A stretch of DNA of 64,000 nucleotides, from positions 166,969-230,968 of the forward strand of contig DYFK01000001.1 of NCBI GenBank assembly GCA_020725265.1, read 5' to 3'. The notes under the pieces were generated by a model, which saw nothing but the letters and a program-made list of their open reading frames with translations, had not been told where the DNA came from and searched no databases. This document shows, piece by piece, positions 1-64,000 of the stretch. This DNA is from Hydrogenophilus sp. (lineage in GTDB: Bacteria > Pseudomonadota > Gammaproteobacteria > Burkholderiales > Thiobacillaceae). Made by a program: the position numbers and the translations under genes. The stretch's first letter is position 1. Each line of letters opens with the position of its first letter.

Positions 1-1286
1 GCGACGTTGATGTTGGCCATGGCGCTGGCCTCGTTGCCGTCGGCGTTGGTCACCACGAAACGCGGATCGTGCTGACCGACGAAGGCCGCCAGCGCGCCGA
101 AGGCGGTGGCCGGCACCTGCTTGTCGCCGGGCGTGAAGGTGTTGATCGGCAGCGCGGGCAGCGGCGCCGGTGCCGGCGCGCGCTCGGTGACCACGGTCCT
201 GGCGGCCGGACCGCCGCCGGCGCGCCGGAAATTCTCGCGCACCACGCGCCAGGCCTCCGGATTCAGCGCGCGCCGCTGGAGACCGTCGACGATGTGCTCG
301 GCATCCAGGGTATCGGCCGGATACAGGTTGTGCGCCTTGGCGCCCAGTTTGTGCACGCCGGCGCCCTTGAGCTGCTTGACGATCAGCACCGTGCGCCGAC
401 CGCCGAGCGCGCTCTTCGCCGCCTGATCGGCGGCCCGCAGCACGGCGGCGACGAAATCGAGCCGGCGTTCGAAGGAAAAGCGCGTGCTGTCGACGTAGGC
501 GCCGACCTGGTTCTGGTCGTCGAACTGGCGGGCATCGACCAGGAACACGCTGTCGAAGCCATGCCCCTTCCAGTAGGCGGTCATCTCATCGTTGCTCCAG
601 GTCGCGCACATGGCGTGGTGTTCCTGGCTGTAGCCGTTCCAGACCAGCACCGGCAGGTAGTTGGTCGCCGCCGGATAGGCGGTGTTGAAGTGCATCATCG
701 AATTCAGCACATAGGGTTCGCCCATGCCGCCATCACCGATGGTCACCGGGAACAGCGTGCCCGGATGCAGCAGCGCGCCGGCCATGGCGAAATGCTGGCC
801 CTGGCCGAGCGGGCCGGCCGGCGCCAGCAGACCGGGAATGGCGCCGGACAGATGGCCGAGCAGGCCGTGCCGCTCGCGGAAACGCTCACGCATGTCCTGA
901 ACCGTGCGGATGCCCATTTCCTCCAGCGAGGTATCCAGGAACATCGCCGAATAGAAGCCCGGCGCGTGATGGCCGACCTCGGTGACGATGTTGGTGTGTC
1001 CGAGCATGACCAGCGCCGCGTAGGCCTCGGCGCTGGAGGCGAAGCCACCCGGATGGCCGGAGGCCTTGGCGCCGCAGACTTGCAGGGTCAGATAACGCAA
1101 CGCATCGGCGGCCAGCAGGGTCTGGTAAGCGGCGGCGGGCGCGCGCGCGTCGGCGACCCCGGCGGCGCCCTCGACGATCGCCGGCTCGGCGGCATGCTCG
1201 GCGAATCCCGGCCAGGCCGGGCCGTAATACTGGATGCCCTCGCAAAAGGCGGGCGCGAGTTGCTCGGGTTGGGTGCTGGGGGTCAT
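1..1286 (-). CDS. Transketolase/phosphoketolase-like ThDP-dependent enzyme (3' end missing)
   Basis: The 428 codons visible here run off the left edge of the window, so this is the N-terminal part only. Reading from ATG at 1286, the protein has a transketolase-like SGHPGG motif, the segment GPLGQGQHFAMAGAL, and a ThDP-binding GDGGMGEP motif followed by LPVLVWNGY. That last segment resembles phosphoketolases (LPILHLNGY) more than classical transketolases. The family moves or cleaves two-carbon ketol units in central sugar metabolism. The gene is divergent from an IclR regulator and is probably its target. I cannot tell transketolase, phosphoketolase and a homodimeric 2-oxoacid dehydrogenase relative apart without the C-terminal half. 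Confidence 0.7.
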   Translation of the reverse strand, partial: MTPSTQPEQLAPAFCEGIQYYGPAWPGFAEHAAEPAIVEGAAGVADARAPAAAYQTLLAADALRYLTLQVCGAKASGHPGGFASSAEAYAALVMLGHTNIVTEVGHHAPGFYSAMFLDTSLEEMGIRTVQDMRERFRERHGLLGHLSGAIPGLLAPAGPLGQGQHFAMAGALLHPGTLFPVTIGDGGMGEPYVLNSMMHFNTAYPAATNYLPVLVWNGYSQEHHAMCATWSNDEMTAYWKGHGFDSVFLVDARQFDDQNQVGAYVDSTRFSFERRLDFVAAVLRAADQAAKSALGGRRTVLIVKQLKGAGVHKLGAKAHNLYPADTLDAEHIVDGLQRRALNPEAWRVVRENFRRAGGGPAARTVVTERAPAPAPLPALPINTFTPGDKQVPATAFGALAAFVGQHDPRFVVTNADGNEASAMANINV

Positions 1287-1357
1287 GGTCGGCTCCGTGG
1301 TCTGAATGGCGATGGCGATAATCTACTGAATCAGTCAACTTTTCACAATGCAGATGT

Positions 1358-1376
1358 TGTTTCATAATGTGGAACA
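1358..1376. promoter_or_regulatory. Putative IclR-type operator
   Basis: The 19-base sequence TGTTTCATAATGTGGAACA is an inverted repeat in which 7 of 9 pairs match around a central A. It lies between the divergent transketolase-like gene and the iclR-family gene and overlaps the regulator's possible start codons at 1367 and 1376. IclR proteins commonly bind such sites and repress themselves and a divergent operon. The assignment rests on position and symmetry. Confidence 0.5.
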
Positions 1377-2134
1377 TGACGGAACCCAAAACCTCCCCCA
1401 TCCAGGTCATCGACCGCATGGCCGCGCTGTTCGACGCGCTCGCCAGCGAAGGCGACGGCGCCTCCCTGAAAGTGCTGGCGGCGGAAACCGGCCTGCATCC
1501 CTCCACCGCCTTCCGCATCCTGGCCGCGCTGGCCGTGCACGATCTGATCGCGCGCGACGAGGCCGGCCACTACCGGCTCGGCCCACGCCTGCTCGGCCTG
1601 GCGGCCCGGGTGCGCGCCGGGCTGGACGTGCGCGCGCTCGCGCGTCCGGAGATGGAATGGCTGCGTGATCAGGTCGGCGAAACCGTCAACCTGACCGTGC
1701 GTCAGGGCGACGAGGTGGTGTACGTGGAACGGGTCACACCCAACCGGATGATGCGGGTCGAGCAGGTCATCGGCAGCCGCGCGCCGCTGCACGTCACCGC
1801 CGTCGGCAAGCTGATGCTGGGCGAGGCCGGCCCGGCCGAGATCGAGCAATATGCCCGACGCACCGGCCTGCCCGCCTACACCGTCAACACCCGCGCCGGC
1901 ATCGCGCCGCTGCGCGCCGACATCGAGTCCTGCCTGGCGCGCGGCTACGCGTTGGACGACGAGGAAGCGGAACTGGGTGTCGGCTGCATCGGCGCGCTGG
2001 TGCGCGACGCGACCGGCGGCGTGGTCGCCGGCCTGTCGGTGTCGGCGCCGATGGAACGGCGGCGGCTGGACTGGACGCCACTGGTGCGGGAAGCGGCGCG
2101 TCGGATTTCCGCGCGCCTGGGCCACGCCGGCTGA
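1376..2134 (+). CDS. IclR-family transcriptional regulator
   Basis: The protein is 252 residues if it starts at ATG 1376, or 255 from the in-frame ATG at 1367. I prefer 1376 because TGGA lies just upstream, whereas nothing like a ribosome binding site precedes 1367. Residues 10-75 form a winged helix-turn-helix typical of IclR (SLKVLAAETGLHPSTAFRILAAL). The remainder matches the IclR effector domain (ETVNLTVRQGDEVVYVERV, then HVTAVGKLMLG and ARGYALDDEEAELGVGCIGA). The effector is unknown. The divergent transketolase-like gene suggests a small carbon metabolite, and autoregulation is likely given the inverted repeat over the start. Confidence 0.9.
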   Translation: MTEPKTSPIQVIDRMAALFDALASEGDGASLKVLAAETGLHPSTAFRILAALAVHDLIARDEAGHYRLGPRLLGLAARVRAGLDVRALARPEMEWLRDQVGETVNLTVRQGDEVVYVERVTPNRMMRVEQVIGSRAPLHVTAVGKLMLGEAGPAEIEQYARRTGLPAYTVNTRAGIAPLRADIESCLARGYALDDEEAELGVGCIGALVRDATGGVVAGLSVSAPMERRRLDWTPLVREAARRISARLGHAG

Positions 2135-2191
2135 CAAGGCCATCGGCTCCCCTACAATCCGGACACCCCGTCATCACCGGAGCCTGTCGCC

Positions 2192-2320
2192 ATGGGACTG
2201 CCACCGGAAAAAGCAGTCATGTCCGCCGAGGAATTCCTGGCCTGGGAAAACTCCCAGCCGGACAAGCACGAATTCGTCGCCGGCGTTACCTTGCTTGGTG
2301 ACATCGCCGGCTTCGATTAG
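2192..2320 (+). pseudogene. Truncated Uma2-family (DUF820) gene
   Basis: A 42-codon frame encodes MGLPPEKAVMSAEEFLAWEN and continues to KHEFVAG, which is the standard beginning of Uma2 proteins. It then loses similarity (VTLLGDIAGFD) and stops. Intact family members, such as the one at 8620-9207, are near 190 residues and carry a PD-(D/E)XK-type nuclease fold, so everything needed for that fold is absent. A TACAAT box near 2151 may be a leftover promoter. I read this as the 5' stump of a deleted gene. Confidence 0.65.
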
Positions 2321-2812
2321 AAAGATCTGAGGACGATTGGCAAGTCAACGCCTCCTTCTTGCCGACCTGAGAGAATGTATTAATGGGGACGCACCACGGT
2401 TGAATAGACCAGATATTCAGTCACCCAGCATGATGAACCGGCGCGGTTCAGTCCGTAGTGTTGCTTTCCAGGTCGGAGAAATTGCTGATCTTTACCGCAC
2501 CGTCAGGAAAGCACGCGACCACCTCCAGTTGGCCGCCCATGGCTTCGATGTGGCTACGCAGCGTGGAGAGGTACGGGAGGGTTTCACGTTGGCCATGTCG
2601 GGATCAGAGCGGCGGCAATGGCTAACCTGAAGCCTCACAAGCGGTGTAGGTCGAACGTCCGCACCTGACCCACCCCTGATCGCCCTTACCTGGAGCAGGT
2701 GTCGGCCGGTTACCGGCCGACCCGCCCTCCAGGGTTTACGCTCCCAAGACACCTTTTGACGTAGAAGAGCGGGCAGTACCCGCTATTCAGGCCCGCGAAC
2801 CGGCACCCACCT
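2321..2812. other. Gene-poor region with decayed sequence
   Basis: No intact gene is supported here. The stretch contains the antitoxin remnant listed separately (2448-2603). It also holds TAATGGGGACGCACCACGGT at 2381-2400, which resembles short repeats often found near Y1-transposase/REP elements, and a 21-base inverted repeat at 2701-2721 (GTCGGCCGGT, T, ACCGGCCGAC). The end of glgP follows at 2813. The region looks like a deletion or mobile-element scar between iclR and glgP. Confidence 0.5.
2448..2603 (-). pseudogene. 3' fragment of an XRE/HigA-type antitoxin gene
   Basis: On the minus strand the open stretch ends at a stop at 2448-2450. It encodes TLPYLSTLRSHIEAMGG, then QLEVVACFPDGAVKISNF and SDLESNTTD. 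This is the characteristic C-terminal end of XRE-family antitoxins and regulators (helix with HIEAMGGELE, then a short strand FPDGAVxIxNF). A stop codon just upstream (2604-2606) and the lack of a helix-turn-helix show that the 5' part is gone. No toxin partner is recognisable beside it. Confidence 0.6.
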
Positions 2813-5341
<2,529 letters not shown>

Positions 5342-5516
5342 GAGCGGGCCATCTGTTTTTTTTCGGATACACAAGGATAGTCGGCGCGGGCCGGGATTCA
5401 AACCCTACCGGGAATCCGGGCATACCCCTCACCCCGAATGGTTCTAAACTCGCCACCGCCGACCCGCCGCGCGCGATGCCGGCACGCTTTCGCAACCCTT
5501 CCTGGACGGGATCGAC

Positions 5517-6704
5517 ATGGAACTCAAACGCATCGTGCTGGGCGTCACCGGCGGTGTCGCCGCCTACAAGGCGGCCGAACTGGCGCGCCTGATGGTCAAG
5601 ACGGGCATGGACGTACAGGTGGTGATGACCGAGGCGGCGCGTCATTTCGTCGGCGCCGCCACCTTCCAGGCGATCACCGGCCACCCGGTGTTCGGCGACC
5701 TCTGGGATGACCGCGTCGACAACGGCATGGCGCACATCGACCTGGGCCGGGGCGCCGACGTCATCCTGGTGGCGCCCGCCTCCGCCGACTTCCTGGCCAA
5801 GCTGGCGCAGGGCTCGGCCTCCGACCTGCTGTCCACGCTCTGCCTGGCGCGCAACTGCCCGCTGGTGGTGGCGCCGGCCATGAACCGGCAGATGTGGGAA
5901 GCCGCCGCCACCCGGCGCAACGTCGACCTGTTGCGCGCCGACGGCGTCACCCTGATCGGCCCGGACAGCGGTGAGCAAGCCTGCGGCGAAACCGGTTTCG
6001 GCCGCATGGCCGAGCCCGGCGAGCTGCTGGAGGCCCTGGAGGCGCGCTTCCAGCCCAAGCGCCTGGCCGGACTCAGGGTGCTGATCACCGCCGGCCCGAC
6101 CTTCGAGGCAATCGACGCGGTGCGCGGCATCACCAACCTCAGCTCCGGCAAGATGGGCTACGCGGTCGCCCGCGCCGCGCTGGAGGCCGGCGCCGAGGTG
6201 GCGCTGATCTCCGGCCCGACCTGCCAGACGCCGCCTCCCGTCGCGCGCCTGACCCGGGTGACCAGCGCGCAGCAGATGCTGGAAGCGGTGGAAGCGGCCA
6301 TCGACGAAACCGACATCTTCATCAGCGTCGCCGCCGTCGCCGACTACTACGTGCTCAATCCGAGCGAGGGCAAGATCAAGAAGGACGCCCACATCCTGAC
6401 CCTGGAACTGGCGCCCAATCCGGACATCCTGGCCAACGTCGGCAGCCGCGCCAGCCCGCCGTTCTGCGTCGGTTTCGCCGCCGAGAGCGAGAACATCGAG
6501 GAGTACGCGGAACTCAAGCGCCGGCGCAAGCATCTGCCCCTGATCGTCGCCAACGACGTGCGCGAAGCGGTGGGCGCCGACGAAATCCAGCTCATCCTGC
6601 TCGACGAAGCCGGCCGCCAGGTGTTGGAAAAGGCCGACAAACGCACCCAGGCGCGCCGGCTGATCGGCCATATCGCGCTGCTTTACAACACCCGCCATCC
6701 GTAA
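5517..6704 (+). CDS. coaBC: Bifunctional phosphopantothenoylcysteine decarboxylase/synthetase
   Basis: The enzyme carries out two consecutive steps of coenzyme A synthesis: cysteine is added to 4'-phosphopantothenate (CoaB) and the product is decarboxylated (CoaC). Residues 1-190 are the flavin-binding CoaC half (GVTGGVAAYKAAELARLM, then PAMNRQMW and CGETGFGRMAEP). Residues 190-395 are the CTP-dependent CoaB half (GPTFEAIDAVRGITNLSSGK and a VAAVADYY block). The 395-residue length is normal. dut begins 21 bases downstream on the same strand, an order conserved in many proteobacteria, so the two are probably cotranscribed. Confidence 0.97.
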   Translation: MELKRIVLGVTGGVAAYKAAELARLMVKTGMDVQVVMTEAARHFVGAATFQAITGHPVFGDLWDDRVDNGMAHIDLGRGADVILVAPASADFLAKLAQGSASDLLSTLCLARNCPLVVAPAMNRQMWEAAATRRNVDLLRADGVTLIGPDSGEQACGETGFGRMAEPGELLEALEARFQPKRLAGLRVLITAGPTFEAIDAVRGITNLSSGKMGYAVARAALEAGAEVALISGPTCQTPPPVARLTRVTSAQQMLEAVEAAIDETDIFISVAAVADYYVLNPSEGKIKKDAHILTLELAPNPDILANVGSRASPPFCVGFAAESENIEEYAELKRRRKHLPLIVANDVREAVGADEIQLILLDEAGRQVLEKADKRTQARRLIGHIALLYNTRHP

Positions 6705-6725
6705 CCTGGAACCCTGGAAATTCCC

Positions 6726-7172
6726 ATGCACATCGACATCAAGATCCTCGACGAGCGCATCCGCCCGCTGCTGCCGGCCTACGCCACGCCCGGGAGCGCC
6801 GGCCTCGACCTGCGCGCTTGCCTGGAGGCCGCGCTCACCCTGGCGCCCGGCGAAACCCGGCTGATTCCGACCGGCCTCGCCATCCACCTGGCCGATCCCG
6901 GCTATGCCGCCATGATCCTGCCGCGCTCCGGGCTGGGCCACAAACACGGCATCGTGCTCGGCAACCTGGTCGGCCTGATCGATTCCGACTATCAGGGCCA
7001 GCTCATGGTCTCGCTGTGGAACCGGGCGGACACGCCGTTCGTCATCGAACCGATGGAACGCATCGCCCAGATGGTCATCGTGCCGGTGGTGCAGGCCCGC
7101 TTCAACGTCGTCGACGATTTCGCCACCAGCCAGCGCGGCGACGGCGGTTTCGGCAGCACCGGCAAGGGCTGA
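6726..7172 (+). CDS. dut: Deoxyuridine 5'-triphosphate nucleotidohydrolase
   Basis: dUTPase hydrolyses dUTP to dUMP and pyrophosphate, keeping uracil out of DNA and supplying the dTMP pathway. At 148 residues it is a standard trimeric form. The five motifs appear in order: [20 protein letters not shown], a GLIDSDYQG block with the catalytic aspartate, ERIAQMVI, and the C-terminal [12 protein letters not shown] that closes over the nucleotide. It follows coaBC closely and is followed 25 bases later by the aspartic protease gene, suggesting a three-gene unit. Confidence 0.97.
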
Positions 7173-7197
7173 CCGGCCGGAAGCCGACGGAGTCGCC

Positions 7198-7683
7198 GTG
7201 CGTCGTCAGGGACTGGTCATGATGGTGCTGGCCTGGCTGGCCATCGGCGGCCTGATCTTCTGGTTCATGGACGGCCAGCTCCGGCCCAACGCCCACCTTT
7301 CGGAATTCGCCGAGGACAGCCGCGCCGAAGTCGTGTTGCGGCGCGACCGAAGCGGCCACTACCGCGCCCCCGGCCAGATCAACGGCCACCCGGTCACCTT
7401 CCTGGTCGACACCGGCGCCACCCAGGTCGCCATCCCCCAGCGTCTGGCCGAACGCATCGGCCTGCACCCCGGCCGCGCCTTCCGCGCGCAGACCGCCAAC
7501 GGCGTGGTCACCGTCTGGTCGACCCGACTCGACAGCGTCAGCCTGGGCGGCCTCACCGCCCGCGACGTCTCCGGCGGCATCCTGCCGGATATGGACGGCG
7601 ACGGTGTCCTGCTCGGCATGAGCTACCTGTCCCGTTTCGACGTCACCATCCGCGATGGCGAGATGGTGCTGCGCGCGCGCTAG
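7198..7683 (+). CDS. Membrane-anchored retropepsin-like aspartic protease (TIGR02281 type)
   Basis: The 161-residue protein begins at GTG 7198, preceded by GGAG. Residues 8-25 form one hydrophobic anchor (MMVLAWLAIGGLIFWFM), so the rest should be periplasmic. The catalytic motif is plain: FLVDTGATQVAIP, the DTGA of the clan AA retropepsin-like fold, followed by NGVVTVW and a GMSYLSRFDV block. Proteins of this kind are widespread in Proteobacteria, act as dimers because each supplies one aspartate, and have no firmly established substrate. It probably shares the coaBC-dut transcript. Confidence 0.85.
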   Translation: MRRQGLVMMVLAWLAIGGLIFWFMDGQLRPNAHLSEFAEDSRAEVVLRRDRSGHYRAPGQINGHPVTFLVDTGATQVAIPQRLAERIGLHPGRAFRAQTANGVVTVWSTRLDSVSLGGLTARDVSGGILPDMDGDGVLLGMSYLSRFDVTIRDGEMVLRAR

Positions 7684-7818
7684 CGCGGGAAAGGGAAAGG
7701 GAAAGCGTCCGGACATCATCGGGCCGGAGCAACCGCGACGATGAATGTCCATCAGGAGCCAGCCACATTCCTCCTTACCGCCCCCGCGCTCCATCACCCG
7801 TTTCTTGCCGCGCGCGAC

Positions 7819-7843
7819 AGCTGGTCAGATAATCTGACCAGCT
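7819..7843. promoter_or_regulatory. Perfect palindromic operator of the Phd/VapC-like pair
   Basis: Two 12-base arms (AGCTGGTCAGAT and its exact complement ATCTGACCAGCT) flank one central A. The site ends 18 bases before the antitoxin start codon. Phd/YefM antitoxins, alone or with their toxin, bind palindromes in this position and repress their own promoter. A perfect match over 24 paired bases is very unlikely by chance. Confidence 0.8.
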
Positions 7844-7861
7844 TGTTACCAGGATCATCCC

Positions 7862-8125
7862 ATGCACACCCCGTACTGGCACTTGCAGGATGCCAAGGCC
7901 CGGTTCAGCCAGGTCGTCGAGGCCGCCTTGCAAGGCGAGCCGCAACATGTGACCCGCCGCGGCAAGGAAGCGGTCGTGGTGTTGTCCGAGGCCGCCTACC
8001 GCGCCTTGCGTGAGCGCGCATGCGCCAGTGCGCCAAGCCTCGTCACTTATCTGATGGCGGCGCCCAGGCAGGACGAGCCGGCGCAACAGCCCGCCGGGCC
8101 AACCCTGCGCGAAATCGAGTTCTGA
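7862..8125 (+). CDS. Phd/YefM-family antitoxin
   Basis: This 87-residue protein has the Phd/YefM DNA-binding fold at the N terminus (HLQDAKARFSQVVEAALQGE, then HVTRRGKEAVVVLSEAAYRAL). A flexible C-terminal tail (residues 60-87) is the usual toxin-binding segment. It should neutralise the PIN-domain product of the next gene and repress the pair by binding the palindrome just upstream. The stop codon overlaps the toxin start by one base (TGATG), so translation is coupled. Confidence 0.92.
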   Translation: MHTPYWHLQDAKARFSQVVEAALQGEPQHVTRRGKEAVVVLSEAAYRALRERACASAPSLVTYLMAAPRQDEPAQQPAGPTLREIEF

Positions 8126-8535
8126 TGTTCCTTCTCGACACCGTCATCGTGTCCGAGCTACGCAAACACACGCCGAATGCCGGCGTGGCGGGTTGGGCCT
8201 TGGCGCAGCCGGATGCTTCCCTGTTCCTGAGCGTGGTGACCTTGGGTGAAATCGAACGCGGCATCGAAAAGCAACGTCGCGACGACACGGCATTCGCCAA
8301 CGCTCTGGAAATCTGGCTTGAAGGGTTGGCGCGCGCGTATGCCGACAGGATTCTTCCCATCACCCCGGCCATCGCCCGTCGCTGGGGCCGTTTGTCGGCG
8401 CGCATCGGGCACGATGGCGCGGACGTGCTGATCGCCGCGACCGCCCAGGTGCATGGATTGAGCGTGGTGACCCGGAACATCGGCCATTTTCAACCCACCG
8501 GCGTCCGAGTGGTGAACCCCTTCTCAACGGCGTGA
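8125..8535 (+). CDS. PIN-domain toxin, VapC/FitB type
   Basis: The 136-residue protein is a PIN-fold ribonuclease expected to cut RNA, in known cases often tRNA, when released from its antitoxin. Visible acidic residues are D5 (FLLDTVIVSEL), E42 (LGEIERGIEKQ) and D100 with D97 (GHDGADVLIAATA). The usual end motif TRN-x-x-D-F reads TRNIGHF, so the fourth acidic position is histidine. That variation occurs in some FitB-like toxins but may lower metal binding. It is translationally coupled to the Phd-type antitoxin. Confidence 0.9.
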   Translation: MFLLDTVIVSELRKHTPNAGVAGWALAQPDASLFLSVVTLGEIERGIEKQRRDDTAFANALEIWLEGLARAYADRILPITPAIARRWGRLSARIGHDGADVLIAATAQVHGLSVVTRNIGHFQPTGVRVVNPFSTA

Positions 8536-8619
8536 ACTTCCGCAAGCGGCGATCACGCGCGCTGAATCCGCCTCGACACGCCTCCTCTATACTTATCCGA
8601 TCCACCAAGGGAGCGATCC

Positions 8620-9207
8620 ATGGGCGCGCCTCAACAAACAGCCACCTTCGACCTAGACGACTACATGCTCTGGGAAGCCGAACAGAACGAACGTCACGAA
8701 TACCTGAATGGCGAAGTGTTCGCCATGACCGGCGCGCGTGACGCCCACAACACCATCGCGCTCAACACGGCGAGCCTGTTGCGCTCGGCGCTGCGCGGTG
8801 GCCCCTGCCGCGCCTACATCGCCGACATGAAACTGCGCGTGGAGAGCGCCGACGCGGTGTTCTACCCCGACGTCATGGTCACCTGCGACCCGCGCGACCG
8901 CGGCCCCGAGGCCGATCTCGCCAAGCGCCACCCGACCCTGCTGGTGGAAGTGTTGTCCGAATCCACCGCCGCTTACGACCGCGGCCTCAAGTTCGAGCGC
9001 TACCGCCTCATCGAAACCCTGCGCGAAGTCCTGCTCATCGAACAGGATCGCCGGCACATCGACCTGTTCCGGCGCGAAGATGAAAGCCGCTGGGTGCTCG
9101 AATCACACGGTCCCGAAGGCAGCTTCGAACTCGTCAGCCTGGGCGTCACGCTGACGCTGGACGACCTATACGCCGACGTCGAAATGCTCGACCGCGGCGC
9201 GAGGTAA
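8620..9207 (+). CDS. Uma2-family putative endonuclease (DUF820)
   Basis: The protein is 195 residues, full length for Uma2. It opens with YMLWEAEQNERHEYLNGEVF and carries the PD-(D/E)XK-like core: FYPDVMVTC, then PTLLVEVLSESTAAYDRG and K at the RGLKFERYR segment. Family members are predicted nucleases, abundant in cyanobacteria and some proteobacteria, with no established role. A TATACT box 30 bases upstream may be its promoter. Its neighbours are two toxin-antitoxin pairs, and a truncated relative sits at 2192-2320, so the family has been mobile here. Confidence 0.85.
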   Translation: MGAPQQTATFDLDDYMLWEAEQNERHEYLNGEVFAMTGARDAHNTIALNTASLLRSALRGGPCRAYIADMKLRVESADAVFYPDVMVTCDPRDRGPEADLAKRHPTLLVEVLSESTAAYDRGLKFERYRLIETLREVLLIEQDRRHIDLFRREDESRWVLESHGPEGSFELVSLGVTLTLDDLYADVEMLDRGAR

Positions 9208-9285
9208 CCCATTCCCGGCCCGGAACACCCGTCCCCTAATCGGCCCGTGGACTCGACCCGTGGACAACCGTCGCGGCGTCGACGA

Positions 9286-9636
9286 CTACGCCAGCATCCG
9301 CATCAGCACACCGTGCCAGTGCGCGGTGTCGATCTCACCCAGCTTAGTGGTAAGCCGGGCCTTGTCCACGCAACGAATCTGGTCAAGCAGGATGCGCGCT
9401 GACTTACCGGCGAATTCCAGCTCCGGGCGACAGCCAAGCGGCTGCCCCTTGCTGGTGATGGGCGCGACGATCACGCGTGGCAACACGGCGTTCATGTCAT
9501 CGGGCGATATCACCAGCGCCGGGCGGGTTTTCTTGATTTCCGTGCCAACGGTCGGGTCGAGGTTCACCCAATACACTTCACCACGGCGGACCACACGTGG
9601 CTTCGCCACCCCCTCCTCCACCTTCACCACTCCCAT
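9286..9636 (-). CDS. mazF: MazF/PemK-family toxin
   Basis: This 116-residue protein matches MazF/PemK mRNA interferases, which cut mRNA at short sequence motifs. The N-terminal strand block VRRGEVYWVNLDPTVGTEIK and the KTRPALVIS motif carry the family's conserved arginine and glycine positions. The APITSK segment supplies the conserved Thr/Ser. The start at 9636 lies inside the end of the antitoxin gene (13-base overlap), the normal arrangement for a coupled pair. Cleavage specificity cannot be read from the sequence. Confidence 0.93.
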   Translation of the reverse strand: MGVVKVEEGVAKPRVVRRGEVYWVNLDPTVGTEIKKTRPALVISPDDMNAVLPRVIVAPITSKGQPLGCRPELEFAGKSARILLDQIRCVDKARLTTKLGEIDTAHWHGVLMRMLA

Positions 9637-9860
9637 TCCCCACTGTCGGCGGCGGGCGGCAACTCACGCCAGGCATCATCGTCCAGCTCGGCCCGGTATC
9701 CGTCGAACCAGCCTTCGCGCGTGGAACTGGCCGGTTCGATGACAATGCGCCCGTTTTCCAATCGCAGCTCGATTTCATTGGAAATACCGCACTCGGCCAA
9801 CAACGTGGCGGGAATCAATACCCCACGGGAATTACCAATCTTGCGCAAAGTCGTGAACAT
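9624..9860 (-). CDS. mazE: AbrB/MazE-family antitoxin
   Basis: The 78-residue antitoxin starts at ATG 9860 behind a GGGTGG sequence. The N terminus is a swapped-hairpin AbrB/MazE DNA-binding domain (TTLRKIGNSRGVLIPATLLA), and the acidic tail (AELDDDAWRELPP, then SGEWEW) is the expected toxin-wrapping part. It should block the adjacent MazF and repress their shared promoter. A longer in-frame start exists at 9938 but adds residues without family support. Confidence 0.9.
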   Translation of the reverse strand: MFTTLRKIGNSRGVLIPATLLAECGISNEIELRLENGRIVIEPASSTREGWFDGYRAELDDDAWRELPPAADSGEWEW

Positions 9861-9994
9861 GACCACCCCCCATGTGATAACAAAGTTATTACACCCCAGA
9901 CAACAGGGCAACGCAAGGGTGCCACGCGGCTGTCGCATGAGCCCAAGCTAGCGCTGGCCGACAGCATCATTCCTCCAGGCGCGCGCCAGCCCGT

Positions 9995-10381
9995 TCAGCA
10001 CTGCTCCCACGGCAAACCGTCGAAACGCCAGCCGTTCATGGTTGATCGGCGGTGCGTCTCATCCAGTTCGCCCTCGAAACCGTAGAGCACGTTGTAAACG
10101 TCGGAAAAACCGTTGCGCTCCAGGAACTCGCCCGCCTCGCGGGAACGGTTGCCGGACCGGCAGATCAGCACCACCGGCCGATGATGCGACGCCGCCATGC
10201 GGACCTGGCCGAGGAAATGCGGATTCAGATCCCAATTGATGCCCTCGTACCAGGGCACCAGGATCGCGCCGACCGGATGGCCGACGAACAGGAATTCAAA
10301 CTCCGAACGGCAATCGATGAACACCGCGTCCGGGTGGGCTTGCAGGAATTCGTGGGTTTCCTTCGGGGTCAGGTGCTGCAT
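9995..10381 (-). CDS. Rhodanese-like single-domain protein
   Basis: The 128-residue protein is one rhodanese domain. The active-site loop is VLICRSGNRSREA with cysteine 74, a six-residue loop consistent with sulfur transfer rather than phosphatase activity. The family moves sulfane sulfur in the cytoplasm. No signal peptide is visible. It lies 59 bases downstream of the WecA-like gene on the same strand and may be read through from the glycan operon, but its function need not be linked to glycans. Confidence 0.9.
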   Translation of the reverse strand: MQHLTPKETHEFLQAHPDAVFIDCRSEFEFLFVGHPVGAILVPWYEGINWDLNPHFLGQVRMAASHHRPVVLICRSGNRSREAGEFLERNGFSDVYNVLYGFEGELDETHRRSTMNGWRFDGLPWEQC

Positions 10382-10440
10382 GGCGGTCTCCTTGGACGCG
10401 GGAGCCGCAAGCGTAACGCAGACCGGTCGCGCCGGCGCGA

Positions 10441-11529
10441 TCAATCGTGGCGCGGCCCGGCCAGCCTGGCGGCCAGTCGCCGGATCGGTTCCGGCCGTGC
10501 CAGGACCAGGAAATACAGCGCCCACAAGCCGAGAAACGCGTAAAACATCACGAATTCCGGCACCGCCACGCGCTCGGCGGCCAGACCGGTCAGGCCCAGC
10601 AGCAGCGACAGCCCGACCATGATCGCCACCACCCGGCCAACCGGGCAGCCGGCATCGTGCAGCACGTGATGCAGATGCCAACGGTCGGCGTGGAACGGAC
10701 TCTTGCCACGCGCGATGCGCAGCGCCATGACGCTGCCCATGTCGAGCAGCGGCAGCGCCACGATCCACACCGCCGTGATCGGCCGGATCGGCCCGACGCC
10801 ATCCCCCGCCAGCTTGATCGCGTACCAGCCCAGCAACAGGCCGAGCAGCACGCCACCGGCCTCGCCCATGAACACCCGGGCCCGCGCCCGCCCGGGCAGG
10901 CGCAGGTTGAGCGCGAGAAAACCCGCGACCGCGCCGAGCACGGCCAGGATCTCCAGACCCAGCCGCCATTCGCCGGCCATCAGCGCGACCGCCGCGAACA
11001 GACACAGCGGCACCGCGACCAGGCTACCGGCCAGGCCATCGAGGCCATCGATCATGTTGACCGCGTTCATCAGGCCGATCAGCGAAATCACCGTGACCAG
11101 ATACGCCCACTTGCCCAGTTCGATGGCGCCGATGCCAAGCAGATCGCCGAAGTACAGGACATGCACGGTGGTCCCCGACACCACGATCAGGGCCGCCACC
11201 AACTGGCCGAAGAACTTGGCGCGATGGCCGAACTGGCGCAGATCGTCGGCCAGGCCGAACAGCACCGCCAGCGTCATCGCCACCGTCAGGCTGGCGCTAC
11301 CGCCCGGCAAGGCGCCAAACGCGGCCGACACCAGCAGGATGGTCAGGAAGATCGCCAGGCCACCGACCAGCGGCGTCGGCGCGTCATGCCGCTTGCGTCC
11401 GCCCGGATGGTCGAGACAACCGTACCGGCGCGCCGGACCGATCAGGGCAAGGGCGAGAACGACCGCCAGCGCCGGCGCCAGCAATACCGGCCACGACTCG
11501 ATCAGGAAGGCCCAAGTCAGCGCGCTCAT
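10441..11529 (-). CDS. WecA-type polyprenyl-phosphate sugar-1-phosphate transferase
   Basis: This 362-residue integral membrane enzyme belongs to the MraY/WecA family, which loads the first sugar-phosphate on undecaprenyl phosphate. It has about ten hydrophobic segments and the three cytoplasmic motifs of the family: LFGLADDLRQFG, NMIDGLDGLAG and the HADRWHLHH histidine motif near residue 280. It is probably the initiating transferase for the glycan made by this operon. The start (ATG 11529) overlaps the upstream glycosyltransferase stop by four bases. The sugar is unknown. Confidence 0.9.
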   Translation of the reverse strand: MSALTWAFLIESWPVLLAPALAVVLALALIGPARRYGCLDHPGGRKRHDAPTPLVGGLAIFLTILLVSAAFGALPGGSASLTVAMTLAVLFGLADDLRQFGHRAKFFGQLVAALIVVSGTTVHVLYFGDLLGIGAIELGKWAYLVTVISLIGLMNAVNMIDGLDGLAGSLVAVPLCLFAAVALMAGEWRLGLEILAVLGAVAGFLALNLRLPGRARARVFMGEAGGVLLGLLLGWYAIKLAGDGVGPIRPITAVWIVALPLLDMGSVMALRIARGKSPFHADRWHLHHVLHDAGCPVGRVVAIMVGLSLLLGLTGLAAERVAVPEFVMFYAFLGLWALYFLVLARPEPIRRLAARLAGPRHD

Positions 11530-12652
11530 GCCGGAAACCACTCCCGATAGACCGCCAGGGTCGACTCGATCACCAGGCGCTCGTCGAATTCGCGCAGTAC
11601 CCGTTGCCGCCCGGCCGCGCCCATGCGCGCGCGCAGCTCCGGCCGCGCGCACAGCTCGCCGATCGCCGCCGCCAACGCGGCCGGATCGCGCGCCGGCACC
11701 AGCAGGCCGGTTTCGCCATGCGCGACCGCGTCCCGACATCCCGGCGCGTCGCTGGCGATCACCGGCAGACCGGCGGCGGCGGCTTCGATCAGACTCCTGG
11801 GCAAACCTTCCCGGTAGCTCGGCAACACCACCAGATCCACGCTTTCCAGGCAGGCGGCCATGTCCTCGACCTGACCCAACAGGGTTACCACGCCCTCGGC
11901 GGCCCAAGCGCGCGTCACCGCCTCCGGCACGGCCGCCGGATTGCCCGGATCGGCCACGCCGGCGACCAGAAACTCGGCCGGCAGACCCGCCGCCCGCAAG
12001 CGGCGGGCCGCCTCGACGAATTCCCCCAACCCCTTGTCCCAGAGCAGGCGCGCGGCGAACAGCACGCGCGGCACGGCACGGCGCGGCTCCGACGCGGGCA
12101 CCGGCTGGAAACGCCCGGTATCGACGCCGGACCCAGGGATGAGCCGGATGCGCCCGGCATCGACCAGTCCGGCCCGCTCGAACGCCGCCCGGTCATCCGC
12201 GTTCTGCACGACCAGCCGGTTGTCCGGCCCGGCCAGGGCCAGCCGCAGCAATCCGCGCACCAGCGGGCGCAACCAGCGCGCCCGCCGATCATCGCTGGCG
12301 AACACGTAGCCCAACCCGGCCACCGCGTTGATCCGCCGCCTCACCCCGGCCAGGCGCGCGGCCCATGAACCATAAACGACGCACTTGATCGTGAAATGGT
12401 GCGCCACGTCCGGCCGCTCGCGCCGGTAGAGCGCCACCAGCCGGGCCAGCAGGGCCAGTTCGCGCACGGGATTCAAGCTGCGCCGATGCATCGGCACCGG
12501 CAGCCAGCGAAACCCGGCCGCGCGCAGGCGTTCGCCATACGGCCCGTCCGGCGATACCAGCACCACTTCGGCGCCGGCCGCGCGCAAGGCGCGCGCCAGG
12601 GCCAGCCGGAAGTTATAGAGGTACCAGTCGGTGTTGGCGAAGAGCAGGACTT

Positions 12653-12656
<4 letters not shown>
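11526..12656 (-). CDS. Glycosyltransferase, GT4 family
   Basis: The 376-residue protein has the two-domain GT-B layout. The N-terminal half starts MKVLLFANTDWYLYNFRLAL, and the C-terminal half carries VLFAARLLWDKGLGEFVEA and the nucleotide-sugar EX7E region EGLPRSLIEAAAAGLPVIAS. The acceptor half resembles WbnK/PglA-type transferases that extend a lipid-linked glycan. It overlaps its neighbours on both sides by four bases (ATGA), so it is translated as part of one coupled operon. Donor and linkage cannot be deduced. Confidence 0.9.
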
Positions 12657-14619
<1,963 letters not shown>

Positions 14620-14620
<1 letters not shown>

Positions 14621-15534
14621 CAGGACGTTCCTTCGGGTAGCCGGCCAGGGTGATCCGAAGGGCGACGGAAGACATACTCGTCGCAGCCCGTCCCGAACAC
14701 CCCAGGGTCTCGCCCGAACAACTTGCCGTGTCGCACGAACCGACGTACCGGAACACAGCCCAGTCCAGTCAGCAAGGCATCGACCTCGCTGGCCGTGATC
14801 GACTCATAGGGCCACCCCCCCAACCAGTCATGAACGTCATGCTCGAAATCCATGCCCCGGTTCCGCCGGTAGTCACGCCGGTACTCCGCCAGATTCCTGC
14901 CGGTAACACGCAAGCGGATCGCGAACAGCGCCACGAATGCCGCCCGAGCCCGCCGTTGTCCGACGGGCGAGGCATTCGCGTACCAGCGCTTTTCCAGATG
15001 CCAGAACCAGTCCATCCAGACCCGCCGGTACAAGGCCAAGACGAACAGCCCGCCCGGCCCGATAGCGCGCGCCGCGCACTCGATGGCGCGTGTCATGGCA
15101 CCGGTGTGATGCAGCACGCCCCAGGAATAGACGACATCGAAGTCGCCCAAACCGGCGGCGGCCAGATCGAACACGCTCAGACGTTCGACACGCCAGCCGC
15201 CTCGCGGCGCATGGCGATCGAGCACCGCGCGCGAGGTCACCACGGAATCGGCGTCCAGATCGACCGCGACCACCTCGCGCGCACCCAGCCTGAGCGACGC
15301 GAGCGCATGCAGGCCGGAGCCGCTGCCGATGTCCAGGACACGCTTGCCGTCCAGACGCTCGCCGCCGAGCAGGCGGGACAGTCCGCGCACCGCCTCGTCG
15401 ATCTCCGGCTCGGCGATCCGCTCCGCATAGGAAGCCCAATTGTCGCCAAACGCGAAGTGCGACTCGGCGGCGGTCAGATCCTCACGACGCAAGATGTTCT
15501 CCCAGATAAAGCGCGCGGTAGCCGGCCACGGCAT
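14620..15534 (-). CDS. Class I SAM-dependent methyltransferase
   Basis: The SAM-binding fold is evident: VLDIGSGSGLHALASLRLGA, the acidic strand end VVAVDLDADS, and DFDVVYSWGVLHHTGAM. The C-terminal third (residues 190-300) is basic and aromatic and may bind the glycan acceptor. The start is uncertain: ATG 15534 gives 304 residues and overlaps the upstream gene by 53 bases, while TTG at 15492 would give 290 residues with a smaller overlap. Operon context suggests methylation of a surface sugar, which is inference. Confidence 0.8.
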
Positions 15535-16651
15535 GGTCCAGCGAGAAGCATTCGCGAACGCGCCGCCGCGCCGCCGCGCCGAGCGCGGCCAGGTCGGGGG
15601 TGGGCAGGGCAAGCAGACGCGCCCATGCACCCGCCAGCGCCTCTGGATCCCCTGGCGGCACGATCAGGCCGGTGTCACCGACGATGCGCCGGGCATCCCC
15701 GACGTCGGTGGCCACGCACGGCACGCCACAGCTCATCGCCTCTCCAAGCGAGTTGTGAAAGGCATCCCCCCATAGCGATGCCGAGGTGGCGACATCAAGC
15801 GCGCAGGTCAACGCCGGCACGTCCGCGCGCTCGCCGAGCGGATGCACGCGCCCCAGCAGCGCCGGCTCGACCAGCCAGGGCGCCAGCACAGGATTAGCGG
15901 CATCGACACCCTGTCCCGCGAGCAGGAAATGCACATCCGGCGCGCGCGCGGCCAGACTGGCGGCGGCGCGCAGGAATACCTCGTGCCCCTTCATGGCATG
16001 GAAACGCGCGATCAAGCCGATCAGGCGCCCGGACGACATCAGCCCCAGTTCCCGGCGAATGTCGGCCGCCGCCTCCGCGTCGGGACGGAATACATCGGTA
16101 TCGAAACCATTGTCGATCAACCTGCCCGGCGCCGATGCATAGCCGATCGCCTCGTGCTGCCGGCGGGCCAGGAGGGCGTTATACACAATCGCGTCGACCC
16201 CGGCCGAGACCCGGGAGCAGGCGCGGATCACCCGCCGTGTTCCCGGCTTTTCCAGCCCGAGGTCGGGCAGCGATTGCCGCACACTCCAGCAGAGCCGGGC
16301 GCGCCGGGACCAGAGCGCGCGCAGCAGCCAGGCCGCGAGATTGCCGTGATACATCCAGCCCTGCACGACATCCGGGCGAAAGCCCCGGGCAACGCCACGC
16401 AGACGCATTGCCGCCAGCGGCAGGTCGCGCGCCGAGTCCAGTCCCAGATGCCACACGGGCACGCCCATCGCCTCGATATCCCCGGACACGCCACCACGCG
16501 CGCGCAGTGACACCACGCCGACCTCCAAGCCTCCCGCCACCAGCCCCGGCAGCAGACGGCACAGCATACGTTCCGCGCCACCCGTGGCCAGCCCGGTGGT
16601 GATGAACAGCACCCGTGGCGCGCCTGATGCCGGCGTCCCCTGCCGCGTCAT
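15482..16651 (-). CDS. Glycosyltransferase, GT4 family
   Basis: This 389-residue GT-B protein has the family's glycine-rich acceptor start (VLFITTGLATGGAERMLCRL), a middle block GRLIGLIARFHAMKGHEVFL, and the C-terminal NSLGEAMSCGVPCVATDVGD, in which Glu and the GVPCVATD loop bind the nucleotide sugar. It overlaps the upstream glycosyltransferase by four bases and is one of three related GT4 genes in a row. The two closest copies share the GGAER start, so they may have arisen by duplication. Confidence 0.9.
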   Translation of the reverse strand: MTRQGTPASGAPRVLFITTGLATGGAERMLCRLLPGLVAGGLEVGVVSLRARGGVSGDIEAMGVPVWHLGLDSARDLPLAAMRLRGVARGFRPDVVQGWMYHGNLAAWLLRALWSRRARLCWSVRQSLPDLGLEKPGTRRVIRACSRVSAGVDAIVYNALLARRQHEAIGYASAPGRLIDNGFDTDVFRPDAEAAADIRRELGLMSSGRLIGLIARFHAMKGHEVFLRAAASLAARAPDVHFLLAGQGVDAANPVLAPWLVEPALLGRVHPLGERADVPALTCALDVATSASLWGDAFHNSLGEAMSCGVPCVATDVGDARRIVGDTGLIVPPGDPEALAGAWARLLALPTPDLAALGAAARRRVRECFSLDHAVAGYRALYLGEHLAS

Positions 16652-17763
16652 CGGCCGCCTCCAAACAATACCCGCGCGCTGTGTTCGACCATGGCCGCGA
16701 CGCTGAACCGGTCTTCCACCCGCTGACGGGCAAAACGCCCCAACCCGGCGCGTCGGTCCGCGGTCATGCCCGCGACATCGCGAATTCGCCCGGCCAGGGC
16801 GGCGGCATCCCCGGCCGGCGCCACCAGACCGGTGTCGCCGACGAGAAAGGCGGCATCGCCGACGTCAGTAACCACACAGACGCGCTCGCAACTCATCGCC
16901 TCGGCTACCACGTTGGGAAAGCCCTCGCTCAGCGAGGGCAGACAGACCAGGTCAAAAGCAGAATACAGGCCGGCGATATCGAGCGTGGCCGCCAGCCAGC
17001 ACACCCGTTCATCGACGCCCAGCTCGCACGCCCGGGCGCGCAATGCCTGGACCAGGCCGGGTTCGCCATCGCCGACACAGACCATGCGTGTCCCCCGCGA
17101 ACTGGCCAGCGCATCGAGCAGGAGCGCATGCCCCTTCATGGGATCGATACGGGCGACCACGCCGACCACGAAGTCGTCCTCGCCGATCCGCCACGACGCC
17201 CGCCAGCGCGCGCGCGCGGCGGGATCGAAGCGAAAACGTCCGGTATCGATGCCATTGCCGATGACCTCCGCATGGCCAACGAACATGCCACGCTGTCTGG
17301 CATGGGCCAAGCCAGCTCGCGAGTTGAACACCACGCGCGCGCAATAGCGCGCCAGGCTCCGCTCCAACCCGTCGACCAGCCGCGCCAGGCGGTCATAACA
17401 ACGGAAATCGATGCCGGAGGCCCGCATGCCCCAGATCACCCTGGTTCCGGGCAGGAACAGGCGGGCCAGCAGCGCCAGCAGATTGGCCACGGGCAGAAAG
17501 GAATACAGCACCGTCGGGCGCGACCCACGCAAATGACGCGCGAACCGCCACAGGAACGGCAACACGTCCCACCGACCGGCTTTGCCCAGATCACCGTTGG
17601 GCACCCCCGCCGCGTCCAGCTCCACGCGCAACGCGCCACCTGGGTAAAAGGTCAGGACCGAGACATCGACGCCGCGCTCGCGCAGCCCGCGTGCCAGATT
17701 CACCAACTGACGCTCCGCGCCACCGATCTCAAGGGAGCGGATGAGAAGAAGTACCCGCATCAT
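16648..17763 (-). CDS. Glycosyltransferase, GT4 family
   Basis: The 371-residue protein begins MMRVLLLIRSLEIGGAERQL and carries FVVGVVARIDPMKGHALLLD and the nucleotide-sugar region EGFPNVVAEAMSCERVCVVT. Both Rossmann halves of a GT-B enzyme are complete. It is GC-rich like the genes downstream of it, whereas the next gene upstream (17842-18957) is clearly AT-richer, so this gene marks the left side of an acquired block. It is coupled to the following gene by a four-base overlap. Confidence 0.9.
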   Translation of the reverse strand: MMRVLLLIRSLEIGGAERQLVNLARGLRERGVDVSVLTFYPGGALRVELDAAGVPNGDLGKAGRWDVLPFLWRFARHLRGSRPTVLYSFLPVANLLALLARLFLPGTRVIWGMRASGIDFRCYDRLARLVDGLERSLARYCARVVFNSRAGLAHARQRGMFVGHAEVIGNGIDTGRFRFDPAARARWRASWRIGEDDFVVGVVARIDPMKGHALLLDALASSRGTRMVCVGDGEPGLVQALRARACELGVDERVCWLAATLDIAGLYSAFDLVCLPSLSEGFPNVVAEAMSCERVCVVTDVGDAAFLVGDTGLVAPAGDAAALAGRIRDVAGMTADRRAGLGRFARQRVEDRFSVAAMVEHSARVLFGGGR

Positions 17764-17841
17764 TGTCAGCAGGACAAAGAAGGGCGCACCACCGCCCCAT
17801 CCGAGTCGTCATGGACGCCGCAATATGCACAGCGACACCCC

Positions 17842-18957
17842 TCATTTCATGGCAGCCATAAACAATTTTTCCCACATACTTGCAATTCGATCGATAGAAA
17901 ATCTTTCATTAACCTCTACAGCCCGCCTAGCACAGCGCGCGCGCTCATCAGAGTTGCCCATCAATTTATCCAATGCCCGTGCCAAGGACGTGACATCCCC
18001 AGGAGGAACCAGAAATCCATCTATTCCATCACGGACAATATCTCGGGGGCCCGTTTCGCAATCGAAACTGACTACAGGAACGCCATAAGCTAGCGCCTCG
18101 ATCAATGTATTTGGAAATCCTTCGTATCGTGAACTCATTACGTATAGGTCAGCGCTCATATACCAATCAGCCACGTTGCCGGCACGCCCTGGGAAAAATA
18201 CGCGAGACTCCAGACCCTCCAAAGCAGCCTGACGCTCAAGCGAATCGCGTTGCTTCCCCTCTCCCAGCACCACCAAATCCCAATCAAAATATTTATTTGC
18301 CAACGAAGAAAAAGCCGACACCAACAAGTCAAATCCTTTTTGGCCATGAAGACGGCCAACCGCTAACAACAGGTGCCGTCCCTCAACACGGATAGCGCTA
18401 GGCGCTAAATACGGGGGCGGCGACCTCAGAGGCTTAACAATGGGGTTCGGAATCACGGGGGTCATGTTGGCAGCCGTATTCCTTTTGATCCAATCCGAGC
18501 ATTCATTAGTAAGAGTAACCACGGCCGCCAATCGGCCATAACAAACTCTCCGAAGCCAACCCCACCCGACACCGATATCCACGCGCGGCGGATAAACGTG
18601 TTCAGTGCCAATCAGGCACATACTGGGGAACATTATCCCGGCAAGTGCCAGATGTATATTTGCCTCTGTCATGATGCCCATGGCAACATCAGGACGGATT
18701 TCGCTCAATACATTGCGTAATGCATCGATGCGCTGGGTGTTCCTCCATACACCAACAACAAAGTTCGAGCTATTACAAGCCAGATTCAATGAAACACGAT
18801 TAATGGATCGATGCAGAACATAGTCGTCCGGCGCGGATGGCGCCAACGTCACGACAAAAACATCCCAGCCCTTTTCCGCCCAGTGATTGGCAAGATTTGC
18901 AACAACCCGCTCAGCCCCTCCACCGGCAAGAGAACTAATATAAATTAGTATTCTCAT
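17842..18957 (-). CDS. Glycosyltransferase, GT4 family (AT-rich, probably acquired)
   Basis: The 371-residue protein starts MRILIYISSLAGGGAERVVA and contains HLLLAVGRLHGQKGFDLLV and YEGFPNTLIEALAYGVPVVS, complete GT4 signatures. Its closest functional relatives by motif include N-acetylgalactosamine transferases of the PglH/PglJ kind, but the donor is not determinable. Base composition and codon use are much more AT-rich than the genes on either side of the block. Its start overlaps the preceding gene's stop by 23 bases. Confidence 0.9.
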   Translation of the reverse strand: MRILIYISSLAGGGAERVVANLANHWAEKGWDVFVVTLAPSAPDDYVLHRSINRVSLNLACNSSNFVVGVWRNTQRIDALRNVLSEIRPDVAMGIMTEANIHLALAGIMFPSMCLIGTEHVYPPRVDIGVGWGWLRRVCYGRLAAVVTLTNECSDWIKRNTAANMTPVIPNPIVKPLRSPPPYLAPSAIRVEGRHLLLAVGRLHGQKGFDLLVSAFSSLANKYFDWDLVVLGEGKQRDSLERQAALEGLESRVFFPGRAGNVADWYMSADLYVMSSRYEGFPNTLIEALAYGVPVVSFDCETGPRDIVRDGIDGFLVPPGDVTSLARALDKLMGNSDERARCARRAVEVNERFSIDRIASMWEKLFMAAMK

Positions 18958-20503
18958 AAAACGTCCTTAAGGCATGCTTAATGGCCAACTCTTGTGACTC
19001 GGCCAGACGCAATAATGAATCCTCTCCCATACCACTGGGCGTCTCCTCACGTGAAACCATATCCACCAACTCCTTTTGAAGCCCTCCCTGCCTTATGACA
19101 AATTTAGCTGCGAACATGTCAACATGATCCATCACCCTTGAACGATCAGTATCTCCAAGATTGTCTGCCAAAACAAAAACAAGCTTGGCGCCCATGCAAT
19201 GAGCCGGAATGGCTACATGAATGCGACCGGTCACCACGCACAAACCACGACAATACTCCATCAACCTCATTTTGATCAGCTCAAATAGCGCCTCATAATC
19301 CAGTTGATCCTTTTTTGCGAGATATTGCGTCTGAAAAACCACATTCACTCCATGCGGCCGAATAATCTGCCTGTATTGATAAACCAAGTAAATCAAAAAA
19401 AACAAGCGACGCCATGTCTTGCCCTGACCAGCAGTTAACCTCCAAGCGTCCGGCACCACACGCAAATACCTCAAAAGTAACAAAGATGGCATGATCATTT
19501 TCAATGGTTGCTTTTCAGGCACTACCGGGGGATCAATTAAATACACATGCGAGGACTTGCCCATGATTTGAATCGCATCACATTTTTCCCTCAATTTTAT
19601 TCCGAGTGCGTATGTCAGACACCCAGAAAAATATGCATCCACGCCATTTAGCAATAAAAAATCCCGCGTCTCCATGTCTCTACACCCAATCGGCGCATGT
19701 TTTTTCAAGTGATCAATCATGGCCTTGGCCGAAAACCATTTCTTGGCGGCCGGAGTAATATGCAGTGAAATATACAATGGCGATAGCTTGCCATCTGGCG
19801 GCAATATTGGCTTATGGGAAAACCAACCGTTACAGATCACCGGGAGGCTTTTCCCTCGATATGTATGCAGTGACTCACGTTGCAAATACACTGGACGAAA
19901 GTCGCCCCCCGCCAACTCTATTGCCGCAAGTGTCTGCGTATAATCTCCCAAATTACCGAGTTGATCTTGATATACTAGAACGCCATAAGCATTTAGCACA
20001 TGCTCCCGCGTCAGCACATATATTGTGTTTGGCCCAACCGCCTCGGTTGCACATAGCACAAATCCGAACCGAGAAAAGAATTCGCAGATATCCTCTTTCG
20101 AATAATCATTAACCCACATGTTTTTTCTTCTTTGCCTTCTTGAAGGGGCCGCGCCCGTATCACAGTAGGACAAAATTATTTTTTTTTCGGTATGATTGAT
20201 CACGCTCCGAGAAAACCACTCAACGTCGTTGACATACTCCAAGACGCCAGAGATAAACGATACGTCAACATATATATTTGGAAACTCTGAACGATTAAAA
20301 TCGCAAACTAGAGTATCTTCCGTGCGAGGCTTGTAATCAACCGGGATGTATTCCGCCCGTCTAGATAAACACTCCCGAAGCCATTGTTTCCCGCATCCTA
20401 AATCAGCAATGACGCTCTCATTATCAATATATGAAGCCATTCTTTCGACCCTAAATCTCCAGGAATCGGAAAAATATTCATTGCTTTTCCATGTCTTAGC
20501 CAT
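18935..20503 (-). CDS. Methyltransferase-polysaccharide pyruvyl transferase fusion
   Basis: The 522-residue product combines two domains. Residues 20-170 look like a small SAM methyltransferase (VIADLGCGKQWLRECL, then EYIPVDYK and VSFISGVLEYVNDVEWF). From about residue 172 the protein follows the polysaccharide pyruvyl transferase family: AYGVLVYQDQLGNLGDYTQT, ISLHITPAAKKWF, and CVVTGRIHVAIPAHCMGAKL with the R-x-H typical of that fold. Pyruvyl transferases add ketal pyruvate to sugars. ATG 20503 was chosen because it overlaps the flippase end by only eight bases. The gene is strongly AT-rich. Function of the fused enzyme is inferred. Confidence 0.75.
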   Translation of the reverse strand: MAKTWKSNEYFSDSWRFRVERMASYIDNESVIADLGCGKQWLRECLSRRAEYIPVDYKPRTEDTLVCDFNRSEFPNIYVDVSFISGVLEYVNDVEWFSRSVINHTEKKIILSYCDTGAAPSRRQRRKNMWVNDYSKEDICEFFSRFGFVLCATEAVGPNTIYVLTREHVLNAYGVLVYQDQLGNLGDYTQTLAAIELAGGDFRPVYLQRESLHTYRGKSLPVICNGWFSHKPILPPDGKLSPLYISLHITPAAKKWFSAKAMIDHLKKHAPIGCRDMETRDFLLLNGVDAYFSGCLTYALGIKLREKCDAIQIMGKSSHVYLIDPPVVPEKQPLKMIMPSLLLLRYLRVVPDAWRLTAGQGKTWRRLFFLIYLVYQYRQIIRPHGVNVVFQTQYLAKKDQLDYEALFELIKMRLMEYCRGLCVVTGRIHVAIPAHCMGAKLVFVLADNLGDTDRSRVMDHVDMFAAKFVIRQGGLQKELVDMVSREETPSGMGEDSLLRLAESQELAIKHALRTFYENTNLY

Positions 20504-21791
20504 GAAACCACCTAGTCCTAAGCAATAGATATGCCGCCAAGCTTGTGCTATAAGCCACCGCATCCGCAATCATTAATCCAACCAAATCAAACGTTGGGAA
20601 CAGCAGCAAGCTTAAGCTGACCCTTGCCACAATAAACAGCGCAATCAGAAGCATCCATTTTCGATATTCGCCCATGGATGCCAGCAATGACGAAACCACA
20701 ATCAGAGCAAGAAATGCTGGAAGCTTTAAAAGACCAAAGCGAAATACCTCGGTCACCAACTCTGCATCTTCTGAAGTAAACGCCCCACGTTCGAACAACA
20801 CCCTCACCCCTACTGGGGCCAACCACCAACAGACAATAACCATGAGCACACCGAATGCGAACATTAAATTCAACCAATGTCTTGCTGTTCTTCCCAGTTC
20901 TGCACCATGAACCATCTTCACTTGCGAAAAAACGGGCAGCGTTGCCCTAGATACCGCCATGACCCCCATGCCGAGAATCAACGCCAACAAACGATGCACA
21001 TATCCAAGTATGGAAATACCGCCTGTACTTAGATGTGCCGCAAAAAACTGGTCCATAACCGAAGTCAGACTCATGATCGCCTGCCCCAGCATCATGATGC
21101 CGAAGCCTTGCCAGAAGGCGGGCCAATGGGAAGATGTCCGGCGGAAGCCGGGCATCCCGAACTCCTTGTCGCGCGCCGACGGCAGCACCACGGCGGCCAA
21201 CTGGAACGCCATGCCGGCCAGCGTGCCCCACAGAAGCGGCGCGACACCGTCAAAGGGCAGCAACATAACGGCGAGCAGGATGCCCAGCGCCGGCAGGCCT
21301 TCATACAGCGTGTTGGCATGCCGCTCCCTGGACAGCATCCAGACCGAATACAGGCCGATCGGCAGGCCGATCAACGGCACCAGGGCCAACATGGGCACGG
21401 CATCCAGAGCCACGACACGAACAGCGGGCGCCAACCCGAGCCACTCCGCGCGCAGCAACACGGGTAACCCCAGCCACGCCGCCAGAGTGAGCATGGCCCC
21501 GATCAGCAGGGTCAGGCCGAGCAGTTCGGCGCGAAACACCGGCAGACCGGCGGCATCCTCGCGTCGCAAGCGGGTGGCCAGGGGCACCAGCACCACCGCC
21601 AGCACGCTCAGCCAGACACTGACCGGCCAGCTCACCAGAGTGAAGACAAACAGGTAGCCATCCACCACCTCGCCGACACCAAAACGCCAGGCGACAGCCA
21701 TCTCCTTGGCCATGGCGACCAGCTTGGCGAGCATGACGAAGAGCATGACGACAAGCATGCCCCGGGCGATGGCGTGATGACGGGTCCGCAT
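20496..21791 (-). CDS. MurJ/Wzx-like lipid-linked glycan flippase
   Basis: The 431-residue protein is almost entirely hydrophobic, with 12 or more predicted membrane segments. It has the MurJ-like LFERGAFTSEDAELV motif in its second half. MOP-family flippases turn undecaprenyl-linked oligosaccharides across the inner membrane, here probably the product of this operon. ATG 21791 (MRTRHHAIARGM) is preferred over a longer frame with a non-membrane extension. The first half is GC-rich and the second half AT-rich, with the change near 21,050-21,110, so the gene looks mosaic. Confidence 0.85.
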   Translation of the reverse strand: MRTRHHAIARGMLVVMLFVMLAKLVAMAKEMAVAWRFGVGEVVDGYLFVFTLVSWPVSVWLSVLAVVLVPLATRLRREDAAGLPVFRAELLGLTLLIGAMLTLAAWLGLPVLLRAEWLGLAPAVRVVALDAVPMLALVPLIGLPIGLYSVWMLSRERHANTLYEGLPALGILLAVMLLPFDGVAPLLWGTLAGMAFQLAAVVLPSARDKEFGMPGFRRTSSHWPAFWQGFGIMMLGQAIMSLTSVMDQFFAAHLSTGGISILGYVHRLLALILGMGVMAVSRATLPVFSQVKMVHGAELGRTARHWLNLMFAFGVLMVIVCWWLAPVGVRVLFERGAFTSEDAELVTEVFRFGLLKLPAFLALIVVSSLLASMGEYRKWMLLIALFIVARVSLSLLLFPTFDLVGLMIADAVAYSTSLAAYLLLRTRWFHG

Positions 21792-21876
21792 GTCAAGCGG
21801 GTCATTCAAACATGTCAGTGACTGATGGGCAGACCACGGCACTGACCGTGTGCTGGAACCAGTGAAACCACACCAT

Positions 21877-23811
21877 TCATCGGCTTTGAAGACGCAAAAG
21901 ACTATCCAACTGGTTACCATCAATGGCGCGCAACCGTTGTTGCGCATCGACCCAAATCGACTGATCTAATCGTGTATTGGGATGAGTTTCCAGGAAATGC
22001 ATCGTCTTGACCATGCGATCAACAATCCGCTGCAACGTGTCTTCGTTACCAGGCAAGGTTCTAGCAAGGATGGCTGCGGCCAGAATAAGCCGGTCAGCAA
22101 AAAAAATACTTTTTTCGATGCCAGTTCGCCAAGCATCAAGCGCCGCATCGCGGTACCCAGCCCGCTCTAACATTACCCCCGCATAGTATCTACTGAGTCC
22201 ATGCGCGGGATTGCATATGATATTTGCTCTCGCGACGTCCATTCCCCAATTGGTTATCTCCTCGTTTTCCGGCTGATTCGATATAAATGCGAGCGCATCA
22301 ATTCCATATGAAACATAGCAGGGTGCAAGGCGCTGACTTGCCGACATCCGCCAACGCACCTCATCAACCACCTCCTGCCGCATCGCGCCTCCGCCCTCAA
22401 TACCATCAAGTGCCGAAGCCAATTCAGTAGCCATAACATGCTGAGGCATCGGGTGAAACGGCGCAAATATAGCCAGTCGATAAGCCAATTCATAGCGGGG
22501 TAACTCAGGAACAAAACGGGCAAACCATTTCGAATACATGCTGTTACGATCCAATAGCAGCTCGACCATCACATTCCCGAAAAACAGCAGGGCGAGGATG
22601 AGCGCCGACGCTGTCGTCGCCATGCGCCACGACCGAGGCGCCTGAATCGTACGCATCTCACCGATATCAATGGAACTTGGGCGAGCCTGAGCGAAATACA
22701 TGCCAAGCAATAAAGCGACAACGGCGAAATAAAACATGAAATTCGTTGCCGCCTGCAAAAAAATCACCAACGCTCCACCAATGTAACCAAACCGAACAAT
22801 TTCTCTAGTTCTATCCTTTCCATTTCTGAGCGCATTCCACGCCTCCTTGAGAAGCCAAAGTAGCATCGCAAGCATGATTAGCAGCATGGGCAATCCGGCT
22901 TCCAGCCAAAGTTGCAAATAATCGTTATGCGCCCCCCCCCCCCCCGAAACATTTTCCGCTGGCAACCGATACCTTGGATACAGCAGCCGGAAGCTCCCCA
23001 AGCCCGCCCCTAGCCAAGGCTGGTCGAGTGCGGCCAAAACCGCCGATTGCATCAGCATGACTCGTATGGAATCACCCTCTCTTACGGTTTCGGCCAATCT
23101 CAGAAAAATATCCCGATCACCACTCTTGATCCAATCAGATGCCAGGTAAGCGACCAGCACACTTACTGTGAGCGCAACAAGCTTTCTGGAAAATCCAGCA
23201 TGACCACGTGCCAGCCAGAACAACGCCGGAACGACCAGTATCAGCCCCAGTGTGGCGCCACGCGAGGCAATCAGAAAAAAAACCAATCCAGTGCCAGCCA
23301 ATAGAATCAGATACCCGACCCGCCGCCAGCGCGGCTCCCCCCAAGGTTCCATGGCCAAATAATGCGCAAGCAACGGTAATGCCAGCATACCTAGCACCCC
23401 GGCGAAAGTATTAGGATCATTAAATGGGCCTTGCGGCTTTCCTGTATAGGTCTCCGGCCCCTGTATCAACCCCCAAGCCACCAAAGTCGAGAGCAGAACG
23501 ACCAACAACACCGCAGGCGCACGCGTGCCGAAACGATGTACCCCCAACGCCCGCCAAGCAAGATAGGCCATTGGCATACACAACAACACTCCAGCCCGAT
23601 CTAGTGCCAGCCCCACGGACAAGCTCCAGAACAATGTCAAGGGCACCCATGCAAACCAGAATATCTGCATGAAATCAAGCCCGGATATCGGTCTCCAATA
23701 CCGCCCCATGACGAACGCAGGCAGCGCCGCGACAAGCATCAATGCGCCAGCCGCTGGTGTATGGGGCAACAATACGCTGGCACCCAATGCCAAAACAAAA
23801 AGCAGAAGCAT
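21877..23811 (-). CDS. Wzy/PglL-type O-oligosaccharyltransferase or polymerase
   Basis: The 644-residue membrane protein has about ten hydrophobic segments, a large periplasmic loop and a soluble C-terminal domain of some 200 residues. That layout is seen in PglL-type protein O-glycosylation ligases. The loop contains GAGLGSFRLLYPRYRLPAE and the conserved His-Asn of the AHNDYLQLWLEAG motif (H295). ATG 23811 follows GAGGTCGGG. It stands between the pilin gene and the glycan operon, which favours transfer of glycan to pilin over O-antigen polymerisation. Fourteen consecutive G bases encode residues 289-294, just before the histidine. Confidence 0.82.
   Translation of the reverse strand: MLLLFVLALGASVLLPHTPAAGALMLVAALPAFVMGRYWRPISGLDFMQIFWFAWVPLTLFWSLSVGLALDRAGVLLCMPMAYLAWRALGVHRFGTRAPAVLLVVLLSTLVAWGLIQGPETYTGKPQGPFNDPNTFAGVLGMLALPLLAHYLAMEPWGEPRWRRVGYLILLAGTGLVFFLIASRGATLGLILVVPALFWLARGHAGFSRKLVALTVSVLVAYLASDWIKSGDRDIFLRLAETVREGDSIRVMLMQSAVLAALDQPWLGAGLGSFRLLYPRYRLPAENVSGGGGAHNDYLQLWLEAGLPMLLIMLAMLLWLLKEAWNALRNGKDRTREIVRFGYIGGALVIFLQAATNFMFYFAVVALLLGMYFAQARPSSIDIGEMRTIQAPRSWRMATTASALILALLFFGNVMVELLLDRNSMYSKWFARFVPELPRYELAYRLAIFAPFHPMPQHVMATELASALDGIEGGGAMRQEVVDEVRWRMSASQRLAPCYVSYGIDALAFISNQPENEEITNWGMDVARANIICNPAHGLSRYYAGVMLERAGYRDAALDAWRTGIEKSIFFADRLILAAAILARTLPGNEDTLQRIVDRMVKTMHFLETHPNTRLDQSIWVDAQQRLRAIDGNQLDSLLRLQSR
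22932..22945. repeat. G14 homopolymer tract inside the ligase gene
   Basis: The plus strand has fourteen consecutive C bases, read as fourteen G on the coding strand. They specify the last base of Ser289, four glycines (290-293) and the first base of Ala294. The frame is open at this length. Tracts of this kind mutate by slippage and drive on/off switching of surface genes in other bacteria. Length errors in sequencing are also common at such sites. Confidence 0.9.
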
Positions 23812-23828
23812 CCCGACCTCTAAAAGAA

Positions 23829-23854
23829 AAGAGCCGGCCTCATGGCCGGCTCTT
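23829..23854 (-). terminator. Terminator of the pilin gene
   Basis: An 11-base perfect stem (AAGAGCCGGCC with its complement) and a TCAT loop are followed on the minus strand by TTTTCTTTTA. It sits 56 bases past the pilin stop and just before the ligase start at 23811, so it probably separates abundant pilin mRNA from the glycan operon. Confidence 0.85.
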
Positions 23855-23909
23855 TCATACTTCAAGCCACACGCCAAGAAAATGGCGATCAGCTTGGAAT
23901 CGACTCAGG

Positions 23910-24365
23910 TCAGTTGCAAAGACCCAGTGTGTAGCAGGTACCGGTCTTAGCCCAAGTAACCGGACCACCGGCAGCCGCAGCCGCAGTGTTGTCGTTGTTC
24001 CGAGGAGTCATGATAAAAGTAGCGCTATCCACCGCAGCGGTGCCGGTAGCGGTAATGACACCGTTGGTATCGACTTGCAGGTTGGCGACGTTGGCATATG
24101 CCGCGAAGGACGCGGTATCAGGCACGCCATTCTCACCTGCGCCACAATCAGCGGGAGCGTTGCCAGCAAGGATACAACCCTCGACGGCACTCTTCAGCGA
24201 AGCCGTGGAGTTGATCACCTCGGTAAAGCGCGCCTTCTTCGTGTAGGTCTGGTACTGCGGCACCGCGATGGCCGCCAGGATGCCGATGATCGCGACCACG
24301 ATCAGCAGTTCGATCAGGGTAAAGCCGGATTGGCCGGGGCGGGTTTGCATCTGTTTCATCATCAT
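23910..24365 (-). CDS. pilA: Type IV major pilin-like protein
   Basis: The 151-residue prepilin has a short basic leader ([14 protein letters not shown]) cleaved before phenylalanine, then [20 protein letters not shown], the methylated N-terminal helix with the conserved Glu5. Two cysteine pairs are possible: [11 protein letters not shown] in the middle and [10 protein letters not shown] at the end, the latter forming the usual D-loop. An AGGAG lies nine bases before ATG 24365. Three ATG codons stand in a row, so the exact start is uncertain by one or two residues. A sigma-54 promoter lies upstream. Confidence 0.93.
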
Positions 24366-24812
24366 GATCCGTTCTCCTGTTTCAGTTAGTGACGCCCAGC
24401 GGGGCGGCGTGGAGCATTAAGCGAGAGGCGTGCCAACCATGCGCGTTCCCTTGCCGCGGCCATTATCGTCCTTTCCGGTGTTTTCTTTAATCCCTTGGCG
24501 AGGCTTGGCTTCGTTGGCGTCACGCCGCGTTTCCCAGCCGGTGGCCGGGCCGGGCCGGGGCGTTCGGTGATGGACGCAGGTGGTTGGCGAGCGACCCGGG
24601 GGTGACGTTTTTTGTCACCTCGTTGCCGTGGATTGTCCAGCCCGATCACGTTGCGAGACACACCGTTTGGCAGGCATCTCGAAAATGCCGTCATTCGCGG
24701 TCTCCATTTGCCCGCGATCCGGACGATCGCGGCATTCCCGCAGACCACGCCCCTTCCCGAGCGCGCGCGATTCGGGTACATCGCAGTTTTCCAGCTTCCC
24801 GCCGCCACGCCC
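24366..24812. other. Intergenic region between pilA and the DUF294 gene
   Basis: This 447-base gap separates divergent genes. It holds the pilA ribosome binding site and sigma-54 promoter (24420-24435) near one end. A short inverted repeat (GGTGAC at 24601-24606, GTCACC at 24614-24619) of unknown meaning lies nearer the DUF294 gene. No protein-coding gene is supported. Confidence 0.6.
24420..24435 (-). promoter_or_regulatory. Sigma-54 promoter of pilA
   Basis: On the minus strand the sequence reads TGGCACGCCTCTCGCT. It matches the consensus TGGCACG-N4-TTGCW at all but one fixed position, with the -24 GG and -12 GC correctly spaced. Transcription would start near 24409, giving a leader of about 45 bases before ATG 24365. 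Pilin genes in many proteobacteria are driven by sigma-54 with the PilS/PilR system. Confidence 0.8.
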
Positions 24813-26705
24813 ATGTCCGCGCCCAATGCCCTGATCCAGGCCACCGTCGATCATCTTGCCCGGTTCGTGCCGTTCGACGGCATGGCGCCGGAACACCTGG
24901 CCTGGCTGGCCGAACGTCTTAAGCTGGCCTATTACGGCAAGGGCGAGACGTTGCTGGCGCCGGCGCACGGGCTGGTGCAAAAGCTGTTCATCATCAAGCA
25001 GGGCGTGGTGCAGGGCGATCAGGGCGATGCCGGGGCCTGGCTGGAGCTGAACGAGGGCGAGTCGTTTCCGCTTGGGGCGTTGTTGTCCTCGCGCGCGGCG
25101 ATTTCCAGTTTCAGGGCGCAAACCGATGTGTTCGCGTATGAACTGGCGGCCGCCGATTTCCATGAACTGCTCAGGCACTCCACGCCGTTTCACGATTTCT
25201 GCACGCGCCGGCTGGCCACCCTGCTGGAGAAGTCGCAGCGCGGCATCCAAGCCAGCTACGCGACGTCTTCATCGGAGCAGCAGTCGCTGCGCAGCCCGCT
25301 GTCCAGCATCGCCCGGCGCAAGCCGGTGACCTGCGCGCCGGACACGCCGCTGCGGTCTGCGCTGGAAACCATCCGCGACAGCGGCATCAGTTCCATCGTG
25401 GTGGTGGAAGCCGAAGGGGACATCCAGCGACCGGTGGGGGTGTTCACGGTGCGCGATCTGATCGGCCGGGTGATTCTTCCGGGCATCGATCTGGCCACGC
25501 CGATCCGCGCGGTGATGACGCCGGAGCCGATGGCGCTGCCGGCCAGCGCGCACGCTTTCGAGGCGGCCTTGATGATGGCCAAGCACGGTTTCCGCCATGT
25601 GCTGGTGATGGATCACGGTTCGCTGAGCGGCGTGGTTTCGGAGAAGGATCTGTTCTCCCTGCAACGGGTCGGCGTGACCCAGATTTCCACGGCGATCCGT
25701 GGCGCCAACGCGCTCGACCAACTGCAACTCGCGGCCGAGGACATCCGCCAGCTCGGCCACAACATGATGGCGCAGGGGGTGGCGGCCGAGCAGTTGACGC
25801 AGATCCTGTCGACGCTCAACGACATCCTGACCCAGCGTGTGATCGAGCTGGAATGCACGGCCGCCGAGTGCCGGCACGCGTTCTGCTGGCTGTCGTTCGG
25901 GTCCGAAGGCCGGCTGGAGCAGACCCTGGCCACCGACCAGGACAACGGCATCATTTTCGTCGCCGCCGACGGCGAGACACCGGAACAGGCACGCGCGGCG
26001 CTGCTGCCGCTGGCCGAGCGCATCAACCGGGCGCTGGATGCGTGCGGTTTTCCGCTGTGCAAGGGCGGCATCATGGCGATGAACCCGAAGTGGTGCCTGT
26101 CGCTGGACGAGTGGAAGGCGACGTTCTCGCGCTGGATCGATTCCGGCGATCCGGAATCGCTGCTCAACGCCAGCATCTTCTTCGATTTCCGCGCCCTGCA
26201 CGGCCGCGCCGAACTGGCCACGCAACTGCGCGAATGGCTGATGGGGCGCACCACGACGACACCGCGCTTCCTGCACCAGATGGCGGCCAACGCCCTGCGC
26301 AACCGGCCGCCGCTGGGCCTGGTGCGGGATTTCGTGGTGTCCTCGGAAGGCGAGCACGCCAATACCCTCGATCTCAAGCTCAACGGCACCACGCCGTTCG
26401 TCGACGCGGCCCGACTGTTCGCGCTGGCCAGCGGTGTCGGCGCCACCGGCACGGCGGCGCGCCTGCGCGCGGCGGGGCCGAAGCTGCGCATCGCCAGCGC
26501 CGAGATCGAAGCCTGGATTTCCGCTTTCTTTTTCATCCAGATGCTGCGTCTGCGCGGCCAGCACGAGGAAAACCTGGCCGGCCAGGTCATGGACAACCGC
26601 ATCGATCCGGACCAGCTCAACGATCTCGACCGGCGCATTCTCAAGGAGGCGTTCCGGCAGGCGCGCAAGGTACAAAGCCGGCTGTCCATGGATTACAAGG
26701 TCTGA
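24813..26705 (+). CDS. Cyclic-nucleotide-binding/CBS/DUF294 nucleotidyltransferase-like protein
   Basis: The 630-residue cytosolic protein has, in order, a cNMP-binding-like domain (residues 10-125, YYGKGETLLAPAHGLVQKLF), a pair of CBS domains (about 165-285, ISSIVVVEAEGDIQRPVGVF and VLVMDHGSLSGVVSEKDLF), and a DUF294 nucleotidyltransferase-like domain (LSFGSEGRLEQTLATDQDNG) with its C-terminal partner. The family resembles GlnD-like and adenylyltransferase regulators, and its target is unknown. It usually sits next to an epsilon-like exonuclease and a DUF4212/symporter pair, exactly as here, so it may regulate that transporter. ATG 24813 starts at the domain boundary. Confidence 0.88.
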   Translation: MSAPNALIQATVDHLARFVPFDGMAPEHLAWLAERLKLAYYGKGETLLAPAHGLVQKLFIIKQGVVQGDQGDAGAWLELNEGESFPLGALLSSRAAISSFRAQTDVFAYELAAADFHELLRHSTPFHDFCTRRLATLLEKSQRGIQASYATSSSEQQSLRSPLSSIARRKPVTCAPDTPLRSALETIRDSGISSIVVVEAEGDIQRPVGVFTVRDLIGRVILPGIDLATPIRAVMTPEPMALPASAHAFEAALMMAKHGFRHVLVMDHGSLSGVVSEKDLFSLQRVGVTQISTAIRGANALDQLQLAAEDIRQLGHNMMAQGVAAEQLTQILSTLNDILTQRVIELECTAAECRHAFCWLSFGSEGRLEQTLATDQDNGIIFVAADGETPEQARAALLPLAERINRALDACGFPLCKGGIMAMNPKWCLSLDEWKATFSRWIDSGDPESLLNASIFFDFRALHGRAELATQLREWLMGRTTTTPRFLHQMAANALRNRPPLGLVRDFVVSSEGEHANTLDLKLNGTTPFVDAARLFALASGVGATGTAARLRAAGPKLRIASAEIEAWISAFFFIQMLRLRGQHEENLAGQVMDNRIDPDQLNDLDRRILKEAFRQARKVQSRLSMDYKV

Positions 26706-26715
26706 GGGCCGCCGC

Positions 26716-27420
26716 GTGGATTTCCTGAAACGCCTGTTCGGTCCGCGCGTCGAGCTCGACGCCGATTCCCGGCGCCGGCTCGATGCCTGGCGCGCCCTGC
26801 CGGCCGAGGATGCCTCGGCTCCGCTCGGCGCGGCCCGTTATGTGGTGGTGGACGTGGAAACCACCGGCCTCGACCTGCACCACGATGACCTGATCGCGAT
26901 CGGCGCCTGCGCGGTCGCCGGCGGTCGCGTGGTCCTGGCCGACAGTTTCGAGGTGGTGCTGCGCCAGGAGCGGGTCAGCGACAAGGACAACATCCTGGTC
27001 CACGGTATCGGCGGCGAGGCCCAGCGCGAGGGCATCGAGCCGGTGGAAGCCCTGTTGCGATTCCTGGAATACCTGGGCAAGACGCCGTTGGTGGCGTTTC
27101 ACGTCGGTTTCGACGAAACCATGATCAAGCGCGCGATCCGTCGCCATCTCGGCTTCGATTTCCGCCATCCCTGGCTGGATCTGGCCTACGTGATGCCCGG
27201 CCTGCTGCCCGAATACGCGCGCAAGCACCGAGCGCTGGACGACTGGACGCGGCATTTCGACATCGGCAACTACGCGCGCCACAGCGCCCTGGCCGACGCG
27301 CTCGCCACCGCGCAATTGTTCTTGGCCGCGCGACCGTTGGCGAACGCGCGCAAGTTCGATAGTTACCACGCCCTGCGCGAGCTGGAAAAGGCCGAGCGCT
27401 GGGCGGCGCGCAGCGGATAG
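26716..27420 (+). CDS. DnaQ-like 3'-5' exonuclease
   Basis: This 234-residue protein starts at GTG 26716, ten bases after the DUF294 gene. The DEDDh exonuclease motifs are present: Exo I VVVDVETTGLDLHHDDLIAI, Exo II VAFHVGFDETMIKRAI, and Exo III HSALADALATAQLF with the catalytic His. It is shorter than DNA polymerase III epsilon plus linker and lacks the clamp-binding region, so it is more likely an accessory exonuclease that travels with DUF294 and the symporter. Substrate unknown. Confidence 0.88.
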   Translation: MDFLKRLFGPRVELDADSRRRLDAWRALPAEDASAPLGAARYVVVDVETTGLDLHHDDLIAIGACAVAGGRVVLADSFEVVLRQERVSDKDNILVHGIGGEAQREGIEPVEALLRFLEYLGKTPLVAFHVGFDETMIKRAIRRHLGFDFRHPWLDLAYVMPGLLPEYARKHRALDDWTRHFDIGNYARHSALADALATAQLFLAARPLANARKFDSYHALRELEKAERWAARSG

Positions 27421-27671
27421 GCGGCGCCGGCGCCCCCTTCCGGCCGCGCCCGACGCGATCCACTCGCCCTGAATCCGGGCTGGAACAGGATTGCTGCACC
27501 GCGTCAATCAGCGCTTTCTAATACAAAGCATTGAATTCTTTTCCCCTATTCCTTTTGTTCTATACTCCGCCGACCTGTCGTGGCTGTCTGCGTAAGGTTC
27601 TGGGGGAGGAGGGCGTGCTCCGGCGCGCTTCCCAGACAGTGCAATCCTTTTTTCAGTATTGGAGGAGCACT

Positions 27672-27935
27672 ATGCAACTGACGGACAAGCACCGTGAGTA
27701 CTGGAGCAGGAACCTGCGGTTGACCGCGATCCTGCTCGCCATCTGGTTCGTCGCGACCTTCGTGGTCATCTTCTTCGCGCGCGAACTCAACGACATCGTC
27801 ATCCTGGGTTTCCCCTTCGCCTTCTACATGGGCGCGCAGGGCTCCCTGATCATCTACGTCCTCGTCATCTGGTTCTACGCCCGGCGCATGAACCAGCTCG
27901 ACCAGGAATACGGCGTCCACGAAGGGGAGGACTGA
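27672..27935 (+). CDS. DUF4212 small membrane subunit of a sodium:solute symporter
   Basis: The 87-residue protein has two hydrophobic helices (LTAILLAIWFVATFVVIFFA and a second near residues 48-66) and the family start YWSRNLRLT. It ends one base before the large symporter subunit starts. DUF4212 proteins are regularly encoded beside VC_2705-type symporters and are thought to be their small subunit. The ribosome site is GGAGGAG, nine bases before the ATG. A 251-base leader region upstream contains complementary segments that may fold. Confidence 0.9.
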   Translation: MQLTDKHREYWSRNLRLTAILLAIWFVATFVVIFFARELNDIVILGFPFAFYMGAQGSLIIYVLVIWFYARRMNQLDQEYGVHEGED

Positions 27936-27936
27936 C

Positions 27937-30051
27937 ATGAGCGCGCCCGGTTCCAACGCCGCATTCTTCAAGCAGCTGAAGAAGTACTACACCTTCTACA
28001 CCGGCGGTTTCATCGCCTTCATCATCGTCCTCGGCATCCTCGAACAGATGGGGCTGTCGGCGAAGATCATCGGCTACATATTCCTGGCCGCCACCATCGC
28101 CCTGTACGCCGGCATCGGCATCATGTCGAAAACCGCCGACGTGTCGGAATACTACGTCGCCGGCCGGAGGGTTCCCGCGCTGTTCAACGGCATGGCGACC
28201 GGCGCCGACTGGATGTCGGCGGCGTCGTTCATCGGCATGGCCGGTACCCTGTACCTCGCCGGTTATGACGGCCTCGCCTTCGTGATGGGCTGGACCGGTG
28301 GCTACGTGCTGGTGGCGCTGTTCCTGGCGCCCTACCTGCGCAAGTTCGGCCAGTTCACCATTCCGGACTTCCTCGGCGCCCGTTACGGCGGCAACCTGCC
28401 GCGCACCATCGGCGTGATCGCCGCCATCATCTGCTCCTTCGTCTACGTGGTGGCGCAGATCTACGGCGTCGGCATCATCACCAGCCGCTTCACCGGCCTG
28501 GAATTCCAAGTGGGCGTGTTCGTCGGTCTGGCCGGCATCCTGGTGTGCTCGTTCCTGGGTGGCATGCGCGCGGTGACCTGGACCCAGGTGGCCCAGTACA
28601 TCATTCTGATCATCGCCTACATGATCCCGGTGGTGTGGCTGTCGGTGCAGCACACCGGCAACCCGATCCCCCAGATCGCCTACGGCCAGGTGCTGCAACA
28701 GGTGACCCAGCTGGAAAACCAGATGAATGACCCGGCCACCGAGCGCGGCGCGATGGAAGCTTCCGCACGCGCCGCCCACAAGGCCAAGCAGACCGAGTTC
28801 GAGGACAAGATCAAGGCCCTCGACGAAGCGGTCGCCGCCGGCACCACCGTCGCCTTCATGGAAGAAGCGCGCGCGGCCGCCGGCAACCCGGCCGACTTCC
28901 CGAGCAAGCCGGAAGACCTGAAAGCCGCTTGGCAAAAGAGCGCCGACGGCCACAAGGCCAAGACCGGCGCGGTTTCCGCGCACGCCACCGCGTTCTCGGG
29001 CAAAGGCGCCGAGGCCAAGCTGATGAAGGAGAACCCCAACGCCACGCCGGCCGAGATTGCCGCCGCGCAGGCCGAGGACGAGCACGCTTCCAACGTCAAG
29101 CGCCGCAACTTCATCGCCCTGGTGCTGTGTCTGATGGTGGGTACCGCGTCGCTGCCGCACATCCTGATGCGCTACTACACCACGCCGTCGGTGCGGGAAG
29201 CGCGCAGGTCGGTGTTCTGGTCGCTGTTCTTCATCTTCCTGCTGTACTTCACCGCGCCGGCGCTGGCCGTGCTGGTCAAGTTCGAGGTGTACAACAACCT
29301 GGTGGGCTCGTCGTTCGCGACGCTGCCAGCCTGGGTCTCGAACTGGGCGGCGGTGGACGCGACCCTGATGAAGATCGTCGACGTCAACCTGGATGGCATC
29401 ATCCAGTTGGCGGAAATCACCATCGGCGGCGACCTGATCGTGCTGGCGACACCGGAAATCGCCGGTCTGCCGTACGTCATCTCCGGCATGGTGGCGGCCG
29501 GCGGCCTCGCGGCCGCGCTGTCGACCGCCGACGGCCTGCTGCTGACCATCGCCAACGCGCTGTCGCATGACGTGTACTACAAGATGATCGACCCGAAGGC
29601 GTCCACCGTTCGCCGCATCACCATCTCCAAGACCCTGCTCCTGGTGGTGGCCCTGACCGCGGCCTACGTGACCTCGCTGAAACCGGGCGACATCCTGTTC
29701 CTGGTCGGCGCGGCGTTCTCGCTGGCGGCTTCGGCGTTCTTCCCGGCGCTGGTGCTCGGCGTATTCTGGAAGCGCGCGAACTACACGGGCGCGGTCGTCG
29801 GCATGCTCGCCGGTCTGGGCGTGTGCATGTACTACATGTACACCACCTACCCGTTCTTCGGTGGCGTCCCGGCCAACGAGTGGTTCGAGATCAAGCCGAT
29901 CGCCGCCGCCGTGTTCGGCATGCCGGTGGGCTTCCTGGGCGTGATCATCGGCTCGCTGATCAGCGCGGCGCCGTCCAAGGAAATCCAGAACCTGGTCGAC
30001 CACGTTCGCTATCCGAGCCTGGAAGGCGACATCGACACCCGGGCGGCGTAA
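27937..30051 (+). CDS. VC_2705-type sodium:solute symporter
   Basis: The 704-residue protein belongs to the SSS family (large VC_2705-like subgroup) and should carry a small organic anion such as acetate with sodium across the inner membrane. The family core is clear: GMATGADWMSAASFIGMAGT, LRKFGQFTIPDFLGARYGG and VAAGGLAAALSTADGLLLTI. Two features are unusual. Residues about 250-383 are a hydrophilic, Lys/Glu/Ala-rich insert likely to be helical. Residues 482-493 (DVNLDGIIQLAE) fit an EF-hand loop. A paralog lies at 36158-38095. Confidence 0.93.
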   Translation: MSAPGSNAAFFKQLKKYYTFYTGGFIAFIIVLGILEQMGLSAKIIGYIFLAATIALYAGIGIMSKTADVSEYYVAGRRVPALFNGMATGADWMSAASFIGMAGTLYLAGYDGLAFVMGWTGGYVLVALFLAPYLRKFGQFTIPDFLGARYGGNLPRTIGVIAAIICSFVYVVAQIYGVGIITSRFTGLEFQVGVFVGLAGILVCSFLGGMRAVTWTQVAQYIILIIAYMIPVVWLSVQHTGNPIPQIAYGQVLQQVTQLENQMNDPATERGAMEASARAAHKAKQTEFEDKIKALDEAVAAGTTVAFMEEARAAAGNPADFPSKPEDLKAAWQKSADGHKAKTGAVSAHATAFSGKGAEAKLMKENPNATPAEIAAAQAEDEHASNVKRRNFIALVLCLMVGTASLPHILMRYYTTPSVREARRSVFWSLFFIFLLYFTAPALAVLVKFEVYNNLVGSSFATLPAWVSNWAAVDATLMKIVDVNLDGIIQLAEITIGGDLIVLATPEIAGLPYVISGMVAAGGLAAALSTADGLLLTIANALSHDVYYKMIDPKASTVRRITISKTLLLVVALTAAYVTSLKPGDILFLVGAAFSLAASAFFPALVLGVFWKRANYTGAVVGMLAGLGVCMYYMYTTYPFFGGVPANEWFEIKPIAAAVFGMPVGFLGVIIGSLISAAPSKEIQNLVDHVRYPSLEGDIDTRAA

Positions 30052-30091
30052 GCCGTCCATCCGCCCGGCCTCGCGCCGGGCCGGTTTTCAA

Positions 30092-30115
30092 GGCCCGCCT
30101 CGCGCGGGCCTTTTT
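30092..30115 (+). terminator. Intrinsic terminator of the symporter operon
   Basis: The stem GGCCCGC/GCGGGCC with a CTCGC loop is followed by TTTTT. A second hairpin (GCCCGGC at 30063-30069 and GCCGGGC at 30075-30081) lies just upstream. Both are between the symporter stop and a convergent glycosyltransferase gene. Confidence 0.85.
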
Positions 30116-30131
30116 CATTGCCGGCGCGCGC

Positions 30132-31313
30132 TCAGGGAATCGAGGGCAGCACCCGGCCGGCGTCCACCACCCGCCGATACACCGCCAGGGTGCCGGCCGC
30201 GCAGTCCCGCCAGGTCAGCCCGGCGGCGCGCGCGAGCCCGGCGGCGCGTGCTTCGGCGCGCCAGGGTTCGTCTTCCAGCAGGCGACTCAATCCGGCGCGC
30301 ACCGCGTCGATGTCGTCGGGATCGACACGCAGGCCGGCGCCACCAGCTACTTCGGGCAGGGAGGTCCGGTCGGCGATCAATACCGGCGTGCCGGATGCCA
30401 TCGCTTCCAGCACCGGCAGGCCGAAGCCTTCATAGATCGACAACAGCGCGAAGCCGCGCGCGCCGGCATAGAGCACCGGCAAGTCGGCCTGCGGGACGAA
30501 ACCGTGATAACGCAGCCAGCCTTGCGCGCGCGCGCGCTCGACCCGTTCGACCAGCGCGCCGTCGAGCCAGCCGCGCCCGCCGATCAGCACCAGCGGCCAG
30601 CGAGCCCGGAGCGGCGATTCGGCATACGCCTGGATCAGGCGGTCGATCTTCTTGCGCGGTTCCAGGGTGGCGACGCACAAGAGATAGCCATCCACCGTCA
30701 GGTCGTAACGCGCCAGCACCGGCGCCAAGTCCGGCGCCGGGCGCGGCGTGAACGCCGGGTCGACACCGAGCGGCACCGCCGTGATCCGGTCGGCCGGCCA
30801 GCCAAAGTAGTCGATCACCTCGCGCCGGGTCGCTTCCGACACCGCGATCAGATGCGTCGCGCGTTCGAGCGCGCGCGGAAATTCCCGCGTGAAGAATTGC
30901 CTGCGCGCGACCGGATGCAGCTCGGGATGTCGATAGATCGACAGATCATGCACGGTGGCGATGGCTGGTCCGTCATGCGGGGGAATGAAGAAATTGGGCG
31001 AATGCAGCAGATAGCCGCGCCAGGGCCGCAAGCGACGCCGATACCAGAACGGCGACAGCACCCGGTAGGCGGCGGTGGCCCAGGGCTGGGCGGCGAGACG
31101 CCGGCGCGCGGCCACCACCAGACGCCGCCGCCCGCGTTCGATGCCGGTCGGCGCCATGAGCGCGTCCGCGTCGGACACCCAGCGGCCCATCGAGAACAGG
31201 CGCAAATCCTCGATCTCCGGCGCGGCGCGCAGCTCGTCGAGAAGCTCCCAGGCATAGCGGCCGATGCCGGTCAGCGGCGGCTGGATGGCATCGACCGTGT
31301 AGATGAGTTTCAT
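30132..31313 (-). CDS. Glycosyltransferase, GT4 (MtfB-like)
   Basis: The 393-residue GT-B protein opens MKLIYTVDAIQPPLTGIGRY. The GIGRY glycine-rich loop is typical of mannosyltransferase B-like enzymes. The C-terminal half carries LLCVATLEPRKKIDRLIQAY and LSIYEGFGLPVLEAMASGTP. It is a single gene facing the symporter operon, divergent from the histidine kinase gene, and not physically joined to the glycan operon at 10-24 kb. The acceptor glycan is unknown. Confidence 0.9.
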   Translation of the reverse strand: MKLIYTVDAIQPPLTGIGRYAWELLDELRAAPEIEDLRLFSMGRWVSDADALMAPTGIERGRRRLVVAARRRLAAQPWATAAYRVLSPFWYRRRLRPWRGYLLHSPNFFIPPHDGPAIATVHDLSIYRHPELHPVARRQFFTREFPRALERATHLIAVSEATRREVIDYFGWPADRITAVPLGVDPAFTPRPAPDLAPVLARYDLTVDGYLLCVATLEPRKKIDRLIQAYAESPLRARWPLVLIGGRGWLDGALVERVERARAQGWLRYHGFVPQADLPVLYAGARGFALLSIYEGFGLPVLEAMASGTPVLIADRTSLPEVAGGAGLRVDPDDIDAVRAGLSRLLEDEPWRAEARAAGLARAAGLTWRDCAAGTLAVYRRVVDAGRVLPSIP

Positions 31314-31421
31314 GGCTCCTTCGGCGGCTGCGTTGGATTGACCGGCGTTCGTGTCCCCACGCGGGCGGCGCCGGCCGGGCGATTATAGGCGGGCACCGGA
31401 TGTCCACGGCTGGCGGTTTCG

Positions 31422-33026
31422 ATGTACCTTCGAACGATGCTGGAGACCCTCAAAACCCTGCTCGTCCCATCCTGGAAAGTGCTGCTCGCCTATGCGTTCG
31501 GCAGCCTGATCCTGAACACGCTTAGCCATCCGCAGAACATCCTGCCACTGGCGCTGACGCCGTGGACGCCGGCGCCCGGCCTGACCCTGGCGGTGCTGAT
31601 GCTGTTCGGACTGCGCTACTGGCCCTGGCTGGTGGCGGTGACCTTCCTGGTCGATCTGCCCACCCACGGCCTGCCGCCCGACTGGACCTCGGCGCTGATG
31701 CTGGCGGCCTCGCTGGCGCTCAGTTACGGCGCGATGGCGGTCTGGCTGACGCGCGTGCTCGGCATCGACCCGCGTTTCCGCAACCTGCGCGATTTGTCCT
31801 GGTTCCTGGTCGCCGCCATCATCGGCGCCCTGCTCGACGCCATCGTCCACGTCCTCACCAGCGTGGCCGGAACCGCCGCCGATTCCGGCGACCTGCTCGC
31901 CGATCTGGTCAATTTCTGGGTCGGCGACCTGATCCGCCTGCTGGTGGTCACGCCACTGGTGCTGGTGCACGCGGGCTCCGACTGGCGCGGCTGGAAGCCG
32001 ACCCGGGAGATGTACATCCAGGCCATGGCCATCGCCATCGCGTTGTGGGTGATCTTCGGCCTGCGCTACACCGACGAATTCAAGTTCTTCTACCTGCTGT
32101 TCCTGCCGCTGATCTGGATCGCCATGCGTCACGGCATTCACGGCACCGTGGTCGCGCTGGCGGCCACCCACCTCGGCCTCAACGCCATTCTGGAATGGCA
32201 GGGCATGCATGTCATCGCGGTGGTCGAATTCCAGATGCTGATGCTGGGTCTGGCGCTGACCGGCCTGTTCCTGGGCATGACCGTGAGCGTACGCCGGGCC
32301 ACCGAGGAACGTTTGCACCGGCGCGAGGCGGAGCTGAACCAGGCCATGCGGCTGGCTGCGGCGGGCGAGATGGCGCAGGCCATCGCGCATGAACTCAATC
32401 AGCCACTGTCCGCGCTGGCCAACTACGCGCGCGCCGGCCGGGTAATGTCCGGCGACCCCGGCCGGCACGCGTCGCTGCTGGCGGACACCCTGGAGAAGAT
32501 CGACCGGGAGGCGACCCGCGCCGGCCAGGTCGTGCATCGTCTGCGCGAATTTTTCCGGGGCGGCGGTCTGCGCCTCGAGGACATGAGCATCGCCGAACTG
32601 ATCGAAGAGGGTCTTTCGCCCACGCGTCGGCGCGCGGAACGCAACGCCATCGCGGTCCAGGTCGATCTGCCGGCCGACCTGCCGCGAGTTCGCGCCGACC
32701 GGGTCCAGATCGGCACCGTCCTGCACAATCTGTTCACCAACGCCATCGAAGCGATCGACACCAGCCAGCCGGCCTCGCGCGAGATCGTCATCTCCGCCCG
32801 TCGTCAGGATCGCGACCGCATCCGCGTATGCGTGCGCGACTCCGGCGACGGCGTCGCCACCGACATGCGCGAACGCCTGTTCGATTCCTTCGCCACCAGC
32901 AAACCGGAAGGCATGGGCCTGGGCCTGGCGATCAGCCGGACCCTGGTCGAGGCGCACGGCGGCGAACTCTGGCTGGACAGCGCGCGACCGGCGCGATTCT
33001 GTTTCACCTTGCCGCTACGACCATGA
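31422..33026 (+). CDS. MASE1-type membrane sensor histidine kinase
   Basis: The 534-residue kinase has about eight membrane helices in residues 15-290, resembling a MASE1 sensor. A dimerisation helix follows, with H323 in AQAIAHELNQPLSALANYAR as phosphoacceptor, then a HATPase domain with N, G1 and G2 boxes (TVLHNLFTNAIEAID, VRDSGDGVATDM and EGMGLGLAISRTL). No PAS or periplasmic domain is seen, so the signal is probably felt in or near the membrane. Its stop overlaps the response regulator start by four bases. The neighbouring symporters suggest control of organic acid uptake. Confidence 0.92.
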   Translation: MYLRTMLETLKTLLVPSWKVLLAYAFGSLILNTLSHPQNILPLALTPWTPAPGLTLAVLMLFGLRYWPWLVAVTFLVDLPTHGLPPDWTSALMLAASLALSYGAMAVWLTRVLGIDPRFRNLRDLSWFLVAAIIGALLDAIVHVLTSVAGTAADSGDLLADLVNFWVGDLIRLLVVTPLVLVHAGSDWRGWKPTREMYIQAMAIAIALWVIFGLRYTDEFKFFYLLFLPLIWIAMRHGIHGTVVALAATHLGLNAILEWQGMHVIAVVEFQMLMLGLALTGLFLGMTVSVRRATEERLHRREAELNQAMRLAAAGEMAQAIAHELNQPLSALANYARAGRVMSGDPGRHASLLADTLEKIDREATRAGQVVHRLREFFRGGGLRLEDMSIAELIEEGLSPTRRRAERNAIAVQVDLPADLPRVRADRVQIGTVLHNLFTNAIEAIDTSQPASREIVISARRQDRDRIRVCVRDSGDGVATDMRERLFDSFATSKPEGMGLGLAISRTLVEAHGGELWLDSARPARFCFTLPLRP

Positions 33027-33649
33027 CCGAACCGATTGTCTACATCGTCGACGACGACGAAGCCGCGCGCGATTCGCTCGCGTTGCTCCTCAACTTTCGC
33101 GGCTACCGCAGCCGCGCCTTCGCCTCCGCCGAGGATTGCCTGGCGGTCTGGCAGGCCGACTGGCGCGGCTGTCTGCTGCTCGATCTGCGTATGAGCGGCA
33201 TGGACGGCCTGGCCCTGCAACAGGCGCTGAGCGAACGCGGTTCGCGCCTGCCGGTGGTGTTCCTGACCGGCCACGGCGACATCGCCCACGCCCGCGCCGC
33301 GCTCAAGGGTGGCGCCATCGATTTCCTGGAGAAGCCCTATTCCGAGGACTCCCTGCTGGAAGCCGTGCGCGAGGCGATCGCCCGCGATACCCGGCAGCAC
33401 GCCGTCCACTCCCACGCGGAGGAAATCACCGCGCGCATGGCACGGCTGTCGGAACGCGAGCGTCAGGTCATGCTCCTGGCCATCGCCGGCAAGCCGAATC
33501 GCGAGATCGCCACCGAACTGGCGATCAGCCCGCGCACGGTCGAGGTCTTCAAGTCGCGCATGATGGAAAAGATGCAGGCGCGCAGCCTGCCGGAACTGGT
33601 GCGCATGTGTCTCGATGCCCTGCCCGAGGACGGCCCGAGCCGAAACTGA
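33023..33649 (+). CDS. FixJ/NarL-type response regulator
   Basis: The 208-residue regulator has a receiver domain with the acidic pocket VDDDEAARDSL and phosphoacceptor D54 (LLLDLRMSGMDG), the conserved lysine in IDFLEKPYSEDSL, and a C-terminal LuxR-type helix-turn-helix (LSERERQVMLLAIAGKPNRE, then SPRTVEVFKSRMM). It is the partner of the overlapping histidine kinase gene. In other proteobacteria FixJ-type regulators next to DUF4212/symporter genes switch on acetate uptake and activation. That link is inferred here from proximity only. Confidence 0.93.
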   Translation: MTEPIVYIVDDDEAARDSLALLLNFRGYRSRAFASAEDCLAVWQADWRGCLLLDLRMSGMDGLALQQALSERGSRLPVVFLTGHGDIAHARAALKGGAIDFLEKPYSEDSLLEAVREAIARDTRQHAVHSHAEEITARMARLSERERQVMLLAIAGKPNREIATELAISPRTVEVFKSRMMEKMQARSLPELVRMCLDALPEDGPSRN

Positions 33650-33723
33650 TTCCTTCGTGTATGGGATTCCCTTACGCGCGCCGACGAATGTTCACCCGGC
33701 CGCGCGCGGAGAGAATGCCGGCC

Positions 33724-34341
33724 ATGCAAGCAACGGCACGCCAACACGAGATGCTTCACACCCCGGACGACGCCGATGTGGCCTGGGCCCGGCGGCGGGA
33801 AACCATTCGCGGCGCCCTCAAGCTGTTCCGCGTCACGCTCGACGCCGTGCGCCGCCACGCGGAATGGTCCGAATCCCGTCACGGCATTTCCGCCGCCCAA
33901 CTCTGGGCGGTGTGCGAGCTTGCCCAGAACCCCGGCATGCGCGCCGTCGATCTGGCCAGGAACATGGCCGTGCATCGCGCGACCGCCGACCAGTTGCTGG
34001 ATACCCTGGTCGAACGGGGCCTGGCCCGCCGCCAGCTCAACGGTGGCGGTTCCAGCCACCATTTCGCCACCAACGAAGGACTGCGCATCGCCGAAGCCTC
34101 GCCGGAACATGGCCAGGGCGTGCTCAAGGCCGCGCTCGAAAACCTGCCGGACGCGCCGCTGGAACAACTGGTCGCCTCGATGCGGGCGCTGTCGGAGTGC
34201 ATGCCCTTCCGGGAAGATCGCGCTGCCCTGCAACCCATGGCCGACCTGCTCTCCCCCCGACCGGAGGAAATGGCGGTCGTCAAAACCCTGCCGACCGCCG
34301 GCAAGAACCGGCGTCCGCCGTCGCCTCGCGCGCCGCGCTGA
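33724..34341 (+). CDS. MarR-family transcriptional regulator
   Basis: The protein is 205 residues from ATG 33724, which has GGAGAG at a good distance. An in-frame ATG at 33715 would put that site too close. The winged helix lies around residues 50-115 (QLWAVCELAQNPGMRAVDLA, then HRATADQLLDTLVERGLARR). Family members usually bind a small ligand and repress a nearby operon. The next gene, a channel-like membrane protein, starts ten bases later and is probably cotranscribed. Ligand unknown. Confidence 0.85.
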   Translation: MQATARQHEMLHTPDDADVAWARRRETIRGALKLFRVTLDAVRRHAEWSESRHGISAAQLWAVCELAQNPGMRAVDLARNMAVHRATADQLLDTLVERGLARRQLNGGGSSHHFATNEGLRIAEASPEHGQGVLKAALENLPDAPLEQLVASMRALSECMPFREDRAALQPMADLLSPRPEEMAVVKTLPTAGKNRRPPSPRAPR

Positions 34342-34350
34342 AGGATCATC

Positions 34351-35016
34351 ATGGACACCCAGATTCATCTGTTCCTGACCTCGCTCGACAATTTCTGGAG
34401 CCAGATCGCGTTGTTCCTGCCCAAGTTGCTGGCCGCGCTGGTTCTGCTGTTTCTTGGCTGGATGCTGGCCCGGCTGCTGCGCGCCGGCGTTCGCCGTGGC
34501 CTGGAGGTGCTTGGTTTCGGCCGCATCGCGGAAAAATCCGGGTTGGAAGCCCTGCTCGCCCAGGGCGGCATGGATCTGACCCTGGCGCAGATCATCGCCG
34601 GCATCGTGTTCTGGCTGGTCTTGCTGGTGGTCGGCATTTCCGCCGCCAACAGCCTCGGTCTCGACACCGTCGCCACGCTGATCAACCGGGTCGTGCTGTA
34701 TCTGCCCAATGTCGTGGTCGCGATCCTGGTGCTGGTGTTCGGCACCCTGCTGGCCCGCTTCCTGAACCGCCTGCTGTTCGCTTGGCTGAACAGCCTGAAG
34801 GCGCCGCACGCGCTGACCCTGAGCACCGGGGTCGAATATGGCGTCCAGATTTTCGCGCTGTTCCTGGCCTTGGAGCAGCTGGCCATCGGCACCCAGTTGC
34901 TGACGGTCGCCTTCGCCATCGCCTTCGGTGGCCTGGTACTGGCGCTGTCCCTGGCGTTCGGCCTCGGTGGCCGCGAATGGGCGGCGGAGCGGATCCGCAA
35001 ATGGTCCAGGGATTGA
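34351..35016 (+). CDS. Small mechanosensitive-channel-like membrane protein (CmpX type)
   Basis: The 221-residue protein has four to five hydrophobic helices arranged as repeats (LLAALVLLFLGWMLARLL, a glycine/alanine-rich third helix, and FAIAFGGLVLALSLAFGLGG). It lacks the cytoplasmic beta domain of MscS. This matches short TM-repeat proteins called CmpX or mechanosensitive ion channel family proteins in annotation. Gating has not been shown for this subgroup, so channel activity is inferred. A terminator follows. Confidence 0.75.
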   Translation: MDTQIHLFLTSLDNFWSQIALFLPKLLAALVLLFLGWMLARLLRAGVRRGLEVLGFGRIAEKSGLEALLAQGGMDLTLAQIIAGIVFWLVLLVVGISAANSLGLDTVATLINRVVLYLPNVVVAILVLVFGTLLARFLNRLLFAWLNSLKAPHALTLSTGVEYGVQIFALFLALEQLAIGTQLLTVAFAIAFGGLVLALSLAFGLGGREWAAERIRKWSRD

Positions 35017-35093
35017 CCGGGATGGGCGTGATTTCGAATCGAATTTAAGAGTCCCTTGAGCAGGACAGCTGCGTCAGCGATAGCAGCATTTTT

Positions 35094-35121
35094 CAGGCGA
35101 CCGAGGTCGCCTGCTTTTTTT
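35094..35121 (+). terminator. Intrinsic terminator after the channel-like gene
   Basis: An eight-base perfect stem (CAGGCGAC/GTCGCCTG) with a CGAG loop is followed by C and seven T bases. It is oriented for the plus-strand MarR/channel unit and faces the end of the TPR gene. Confidence 0.9.
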
Positions 35122-35135
35122 CCGGCGCCGGGAGT

Positions 35136-35720
35136 TCAGAGATCGGCGACCAGATGCGCCAGATCGGAACGCTGGGCATCCTGAATCAGACGCTTGGCGG
35201 TTTGCGGATCGTGGCTGAGGACATGGTCGATGACTTCCTCGACCTTGTCCGGGCGGTTGCAGTGATGATGGGCCATGCCCAACGCGTACCAGGCGACGCC
35301 GTTCATCGGTTGCAGGCGCGCGGCTTCGGTCAACGCCTCGGCGGCGGCGGCATGATCTCCCAGATGGGCGCGGACCATGCCCAGACCATACCAGGCGCGG
35401 TCATGATTGGGATTCAGGGCCTTCGCGCGCGCCAGCGCCTGTTCCGCTTCCACCAGCCGGCCGCCCTGTTCGCGCGCGTAGCCAAGATTGAACCAGGTAT
35501 CGGCATGCTCGGGCTCGCTTTCCAGCGCGCGTTCATACCAGCTTTCCGAATCGCGCCAGCGTTTGGCCTGGGCATGCAGCCAGGCGATCGCGCGGGCGCA
35601 TTCGGCGTGACCGGGCTCCGCCTGATAGGCGTCCTGATACGCGGCGATGGCCTGCTCGGATCGGCCCAACCACTGCATGAGAATGCCGCGAGCATGATGA
35701 CGCCAGTGGTCGAAATTCAT
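35136..35720 (-). CDS. Tetratricopeptide-repeat protein
   Basis: The 194-residue protein has about four TPR units, for example SEQAIAAYQDAYQAEPGHAE, SWYERALESEPEHADTWFN, and AEQALARAKALNPNHDRAWY. TPR arrays bind other proteins. No signal peptide is visible from ATG 35720 (MNFDHWRHHAR), so a cytoplasmic role is most likely. It stands alone on the minus strand between the channel gene and the second symporter unit. Partner unknown. Confidence 0.85.
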   Translation of the reverse strand: MNFDHWRHHARGILMQWLGRSEQAIAAYQDAYQAEPGHAECARAIAWLHAQAKRWRDSESWYERALESEPEHADTWFNLGYAREQGGRLVEAEQALARAKALNPNHDRAWYGLGMVRAHLGDHAAAAEALTEAARLQPMNGVAWYALGMAHHHCNRPDKVEEVIDHVLSHDPQTAKRLIQDAQRSDLAHLVADL

Positions 35721-35828
35721 GAAACCCTGCCCCAAGCATCCGAAACCCCGGATTTTCCCGGCCGATGCCGACATGGGCAAGCATGTCCGCGCCCCGCTTC
35801 GAGATAGAATCGCCGGGTCTCTCGATCC

Positions 35829-36137
35829 ATGTCCGCCATGCCTCTCGATCTGCTTCTGGTTTCCGCGCTGCGCGTATTGGTCGAAGTGGCCGGCCTGGCC
35901 CTGCTCGGGCAGGGTGTTCTTGCCCTCCTGGCCGGCAAGTACCGGCACGACAACGTGTTCTACAAGGTCTTCCAGATCGTCACGCGCCCGGTCATCCGGG
36001 CCGTGCGCCTGATCACGCCACGTTTCGTGCTCGACGCGCACATTCCGATGCTGGCCTTCTTCCTGCTCTTCTGGCTCTGGATCGCGCTGGCCATCGCCAA
36101 GCGCCATCTTTGCGGGCTGCACGGCCTGGCCTGCTGA
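35829..36137 (+). CDS. Small membrane protein preceding the second symporter
   Basis: The 102-residue protein has two long hydrophobic segments (residues 6-35 and 70-90) and a central basic stretch (YKVFQIVTRPVIRAVRLITP). The central part faintly resembles the YggT repeat. I do not recognise a specific family. It ends 20 bases before the second symporter starts, the same place that DUF4212 holds in front of the first copy, so it may be an alternative small partner or an unrelated cotranscribed protein. Confidence 0.65.
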   Translation: MSAMPLDLLLVSALRVLVEVAGLALLGQGVLALLAGKYRHDNVFYKVFQIVTRPVIRAVRLITPRFVLDAHIPMLAFFLLFWLWIALAIAKRHLCGLHGLAC

Positions 36138-36157
36138 TTCGCCACCGGGGTGGCGCG

Positions 36158-38095
36158 GTGAAGCCTACATACCTGCGCAACCTGTTCCGCTACTACAGCT
36201 TCTACACCGGCGGTTTCGTGCTGTTCCTGTTTGCCCTGGCGGTGGCGGAATACATGGGCACGCCGGAACGCTGGATCGGCTGGATTTTCATGGCGGCGAC
36301 CGTGCTGTTGTACGCGGTCATCGGCTTTCTGAGCCGGACTTCCGATGTCGACGAGTTCTACGTGGCGGGACGCCGGGTGCCGGCGGTCTACAACGGCATG
36401 GCGACCGGCGCCGACTGGATGAGCGCGGCATCATTCATTGGCCTGGCTGGTACGCTCTATCAGAAAGGCTACGACGGCCTCGCCTTCGTCATGGGCTGGA
36501 CCGGCGGCTACGTGCTGGTTGCCCTGCTGCTGGCCCCATATCTGCGCAAATTCGGCCAGTTCACCATTCCGGACTTCATCGGCGCCCGCTATGGCGGTGA
36601 CCTGGCTCGCGGGATCGCGGTATTCGGCGCCATCCTGGCTTCGTTCACCTATGTCACCGCGCAGATTTTCGGGGTTGGCATCATCACCAGCCGCTTCCTC
36701 GGCTTCGCCTTCGAGACCGGCGTGTTCGTTGGTCTGGCCGGCATCCTGCTGTGCTCCTTTCTGGGTGGCATGCGCGCGGTGACCTGGACCCAGGTGGCGC
36801 AGTACATCGTGCTGATCATCGCCTACCTGCTGCCCGTGGTCTTCCTGTCCTACAAGACCACCAACGTGCCGGTGCCGCAGGCCGTGTATGGCGAAGTGCT
36901 GCAGAAGCTGGAAGCACGCGAGCGCGAACTGATGGCCGATCCGGCCCAGGCGCTGGCCCGCGAGGCCTACGCGGCGCGCGCGCGCGCGCTGGAAGCGGAT
37001 CTGCGCGTCGCGGTCGACGCCCCTCCGGCGCAGCGGCAGGAATGGCAAAGGGCACTGAAATCGGCGCAGGACAGCGCCCAGCCGATGCGCCCGCACACCG
37101 AAGCATTCGCCGGCGTCGACGCGCGCGAGCGCGGCGAGGCCCGCCTGAATTTCGTCGCGCTGACCCTGTGCCTGATGATCGGCACGGCCGCGCTGCCGCA
37201 CATCCTGATGCGCTATTACACGACACCGTCGGTGCGCGAGGCGCGCGCGTCAGTGTTCTGGTCGCTGTTCTTCATCTTCCTGCTTTACGTCACCGCGCCC
37301 GCGTACGCGGTTTTCGCCAAGTACGAGGTCTACACCAACGTGATCGGCACCGCCATCGCCGAACTGCCGGCCTGGGTGGCCTCCTGGGCGAAGGTCGGTC
37401 TGGTGGCGGTGGAGGACATCAATGGCGACGGCATCCTGCAACTGGCGGAACTGACCCTGAACCCCGACGTGATCGTGCTGGCGACTCCCGAAATCGCCGG
37501 ACTGCCCTATGTCGTCGCCGGCCTGGTCGCCGCCGGCGGCTTGGCGGCGGCACTGTCGACCGCCGACGGTCTGCTGCTGACCATCGCCAACGCGCTGTCG
37601 CACGACCTCTATTACCAGATGATCAACCCGACCGCCTCGTCGACCCGCCGCATCGCCATTTCCAAGGCGTTGCTGCTGTGCGTGGCGGTCGCCGCCGCCT
37701 GGGTGGCGTCGCTGCGCCCGGACACCATTCTGTCCATGGTCGCCTGGGCGTTTTCCATCGCCGGATCGTGTTTCTTTCCCGCCCTGGTCCTGGGCATCTT
37801 CTGGCGGCGGGCCACCCGGGAAGGCGCCATCGCCGGCATGCTGACCGGCCTGGGCGTCACCTTGTTCTATCTGATCGGCGTGAAATTCCATGGCATGGAA
37901 AAATGGTTCGGCATCGCCGACATCTCGGCCGGCGTGTTCGGTCTGGCGGCGGGGTTCATCGCCATCGTCGTCGTCAGCTTGCTGACTCCGGCCCCGAACG
38001 CTCGGACCCGCGCACTGGTCGAACATGTCCGCTACCCGAACCTGCCGATGCCCTCCCACCCCCAGACCGGCGGCAAACCGGAACGGATGCCGTGA
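36158..38095 (+). CDS. VC_2705-type sodium:solute symporter, second copy
   Basis: The 645-residue protein starts at GTG 36158 and is paralogous to the product at 27937-30051. They share GMATGADWMSAASFIG, LRKFGQFTIPDF-IGARYGG and the long LVAAGGLAAALSTADGLLLT region. Its hydrophilic insert (about 243-325) is shorter and unlike that of the first copy in sequence. Residues 420-431 (DINGDGILQLAE) again form a canonical EF-hand loop. No DUF4212 gene is adjacent. Substrate may differ from the first copy. hemE follows after a 91-base gap. Confidence 0.92.
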   Translation: MKPTYLRNLFRYYSFYTGGFVLFLFALAVAEYMGTPERWIGWIFMAATVLLYAVIGFLSRTSDVDEFYVAGRRVPAVYNGMATGADWMSAASFIGLAGTLYQKGYDGLAFVMGWTGGYVLVALLLAPYLRKFGQFTIPDFIGARYGGDLARGIAVFGAILASFTYVTAQIFGVGIITSRFLGFAFETGVFVGLAGILLCSFLGGMRAVTWTQVAQYIVLIIAYLLPVVFLSYKTTNVPVPQAVYGEVLQKLEARERELMADPAQALAREAYAARARALEADLRVAVDAPPAQRQEWQRALKSAQDSAQPMRPHTEAFAGVDARERGEARLNFVALTLCLMIGTAALPHILMRYYTTPSVREARASVFWSLFFIFLLYVTAPAYAVFAKYEVYTNVIGTAIAELPAWVASWAKVGLVAVEDINGDGILQLAELTLNPDVIVLATPEIAGLPYVVAGLVAAGGLAAALSTADGLLLTIANALSHDLYYQMINPTASSTRRIAISKALLLCVAVAAAWVASLRPDTILSMVAWAFSIAGSCFFPALVLGIFWRRATREGAIAGMLTGLGVTLFYLIGVKFHGMEKWFGIADISAGVFGLAAGFIAIVVVSLLTPAPNARTRALVEHVRYPNLPMPSHPQTGGKPERMP

Positions 38096-38186
38096 CCACG
38101 GGAACCATCGCTGGCTCGATCATGAACACGGCTCGACTTCGATGAGCGGTTAGAATCCGCCGGTTGAACCTCCGAGCGACGACACG

Positions 38187-39251
38187 ATGACCACACTGAA
38201 AAACGACACCTTCCTGCGCGCGCTGCTGCGCCATCCCACCGAATACACACCGACCTGGCTGATGCGTCAGGCCGGCCGCTATCTGCCGGAATATTGCGCG
38301 ACGCGCGCGCGCGCCGGCAGTTTCCTGAATCTGTGCAAATCGCCGACGCTGGCCACCGAGGTCACCCTGCAACCCCTGGCGCGTTACAACCTGGATGCCG
38401 CCATCCTGTTTTCCGACATCCTGACCGTACCCGACGCGATGGGCTTGGGCCTGTACTTCGCGGAGGGCGAGGGCCCCAAGTTCGAACGGCCGTTGCGCGA
38501 GGAGTGGGCCATCCGCGACCTGCGCGCTCCGGACCCGCACGATCATCTGCGCTACGTCATCGACGCGGTCGCTGAAATCCGCAAGGCGCTGGACGGCTCG
38601 GTGCCGCTGATCGGCTTTTCCGGCAGCCCGTTCACCCTGGCCTGCTACATGATCGAGGGCGAAGGCAGCGACAGCTACACCCAGGTCAAGAAGCTGATGT
38701 ACGCCCGCCCGGATTTGATGCACCACATCCTGGAGGTGACCACGCAAGCGGTCACCGACTATCTCAATGCCCAGATCGAGGCCGGCGCCCAGGCGGTCAT
38801 GGTGTTCGATTCCTGGGGCGGCATGCTGTCGCAGGCGGCCTATCTGGAGTTTTCCCTGCCCTACATGGCGCGCATCATGGCCGGCTTGACGCGCGAGCGT
38901 GAAGGCCGCCAGGTGCCGCGCATCGTCTTCACCAAGGGCGGTGGCCTCTGGCTGGAACATATCGCCAACTGCGGCTGCGACGCGGTCGGCCTGGACTGGA
39001 CCATCGATATCGGTGATGCCCGTCGCCGGGTCGGCGACCAGGTCGCGCTACAAGGCAACATGGACCCGTCAATCCTGCTGACCACGCCGGAAGCGGTCAC
39101 CACGGAAGCGGAGCGCATCCTCGCCAGTTATGGCCACGGCAGCGGCCATGTCTTCAATCTCGGACACGGGATTTCCCAATTCACGCCACCGGAAAACGTG
39201 GCCGCCCTGGTCGACACGGTGCGCGCGAAAAGCCGCGCCTATCACGGCTGA
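38187..39251 (+). CDS. hemE: Uroporphyrinogen decarboxylase
   Basis: The enzyme removes four carboxyl groups from uroporphyrinogen III to give coproporphyrinogen III in heme synthesis, in the cytosol. The 354-residue length is normal. Signature blocks are [20 protein letters not shown] with the substrate-binding arginines, [16 protein letters not shown] with the catalytic aspartate, [19 protein letters not shown] and [15 protein letters not shown]. It ends inside the end of the convergent msbA gene (10-base overlap of 3' ends). The next heme enzyme in the pathway (hemF) is at 53.2-54.1 kb. Confidence 0.97.
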
Positions 39252-41008
39252 AGCTGGCTCGGCCCGCCCACCGGGGCGGGCTCGTGAAATTGCAGGCGAT
39301 GCAGGCGGGCATAGGCGCCATCGAGCGCCATCAGCTGTGCGTGCGTGCCGACTTCCACGATGCGCCCATGGGCCATCACGACGATGCGGTCGGCGTGCTC
39401 GATGGTCGACAGGCGGTGGGCGATCACCAGGGTGGTACGGCCGCGCATCAGGTTTTCCAACGCGGCCTGCACATGGCGTTCGGACTCGGTGTCGAGCGCC
39501 GAGGTCGCTTCGTCCAGGATCAGGATGGGCGCATCCTTGAGCAGGGCGCGGGCGATGGCCAGTCGCTGCCTTTGTCCGCCCGACAGGCGAACACCGTTCT
39601 CGCCGACCAGGGTTTCGAACCCCTCTGGCAAGGCCTCGATGAATTCCAGCGCATGCGCGGCGCGCGCGGCTTCCCGGATCGCCTCGCGGGTCGCGCTGGC
39701 CAGGCGGCCGTAGGCGATATTGTCGGCGACGCTGGCATTGAACAGGGTCACATCCTGGGAGACGAGCGCGATATTGGCGCGCAGATCGGCCAGGCGGATA
39801 TCATCGAGCGGCACGCCGTCCAACAAAATCCGACCGGCGCTCGGCGCATAGAACCGGGGCAACAGATTGACCAGGCTGGTCTTGCCGCTGCCGGAAGCGC
39901 CGACCAGGGCCACGGTCTCGCCCGCCTGGATGTGGAGGTCGACCTCGCGCAACGCCGGAACGCTCTTGCCGGCATAGACCAGCCCCACGCCTTCGAAACG
40001 TAGCTCGCCGCGCGCGCGCGCCAAAGCCAGCCTGCCATGATCCGGCTCCTCGGGCTGGTCCAGCAGATCGAACACCGCCTCCGCCGCGGCCAGGCCGCGC
40101 TGCAACTGCGGTAACACGCCGGACAGACGCTTCATCGGCGCGGAAAGCATGAGCATGGCGACCATGTAGGAAACGAAGCCCCCTACCGTGGTCTCGTCGG
40201 ATGCCGCCTGATGCGTGGCGATATAAACGATCAGGGCGAGAGCGATCGCCGCCAGCAATTCCAGGATCGGACCATGCGTGTTGGCGGCCACGGTCTGCTT
40301 CATGGCGAACTGACGGGCGCGCTGGATCGCCTTGCCAAAACGGGCCTGCTCATAGCCGACACCGTCGAAAACCTTGACCAGTTTGTGCGCACCGATGCTT
40401 TCTTCCAGCACATGGGTGATGTCGCCGATGTTCTTCTGCATCTCCCGGCTGGTATAGCGCAGGCGACCACTGGCGGCCCGATAGACCCAGATCGCGACCG
40501 GCACGATCACCAGGGTGATCAGTGTCAGTTTCCAGTTCAGCCACAGCAGCCAGCCGAGCAGACCGACAATGGCCAGTGAGTCACGCACCAGGGATGTGAC
40601 CACCGTGGTCGCCGACTGCGTGACCTGGGTGACATTGAAAGCGACCGTCGCCACCAGCCGGCCACGCGTCTGGTCGTCGAAATACGAGGTCGGCTGCCGC
40701 ATCAGGCGCGCGAACATCTCGGCGCGTAAATCCATGACCAGTCGCTGCCCCACATAGGACATGGCATAGCCGGAAACGAAAGTCAGCACGCCTCGAACCA
40801 GGAACAGGCCAACCAGAACCAAGGGCACCCAACGGATGATGTCGGCATCCTTGGCGACAAAGCTGCCGTCCAGCATGGGCTTCATCAAGGCCGGCAGAAC
40901 CGGCTCGGTCGCCGCCAGCAGAGCCATCGTCAGCAATGCGAAGGCGAACATGCGCCAGTGCGGACGCACATGGGACAACAAACGAAGATATAGAGAGCGG
41001 CTATCCAT
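39242..41008 (-). CDS. msbA: Lipid A export ABC transporter MsbA
   Basis: The 588-residue half-transporter has six membrane helices in residues 15-310 and a C-terminal ATPase with Walker [15 protein letters not shown], signature [16 protein letters not shown], Walker [13 protein letters not shown] and the H-loop [15 protein letters not shown]. It flips lipid A core across the inner membrane as a homodimer. ATG 41008 ([20 protein letters not shown]) begins at the domain. A longer frame upstream runs into the promoter region of the divergent cell-division genes and is not supported. Confidence 0.94.
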
Positions 41009-41047
41009 GTACGCGACGCGCCGGCTGACGCGGTTCGAAGACCCGAG

Positions 41048-41077
41048 TTGACGCGGGAAAATGCGCGCAATTATAGT
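41048..41077 (+). promoter_or_regulatory. Sigma-70 promoter of the ZapB-like/zapA/6S block
   Basis: A -35 box TTGACG (41048-41053) and a -10 box TATAGT (41072-41077) are 18 bases apart. A start near 41084 would fall on or beside the ATG of the first gene, implying a leaderless or nearly leaderless transcript. Confidence 0.65.
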
Positions 41078-41083
41078 GCCGTT

Positions 41084-41275
41084 ATGCAGGCAGAAATGGA
41101 CGCCCTGGAAAGTCGAATCGCTCAACTGATCGAGCGCCACCAAGCCATGGGCGAAGAGAACGTCAAACTGCGCCAACAGATCGTCGCCCTCGAAAGCCAG
41201 AACAAACAGCTCATGGACCGACTGGACGAGGCCCGTGTCCGCATGCAGGCCCTCCATGACCAACTCCCGGACTGA
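41084..41275 (+). CDS. ZapB-like coiled-coil protein (TIGR02449 type)
   Basis: The 63-residue protein is one continuous coiled coil with heptad leucines and isoleucines (RIAQLIERHQAMGEENVKLR, then QIVALESQNKQLMDRLDEAR). Such proteins are regularly encoded just before zapA in beta- and gammaproteobacteria and are presumed to help Z-ring assembly. Two starts are possible: ATG 41084, which lies at the predicted transcript start, and ATG 41096, which has AGG six bases upstream. The zapA ATG follows directly after the stop. Confidence 0.85.
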   Translation: MQAEMDALESRIAQLIERHQAMGEENVKLRQQIVALESQNKQLMDRLDEARVRMQALHDQLPD

Positions 41276-41276
41276 G

Positions 41277-41588
41277 ATGAGCCATTCAAACCACGTCAGT
41301 CTCGATGTCGCCATCATGGGACGCGAGTTCCGCGTTTCCTGTCCCGAGGATGAGCGCGAGGGGTTGTTGCACGCGGTTTCCTATCTGGATCGCAAGATGC
41401 GCGAAATCCGCGACGCCGGTCGCGTCATCGGCCTGGAACGTATCGCGATCATGGCTGCGCTGAACATCACCCATGACTTTCTCGCCGCGCGTCCCGCCGA
41501 GCCGGATATGCATGCCTACCGTGCCCGCCTGGACCAACTCACGAACCTGCTTGATCAAGCCTTGGCGCCGCAAGATAATCTGTTCTGA
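41277..41588 (+). CDS. zapA: Cell division protein ZapA
   Basis: The 103-residue protein binds FtsZ and stabilises the Z-ring. The N-terminal domain reads VSLDVAIMGREFRVSCPEDE, followed by LLHAVSYLDRKMREIRDAGR, and the C-terminal half (LERIAIMAALNITHDFL, then LDQLTNLLDQAL) forms the dimer coiled coil. ATG 41277 is one base after the stop of the ZapB-like gene. The 6S RNA gene follows 20-25 bases later, the arrangement conserved in these classes. Confidence 0.95.
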   Translation: MSHSNHVSLDVAIMGREFRVSCPEDEREGLLHAVSYLDRKMREIRDAGRVIGLERIAIMAALNITHDFLAARPAEPDMHAYRARLDQLTNLLDQALAPQDNLF

Positions 41589-41610
41589 CGAAATCGTCGC
41601 TGTATGGGCG

Positions 41611-41805
41611 ATAGGTCTCAATCTCCCTGCTGCGTTCGCGAAGGTTGCGTATTCTTTGAACCGATAAGCGCAAGCTTAGCGCCGCGCGGCTAGGTCGCCG
41701 GAGAGCGCGTGGCTTGTCCATGTACCCGAAGCGATCTGCGCGTGGCCACCCTTGAACCCCTGGGTTCAAGATAGCGGCCCGAACGGCGCCAGCGGGGAGA
41801 CCCTC
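41611..41805 (+). ncRNA. ssrS: 6S RNA
   Basis: The sequence lies between zapA and the 5-formyltetrahydrofolate cyclo-ligase gene, the conserved place of 6S RNA. The two ends can pair (GGTCTC...TCCCTGCTG at the 5' side with CAGCGGGGAGACC at the 3' side). The 3' half has the hairpin CTTGAACCCCTGGGTTCAAG, almost identical to the known E. coli element. 6S RNA mimics an open promoter and holds RNA polymerase-sigma-70 in stationary phase. Ends are estimated to within a few bases. Confidence 0.88.
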
Positions 41806-41814
41806 CACCCGTCA

Positions 41815-42426
41815 ATGCCCCTCCCTCCCCCTCACCCCCCCGACAAATCGGCACTGCGTCGACAGCTACGCGCGCGCCGCGATGCCATCGACGCGCGAAT
41901 CCGTCGATGCGCGGGCAGGGCTCTCATCCGGTATGCGCTACGGGAACACCTGCTGGCGCGTGGAAAACGCGCCGGGTTCTACCTGCCGACGAAAAGCGAG
42001 ATCAACGTCCTGCCGTTATTCCATGTCGCCCGCGCCATGGGTGCGCATTGTTATCTACCCGTTGTCCCGGCGCGCGGGCAACGAAAGCTCTGGTTCACCC
42101 GACCTGACACACGGGCCGGTTGGGTCACGAACCGGTTTGGCATTCCCGAATATCGACGCCCCGGAGCCCGATATCTGCGCGCATCGAAACTTGATCTGCT
42201 GTTCATGCCCCTGATTGGGTTCGATGCGCACGGCGGACGCATCGGCATGGGGGGCGGCTATTACGACGCGAGCCTGGCCTTCCTGGCCGTCAGACGTGTC
42301 TGGCGCAGACCCAGGCTGATTGGCGTGGCCTTCTCGGCGCAGGAAGTTGAATACATCCCATTGGATCCGTGGGACATTCCCCTCGATGGCATATTGACGG
42401 AGTCCGGATTCCGGTGGGCTCGGTAG
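41815..42426 (+). CDS. 5-formyltetrahydrofolate cyclo-ligase
   Basis: The 203-residue enzyme converts 5-formyl-THF to 5,10-methenyl-THF with ATP. It has the family start KSALRRQLRARRDAIDA, the middle block AGFYLPTKSEINVLPLF, and the ATP-binding RIGMGGGYYDASLAF motif. It follows 6S RNA by about ten bases, as in E. coli where this gene (fau/ygfA) is cotranscribed with ssrS. No obvious ribosome site precedes ATG 41815, so translation may depend on processing of the 6S precursor. Confidence 0.92.
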   Translation: MPLPPPHPPDKSALRRQLRARRDAIDARIRRCAGRALIRYALREHLLARGKRAGFYLPTKSEINVLPLFHVARAMGAHCYLPVVPARGQRKLWFTRPDTRAGWVTNRFGIPEYRRPGARYLRASKLDLLFMPLIGFDAHGGRIGMGGGYYDASLAFLAVRRVWRRPRLIGVAFSAQEVEYIPLDPWDIPLDGILTESGFRWAR

Positions 42427-42522
42427 TTCCCCGGAGACTGGCGGCCTGACGAACAGCCTGCCATCGACGCGCCCCCTCGCGCGCCTGTCGCGCCTTGGCT
42501 CGGGATGCCCTGCGCGCCAGCC

Positions 42523-43338
42523 TCAGTAGCGATAGCTCTTGCCGTTGACCAGCCAGGGATTCGGCTTCGCTTCGGAAGTCGGCAAGGTAATCCAGGTCTG
42601 CTCCGAGACGGCGCCCTCACCCGTCCGCCGCACACCATCCGCGAAAGCGGTCAGCCAGATCGCGTAGGTGCCCGGGTCCAGGACCCGCGAGGCCAATGCC
42701 TGATTTTTCGGGCTTGATCCCGCATTGAACCAATTGGAATAGGTCGCTGGCCGAAGCGCCGTCGCGGCCACCCCGATCGCCTCGGAGGTGGTCGGTAGAA
42801 TGGCCCATCGACGATATTTTTCCAGGTCGCTCATGCGATTGAAAATGGCCAGGTAAAACTCCGGATCGACACTTGCCGACATCCAGCGCATCAGCAAGGC
42901 AGGATCCACGAACTCGGCCCAATTCCGGGCGGTTTCCGGGTCAATCAGCTTGTCCAGTGCCTGACTGTAGGCGTCCGGTTCCATGGCCACCGTCGCCAGC
43001 GCGGTCATGAAGCGAGGTTCGGTGACCGCGCCCAGCCACTCGGAAAAAGCCTTGGGGTTCTTGAAGGCGACGCCGTGCCGAGTGCTGTCCAGCATCATTG
43101 CCAGCCAGGCTTCGCTGCCGCGAGACGCCACCGAGTCCGTGTTCCGCCGCTGACCGGTGCTGTCCACCCAGGTCAACCGATCGATCACGCCGCCATCGGG
43201 CTGACGAACCGGGGTAATGACATAGGCAGGGGAGGTATCCGCTCTCGCCGTAGCGGCGGAGCGCGGCGAAGCCTCGGCATGCGCCGGCGGAATCACTCCA
43301 GCCAGTAAGGCAAACAGGCATACGGCCTTGTATCGCAT
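42523..43338 (-). CDS. Exported tandem-repeat protein (paralog of the next gene)
   Basis: I do not recognise a named family. The 271-residue product has a signal peptide (MRYKAVCLFALLAGVIPPAHA, cleaved before EASPR), so it should be periplasmic or surface located. From about residue 90 to 240 it shows some eleven degenerate 12-13-residue units of the form (D/E)P-x-x-(Y/F)-x-x-W/A, for example MEPDAYSQALDKL, VDPALLMRWMSAS, VDPEFYLAIFNRM and LDPGTYAIWLTAF. The units align with those of the adjacent gene at 43525-44181. ATG 43338 lies at the signal peptide. No Cys-lipobox. Confidence 0.75.
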   Translation of the reverse strand: MRYKAVCLFALLAGVIPPAHAEASPRSAATARADTSPAYVITPVRQPDGGVIDRLTWVDSTGQRRNTDSVASRGSEAWLAMMLDSTRHGVAFKNPKAFSEWLGAVTEPRFMTALATVAMEPDAYSQALDKLIDPETARNWAEFVDPALLMRWMSASVDPEFYLAIFNRMSDLEKYRRWAILPTTSEAIGVAATALRPATYSNWFNAGSSPKNQALASRVLDPGTYAIWLTAFADGVRRTGEGAVSEQTWITLPTSEAKPNPWLVNGKSYRY

Positions 43339-43432
43339 GATGAGCGGAACCTTCAAATCAATCGCATCGTGACTCTCGGATAGCGGCGAACCCGACACAC
43401 TCGACCCAAGGCACAGGGGGTTTGGAAACGCT

Positions 43433-43447
43433 GATATTCTAATATTC
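43433..43447. promoter_or_regulatory. AT-rich palindromic motif upstream of the first repeat-protein gene
   Basis: Read on the minus strand this is GAATATTAGAATATC, an inverted repeat (ATATT/AATAT around two bases) about 95 bases before ATG 43338. Thirteen of 14 bases match the site before the paralog at 44247-44262. It could be an operator or an overlapping promoter element. The match in an otherwise GC-rich region argues against chance. Confidence 0.45.
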
Positions 43448-43474
43448 AAAGCGATAACATAAAACCCCAAAAAC

Positions 43475-43506
43475 AAAAAGGACGGAACTCACGTTCCGTC
43501 CTTTTT
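43475..43506 (-). terminator. Terminator between the two repeat-protein genes
   Basis: A 14-base perfect stem (AAAAAGGACGGAAC and its complement) with a TCAC loop starts 19 bases after the stop of the 43525-44181 gene. Runs of A and T on both sides make it able to work in either direction. It implies that the two paralogs are transcribed separately. Confidence 0.9.
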
Positions 43507-43524
43507 CGCGACACGCTTCGCCGA

Positions 43525-44181
43525 TTACTTGGCGGGGGCGGCGGGCACGGGGATGAAGCCGGCGAACGGGTTGGCGATGTTGCCGTAGGTAGCCGGGTTC
43601 ATGAAGGCACCCCAGGTACCGTAGGTCTTGGGATCGGCGGCGGCGCCGGCCCACTGGGTGTACAGATTGGGGTTCAACGGGGCCATCATCAGGTTCATGT
43701 TGGCCGGCGCCAGGGGAGCCATGGCCCAGTTCATGTACATGTTGGGGTTGAAGGGGGCCAGACCCATCTGCAGGACGCGCGGATCCAGGGGAGCCATCAT
43801 CCACTTCATGTACATGTTGGGATTCATCAGGGGCGACATGGCGGCCAGATAGAAATTCGGGTCCATGGAGGCGGCCAGCCACTTGGTGTACATGTTCGGA
43901 TCCAGGAAGGCGGCGTAGGACTTCAGAATGTCGGGGGACATGCCGGCCTGGGCCATCTTGGTGAAGGTGGCGGGGTCCATGCCCTTCTGCATCATGATGA
44001 TGGCGGTGGCCGGATCCATCAGGTTGGTCATGGCCTGGACGGCGGCCTTGGGATCCTTGGCGATGTCGGCAACCTTGGCCGGATCCAGCAGTTGAGCGGC
44101 GGTGCTTTCAGGGGTGGCGGCTTCCTGGGCAAAGGCGGATTGGGCCAGCAGAGCCAGGGCGAGGACGGACAGCTTTTTCAT
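43525..44181 (-). CDS. Exported Met/Asn/Pro/Tyr-rich tandem-repeat protein
   Basis: No named family is recognised. The 218-residue product has a clean signal peptide (MKKLSVLALALLAQSAFA before QEAATP). Residues 31-206 are about thirteen tandem units of 12-13 residues with the pattern (L/M)-(D/N)-P-x-x-Y-x-x-W-x-x-A/P, such as MDPNFYLAAMSPL, MNPNMYMKWMMAP, FNPNMYMNWAMAP and LNPNLYTQWAGAA. Methionine, proline, asparagine, tyrosine and tryptophan are strongly enriched and cysteine is absent. A regular helical solenoid or an extracellular matrix, globule-coat or metal-binding protein are all possible. A strong ribosome site, AGGAGTGACTTCC, precedes the ATG. Confidence 0.8.
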   Translation of the reverse strand: MKKLSVLALALLAQSAFAQEAATPESTAAQLLDPAKVADIAKDPKAAVQAMTNLMDPATAIIMMQKGMDPATFTKMAQAGMSPDILKSYAAFLDPNMYTKWLAASMDPNFYLAAMSPLMNPNMYMKWMMAPLDPRVLQMGLAPFNPNMYMNWAMAPLAPANMNLMMAPLNPNLYTQWAGAAADPKTYGTWGAFMNPATYGNIANPFAGFIPVPAAPAK

Positions 44182-44246
44182 GGAAGTCACTCCTAGATGG
44201 TTGAAAGGAAAGGGATAAATCAGTACTGAGCCGTCAGTATAGGCGT

Positions 44247-44262
44247 GAATATTAGAACATTC
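44247..44262. promoter_or_regulatory. AT-rich palindromic motif upstream of the second repeat-protein gene
   Basis: GAATATTAGAACATTC is an inverted repeat with six of seven arm pairs matching around AG, about 66 bases upstream of ATG 44181. It shares its first fourteen bases, with one change, with the minus-strand motif upstream of the paralogous gene. A common regulator is possible. Confidence 0.45.
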
Positions 44263-44359
44263 GATTGTTCCACCCATGTCTTTTCAGGACCTGGGTTTGG
44301 CCGTTGCGACAACGCAACCCACCTTTATTTGCACCAGATTGGCGCATTCGCAAGGAGGC

Positions 44360-45073
44360 TCATTCCCCCAGATATGCCGCGCGCAAATCGGCGTTCCCGC
44401 GCAACTCGGCCGCGGCGCCCGATAGCGTCATGACGCCACTTTCCATGACATAAGCGCGGTGACTCAGGGCCAGGGCCATGTGCGCGTTCTGCTCGACCAG
44501 AAGAATGGTCACCCCCTCGCTGGCGATGCTGGCGATCGTCTGGTGGATCTTCTGCACCATGAGGGGCGCCAGCCCCATGCTGGGCTCGTCGAGCAACAAT
44601 AACCGTGGTCGCCCCATCATGGCGCGCGCGATCGCGAGCATTTGCTGCTCTCCGCCCGATAGCGTACCCGCGAGCTGTCCGCGACGCTCCGCAAGCCGCT
44701 CGAACAGATCGTAGGCACGCGCGATATCGGCGCGGATGCCGTCTCGATCACGTCGCAGGTAAGCCCCCATCTCCAGGTTTTCCGCGACCGTCAAGCGTCC
44801 GAAGATGCCACGCCCCTCCGGCACCATGGCCAGACCTCGCGCGACGATGGCATGAGTTGCAAGGCGATGCAGGCGCTCCCCGGCGAACCAGATCTCGCCT
44901 TGAGGCCGCACCAACCCCATGAGTCCCTTGAGTGTGCTGCTCTTGCCGGCACCGTTGGCGCCGATCAGACAGACCAGCTCTCCCTCGGCGACTTCGAAAT
45001 CGATGCCACGTACCGCTTGAATCCCCCCATAAGCGACACACAGGCCTTGAACGCGCAGGAGGGTCATGGCCAT
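44360..45073 (-). CDS. livF: Branched-chain amino acid ABC transporter ATPase LivF
   Basis: The 237-residue ATPase has Walker A GANGAGKSSTLKGL, the signature LSGGEQQMLAIARAMM, Walker B LLLLDEPSMGLAP and the LivF-type ending IRGNADLRAAYLGE. It pairs with LivG to power uptake through the LivHM channel. The start may be ATG 45073 or 45067, two residues later. It is the last gene of a five-gene unit reading livK, livH, livM, livG, livF on the minus strand. The ligand could be an amino acid or an amide such as urea. Confidence 0.95.
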   Translation of the reverse strand: MAMTLLRVQGLCVAYGGIQAVRGIDFEVAEGELVCLIGANGAGKSSTLKGLMGLVRPQGEIWFAGERLHRLATHAIVARGLAMVPEGRGIFGRLTVAENLEMGAYLRRDRDGIRADIARAYDLFERLAERRGQLAGTLSGGEQQMLAIARAMMGRPRLLLLDEPSMGLAPLMVQKIHQTIASIASEGVTILLVEQNAHMALALSHRAYVMESGVMTLSGAAAELRGNADLRAAYLGE

Positions 45074-45089
45074 GTGTCCATCCCCGGAT

Positions 45090-45869
45090 TCATCCTTGCT
45101 CTCCGCCCAGATACGCGGCGATCACGGCGGGATCGCGCTGGACCACTTCCGGTGTTCCTTCCGCGATCTTGCGACCATATTCAAGCACGGCAACCCGATC
45201 ACACAGTCCCATGACCAGCTTCACATCATGTTCGATCAGCAAGAGCGTGGTTCCCCCCTCGCGCAATTTCAGGAACAAGTCGGCCATTTGTCGGCGTTCG
45301 CTCGGATTCATGCCCGCGACCGGTTCATCGAGCGCCAGCAAGCGTGGCTCGGTCGCCAATGCCCGGGCGATTTCCAGCCTGCGCTGGTCGCCGTAGGAAA
45401 GGTGGCCGGCAAGATAGCGGCTCCTGCCACCAAGGCCGACGTAATCCATGAGCGCGTGCGCGCGCTCACGAATCGCCCGCTCCTCGGCGCGCGTACGCCG
45501 GTCGCGAAGCACCGCGCCGATGACTCCGGCATGGGTTCGTGGATGGCGGCCAACCATGACGTTCTCCAACGCGGTCATGTTGGGGAACAGACGGATATTC
45601 TGAAACGTACGCGCGAATCCGCGCAGGGCGATCTGATGTGGCTTCAGGCCATGCACCGGCTCGTCGTCGAGGTGAACCTCGCCACTGCTCAAATCGTAGA
45701 GACCGGTCATGCAATTGAACAGGGTCGTCTTGCCGGCGCCATTGGGCCCGATCAAGCCATAGATTTCGCCAACGCGCACCTCCAGACTGACCGCATCGAG
45801 CGCGGCGAGTCCGCCAAAGCGCTTGCTCACGCCGACCACTCGCAACAACGTTACCGCGTTGGCCGCCAT
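45090..45869 (-). CDS. livG: Branched-chain amino acid ABC transporter ATPase LivG
   Basis: The 259-residue ATPase begins at ATG 45869 (MAANAVTLLRVVGVSKRFGG), one base after the livM stop. It has Walker A GPNGAGKTTLFNCM, the family block FARTFQNIRLFPNMTALENV, an atypical signature LSYGDQRRLEIARAL (as usual for LivG) and LLALDEPVAGMNP. A longer frame would extend into livM and is not supported. It works as a heterodimer with LivF. Confidence 0.95.
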   Translation of the reverse strand: MAANAVTLLRVVGVSKRFGGLAALDAVSLEVRVGEIYGLIGPNGAGKTTLFNCMTGLYDLSSGEVHLDDEPVHGLKPHQIALRGFARTFQNIRLFPNMTALENVMVGRHPRTHAGVIGAVLRDRRTRAEERAIRERAHALMDYVGLGGRSRYLAGHLSYGDQRRLEIARALATEPRLLALDEPVAGMNPSERRQMADLFLKLREGGTTLLLIEHDVKLVMGLCDRVAVLEYGRKIAEGTPEVVQRDPAVIAAYLGGEQG

Positions 45870-45870
45870 A

Positions 45871-47001
45871 TCAGGCCCTGGCATCGTAAAGGTCGGACTG
45901 CTCCTGTTCCCGCGCGCCGTCACGGGCGGCAAATTCACGTTTGCGCACGCGCGAGGGCAGCAACCCCGCCGGCCGGAACAGCATCATCGCGACCAGAGCG
46001 AACCCGAACAACAACATGCGCAGGTCGGCGGGATCGACGATCACCTGGCCGAATGCCGCGCGCTGCATGTCGCCCAGGTAGCGCAGCGCCTCGGGAATGA
46101 CGGTAAGCAATATCGCGCCGAGAATGACGCCGGGAATGTTGCCCATGCCGCCGAGCACGATCATGCACAGCACCAGGATCGATTCCCAGAGCGTGAAGCT
46201 TTCGGGGCTGATGAACCCCTGAAACGCCGAGAACAATCCCCCGGCGAGGCCGCCGAAGGTCGCCCCCATCGCGAACGCGAGCAATTTCACGTTGCGGGTG
46301 TTGATGCCCATCGCGGCGGCGGCGACTTCATCCTCGCGCACGGCGGCCCAGGCCCTGCCCACCCGGGAATCCTGCAGACGCATGGCGATGACGATGAAAA
46401 GCAGGGTAAACGCGAGAAACAGGTAGTAGTAAAGATAGGTTGGCGGCCAGGTCTGGCCGAACAGGACGAACGGCTTGCCGAACGAGAAACCGCCGATGCC
46501 GATCGGATCGATCAGGTTGATGCCTTGCGGGCCGTTGGTCAGATTGAATGGCGCGTTCAGGTTGTTCATGAAGATGCGGATGATCTCGCCGAAGCCGAGC
46601 GTGACGATGGCCAGGTAATCGCCACGCAACCGCAAGGTCGGCGCGCCCAGCAGCACGCCGAAAACACCGGCGATGGCGGCGCCGATCGGCAACACCATCC
46701 AGAACGGAAGATGCAGACCGAAATGCGGGCTCGCCAGCCAGGCGTAAACATAGGCGCCGATCGCGTAAAAGGCGATGTAACCGAGATCCAGCAGACCAGC
46801 GTAGCCGACCACGATGTTGAGCCCAAGCGCCATCAGCATGTAGAGCAGCACGAAATCGAGAACGCGCACCCAGGAATTGCCGAGACCGCCGCCAACCAGA
46901 AACGGCAAGGCCATCAGCGAGATGGCCAGCATCACCAACGCGAACGTGGGCCGCGCCTGAAACCATGCGTGCACGCTGGAAAAGCGACGCGGGATACTCA
47001 T
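45871..47001 (-). CDS. livM: Branched-chain amino acid ABC transporter permease LivM
   Basis: The 376-residue permease has about ten helices and the family blocks LNIVVGYAGLLDLGYIAFYA and GINLIDPIGIGGFSF, with the coupling loop ARAWAAVREDEVAAAAMGIN contacting the ATPases. The C terminus (residues 340-376) is charged. It overlaps livH by four bases (ATGA). Confidence 0.95.
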   Translation of the reverse strand: MSIPRRFSSVHAWFQARPTFALVMLAISLMALPFLVGGGLGNSWVRVLDFVLLYMLMALGLNIVVGYAGLLDLGYIAFYAIGAYVYAWLASPHFGLHLPFWMVLPIGAAIAGVFGVLLGAPTLRLRGDYLAIVTLGFGEIIRIFMNNLNAPFNLTNGPQGINLIDPIGIGGFSFGKPFVLFGQTWPPTYLYYYLFLAFTLLFIVIAMRLQDSRVGRAWAAVREDEVAAAAMGINTRNVKLLAFAMGATFGGLAGGLFSAFQGFISPESFTLWESILVLCMIVLGGMGNIPGVILGAILLTVIPEALRYLGDMQRAAFGQVIVDPADLRMLLFGFALVAMMLFRPAGLLPSRVRKREFAARDGAREQEQSDLYDARA

Positions 47002-47927
47002 GCGCGGTGGGCGACGCGCTCGCCAAGCAGTCCGGACGGACGAAACACCAGTACCAGGATCAACACGAAGAAGGCGAACACGTCCTGATAATGACTGCCC
47101 AGGAACCCCCCGGTGAGATCACCGATGTAACCGGCGCCAAGTGCCTCGATGACACCCAGCAGCAGCCCACCGAGCATGGCGCCAGCGATGTTGCCGATGC
47201 CGCCAAGCACCGCCGCCGAGAATGCCTTCAGGCCCAACATGAATCCCATGTAATAGTGGGCCAGTCCGTAATAGGCACTGACCATGACCCCGGCGACGGC
47301 GGCGATGGCCGCGCCGATCACGAACGTGGCGGAAATGACCCGGTCGACGTTGACGCCCATCAACTCGGCCACTTCCTTTGATTGCGCGGTCGCCCGCATG
47401 GCACGGCCGAGTCGGGTTTTCTCGACCAGTAGCACGAGTATCGCCATGGTCAGCAGGGAAATGAGCACGATGAAGATTTGCAGGTCGGTGATGTGCGCGC
47501 CCAGGAATTCGTGCTGGTTATGCGGCAGGATGGGCGGAAACGAAATGTACTGGCGCCCCCAGACCAGCATGGCCAGATTTTGCAGGATGATCGAAACCCC
47601 GATCGCGGTGATCAGCGGCGCCAGCCTGGGCGCGCGGCGCAAGGGCCGGTATGCCACCTTCTCGATGCCGAACGCCAGCGCCATGCAGGCCGGAATCGCC
47701 ACCAACAGACCGGCGGCGACCATCATCAGGCCCGGCAAGTCCGGCGCGGCCCCCATGACCACGCCGATCACGGTCAGCGCCACCATGGCGCCGATCATGG
47801 TCACCTCGCCATGCGCGAAATTGATCAGCTCAAGGATGCCGTACACCATGGTGTAGCCTAGGGCGACCAGGGCATAGATGCTGCCCAGCACCAGGCCGTT
47901 GATGAGCTGCTGGGTAAAGATGTCCAT
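46998..47927 (-). CDS. livH: Branched-chain amino acid ABC transporter permease LivH
   Basis: The 309-residue permease has the LivH start FTQQLINGLVLGSIYALVAL, the block YGILELINFAHGEVTMIGA, and the coupling loop RATAQSKEVAELMGVNVDRV. It forms the channel with LivM. It follows livK after 59 bases that contain a stable hairpin, suggesting that livK mRNA is kept in excess over livHMGF. Confidence 0.96.
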   Translation of the reverse strand: MDIFTQQLINGLVLGSIYALVALGYTMVYGILELINFAHGEVTMIGAMVALTVIGVVMGAAPDLPGLMMVAAGLLVAIPACMALAFGIEKVAYRPLRRAPRLAPLITAIGVSIILQNLAMLVWGRQYISFPPILPHNQHEFLGAHITDLQIFIVLISLLTMAILVLLVEKTRLGRAMRATAQSKEVAELMGVNVDRVISATFVIGAAIAAVAGVMVSAYYGLAHYYMGFMLGLKAFSAAVLGGIGNIAGAMLGGLLLGVIEALGAGYIGDLTGGFLGSHYQDVFAFFVLILVLVFRPSGLLGERVAHRA

Positions 47928-47958
47928 CCGGCGATCCCTTGTCGGCTCTGCTAGGAAC

Positions 47959-47978
47959 GGGGCGTGCCATCACGCCCC
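47959..47978 (-). other. Intercistronic hairpin between livK and livH
   Basis: The eight-base perfect stem GGGGCGTG/CACGCCCC has a CCAT loop but no T-run on the minus strand. It is therefore more likely an RNA-stabilising or attenuating structure behind livK than a full terminator, consistent with the need for more binding protein than permease. Confidence 0.55.
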
Positions 47979-47986
47979 GCGCGGGG

Positions 47987-49135
47987 TCAACGGACCGTTT
48001 CCAGCACCCGCCAGGCGCCGTCCTTGACTTGATATAGCGTGACCGCGCCACCGGTGGTGTCGCCCTTGGCATCGAACCGGATCGGGCCACTCACACCCTC
48101 ATGATCGGTCCGTGCCAAGGCTTCCAGCACGATCGCGGGATCGCTCGAATCAGCCCGGCGCATGGCCGCCACCAATACCTGCACGGCATCGTAGGCATAC
48201 GGCGCGTACACCTGGATGACACCATACCTGGATTCGAATTTCTTGCGGAATTCCGCGCCACCGGGCATGTCGTCGATCGGCAATCCGGGCGAGGACGCCA
48301 CCACGCCCTCGGCATCCGCGCCGGCCAGCTTGATGAAATTGGCGTTCTGCAAACCGTCGCCACCCAGCAGCACCGCGTTCAGGCCAAGCCGTTTCATCTG
48401 CTTGGCCATCGGTCCGCCTTGCGGATCCATGCCACCGAAAAACACCAGATCCGGCCCCTTGCCCTTGATGCTGGTCAGGATCGCGGTGAAGTCGGTGGCG
48501 CGATCATTGGTGAACTCGCGCGCGATGATCTCGGCGCCCGTCGCCTTCGCGGCCGCCTCGAACTGGTCGGCGAGCCCCTGGCCATAGGCGGTTCGGTCAT
48601 CGATCACCGCGATCTTCCTGGCGCCCAGACCATTCACCGCGTATTGCCCGAGCACCTTGCCCTGCTGCTCGTCATTCGTCATCACGCGCCAGGCGGTCTT
48701 GTATCCCTGGGCGGTGTAAGCCACGGCGGTGGCGGACGGAGAAATCTGGGGAATGCCGGCGTCGTGATAAATCTTCGACGCGGGGATGGTGGTACCGGAA
48801 TTGAGATGGCCGATGACCGCCTGCACGCCCATGTCGACCAGTTTCTGCGCGACGATGGTGGCGGTCTTCGGCTCGGCCTGATCATCCTCGCCGATCAGTT
48901 CCAGACGTACCGGCTTGCCGCCCAGTACCAACCCTTCGGCATTGATTTCATCGATGGCCAGGCGGGCGCCGTTCTCGTTGTCCTTGCCCAGATGCGCCTG
49001 CGGGCCGGTAAGCGGCGCGACCGAGCCGATGCGGATGACGGCGCTCTCGTCGGCGCCACCACGCTCACCGCAGCCGCCAAGCAAGCCGAACATCCCCAAA
49101 ACCAGCGCCGAACAACCAATTTTTCCGAATTTCAC
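47987..49135 (-). CDS. livK: Branched-chain amino acid-type periplasmic binding lipoprotein
   Basis: The 382-residue binding protein starts at GTG 49135 behind GGGGTGA. Residues 1-27 are a lipoprotein signal with lipobox LLGGC, so it is anchored to a membrane rather than freely diffusing. The type I periplasmic fold follows: VIRIGSVAPLTGPQAHLGKD, ARLAIDEINAEGLVLGG, and VIGHLNSGTTIPASKIYHD, with hinge-linked second domain. It supplies ligand to LivHMGF. Ligand is uncertain: the fold serves leucine-type amino acids, amides and others. Confidence 0.92.
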   Translation of the reverse strand: MKFGKIGCSALVLGMFGLLGGCGERGGADESAVIRIGSVAPLTGPQAHLGKDNENGARLAIDEINAEGLVLGGKPVRLELIGEDDQAEPKTATIVAQKLVDMGVQAVIGHLNSGTTIPASKIYHDAGIPQISPSATAVAYTAQGYKTAWRVMTNDEQQGKVLGQYAVNGLGARKIAVIDDRTAYGQGLADQFEAAAKATGAEIIAREFTNDRATDFTAILTSIKGKGPDLVFFGGMDPQGGPMAKQMKRLGLNAVLLGGDGLQNANFIKLAGADAEGVVASSPGLPIDDMPGGAEFRKKFESRYGVIQVYAPYAYDAVQVLVAAMRRADSSDPAIVLEALARTDHEGVSGPIRFDAKGDTTGGAVTLYQVKDGAWRVLETVR

Positions 49136-49231
49136 GCGATCACCCCGGTTACGAAAAAACGCGCGATTTATATCACACCCACCCATTCCCCCCCACGTCC
49201 GCCAGGTTCCACGAACGCCAGACGCGGACAG

Positions 49232-49257
49232 AAAAAAAGCCGGGACATGCCCGGCTT
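49232..49257 (-). terminator. Terminator of the cytochrome c gene
   Basis: The stem AAGCCGGG/CCCGGCTT with an ACATG loop is followed on the minus strand by seven T bases. It starts 20 bases after the cytochrome stop. Confidence 0.88.
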
Positions 49258-49277
49258 CACATGGACTCGCGCCCGGA

Positions 49278-49583
49278 TTACAGGGACAGAACCCAGTCGG
49301 CCAGCTTCTTGGCGTTATCATCCGAGACCTGCGGATGCGGAGGCATCGGCACGGCGCCCCAGACACCCTTGCCACCCTTCTTGATGACGGTGACCAGGTG
49401 ATCGGCCGCCTTGGCGTCGCCCTTGTACTTCTTGGCGACATCGCTGAAGGAAGGACCAACAACCTTCTTGGCCACCTGGTGGCAGCTCATGCAGGCGCTC
49501 TTCTTGGCCAGCGCCTCGTCGGCGGCGGCGGCGCCGGCACCCAGAGCCAGGGCGGCGGCAGCGGCAATCACGATAGCTTTCAT
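49278..49583 (-). CDS. Periplasmic class I cytochrome c (c551/c552 type)
   Basis: The 101-residue protein has a signal peptide (MKAIVIAAAAALALGAGAAAA), one heme-binding motif CMSCH near residues 31-35, and the distal methionine ligand in VWGAVPMPPHP. The mature protein is about 80 residues, the size of small soluble electron carriers that feed terminal oxidases or nitrite reductase. ATG 49583 is at the signal peptide and has GGAGATC upstream. It stands alone with its own terminator. Confidence 0.94.
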   Translation of the reverse strand: MKAIVIAAAAALALGAGAAAADEALAKKSACMSCHQVAKKVVGPSFSDVAKKYKGDAKAADHLVTVIKKGGKGVWGAVPMPPHPQVSDDNAKKLADWVLSL

Positions 49584-49780
49584 GTCAGATCTCCTATTGG
49601 AAAGTACAACTTGCGTTGCGCGGCGCATGTTACTGGACCGCCCGTGTACTGAAAATAGCCAAAAGATCAAGGCGATTGGACTAGTTCAGGCACGCGGATA
49701 ACGCCCCCCGGCCTGGCGTCGTTGACCTGTCCGCGCCGCCATTTCACGAACTGGTAATAATTGCCCAGCCGGAACCACGA

Positions 49781-52700
49781 TCAGAAACTGAATCCCTGCC
49801 CTTCCGGTACCGCCCAGGGGCTCGGCTTCCGCTCCTTCACCCGCGGGCCGGGTGCCTGCGGTGGCGGCGGAGGGTCTGGCTTGTCGATCTGGGGCGGCGG
49901 TGGCGCGGGCGGCGGCTCGGCGGGTTCCGGCGCGGGCTTGTCGGGAACGGGAGTCGGCACGACCGGCACCGGCTTCGGTGGCGCCGGCCTGGATGGCGGC
50001 ACGTTCCTGGCGGCATCCGGTTTGGGCGTGCTGGCGCTTTCGGTTACCGCCGGTTCGGCCGGCGCCGGCATGGGCGCGCCCGGTGGCGGCAACGGGCTGG
50101 CGCGTGGCGGCTCGCCCACCGGCGCCAGGGCATCACGTTCGAAATCGGCGACGAGTTCCTTCCAAGCCGGTTCCGGCTTGCCCAGCAACAAGGGGCGCAG
50201 GGCCGGCTCCATGACCTTGACGATCTGGACCGCGATGCCGCTGGTGAACCGATAATCCGCCGCCGCCTCGCCGGGCACGAACGCGGTCATCACGCCGAAG
50301 AAGCGCGGGCCGATGTAGAACGCGAAGGTGGCGGTGCGATTCATCACCCGGGATTCCAGAACCTGGCCGCTGGCCGAGTAGACCTCGAACCGATGGTCGC
50401 CGGTACCGGTCTTGCCGCCGATCGCCAGACGCGCGCCCATGTCGTCGACATACGTGCCCTGTAGGCGCCTGGCGGTACCGCGCGTGACCACGTCGGCAAG
50501 AGCAACCTTGAGAACCTGTCCGACCTCGGCCGGGAAGATACGCGCCGGCTTCGGACGTTCGCGCTTGAGAATGGTGTGATACGGCGTATTGGCGGCGAAC
50601 TCGGCGCGGGTCAGCGTGACCGGCGGCAATTTCTCGCCATCCGCCGCGATCACGCCCATCAACTCGGCGAGCGCGGCGGGGCGATCGGCCGAGGAACCGA
50701 TCGCGGTGGCGTAGGACGGCACCAGGCTGCCGAACGGGTAGCCGAGGCGCCGCCAGCGCTTGTGGACCTCCTGGAATGCCTCGATTTCCAGCAACGACAG
50801 GATGCGGATGTCCTGGGCATTCTTGTGCCGGGTCTTGAGCAACCAGCCATAAACCTCCTGCCTCTCCCGGGCGCTGGACTTGACGATGTCGTTCCAGCCC
50901 GCGCCGGGATGCGCGCGCAGGTAAGCGACCAGCCAGAGTTCGAGCGGGTGGACCTGGGCGATGTAGCCGCGATCCGAGAGGTCGAATTTGTCGGGCGCGT
51001 AGGTATCGAACAGGTACTGGTAATCGCCCTCGCTGAATGAGCCGGGGTTGTTGAGTCGGCCCTTCACGAATTCGGTGAGCGCGCCAACATCGGCCTCCGG
51101 TTCCAGATAGCGGAACACCGCCGCCAGGCGTTTCGGGTTCGCGGTCAGGTGGTTGAGCAACGCGGCGGTCGATTCCTCCGGCTTCAGATCCTTGTGTTTG
51201 CGGTGGAAGCGCGCGAGGAATGCCTTGCCTTCGCGATCGGCGAACTGTTTCAGGTAGGCATCGCGGCGCGGGTCGTCGGCGTTGGCCAGGATTTGCGCCG
51301 CGCCTTTCGGGTCGCGATACATGAAATGGCGGACGATGTCGCGCATCAGGCGGATGAAGGGCAGGTTGACCGAATTGCGGGTGGCCTCCCACATGTCCAT
51401 GACCTTGTGGTTGTCCTCGCTGTTGAAGTTGGAAAAGCGATGGACGCCGCCACCGGTGAAGAAGGATTCCTCGGGGTTGGCTGAATACGGCCGCGCCATC
51501 GCCGCCTCCAGCATCGGCGTCAGCGATCTGTCCTCGGCGGCGGCGAGATGGCGGATGGCCCATTGGGTCAGGACGTCCTTGTCGGCGACCTTGACCTTGA
51601 GCAGTCGATCGCGCGGCAACTCCGCGTACTGGGCGTGCAGTTCCGTGATCAGGTGCAGGTAGGTGATGAGCGTGCGCAACTTGGCGGACGAGCCCATGTC
51701 CAGCTTGGCGCCCTTGTTGATGTCGAACGGCTGGTTGAGGTTGTCGGCCTGCACGCGCAGCAACGCGCCATCCTCGGTGTTCTCGTAAAGCGTGAAACTG
51801 TAGATCGGCTTGGTCAGATCGTTGTCCTGGCTCAGCAGGTACGGCCCGTACAGGCCGGCCGCCTCGACCACGACCGGGTCCGACAATCGGCGCAGGAAGT
51901 CCGACACCGCGCGTTGGGTGGGCGCGTGCAGCGTGGCATTGACGGTAAGGTCGAGGCGGTCCAGGTCATACAGACGCGGCACGCCGAGCAGACCGGCCAA
52001 TTCCACGCGCAACGCGTTGGCCGCCTTGTTCTCGACGAACATGCCGCTGCCCGGGCGCACACCGGAATGAAAGGATATGCGCTCCTTGAGCGCGAGGTCG
52101 CGCAGCGCCGGGCTGATGATGCGCGCCTGGGCGAGCAGGCGCAGGTGGCTGTCGGCGTGGGCGTCGAGTTGCTTGCGTCCGGACAGCAGGTAATAGGACG
52201 GCTTGCGCTGGGAAATCAGCAGGGCGAGCACATGCTTGAACGCGCGCGCCGACTCCGGCGTGGGATCGGGTGCGCGCAGCAGTTGGTTGACGGTCTCGAA
52301 ATCCTGACCGAACCAGGCATGCAGGCCGTCACCGACGCCGTTCACCTCGCCAAAGCCGGGCGCGGCGGCGAGCGGCACGGTATTCAGATAATCCAGGACG
52401 ATGCGTCGACGGGTCGCCCGCGTATCCTCGCCGTCCAGATAGGCACGCAGGCTGGCGGACGCCATCTGCATCAGCTTGTCCCTGACGGTCAGGGTCAGGC
52501 CGTCGGGCGAATGCCGGTATTTCTCGATCTGGGTCGCCAGCGTCGATCCTCCCGGCACATTGCGCGACGGGTCGATCGCCTGGAGCATCTTTTCCAGGAT
52601 CGCCTGCCCGAGCCGGTCCCATTCCACCGCCGGATTGCGCTGGGGGTGATTTGGATCGAGCAGTTCACGGTTCTCGATGAACAGCAGGGTATTGGCGACC

Positions 52701-53185
52701 ACCGCCGGGATCGCGTCGAAGTCGGCGTAGGTATGGCGTGGAAAGCGATGGCTTTGCAACTCCTGGCCGCGACAATCGAGCAAGGTCAGGCCGGCGACCG
52801 ATTTCTCGGCATACGGCAGGAACAGGCCGAAATCGTCGACCCGCGCCATGTCCGGCGAGATGCGCGCCTGTTCGGTGACCTGGAAGCCCTGCGACTTGAG
52901 GCGGGACAGGAAATCGGGCAGGCCCGCGTATCCCAGACGGATATCGTACGGACCGGCCTCGGGCGTCCGAGCGTCCGGATTCTCGCCCGCTTCCAGTTGA
53001 AAGGTCAGGCGCTTGCCATAGCCGGCCAGCACCATCGCCTGAAACGGGGAAGCGATCAGCTCGTAGGCGGCGATCAGGGCACCCGCCAGCATCGCCACAC
53101 CCAGCAGCAGCCATGGCCAGACCCGCCGCCCGCGCGGGCGGGGAGCCGGCCCGGCGGCCGGGGCGGAAACGGAAGGCGCGGGCAT
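49781..53185 (-). CDS. Large divergent class A penicillin-binding protein
   Basis: The 1134-residue protein has one anchor helix (residues 23-43), a GT51-like glycosyltransferase region (about 150-330) and a transpeptidase domain. The transpeptidase has SxxK as SSAK (near 497), SxN as SVN (near 603) and KTGTG (near 923). The GT51 part is degenerate: EDxxFxxHxG reads ENRELLDPNHPQRNP, and the motif RKIxExYLN reads RRIVLDYLN, lacking its glutamate. SVN and KTG are about 320 residues apart, much more than usual, because of a long charged insert. The last 110 residues are proline-rich. Peptidoglycan cross-linking is likely, polymerisation doubtful. Confidence 0.85.
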   Translation of the reverse strand: MPAPSVSAPAAGPAPRPRGRRVWPWLLLGVAMLAGALIAAYELIASPFQAMVLAGYGKRLTFQLEAGENPDARTPEAGPYDIRLGYAGLPDFLSRLKSQGFQVTEQARISPDMARVDDFGLFLPYAEKSVAGLTLLDCRGQELQSHRFPRHTYADFDAIPAVVANTLLFIENRELLDPNHPQRNPAVEWDRLGQAILEKMLQAIDPSRNVPGGSTLATQIEKYRHSPDGLTLTVRDKLMQMASASLRAYLDGEDTRATRRRIVLDYLNTVPLAAAPGFGEVNGVGDGLHAWFGQDFETVNQLLRAPDPTPESARAFKHVLALLISQRKPSYYLLSGRKQLDAHADSHLRLLAQARIISPALRDLALKERISFHSGVRPGSGMFVENKAANALRVELAGLLGVPRLYDLDRLDLTVNATLHAPTQRAVSDFLRRLSDPVVVEAAGLYGPYLLSQDNDLTKPIYSFTLYENTEDGALLRVQADNLNQPFDINKGAKLDMGSSAKLRTLITYLHLITELHAQYAELPRDRLLKVKVADKDVLTQWAIRHLAAAEDRSLTPMLEAAMARPYSANPEESFFTGGGVHRFSNFNSEDNHKVMDMWEATRNSVNLPFIRLMRDIVRHFMYRDPKGAAQILANADDPRRDAYLKQFADREGKAFLARFHRKHKDLKPEESTAALLNHLTANPKRLAAVFRYLEPEADVGALTEFVKGRLNNPGSFSEGDYQYLFDTYAPDKFDLSDRGYIAQVHPLELWLVAYLRAHPGAGWNDIVKSSARERQEVYGWLLKTRHKNAQDIRILSLLEIEAFQEVHKRWRRLGYPFGSLVPSYATAIGSSADRPAALAELMGVIAADGEKLPPVTLTRAEFAANTPYHTILKRERPKPARIFPAEVGQVLKVALADVVTRGTARRLQGTYVDDMGARLAIGGKTGTGDHRFEVYSASGQVLESRVMNRTATFAFYIGPRFFGVMTAFVPGEAAADYRFTSGIAVQIVKVMEPALRPLLLGKPEPAWKELVADFERDALAPVGEPPRASPLPPPGAPMPAPAEPAVTESASTPKPDAARNVPPSRPAPPKPVPVVPTPVPDKPAPEPAEPPPAPPPPQIDKPDPPPPPQAPGPRVKERKPSPWAVPEGQGFSF

Positions 53186-53216
53186 CAGGAGAGAACCTTG
53201 GAATCAGGCCGCGCGC

Positions 53217-54131
53217 TCAATATCCCGGAAACTCACCCAGCCAGTCACGTGGCCGCAGGAAGTCCGTATACAGGCGCGCCTCCGGCGATCCCGGCTCGGG
53301 TTGCCAGTCATAACGCCATTTCACCAGCGGCGGCATCGACATCAGGATCGATTCGGTGCGACCGCCGGATTGCAGGCCGAACAGCGTGCCGCGGTCGAAC
53401 ACCAGGTTGAACTCGACGTAGCGACCGCGCCGGTAGAGCTGGAAATCGCGCTCGCGCTCGCCGTAGGGCAGCTCGGCGCGGCGTTCCAGGATGGGAACGT
53501 AGGCGGACAGGAAGTGATCGCCCACCGACTCGGTGAGGTTGAGGCACTGCTCGAAGCCGCCCTCGGCGAGGTCGTCGTAGAAGATGCCGCCGATGCCGCG
53601 CGGCTCCTTGCGGTGCTTGAGGTAGAAGTATTCGTCGCACCATTGCTTGAAGCGCGGGTAGTAACCGGCATCGAACGGATCCAGCGCGCGCTTGCACATG
53701 GCGTGGAAATGCGTCGCGTCCTCCTCGAAGCCGTAATAGGGCGTCAGATCCATGCCACCGCCGAACCACCATACCGGCGCCTCGCCGTCCTTCTCGGCGA
53801 CGAAGAAACGGACGTTCATGTGCGTGGTCGGCGCATAGGGATTGCGCGGATGCATGACTAGCGACACGCCCATCGCCTGCCAGCGCCGGCCGGCCAGTTC
53901 CGGCCGATGCGCGGAGGCGGAAGGTGGCAGTTTTTCGCCCATGACGTGCGAGAAGTTGACGCCGCCGCGTTCCAGCACGCCCCCCTCCTCGACCAGGCAG
54001 GACTGGCCACCACCGCCCTCGGGCCGTTGCCAACCATCGCGGCGAAAAGCCTTGCCGTCGATCTGTTCCATGCGTTCGACGATCAGCTCCTGCAATTCGA
54101 CCAGAAATTCCTTGACGCGCCCGATTTCCAT
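53217..54131 (-). CDS. hemF: Coproporphyrinogen III oxidase, aerobic
   Basis: The oxygen-dependent enzyme turns coproporphyrinogen III into protoporphyrinogen IX. The 304-residue length fits. Signatures are [32 protein letters not shown] and [20 protein letters not shown] with the catalytic residues, then [23 protein letters not shown] 54131 was chosen over a longer frame that runs into the neighbouring tsaC gene. It indicates aerobic growth. Confidence 0.96.
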
Positions 54132-54196
54132 GATTTTCTTGGCGTGGTTGGAAAGCCGGAATTCTAGCGCGTGCCCGATGTCCGGCCTTGCTTCGT

Positions 54197-54739
54197 TCAG
54201 ACGCGAAGGATTCCGCCGTCGACCGGATCGAGGATCGTCGATGGCCGTTTGCGTCGTCCGATCCGTCCGTGCAGCACGCGTACCGCCGGGCCGAACGCGC
54301 GCCGGCAGGATTCGGCGTCGCGCAATGGCCTGGCGCCGCTGTAGTTGGCACTGGTCGACACCAGGGCCATGCCCAGCGCGCGACACAGCCGGGCCGCTTC
54401 GGGATGGGCGGTCACGCGTACCGCCAGCTTGGCATGACGGCCGCGCAACCAGCGCGGGCAACGCGCCGAAGCCGGCAACAGGAGGGTATGGGGTCCCGGC
54501 CAATATCGTGGCCAAGCGGCCGGGGGCTCGGCGAGATACGGCGCGAACTGCTCCGGCGCGCCACCGATCAGGATCAACCCCTTGGTCTTCGGGCGCCCCT
54601 TGATGCGCAGAATGGCGGCCACCGCCCGGGCCGAGCGGGGGTCGCAGCCGAGTCCATAACACGACTCGGTCGGATAGGCGATGACCCCGCCGGCGAGCAG
54701 GTGCCGGCGAAGCTCGGAAATCGCGGGCAGCGGGGTCAT
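54197..54739 (-). CDS. tsaC: Threonylcarbamoyl-AMP synthase
   Basis: The 180-residue protein is a single YrdC/Sua5 domain, which makes threonylcarbamoyl-AMP for the t6A37 modification of ANN-decoding tRNAs. The family motif [20 protein letters not shown] with the [12 protein letters not shown] binding groove is present, as is STSANYSGA. The short TsaC form lacks the Sua5 extension. Its start overlaps the purD stop by four bases, so the two are cotranslated. Confidence 0.94.
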
Positions 54740-56022
54740 CGCCGCTTGATGGCCCGCCAGCCGATGTCCCGGCGCATCTGACGGCCGGCGAAATCGATCT
54801 GGTCAGCGACCTGGTAGGCACGGGCCTGAGCAATTTTGACGGTATCACCCAGGGCGGTGACACACAGCACGCGGCCGCCGGTGACGACCACCTGGTCGCC
54901 CTGGACGGCGGTGCCGGCATGGAAGACGTGAACGTCGTCCTCGAGCTTCACGTCCAGACCGGTGATGGCGTCGCCCTTGCGCGGATCCTCCGGATAGCCG
55001 GCGGCGGCCAGCACCACGCCGAGGGCGACCCGACGGTCCCATTCGACTTCGACCTCATCCAGCCTGCCGTGCGTCGCGGCTTCGATCAGGACGCTGAAAT
55101 CGCTCTTCAATCGCATCATGATCGGTTGGGTCTCCGGATCACCGAAGCGGCAGTTGAACTCCAACACACCGATCCGGCCATCCGCATCGATCATCACGCC
55201 GGCGTACAGGAAACCGGTATAAGGCGTGTCCTCGGCCTTCATGCCTGCCACCACGGGACGGATGACCTCGCGCAGGATGCGGGCGTGCAGCTCGGGCGTG
55301 ACCACCGGGGCGGGCGAGTAGGCGCCCATGCCGCCGGTATTGGGACCTTCGTCGCTGTCCAGCAGGCGCTTGTGGTCCTGGCTGGTGGCCATGGGCAGGA
55401 CGTGCTCGCCGTCGACCATGACGATGAAACTGGCTTCTTCCCCTTGCAGGCATTCCTCGATCACCACGCGGGCACCGGCTTCGCCGAAGGCACCGGGTTT
55501 ACCATCCGCTTCCAGCATCCTGTCGATGGCGGCGTGGGCCTCATCCTTGCTGACCGCCACCACCACGCCCTTGCCGGCGGCGAGACCGTCGGCCTTGATG
55601 ACGATGGGAGCGCCTTCCTGCTCGATGTAAGCGTGGGCGGCTGCGGCGTCGGTGAAGGTCTGGTATTTGGCGGTGGGGATGCCGTGCCGGACCATGAACT
55701 GCTTGGCGAAGTCCTTGGACGATTCGAGCCGCGCGGCGGCCTGGGTCGGCCCGAATATCCTCAGATGCGCGGCACGGAAGGCATCGACGACACCGGCGGC
55801 CAGCGGCGCCTCGGGGCCAACCACGGTGAAGGCGATATCTTCCCGTTTCGCGAATTCCACCAGGTCCGGGATGGCGGTGATGGCCACGTTCTCGACACCT
55901 TCCTCTCGTGCCGTGCCGCCATTTCCCGGAGCGACGTAGACTTTCTGGACGCGGGGCCCCTGGGCCAGCTTCCAGGCCAGGGCGTGCTCGCGGCCGCCGG
56001 AACCGATGACGAGTAGTTTCAT
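54736..56022 (-). CDS. purD: Phosphoribosylamine-glycine ligase
   Basis: GAR synthetase joins phosphoribosylamine and glycine in step two of purine synthesis. The 428-residue enzyme starts [20 protein letters not shown] and has the ATP-grasp blocks [39 protein letters not shown] and [20 protein letters not shown]. It is 103 bases downstream of purH on the same strand, with inverted heptamer arrays in between, and is coupled to tsaC. Confidence 0.97.
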
Positions 56023-56028
56023 GACTTC

Positions 56029-56063
56029 AGTCGAGAGTAGTTAGTCGAGAGTCGAGAGTAAAA
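56029..56063. repeat. Heptamer tandem array, left arm
   Basis: Five 7-base units all begin AGT: AGTCGAG, AGTAGTT, AGTCGAG, AGTCGAG, AGTAAAA. The array fills the gap between purH and purD and is complementary in part to the second array at 56083-56117, so the two can form a hairpin with a 10-base core. Confidence 0.8.
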
Positions 56064-56082
56064 AAGCAGCGAGTCGGCATTT

Positions 56083-56117
56083 CTCTCGACTCGCCACTCG
56101 CCAATCTCCACTCTCAG
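56083..56117. repeat. Heptamer tandem array, right arm
   Basis: Five 7-base units read CTCTCGA, CTCGCCA, CTCGCCA, ATCTCCA, CTCTCAG. This is in effect an inverted relative of the array at 56029-56063. CTCTCGACTC here pairs with GAGTCGAGAG on the left side across a loop of about 22 bases. Confidence 0.8.
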
Positions 56118-56124
56118 CTGCATT

Positions 56125-57690
56125 TTAGTGCCGGAAATGCCGCATGCCCGTGAATACCATGGCCATGCCGTGCTCGTCGGCGGCGGCGATGACCTCCTCG
56201 TCGCGCATGGAGCCGCCAGGCTGGATCACTGCCTTGATACCGGCCTGAGCAGCGTTGTCGATGCCGTCGCGGAACGGGAAGAACGCGTCCGAGGCCATCA
56301 CCGAACCGGGCACCACCAGGCCGGCGTGCTCGGCCTTGATGGCGGCGATGCGGGCGGAGTTGACGCGGCTCATCTGGCCGGCGCCGACGCCGATGGTCAT
56401 CTGCTCCTTGGCATAGACGATGGCGTTGGACTTCACGTACTTGGCCACGCGCCAGGCGAACAGCAGGTCGCGCATTTCTTCTTCGCTCGGGGCGCGCTTG
56501 GTCACCACCTTGATTTCATTGGTCAGGGCCAGGTCGGCCTCCTGCACCAGCAAACCACCATTGACGCGCTTGAAGTCCAGGCGCTTGCCGGGCTCGGCCG
56601 GCGAATTTGACAAAAACTCGCCGCATTCGAGCACGCGCACGTTTTTCTTGGCGGCGGCGATCTCGACAGCGGCGGCGCTCACCTTCGGGGCGATGATGAC
56701 CTCGACGAACTGGCGCTCGACGATGGTCTTCATGGTCTCGGCGTCCAGCTCGCCGTTGAAGGCGATGATGCCGCCGAAGGCGGATTCCGGATCGGTCTGG
56801 TAGGCGCGGTTGTAGGCTTCCAGCAGGTTCTTGCCGTAGGCCACGCCGCAGGGGTTGGCGTGCTTGACGATGACGCAGGCCGGGGCGGCGTCGAACTGCT
56901 TGACGCATTCGAGGGCGGCGTCGGCGTCGCCGATGTTGTTGTAGCTGAGTTCCTTGCCCTGGAGCTGCTTCGCGGTGGCAATGCTGGCTTCCTTGGCGCC
57001 GGCCTCAACGTAGAAGGCGGCGTTCTGGTGCGGGTTCTCGCCGTAGCGCATGCCCTGGGCCTTCACGAATTGCAGGTTCACGGTGCGCGGGAACTCGGAT
57101 TCCTCGACCAGCTTGCCGAAGTGGTTGGCAATGGCGCCGTCGTAGGCGGCGGTGTGCTCGAAGGCCTTGATGGCCAGGGAGAAGCGGGTCTTGTCGGTGA
57201 CGGCGCCGCCGTTGGCCTTCATTTCGTCGATGACCTTCACGTAGTCGGCCGGGTCGGTGACGATGGTGACGAAGGCGTGGTTCTTGGCCGAGGAGCGCAC
57301 CATGGCCGGGCCGCCGATGTCGATGTTTTCGATGGCGTCCTCCAGGGTGCAGCCAGGCTTCGACACGGTCTGCACGAAGGGGTACAGGTTCACGCACACC
57401 AGATCGATGTTACCGATGCCGTGCCGCGCCATGGTGGCCACGTGCTCGGGCAGGTCGCGCCGGCCGAGGATGCCGCCATGCACCTTCGGATGCAGGGTCT
57501 TGACGCGGCCGTCGAGCATTTCCGGGAAGCCGGTGTAGTCCGACACGTCGATCACCGGCAGGCCGGCGTCGCGGAGGGCCTTGGCGGTGCCACCGGTGGA
57601 GAGTATTTCCACGCCGGCCTCATGCAGGGCTCGGGCGAAATCGAGAAGGCCGGTCTTGTCGGAAACGGAAAGCAGGGCGCGTCGGATCAT
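56125..57690 (-). CDS. purH: Bifunctional AICAR formyltransferase/IMP cyclohydrolase
   Basis: The enzyme completes purine synthesis by formylating AICAR and closing the ring to IMP. The N-terminal IMP cyclohydrolase domain (residues 1-195) starts [20 protein letters not shown] with [19 protein letters not shown]. The C-terminal transformylase domain has [16 protein letters not shown] and [16 protein letters not shown] with the catalytic Lys-His. The 521-residue length is standard. The gene lies 84 bases downstream of fis on the same strand. Confidence 0.97.
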
Positions 57691-57774
57691 GATTTGAAGG
57701 ATTGCAGTGAAAGAGTGGATGCGTACTGGATGTATCGTGGCCGCGAGCGAGCGTCGTCTCCGTTCGTCCCCGAC

Positions 57775-58020
57775 CTACTTGATTCCATACTGCTGCATTT
57801 TCTTGCGCAGGGTATTGCGATTGATGCCCAGCCATTCGGCGGCCCGGCTCTGGTTGCTGCCGGCGCGATCGAGGATCACTTCCAGCAGCGGTTTTTCCAT
57901 GCAGTTGAGCACCATTTCGTAAATCGCCGACGGCGGTTCGCCATCCAGATCACGGAAATACTGTTCCAGCTCGCGCCGAAGACAGGCGGCCAGTTCGCTT
58001 TCGTTGAACAGCGGTTTCAT
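57775..58020 (-). CDS. fis: DNA-binding protein Fis
   Basis: Fis bends DNA and activates stable RNA promoters in fast growth. The 81-residue protein carries the C-terminal helix-turn-helix NQSRAAEWLGINRNTLRKKM and the dimer helices before it. It follows dusB by 21 bases, the classic dusB-fis operon of gamma- and betaproteobacteria. The N terminus is about 15 residues shorter than in enteric Fis, as in many betaproteobacteria. Confidence 0.94.
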   Translation of the reverse strand: MKPLFNESELAACLRRELEQYFRDLDGEPPSAIYEMVLNCMEKPLLEVILDRAGSNQSRAAEWLGINRNTLRKKMQQYGIK

Positions 58021-58041
58021 CGCGCGGTTTCACCCCCCATC

Positions 58042-59067
58042 TCAGGCCGCCTCCCGCACGCCCCGCTCGGCATCGAGATACACCAGCCGGCTGGAGCGTT
58101 CGCGCGCGCGCCAGAAGAAATCGTTGACCGCGTCCAGCTGTTCGCGCGTGCTTTCGAGCTGGTTCATGGCATGCCGGAAGCTCGCGGAATCCGCCAGCCC
58201 ACGCGTATACCAGGCGATATGCTTGCGCGCCATGCGCATGCCAGCCAGCTCGCCGTAAAAACCGTACAACTCGTCCAGATGATCTAGCAATATCGAGTGG
58301 ATTTCGGCGACTTCCGGCGCCGGCGGTTTCTCGCCGGTCGCCAGATAATGGCCGATTTCGCGGAACAGCCAGGGGCGCCCCTGGGCGGCGCGGCCGATCA
58401 TGATGGCATCGGCGCGCGTGGTCTCCAGTACGTATCTGGCCTTTTCGGGCGTGGTGATGTCGCCATTGGCGATCACCGGGATGCTCGCTTCCGACTTGAC
58501 CGCGGCGATGGTCTCGTACTCCGCCTCGCCGGAGTACCCGCAGGCACGTGTGCGGCCATGAATGGCGAGGGCCTGGATACCGCTTTCCTGGGCGATCCGC
58601 AGAATGCTCAGGGCGTTGCGGTACGATTTGTCCCATCCGGTCCGGATCTTCAGGGTGACCGGCGTTTCCGGCACGGCCCCGACCACCGCCTCCAGGATGC
58701 GCGCCACCAGCGGCTCGTCTCGTAACAAGGCCGACCCTGCCATCACGTTGCACACTTTCTTGGCCGGGCAGCCCATGTTGATGTCGATGATCTGGGCACC
58801 GTTGTCGGCGTTGTAGCGCGCGGCCGCGGCCATCATGGCCGGATCGCTGCCGGCGATCTGAACCGAAACCGGCTCCACTTCACCGGTGTGATCGGCGCGA
58901 CGCCGGGTCTTGGCGGAACCATACAACAACGAATTGGAGGTCACCATCTCGGACACCGCCATGCCCGCTCCCAGCTTCTTGCAGAGCTGGCGGAACGGCC
59001 GATCGGTGACGCCCGCCATGGGCGCCACGATCAGATTGTTCTTGAGCTGGTGGGAGCCAATCCGCAT
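58042..59067 (-). CDS. dusB: tRNA-dihydrouridine synthase B
   Basis: This flavoenzyme reduces uridine in the tRNA D-loop. The 341-residue protein has the FMN-binding start NLIVAPMAGVTDRPFRQLCK and the catalytic-cysteine block DINMGCPAKKVCNVMAGSAL, then GIQALAIHGRTRACGYSG and ADAIMIGRAAQGRPWLF. ATG 59067 (MRIGSHQLKNN) is favoured over an upstream frame that runs into the tRNA gene. It heads the dusB-fis-purH run. Confidence 0.95.
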   Translation of the reverse strand: MRIGSHQLKNNLIVAPMAGVTDRPFRQLCKKLGAGMAVSEMVTSNSLLYGSAKTRRRADHTGEVEPVSVQIAGSDPAMMAAAARYNADNGAQIIDINMGCPAKKVCNVMAGSALLRDEPLVARILEAVVGAVPETPVTLKIRTGWDKSYRNALSILRIAQESGIQALAIHGRTRACGYSGEAEYETIAAVKSEASIPVIANGDITTPEKARYVLETTRADAIMIGRAAQGRPWLFREIGHYLATGEKPPAPEVAEIHSILLDHLDELYGFYGELAGMRMARKHIAWYTRGLADSASFRHAMNQLESTREQLDAVNDFFWRARERSSRLVYLDAERGVREAA

Positions 59068-59173
59068 TGCGAAAACCCGAGTCAGAGCCGAAGCGAAAGG
59101 GGCGCATTTTATACGCATCGCCCCCCCGGAAACAGGCGATGGCATTCCGTGCTCGCCAGCGCGAGGCGAAATG

Positions 59174-59198
59174 AAAAGGCCCGCTGGACCAGCGGGCC
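59174..59198 (-). terminator. Terminator of tRNA-Phe
   Basis: The stem GGCCCGCT/AGCGGGCC with a five-base loop is followed on the minus strand by four T bases. It begins six bases past the tRNA 3' end, separating the tRNA from dusB. Confidence 0.85.
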
Positions 59199-59204
59199 TG
59201 AAAA

Positions 59205-59280
59205 TGGTGGCCAGGGGCGGAATCGAACCGTCGACACGCGGATTTTCAATCCGCTGCTCTACCAACTGAGCTACCTGGCC
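59205..59280 (-). tRNA. tRNA-Phe (GAA anticodon)
   Basis: The 76-base gene on the minus strand begins GGCCAGGTAGCTCAGTTGGT and ends with encoded CCA. The acceptor stem GGCCAGG pairs with CCTGGCC, the anticodon loop is TTGAAAA in a GCGGA/TCCGC stem giving anticodon GAA, and the T-arm contains GGTTCGATTCC. All cloverleaf features are intact. Confidence 0.97.
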
Positions 59281-59419
59281 GTTCGGCGTGCGTTAGCGCG
59301 CCGACAAGCCGCGCATTAGAGCGCATCGCCCATCCCCGCGTCAAGGTCGGGGCCTGAGGGTCACGCATCTGAAGCATTATCGTCACGTCGCTGTCTTGCC
59401 GGCGCGGCATAGTCCGGCC

Positions 59420-60652
59420 ATGCTTGCACAGGACATTGCCTTCCAGCAATTTCCGCCGCCCCGCCGCCATTTGCGCGTGGCCGTGGTGACGGAAACCTAT
59501 CCGCCGGAAATCAACGGCGTGGCGATGACGCTTGGCCGCATGGTCAAGGCCTTGCAGGCACGCGAGCACCAGCTGCAACTGATCCGCCCGCGCCAGCATG
59601 CCGCCGATCAGCCGCCTTCCGAGGCAAACCTGGAGCAGATCCTGCGTCCCGGTGTCGCCATCCCGCGCTACGCCGGCCTGAAGATGGGGCTGCCGGCGAA
59701 ATCGACGCTGCATCGATTGTGGTCGCTGCGTCGCCCGGATGTGGTGCATGTCGCCACCGAGGGACCACTCGGCTGGTCGGCGCTGGCGGCGGCGAAGAAA
59801 CTGCGGATTCCGGTCGCGAGCGATTTCCACACCAATTTCCACAGTTACAGCCGGCACTACGGTTTCGGCTGGCTGAAGCGGCCATTGATGGGTTACCTCA
59901 AGCGTTTTCACAACCAGTGCCGGATCACTCTGGTGCCTTCGCTGTCGCTGCGCGACAACCTGGTGGCGGCGGGCTACCGCAACGTCGAGGTGGTGGCGCG
60001 TGGCGTCGACACCACGCTGTTCGACCCGGCCCGACGCAGTTCCACCCTGCGCGCCACCTGGGGTGTCGGCGAGCGGAATCTGGCGGTGATCCACGTCGGC
60101 CGGGTGGCGCCTGAGAAGAACCTCTCCCTGCTGATCCGCGCCTTCGAGGCGATCGAGGCCGCGCGCCCGGACGCGCGCCTGGTCCTGATCGGTGACGGCC
60201 CGGAGCTGGCATCGTTGCGGGCCAGCCATCCGCGCTTCATCTACCCCGGAGCCCGGCGCGACGAGGATCTGGCCAGCCATTACGCATCCGGCGACCTGTT
60301 CCTGTTTCCCAGCCTGACCGAGACCTTCGGCAATGTATTGCTGGAAGCAATGGCCAGCGGCCTACCAACGGTGGCCTTCGATTACGCCGCCGCGGCGGAA
60401 CATGTCCGGGATGACATCAACGGCCGCAAGGCGCCGTTCGGCGACGAAGCCGCCTTCATCCGGGCGGCGAGCCGGCTGGCGCGCGACGACGATCGGGCAA
60501 GACTGGCGGCGGCGGCGCGCGCGACCGCGCTCGGGCTGACCTGGGAAAACATCTTCACCCGGCTGGAAACGATATTGCTCGACATCGTTCGCGAGAGCGA
60601 AGCCCGTCAGGACACGCTGATACTCGGCCCGGCCAGACGGAACGCCAGCTAA
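59420..60652 (+). CDS. Glycosyltransferase, GT4 (mannosyltransferase-like)
   Basis: The 410-residue GT-B protein has VAVVTETYPPEINGVAMTLG at the N terminus, PVASDFHTNFHSYSRHYGFG, then NLAVIHVGRVAPEKNLSLLI and the donor-binding FPSLTETFGNVLLEAMASGL. The NGVAMT and DFHTNF blocks are typical of MgtA/PimB-like lipid-linked mannosyl- or sulfoquinovosyl-type enzymes, so a glycolipid acceptor is plausible. ATG 59420 was chosen over a TTG codon 24 bases upstream. It is monocistronic by position. Confidence 0.88.
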   Translation: MLAQDIAFQQFPPPRRHLRVAVVTETYPPEINGVAMTLGRMVKALQAREHQLQLIRPRQHAADQPPSEANLEQILRPGVAIPRYAGLKMGLPAKSTLHRLWSLRRPDVVHVATEGPLGWSALAAAKKLRIPVASDFHTNFHSYSRHYGFGWLKRPLMGYLKRFHNQCRITLVPSLSLRDNLVAAGYRNVEVVARGVDTTLFDPARRSSTLRATWGVGERNLAVIHVGRVAPEKNLSLLIRAFEAIEAARPDARLVLIGDGPELASLRASHPRFIYPGARRDEDLASHYASGDLFLFPSLTETFGNVLLEAMASGLPTVAFDYAAAAEHVRDDINGRKAPFGDEAAFIRAASRLARDDDRARLAAAARATALGLTWENIFTRLETILLDIVRESEARQDTLILGPARRNAS

Positions 60653-60737
60653 TTCCCGACTTTTTTAGTCGGGCTTGTCCCGGTCGTTACCGACTGGCAA
60701 ACTACATCCCCTTCTTTGCCAGCATGAGGAGTCCGCC

Positions 60738-61124
60738 ATGGGCGGCCTTAACCAAGACACGCCGATCCCCACTGAAATCAAGATGCACCAGCAATCCCGT
60801 TTCATGGAGATTGCCTTCAGCGATGGCAGCCGCTTCGAACTGCCCTACGAGTATCTGCGGGTGTTCTCGCCCTCCGCCGAAGTGCGCGGGCATGGCCCCG
60901 GCCAGGAAGTGCTGCAGGTCGGCAAGAAGAACGTCGAGATCAAGAATATCGAGCCGGTTGGCCAGTACGCCGTGGTTCTGGTGTTCTCCGACGGCCACGA
61001 TTCCGGCATCTACTCCTGGGACTATCTGTACGACCTCGGCAGGAAGCAGGATTTCTACTGGCAGGCCTACCTGCGCCGCCTCGAGGAAGCCGGCGCCTCG
61101 CGCGAACCGAAAACCCTGGCGTAA
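60738..61124 (+). CDS. DUF971 (gamma-butyrobetaine hydroxylase-like N-terminal) protein
   Basis: The 128-residue protein is one DUF971 domain: IPTEIKMHQQSRFMEIAFSD, ELPYEYLRVFSPSAEVRGHG, and a YAVVLVFSDGHDSGIYSWDY block typical of the family. The domain also appears at the N terminus of gamma-butyrobetaine hydroxylases, where it may bind metal or a partner protein. Stand-alone copies are of unknown function. ATG 60738 follows GGAGTCC. The kinase-like gene starts two bases after its stop. Confidence 0.88.
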   Translation: MGGLNQDTPIPTEIKMHQQSRFMEIAFSDGSRFELPYEYLRVFSPSAEVRGHGPGQEVLQVGKKNVEIKNIEPVGQYAVVLVFSDGHDSGIYSWDYLYDLGRKQDFYWQAYLRRLEEAGASREPKTLA

Positions 61125-61126
61125 CC

Positions 61127-62005
61127 ATGCCGCTGGCCGCATTGGCCGAAGCGATCGGCCAGGCCACCGGCACCGCGTTCCAGCCCGACCACCACACGGA
61201 GGCTGGCGGTGGCTGCATCAACCGGGGACTGAGCCTGGCCGGCCGGGATGGTCGCCGTTTTTTCGTCAAGCTCAATGCCGCCCGCCATGCCGACATGTTC
61301 TCGGCCGAGGTCGAGGGACTGACGACGCTGGCGGCCGCGCGGGCAATCCGCGTGCCTCGGCCGGTCACCCACGGAATCGCGGCCGGGCAGGCATTCCTGG
61401 TACTGGAATGGCTCGATCTGCGTCCCAATGGCGACGCCGCCGGACTTGGCCGGCGGCTGGCGGCCCTGCATCGTGTCACCTGGCACGCCCACGGCTGGCA
61501 CCGCGACAACACCATCGGCAGCACGCCGCAACCCAATACCGCCACGCCCGACTGGATCCCGTTCTACCGGGATCGCCGGCTCGGTCATCAGATCGACTTG
61601 GCGGCCGAAACCGGCGCCCCCGCCCGTCTGCTCGACGGCTGCCGGCGACTGCAAGCGGACATCGAGGCGTTCTTCGACGGTTACCGGCCGTTGCCCAGCC
61701 TGTTGCACGGCGATCTCTGGGGAGGCAACGTCGGCTACGTGAACGGCGAACCCGTGCTGTTCGACCCGGCCGTCTATCACGGCGACCGGGAAACCGACCT
61801 CGCCATGACCGAACTGTTCGGCGGATTTCCCGCCTCATTCCAGGCCGCCTACCGGGAAGCCTGGCCGCTCGATCCGGGGTATGCCACGCGCAGGCTGCTA
61901 TACAACCTTTACCATGTGCTCAACCATCATCACCTGTTCGGTGGCGGATACGCAGCCCAGGCCGAACGCATGGTGGAACGGCTGCTGGCCGAGATTCGGG
62001 CCTAG
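61127..62005 (+). CDS. Fructosamine/ketosamine-3-kinase family protein
   Basis: The 292-residue protein has an aminoglycoside-kinase-like fold. It shows a nucleotide-binding loop (GGGCINRGLSL, with FFVKLN lysine), the catalytic loop LLHGDLWGGNVGYVNG and metal-binding LFDPAVYHGDRETDLAM. Family members phosphorylate the sugar part of glycated proteins and start their repair, or act on small ribulosamines. It is translationally close to the DUF971 gene. Confidence 0.92.
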   Translation: MPLAALAEAIGQATGTAFQPDHHTEAGGGCINRGLSLAGRDGRRFFVKLNAARHADMFSAEVEGLTTLAAARAIRVPRPVTHGIAAGQAFLVLEWLDLRPNGDAAGLGRRLAALHRVTWHAHGWHRDNTIGSTPQPNTATPDWIPFYRDRRLGHQIDLAAETGAPARLLDGCRRLQADIEAFFDGYRPLPSLLHGDLWGGNVGYVNGEPVLFDPAVYHGDRETDLAMTELFGGFPASFQAAYREAWPLDPGYATRRLLYNLYHVLNHHHLFGGGYAAQAERMVERLLAEIRA

Positions 62006-62093
62006 CGCACTGCTTCACGCCAGTGAGTTTGCCCAGGGCCGGGTTTTCATGGATAATCGCGCGCTTTCCAGGTCAAGCCCCAGGTAACGCGAC

Positions 62094-62303
62094 ATGAAAG
62101 CCGGCACCCATCCCCAATACAACGAAATCTCCGTGACTTGCAGTTGCGGCAACACTTTCTCCACGCGCTCCACGCTGGGCAAGCCGCTGCACGTCGAAGT
62201 GTGCTCCGCCTGCCACCCGTTCTACACCGGCAAGCAGAAGATCGTCGACACGGCGGGCCGTGTCGAGAAATTCCGCCAGAAGTACAACCTCGGCAAGAAG
62301 TGA
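62094..62303 (+). CDS. rpmE: Ribosomal protein L31 (zinc-binding form)
   Basis: The 69-residue protein starts [20 protein letters not shown] and keeps the cysteines of the C+ type (CSCG and [13 protein letters not shown]), so it is the zinc-holding form of L31 rather than the zinc-independent YkgM-type copy. It lies on the large ribosomal subunit near the 5S RNA. A strong terminator follows 31 bases later. Confidence 0.97.
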
Positions 62304-62334
62304 GCGCCGGCGGTATCTCCGCCTTGGCGGACCC

Positions 62335-62364
62335 CAAAAAAGGCAGCCCGAGGCTGCCTTTTTT
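62335..62364 (+). terminator. Terminator of rpmE
   Basis: The stem AGGCAGCC/GGCTGCCT with a CGA loop is preceded by six A bases and followed by a run of T, so it can work in both directions. It separates rpmE from the glycosyltransferase gene at 62404. Confidence 0.92.
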
Positions 62365-62403
62365 GTTTGACTACCGCCAACCCGACGCCTCATCGTCTTC
62401 CCC

Positions 62404-63987
62404 ATGAACCCCGTCGCCCCATCCAGATGGTTCTGGTTCGTCCTGCTGGTGGTCTTCTGGGCCTTTCACGGCCTGGTCGGCCGTGACGCCTGGCGCGCCG
62501 AGGAAGCCCTGGCGCTGGCGCCGATCCTGGACTGGCTGTCCGGCGAGCGCTCCGTCTGGGCATCACCGGCGCCGTTGCATACGCTGATCGCAGGCTTGTT
62601 CGCCGACAGCGGCCTGGCTGGTGACATGCAGGATGGCGCGCGCATCGCCAGCGGCGTTTTCACGCTGACCGCCTTGCTGTTCGTCGGACTGGCCGCGCGC
62701 GCGTTGTTCGGGGCCGGCTTCGGACTGGTCGCCGCGCTGGCGCTGCTCGGTGGTTTCGGCCTGATGCTGCGCGCCCATGCGCTGCTGCCGGAAACCGCGC
62801 TGCTGGCGGCCTGGGCAGCGCTGCTGTGGGGAGTGGCCGAGGCACGACAGCGTCCGAAGCGGGCCACCATCACGATCGCGCTGGCGATCACCGCCCTGAC
62901 CCTGGGACTGCGCGGGCTGCCGGATTTTCTGGCGGCGACGCTGGTGGTGCTGACGCCACTGGCCTCGACCACCTGGCGCGCGCCCGGTTACCGGCTCGCG
63001 GCCCTGTCCGGAATCGGGTGGGCCATCGCGCTGATTGCCATCGCCCTGGCATGGCTGTTCATGAATGGACAACTGTCGGCCTGGTGGTCGCTGCACGGCA
63101 TCGCCCATTACCTGCCGCTACGCTCACCAGGTAGCGCCTATTCGGAACTGGTCTGGTTCGCCTGGCCCTTGTGGCCGTTGGCGTTGGCCGCGGTCTGGCA
63201 TGCGCATCGCCGCCTGACCCGGGAAACCGTGTTGCACCCCCCCCTGCTGGCCCTGGCCATCCTGCTGCTGGCGGCGCTGGCGCCAGCTTGGTCGCGCGAC
63301 GGCGCCCTGCTGCCGGCGCTGGCGCCGCTGGCCCTGCTCGCTGCTTACGCGGTGGATGTCCTCCGACGTGGCGCGTCACAGGCCTTCTACTGGTTCGGCG
63401 TGCTCTGTTTCCTGTTTTTCGCGCTGGCGTTCTGGGTCTATTTCGTGGCGCTCGAATGGGGCACGCCAGTCCGGCTGGCCACGCACATGGCGCGCCTGAC
63501 CCCGAACTATCAGACCGGCTCGGTCGGCGTCCCCGACATACTCCTGGCGGCCGGTGTCACACTGCTCTGGCTGATCGCCATTCCATTGTTTCCCCGCGCG
63601 AAGATCCGCCCGATCCTGGTCTGGGCCACCGGCATGGTCCTGGTCTGGACCCTGCTCGCCTCGCTGTTCCGCCCCTGGATCGAAGCCGGCTGGGGCTATC
63701 GGCCGATGATCGCCGACCTCGCCCGCCACCTGCCCGCCCATGCCTGCCTGGACGTCGATGTCGATCCGGCCATGGCGACCATGCTGCGCGTGCATTTGGA
63801 TGTCGAACGGCGCGCCAACTGCCCTTGGCGACTGATTCGCCACGACCGCAAGAGCGGCGCCGAGGAAGAGGCCACGACCGGCTGGCATGACGGCTCCGTG
63901 CTGCTTTGGCAGGGCTGGCGGCCGCGACAGAAATCACTGGGATACCGGCTCGAATACCGTGTGCCCGAGCCGGCGCGGATGCCGTGA
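62404..63987 (+). CDS. ArnT/PMT-like membrane glycosyltransferase
   Basis: The 527-residue protein has about twelve hydrophobic helices. Its start (RDAWRAEEALALAPILDWLS) with the acidic pair after the first helix matches the catalytic aspartate loop of GT83/GT39-like enzymes that use polyprenyl-linked sugars at the outer face of the inner membrane. Substrates could be lipid A, protein or another lipid. The soluble C-terminal end (about residues 430-527) is periplasmic in related proteins. The stop is at 63985-63987, so the gene is complete in this window. Confidence 0.85.
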   Translation: MNPVAPSRWFWFVLLVVFWAFHGLVGRDAWRAEEALALAPILDWLSGERSVWASPAPLHTLIAGLFADSGLAGDMQDGARIASGVFTLTALLFVGLAARALFGAGFGLVAALALLGGFGLMLRAHALLPETALLAAWAALLWGVAEARQRPKRATITIALAITALTLGLRGLPDFLAATLVVLTPLASTTWRAPGYRLAALSGIGWAIALIAIALAWLFMNGQLSAWWSLHGIAHYLPLRSPGSAYSELVWFAWPLWPLALAAVWHAHRRLTRETVLHPPLLALAILLLAALAPAWSRDGALLPALAPLALLAAYAVDVLRRGASQAFYWFGVLCFLFFALAFWVYFVALEWGTPVRLATHMARLTPNYQTGSVGVPDILLAAGVTLLWLIAIPLFPRAKIRPILVWATGMVLVWTLLASLFRPWIEAGWGYRPMIADLARHLPAHACLDVDVDPAMATMLRVHLDVERRANCPWRLIRHDRKSGAEEEATTGWHDGSVLLWQGWRPRQKSLGYRLEYRVPEPARMP

Positions 63988-64000
63988 TCGCGCATGACGG

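Follow-up and report, generated by a model that had tools for sequence, protein, structure and literature searches.

What do two neighboring genes for exported repeat proteins contribute to a Hydrogenophilus genome (GCA_020725265.1)? The pair lies on contig DYFK01000001.1, in a stretch of 64,000 nucleotides (positions 166,969 to 230,968) that was analyzed whole and is called the window here.

The gene pair and its repeats

A sequence-only reading had placed two minus-strand genes of 271 and 218 residues in this part of the window, and both were present. P0001 (43525–44181, minus strand) is an open reading frame whose translation is a 218-aa exported repeat protein; P0002 (42523–43338, minus strand) is a 271-aa exported paralog with weaker units. 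Export had been proposed for both, and each has a Sec-type signal peptide, read by eye: 18 aa ending AFA in P0001 (44128–44181, minus strand; AFA|QE) and 21 aa ending AHA in P0002 (43276–43338, minus strand; AHA|EA). The proposed paralogy was borne out by BLASTP (E 1e-22, 27% identity across 159 aa).

The proteins had also been described as tandem repeats of 12–13 residues. Proline spacing exceeded shuffled expectation in both: Pro pairs spaced 12 or 13 residues apart numbered 15 in P0001 versus 5.2 (sd 2.0) in shuffles, with 1 of 5000 shuffles as high, and 8 in P0002 versus 2.1 (sd 1.35), with 3 of 5000 as high. A unit consensus of M-[DN]-P-[AN]-x-Y-x-x-[WM]-M-x-A, derived from 927 in-register units in 70 sequences including P0001, was near the pattern first noted. 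Together with an AlphaFold2 (AF2) model, Pro spacing and consensus defined the P0001 array at 43582–44085 (minus strand), with about one short helix for each 12–13-residue unit and Pro at the helix starts. Mature P0001 was rich in Ala, Pro, and Met (11.5% Met), with few charges and no Cys. The Met content of P0002 was only 2.8%.

Separate terminators and promoters had been assigned to the two genes, and half of this was supported. An intrinsic-terminator-like hairpin of 14 pairs (43506–43475, minus strand) separates P0001 from P0002, but the same scan found no terminator-like site at the P0002 end, and no sigma-70-like promoter was found. The terminator scan returned two matches, both from this one inverted repeat, where 1.6 were expected.

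P0002 has a C-terminal tail (42526–42561, minus strand) ending Tyr-Arg-Tyr. All 17 second genes that are complete in relatives likewise end in these last two residues, Arg-Tyr (the 18th, L049, is cut by a contig end). This invariant end of P0002-type proteins (42526–42531 in P0002) is a possible sorting or docking signal.

Predicted structure

The repeats had been suggested to form a solenoid, and AF2 predicted a one-helix-per-unit solenoid for P0001 with good confidence (pLDDT 86.4, pTM 0.69). In this model the protein is a chain of short helices, mostly of 7–12 residues, each begun by the Pro of its unit. The P0002 model (pLDDT 74.9, pTM 0.57) contained the same helical array at residues ~75–232 (42643–43116, minus strand) together with a short beta region and the tail. 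The beta region (residues 39–66; 43141–43224, minus strand) was predicted with low to middling confidence (block means 54–71) and was absent from the P0001 model.

Comparison of the P0001 fold with the PDB gave a best E of 3.1 with Foldseek and no Z ≥2 among 100 chains with VIA-align; the best E in the P0002 fold search was 0.48. When family profiles were compared with PDB sequences, alignment A3 gave nothing at E ≤1 and alignment A1 gave one match at E 0.3. The absence of a PDB fold match is no proof of a new fold. As modeled, the family fold is probably an unusual coil of short helices. It resembles alpha-solenoids (TPR, HEAT, and the like) in that tandem repeats appear as stacked helices in the P0001 model, but differs from them in having about one helix per unit and no Pfam repeat or PDB fold match.

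Extent of the family

The pair does not stand alone: P0001 and P0002 are two of seven paralogs (~210–470 aa) found on six contigs of the genome. The view that the repeats belong to no named family held up: neither Pfam nor NCBIfam has a model covering P0001, P0002, or the 70 aligned sequences (A3). From 99 member stretches, 77 passed filters for score, length, and redundancy, and 69 of these plus P0001 entered the structure alignment. Stray weak profile matches among the 70 sequences were to PF17935 in two, PF06303 in one, and three NCBIfam models in one each. A TetR C-terminal domain (PF17935) in P0001 was rejected, with a score of 14.9 bits versus a curated cut-off of 26.1 and matches at E ≤0.01 in 2 of the 70 sequences. 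Among the open-licence papers listed, no title or abstract opening described the repeat family, which may still be published elsewhere. The P0001/P0002 family appears to be undescribed and is found mostly in sulfur-oxidizing bacteria.

A search of 61 genomes with P0001 gave matches at E ≤0.01 in 30. On reading, L011 and L040 were taken to be chance matches, which removes one genome, G038, from the matching set. All 23 genomes of the genus matched, with four to nine matches each. P0001-type repeats were present in six of 14 genomes of the taxonomic family outside the genus, and the other eight lacked the repeat family. Relatives among the best 80 of 100 stretches were mostly MAGs labeled Thiobacillus, Hydrogenophilales, Thiobacillaceae, Betaproteobacteria, and similar. 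In the isolate Parasulfuritortus cantonensis LSR1 (L071), a P0001 ortholog was accompanied by a second repeat gene. Across relatives the repeats were kept, and of the listed relatives with a readable start, most had a signal peptide by eye. One MAG titled Bordetella parapertussis (L073) has a family repeat gene; its label is probably wrong.

Farther afield the family was rare. It was carried by seven of 368 other genomes in the class sample (8/369 counting the own genome) and by one of 397 other genomes, G515, in the phylum sample (2/398 counting the own genome). A profile of nine distant proteins aligned with the main family at an hhalign probability of 99.5 over 140 columns, a value that repeats and composition can inflate. 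A search for phage or plasmid copies of P0001 gave no match.

An OmpA-fused paralog

One paralog in the same genome (L006) consists of the repeat domain, a Pro/Ala-rich linker, and then an OmpA domain (PF00691). The repeat domain itself matched no Pfam family, and the Pfam search found no PF00691 match in P0001 or P0002. The fusion recurred in 18 of 18 loci from 18 other genomes, with 61–81% identity to the own OmpA domain; the loci had been selected as having long open frames before BLAST comparison with that domain, and are not a random sample. OmpA-like domains bind peptidoglycan, and the L006-type member at least should therefore be periplasmic.

Gene neighborhoods without sulfur genes

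Neighborhoods were taken from a crude gene caller and read by eye, except where Pfam, NCBIfam, or BLAST was used. A liv-type operon for branched-chain amino acid transport lies upstream of P0001 and P0002; downstream are 5-formyltetrahydrofolate cyclo-ligase-like, 6S RNA, zapA-like, and hemE-like genes (genes identified by eye). There were no sulfur genes beside the pair. The 6S RNA (41621–41802, plus strand) scored above the Rfam gathering score and lies between the zapA-like and cyclo-ligase-like genes. Elsewhere in the window a tRNA gene was found at 59208–59280 (minus strand).

Directly upstream of P0001 orthologs, livF was found in 21 of 31 loci. Conservation of the pair was partial: a second repeat gene lay just downstream in 18 of the 31 P0001-type loci and not in the rest. 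In 21 of the 80 named loci (best 80 of 100), paralogs of a second group lay near an mla operon carried by the other strand.

Sulfur genes near paralogs

Some paralogs were found in sulfur-gene arrays. Same-strand arrays combining a repeat paralog with a gene for flavocytochrome c sulfide dehydrogenase (FCSD), or an FCSD-like gene, occurred in eight of the 80 named loci (best 80 of 100): L075, L077–L081, L083, and L096. Two further arrays were L149 and L153. L076, with an FCSD-like gene (38%) ~2 kb upstream of the repeat gene, was left out of the eight. The arrays also held some of the following, not every gene being present in all: DUF302, rhodanese, cytochrome c, SoxY/SoxZ, and a sigma-54 activator. 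Published work already describes DUF302 genes within the sox operons of other bacteria (PMC5248467). Pfam/NCBIfam supplied the identities of the array products in L150 (which is the L078 locus), L151, and L149; at the other loci they came from BLAST to these.

The L078/L150 array is on one strand and starts with SoxY, SoxZ, the sigma-54 activator, two small CZB-like genes, and rhodanese, followed in order by DUF302, the repeat gene, cytochrome c, the FCSD flavoprotein, and a NapA-type gene. In L149 and L096 the order was FCSD-like, repeat, SoxY. The NapA-type nitrate reductase gene (L150 961–3801, minus strand), directly after the FCSD gene, suggests sulfide-dependent denitrification.

Distances to FCSD were counted for the 124 genus repeat genes among the matches listed. 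An FCSD match lay within 3 kb of six, versus 0.96 expected (Poisson p 5e-4); within 5 kb of six versus 1.59 (p 0.006); and within 7 kb of seven versus 2.23 (p 0.008). The other 118 of the 124 were more than 3 kb from an FCSD match, and many contigs were short. In a tree that did not include L081 and L149, six linked copies formed one clade and L096 branched separately. In the own genome, the C15 paralog neighbors soxXA. At the related loci L107, L109, L115, and L120 soxXA was not seen; this adjacency may be due to chance and is weak evidence.

Sulfur genes also accompanied the family in more distant genomes. In G074 (class sample), one family member and three more Met/Pro-repeat genes were flanked by a Sulf_transp gene on one side and by DUF302, SoxZ, and SoxY on the other. 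One of the three had a weak family-profile match (E 1.8e-5); the other two had none at E 1e-3 and were picked out by an MNP pattern. Of these two, the one at L137 11595–12590 (minus strand), beside DUF302 and SoxYZ, encodes a Met-rich protein with MNPMMMAPM-type repeats and a CxxCH motif. In G515, from another class, a 342-aa member of some 20 units matched the family profile at E 3e-34; Sulf_transp, DsrE_2, and FadL genes came before it and a DUF302 gene next after. A second G515 member was ~5 kb from aprB and aprA. Among six class-sample relatives besides G074, no sulfur-oxidation genes were recognized by eye in stretches of 3–16 kb.

Co-occurrence with dsrA and SoxY

In the class sample, dsrA was found in seven of eight family-bearing genomes versus 110 of 361 others (Fisher p 0.0017), or in six of seven (p 0.0046) leaving out the own genome; neither these p values nor those for FCSD distance and SoxY take shared ancestry into account, and the sampled genomes are not independent. 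It was also found in G515. The own genome had dsrA matches above the cut-off in two separate places (G000:C15 and G000:C25). SoxY was rejected as a marker, as its presence in six of eight versus 183 of 361 class-sample genomes was not significant (p 0.16). No SoxY match was found in the own genome, though soxX and soxA are present (L144 8713–10246), nor in G012, G014, and G020 of the genus; the Sox system may be altered there, or the assemblies may have gaps.

The association was loose in both directions. Among the eight genomes of the taxonomic family outside the genus that lack repeat proteins, all eight had a dsrA match (in G035 as fragments below the cut-off only) and six had SoxY, so the repeat proteins are not required for sulfur oxidation. 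Conversely, a full dsrA match was missing from several family-bearing genomes, some of them incomplete: G005, G009, G012, and G013 (split) in the genus, G029 outside it, and G153 in the class sample. Since dsrA occurs without the repeats and the repeats without dsrA, the repeat proteins are accessory at most.

Possible roles

The family was compared with known sulfur globule proteins through published descriptions. SgpA, SgpB, SgpC, and SgpD belong to Allochromatium vinosum, which has reverse Dsr (PMC10386293). Like them, the present proteins are exported and repetitive, have regularly spaced prolines, and occur as several, perhaps partly redundant, proteins. The proline period differs: P-X11/12-P in the P0001/P0002 family versus mostly P-X2-P as printed for SgpD (PMC10386293). 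No family named for Sgp came up in the Pfam and NCBIfam searches, and with the period differing, membership of the Sgp family is not claimed. In Beggiatoa leptomitoformis, ALG67575.1 is described as a sulfur globule protein of ~15 kDa with a signal peptide, regularly spaced prolines, and no notable conserved domain, whose disruption accompanies loss of sulfur deposition (PMC7356093). The signal peptide, regular prolines, and lack of a notable domain are shared features; ALG67575.1 is one ~15 kDa protein, whereas seven paralogs of ~210–470 aa occur here.

The reading we favor, at a probability of a little under one half, is that family members act in the periplasm as solenoids binding, coating, or holding zero-valent sulfur, in an Sgp-like manner with no claim of homology. 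A sulfur-holding or coating role is the simplest reading of the export, the chemistry of the repeats, the wall-binding version, and the repeated proximity to enzymes that produce or transfer zero-valent sulfur. Solenoids rich in Met, Tyr, Trp, and Pro would first be exported by Sec. They could then bind hydrophobic zero-valent sulfur (S8, polysulfane) released in the periplasm by FCSD and the Sox system, and the sulfur would be coated or held as a dispersed deposit. The OmpA-domain paralog would tie the coat to peptidoglycan, and the held sulfur would then go inward to the reverse Dsr pathway. The repeat family, the OmpA fusion, the linkage of some paralogs, and the dsrA excess are its computed support, joined by export signals read by eye and a predicted solenoid fold; assembly in the periplasm, sulfur binding, and coating are inferred. 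That P0001 and P0002 act like their operon-linked paralogs would be an extrapolation from homology alone. Counting against the favored reading, the majority of family members, these two included, have no adjacent sulfur genes.

Among the roles first considered for the pair, a globule coat is the leading candidate, through the sulfur-gene linkage of paralogs. An outer-surface site is possible too, since sulfur deposition by Thiobacillus species is described as taking place outside the cell (PMC4288042). A bolder form of the coat reading appears unlikely: in it, single short helices with DP/NP caps would build a superhelix of undescribed fold that serves three or more proteobacterial lineages as a dedicated carrier and coat of periplasmic zero-valent sulfur, alongside a DUF302 partner and a form anchored to peptidoglycan.

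Solenoids commonly bind proteins. The repeats might be a scaffold that keeps SoxYZ, FCSD, and cytochromes together or near the wall without touching sulfur, which would explain why paralog genes share arrays with the genes for these proteins and why one protein of the G074 cluster joins a CxxCH motif to MNP-rich repeats. Most listed paralogs are nevertheless away from FCSD genes, and the Ala/Pro/Met-rich, sparsely charged mature P0001 was judged unlike a typical protein-binding scaffold, and on balance we find this explanation improbable. Equally hard to favor is a general structural family of the envelope, joining outer membrane, periplasm, and peptidoglycan, for which presence in sulfur oxidizers would be incidental. 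It would fit the OmpA fusion, the nearby mla operon, and the scatter of members over the genome, but not the sulfur-gene linkage in three lineages, the dsrA association, or the absence of the family from most sampled genomes. Scaffold and general envelope role both remain real rivals. A Met-rich periplasmic buffer for copper or oxidants is very improbable, as the 11.5% Met of mature P0001 is set against the low Met of P0002 and the lack of Cys in P0001, and composition is the one thing that speaks for metal binding through Met.

Apart from the Sgp proteins of purple sulfur bacteria, there is little understanding of how bacteria deal with insoluble elemental sulfur outside the cytoplasm. The genome paper on Thiobacillus thioparus raises the possibility that an unidentified protein helps to release sulfur atoms from SoxYZ, which might explain the sulfur deposits (PMC5248467). 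The repeat family supplies named, testable candidates for such handling: multi-copy proteins, linked in some paralogs to FCSD, SoxYZ, and DUF302, with a wall-binding version and a predicted fold that has no PDB match.
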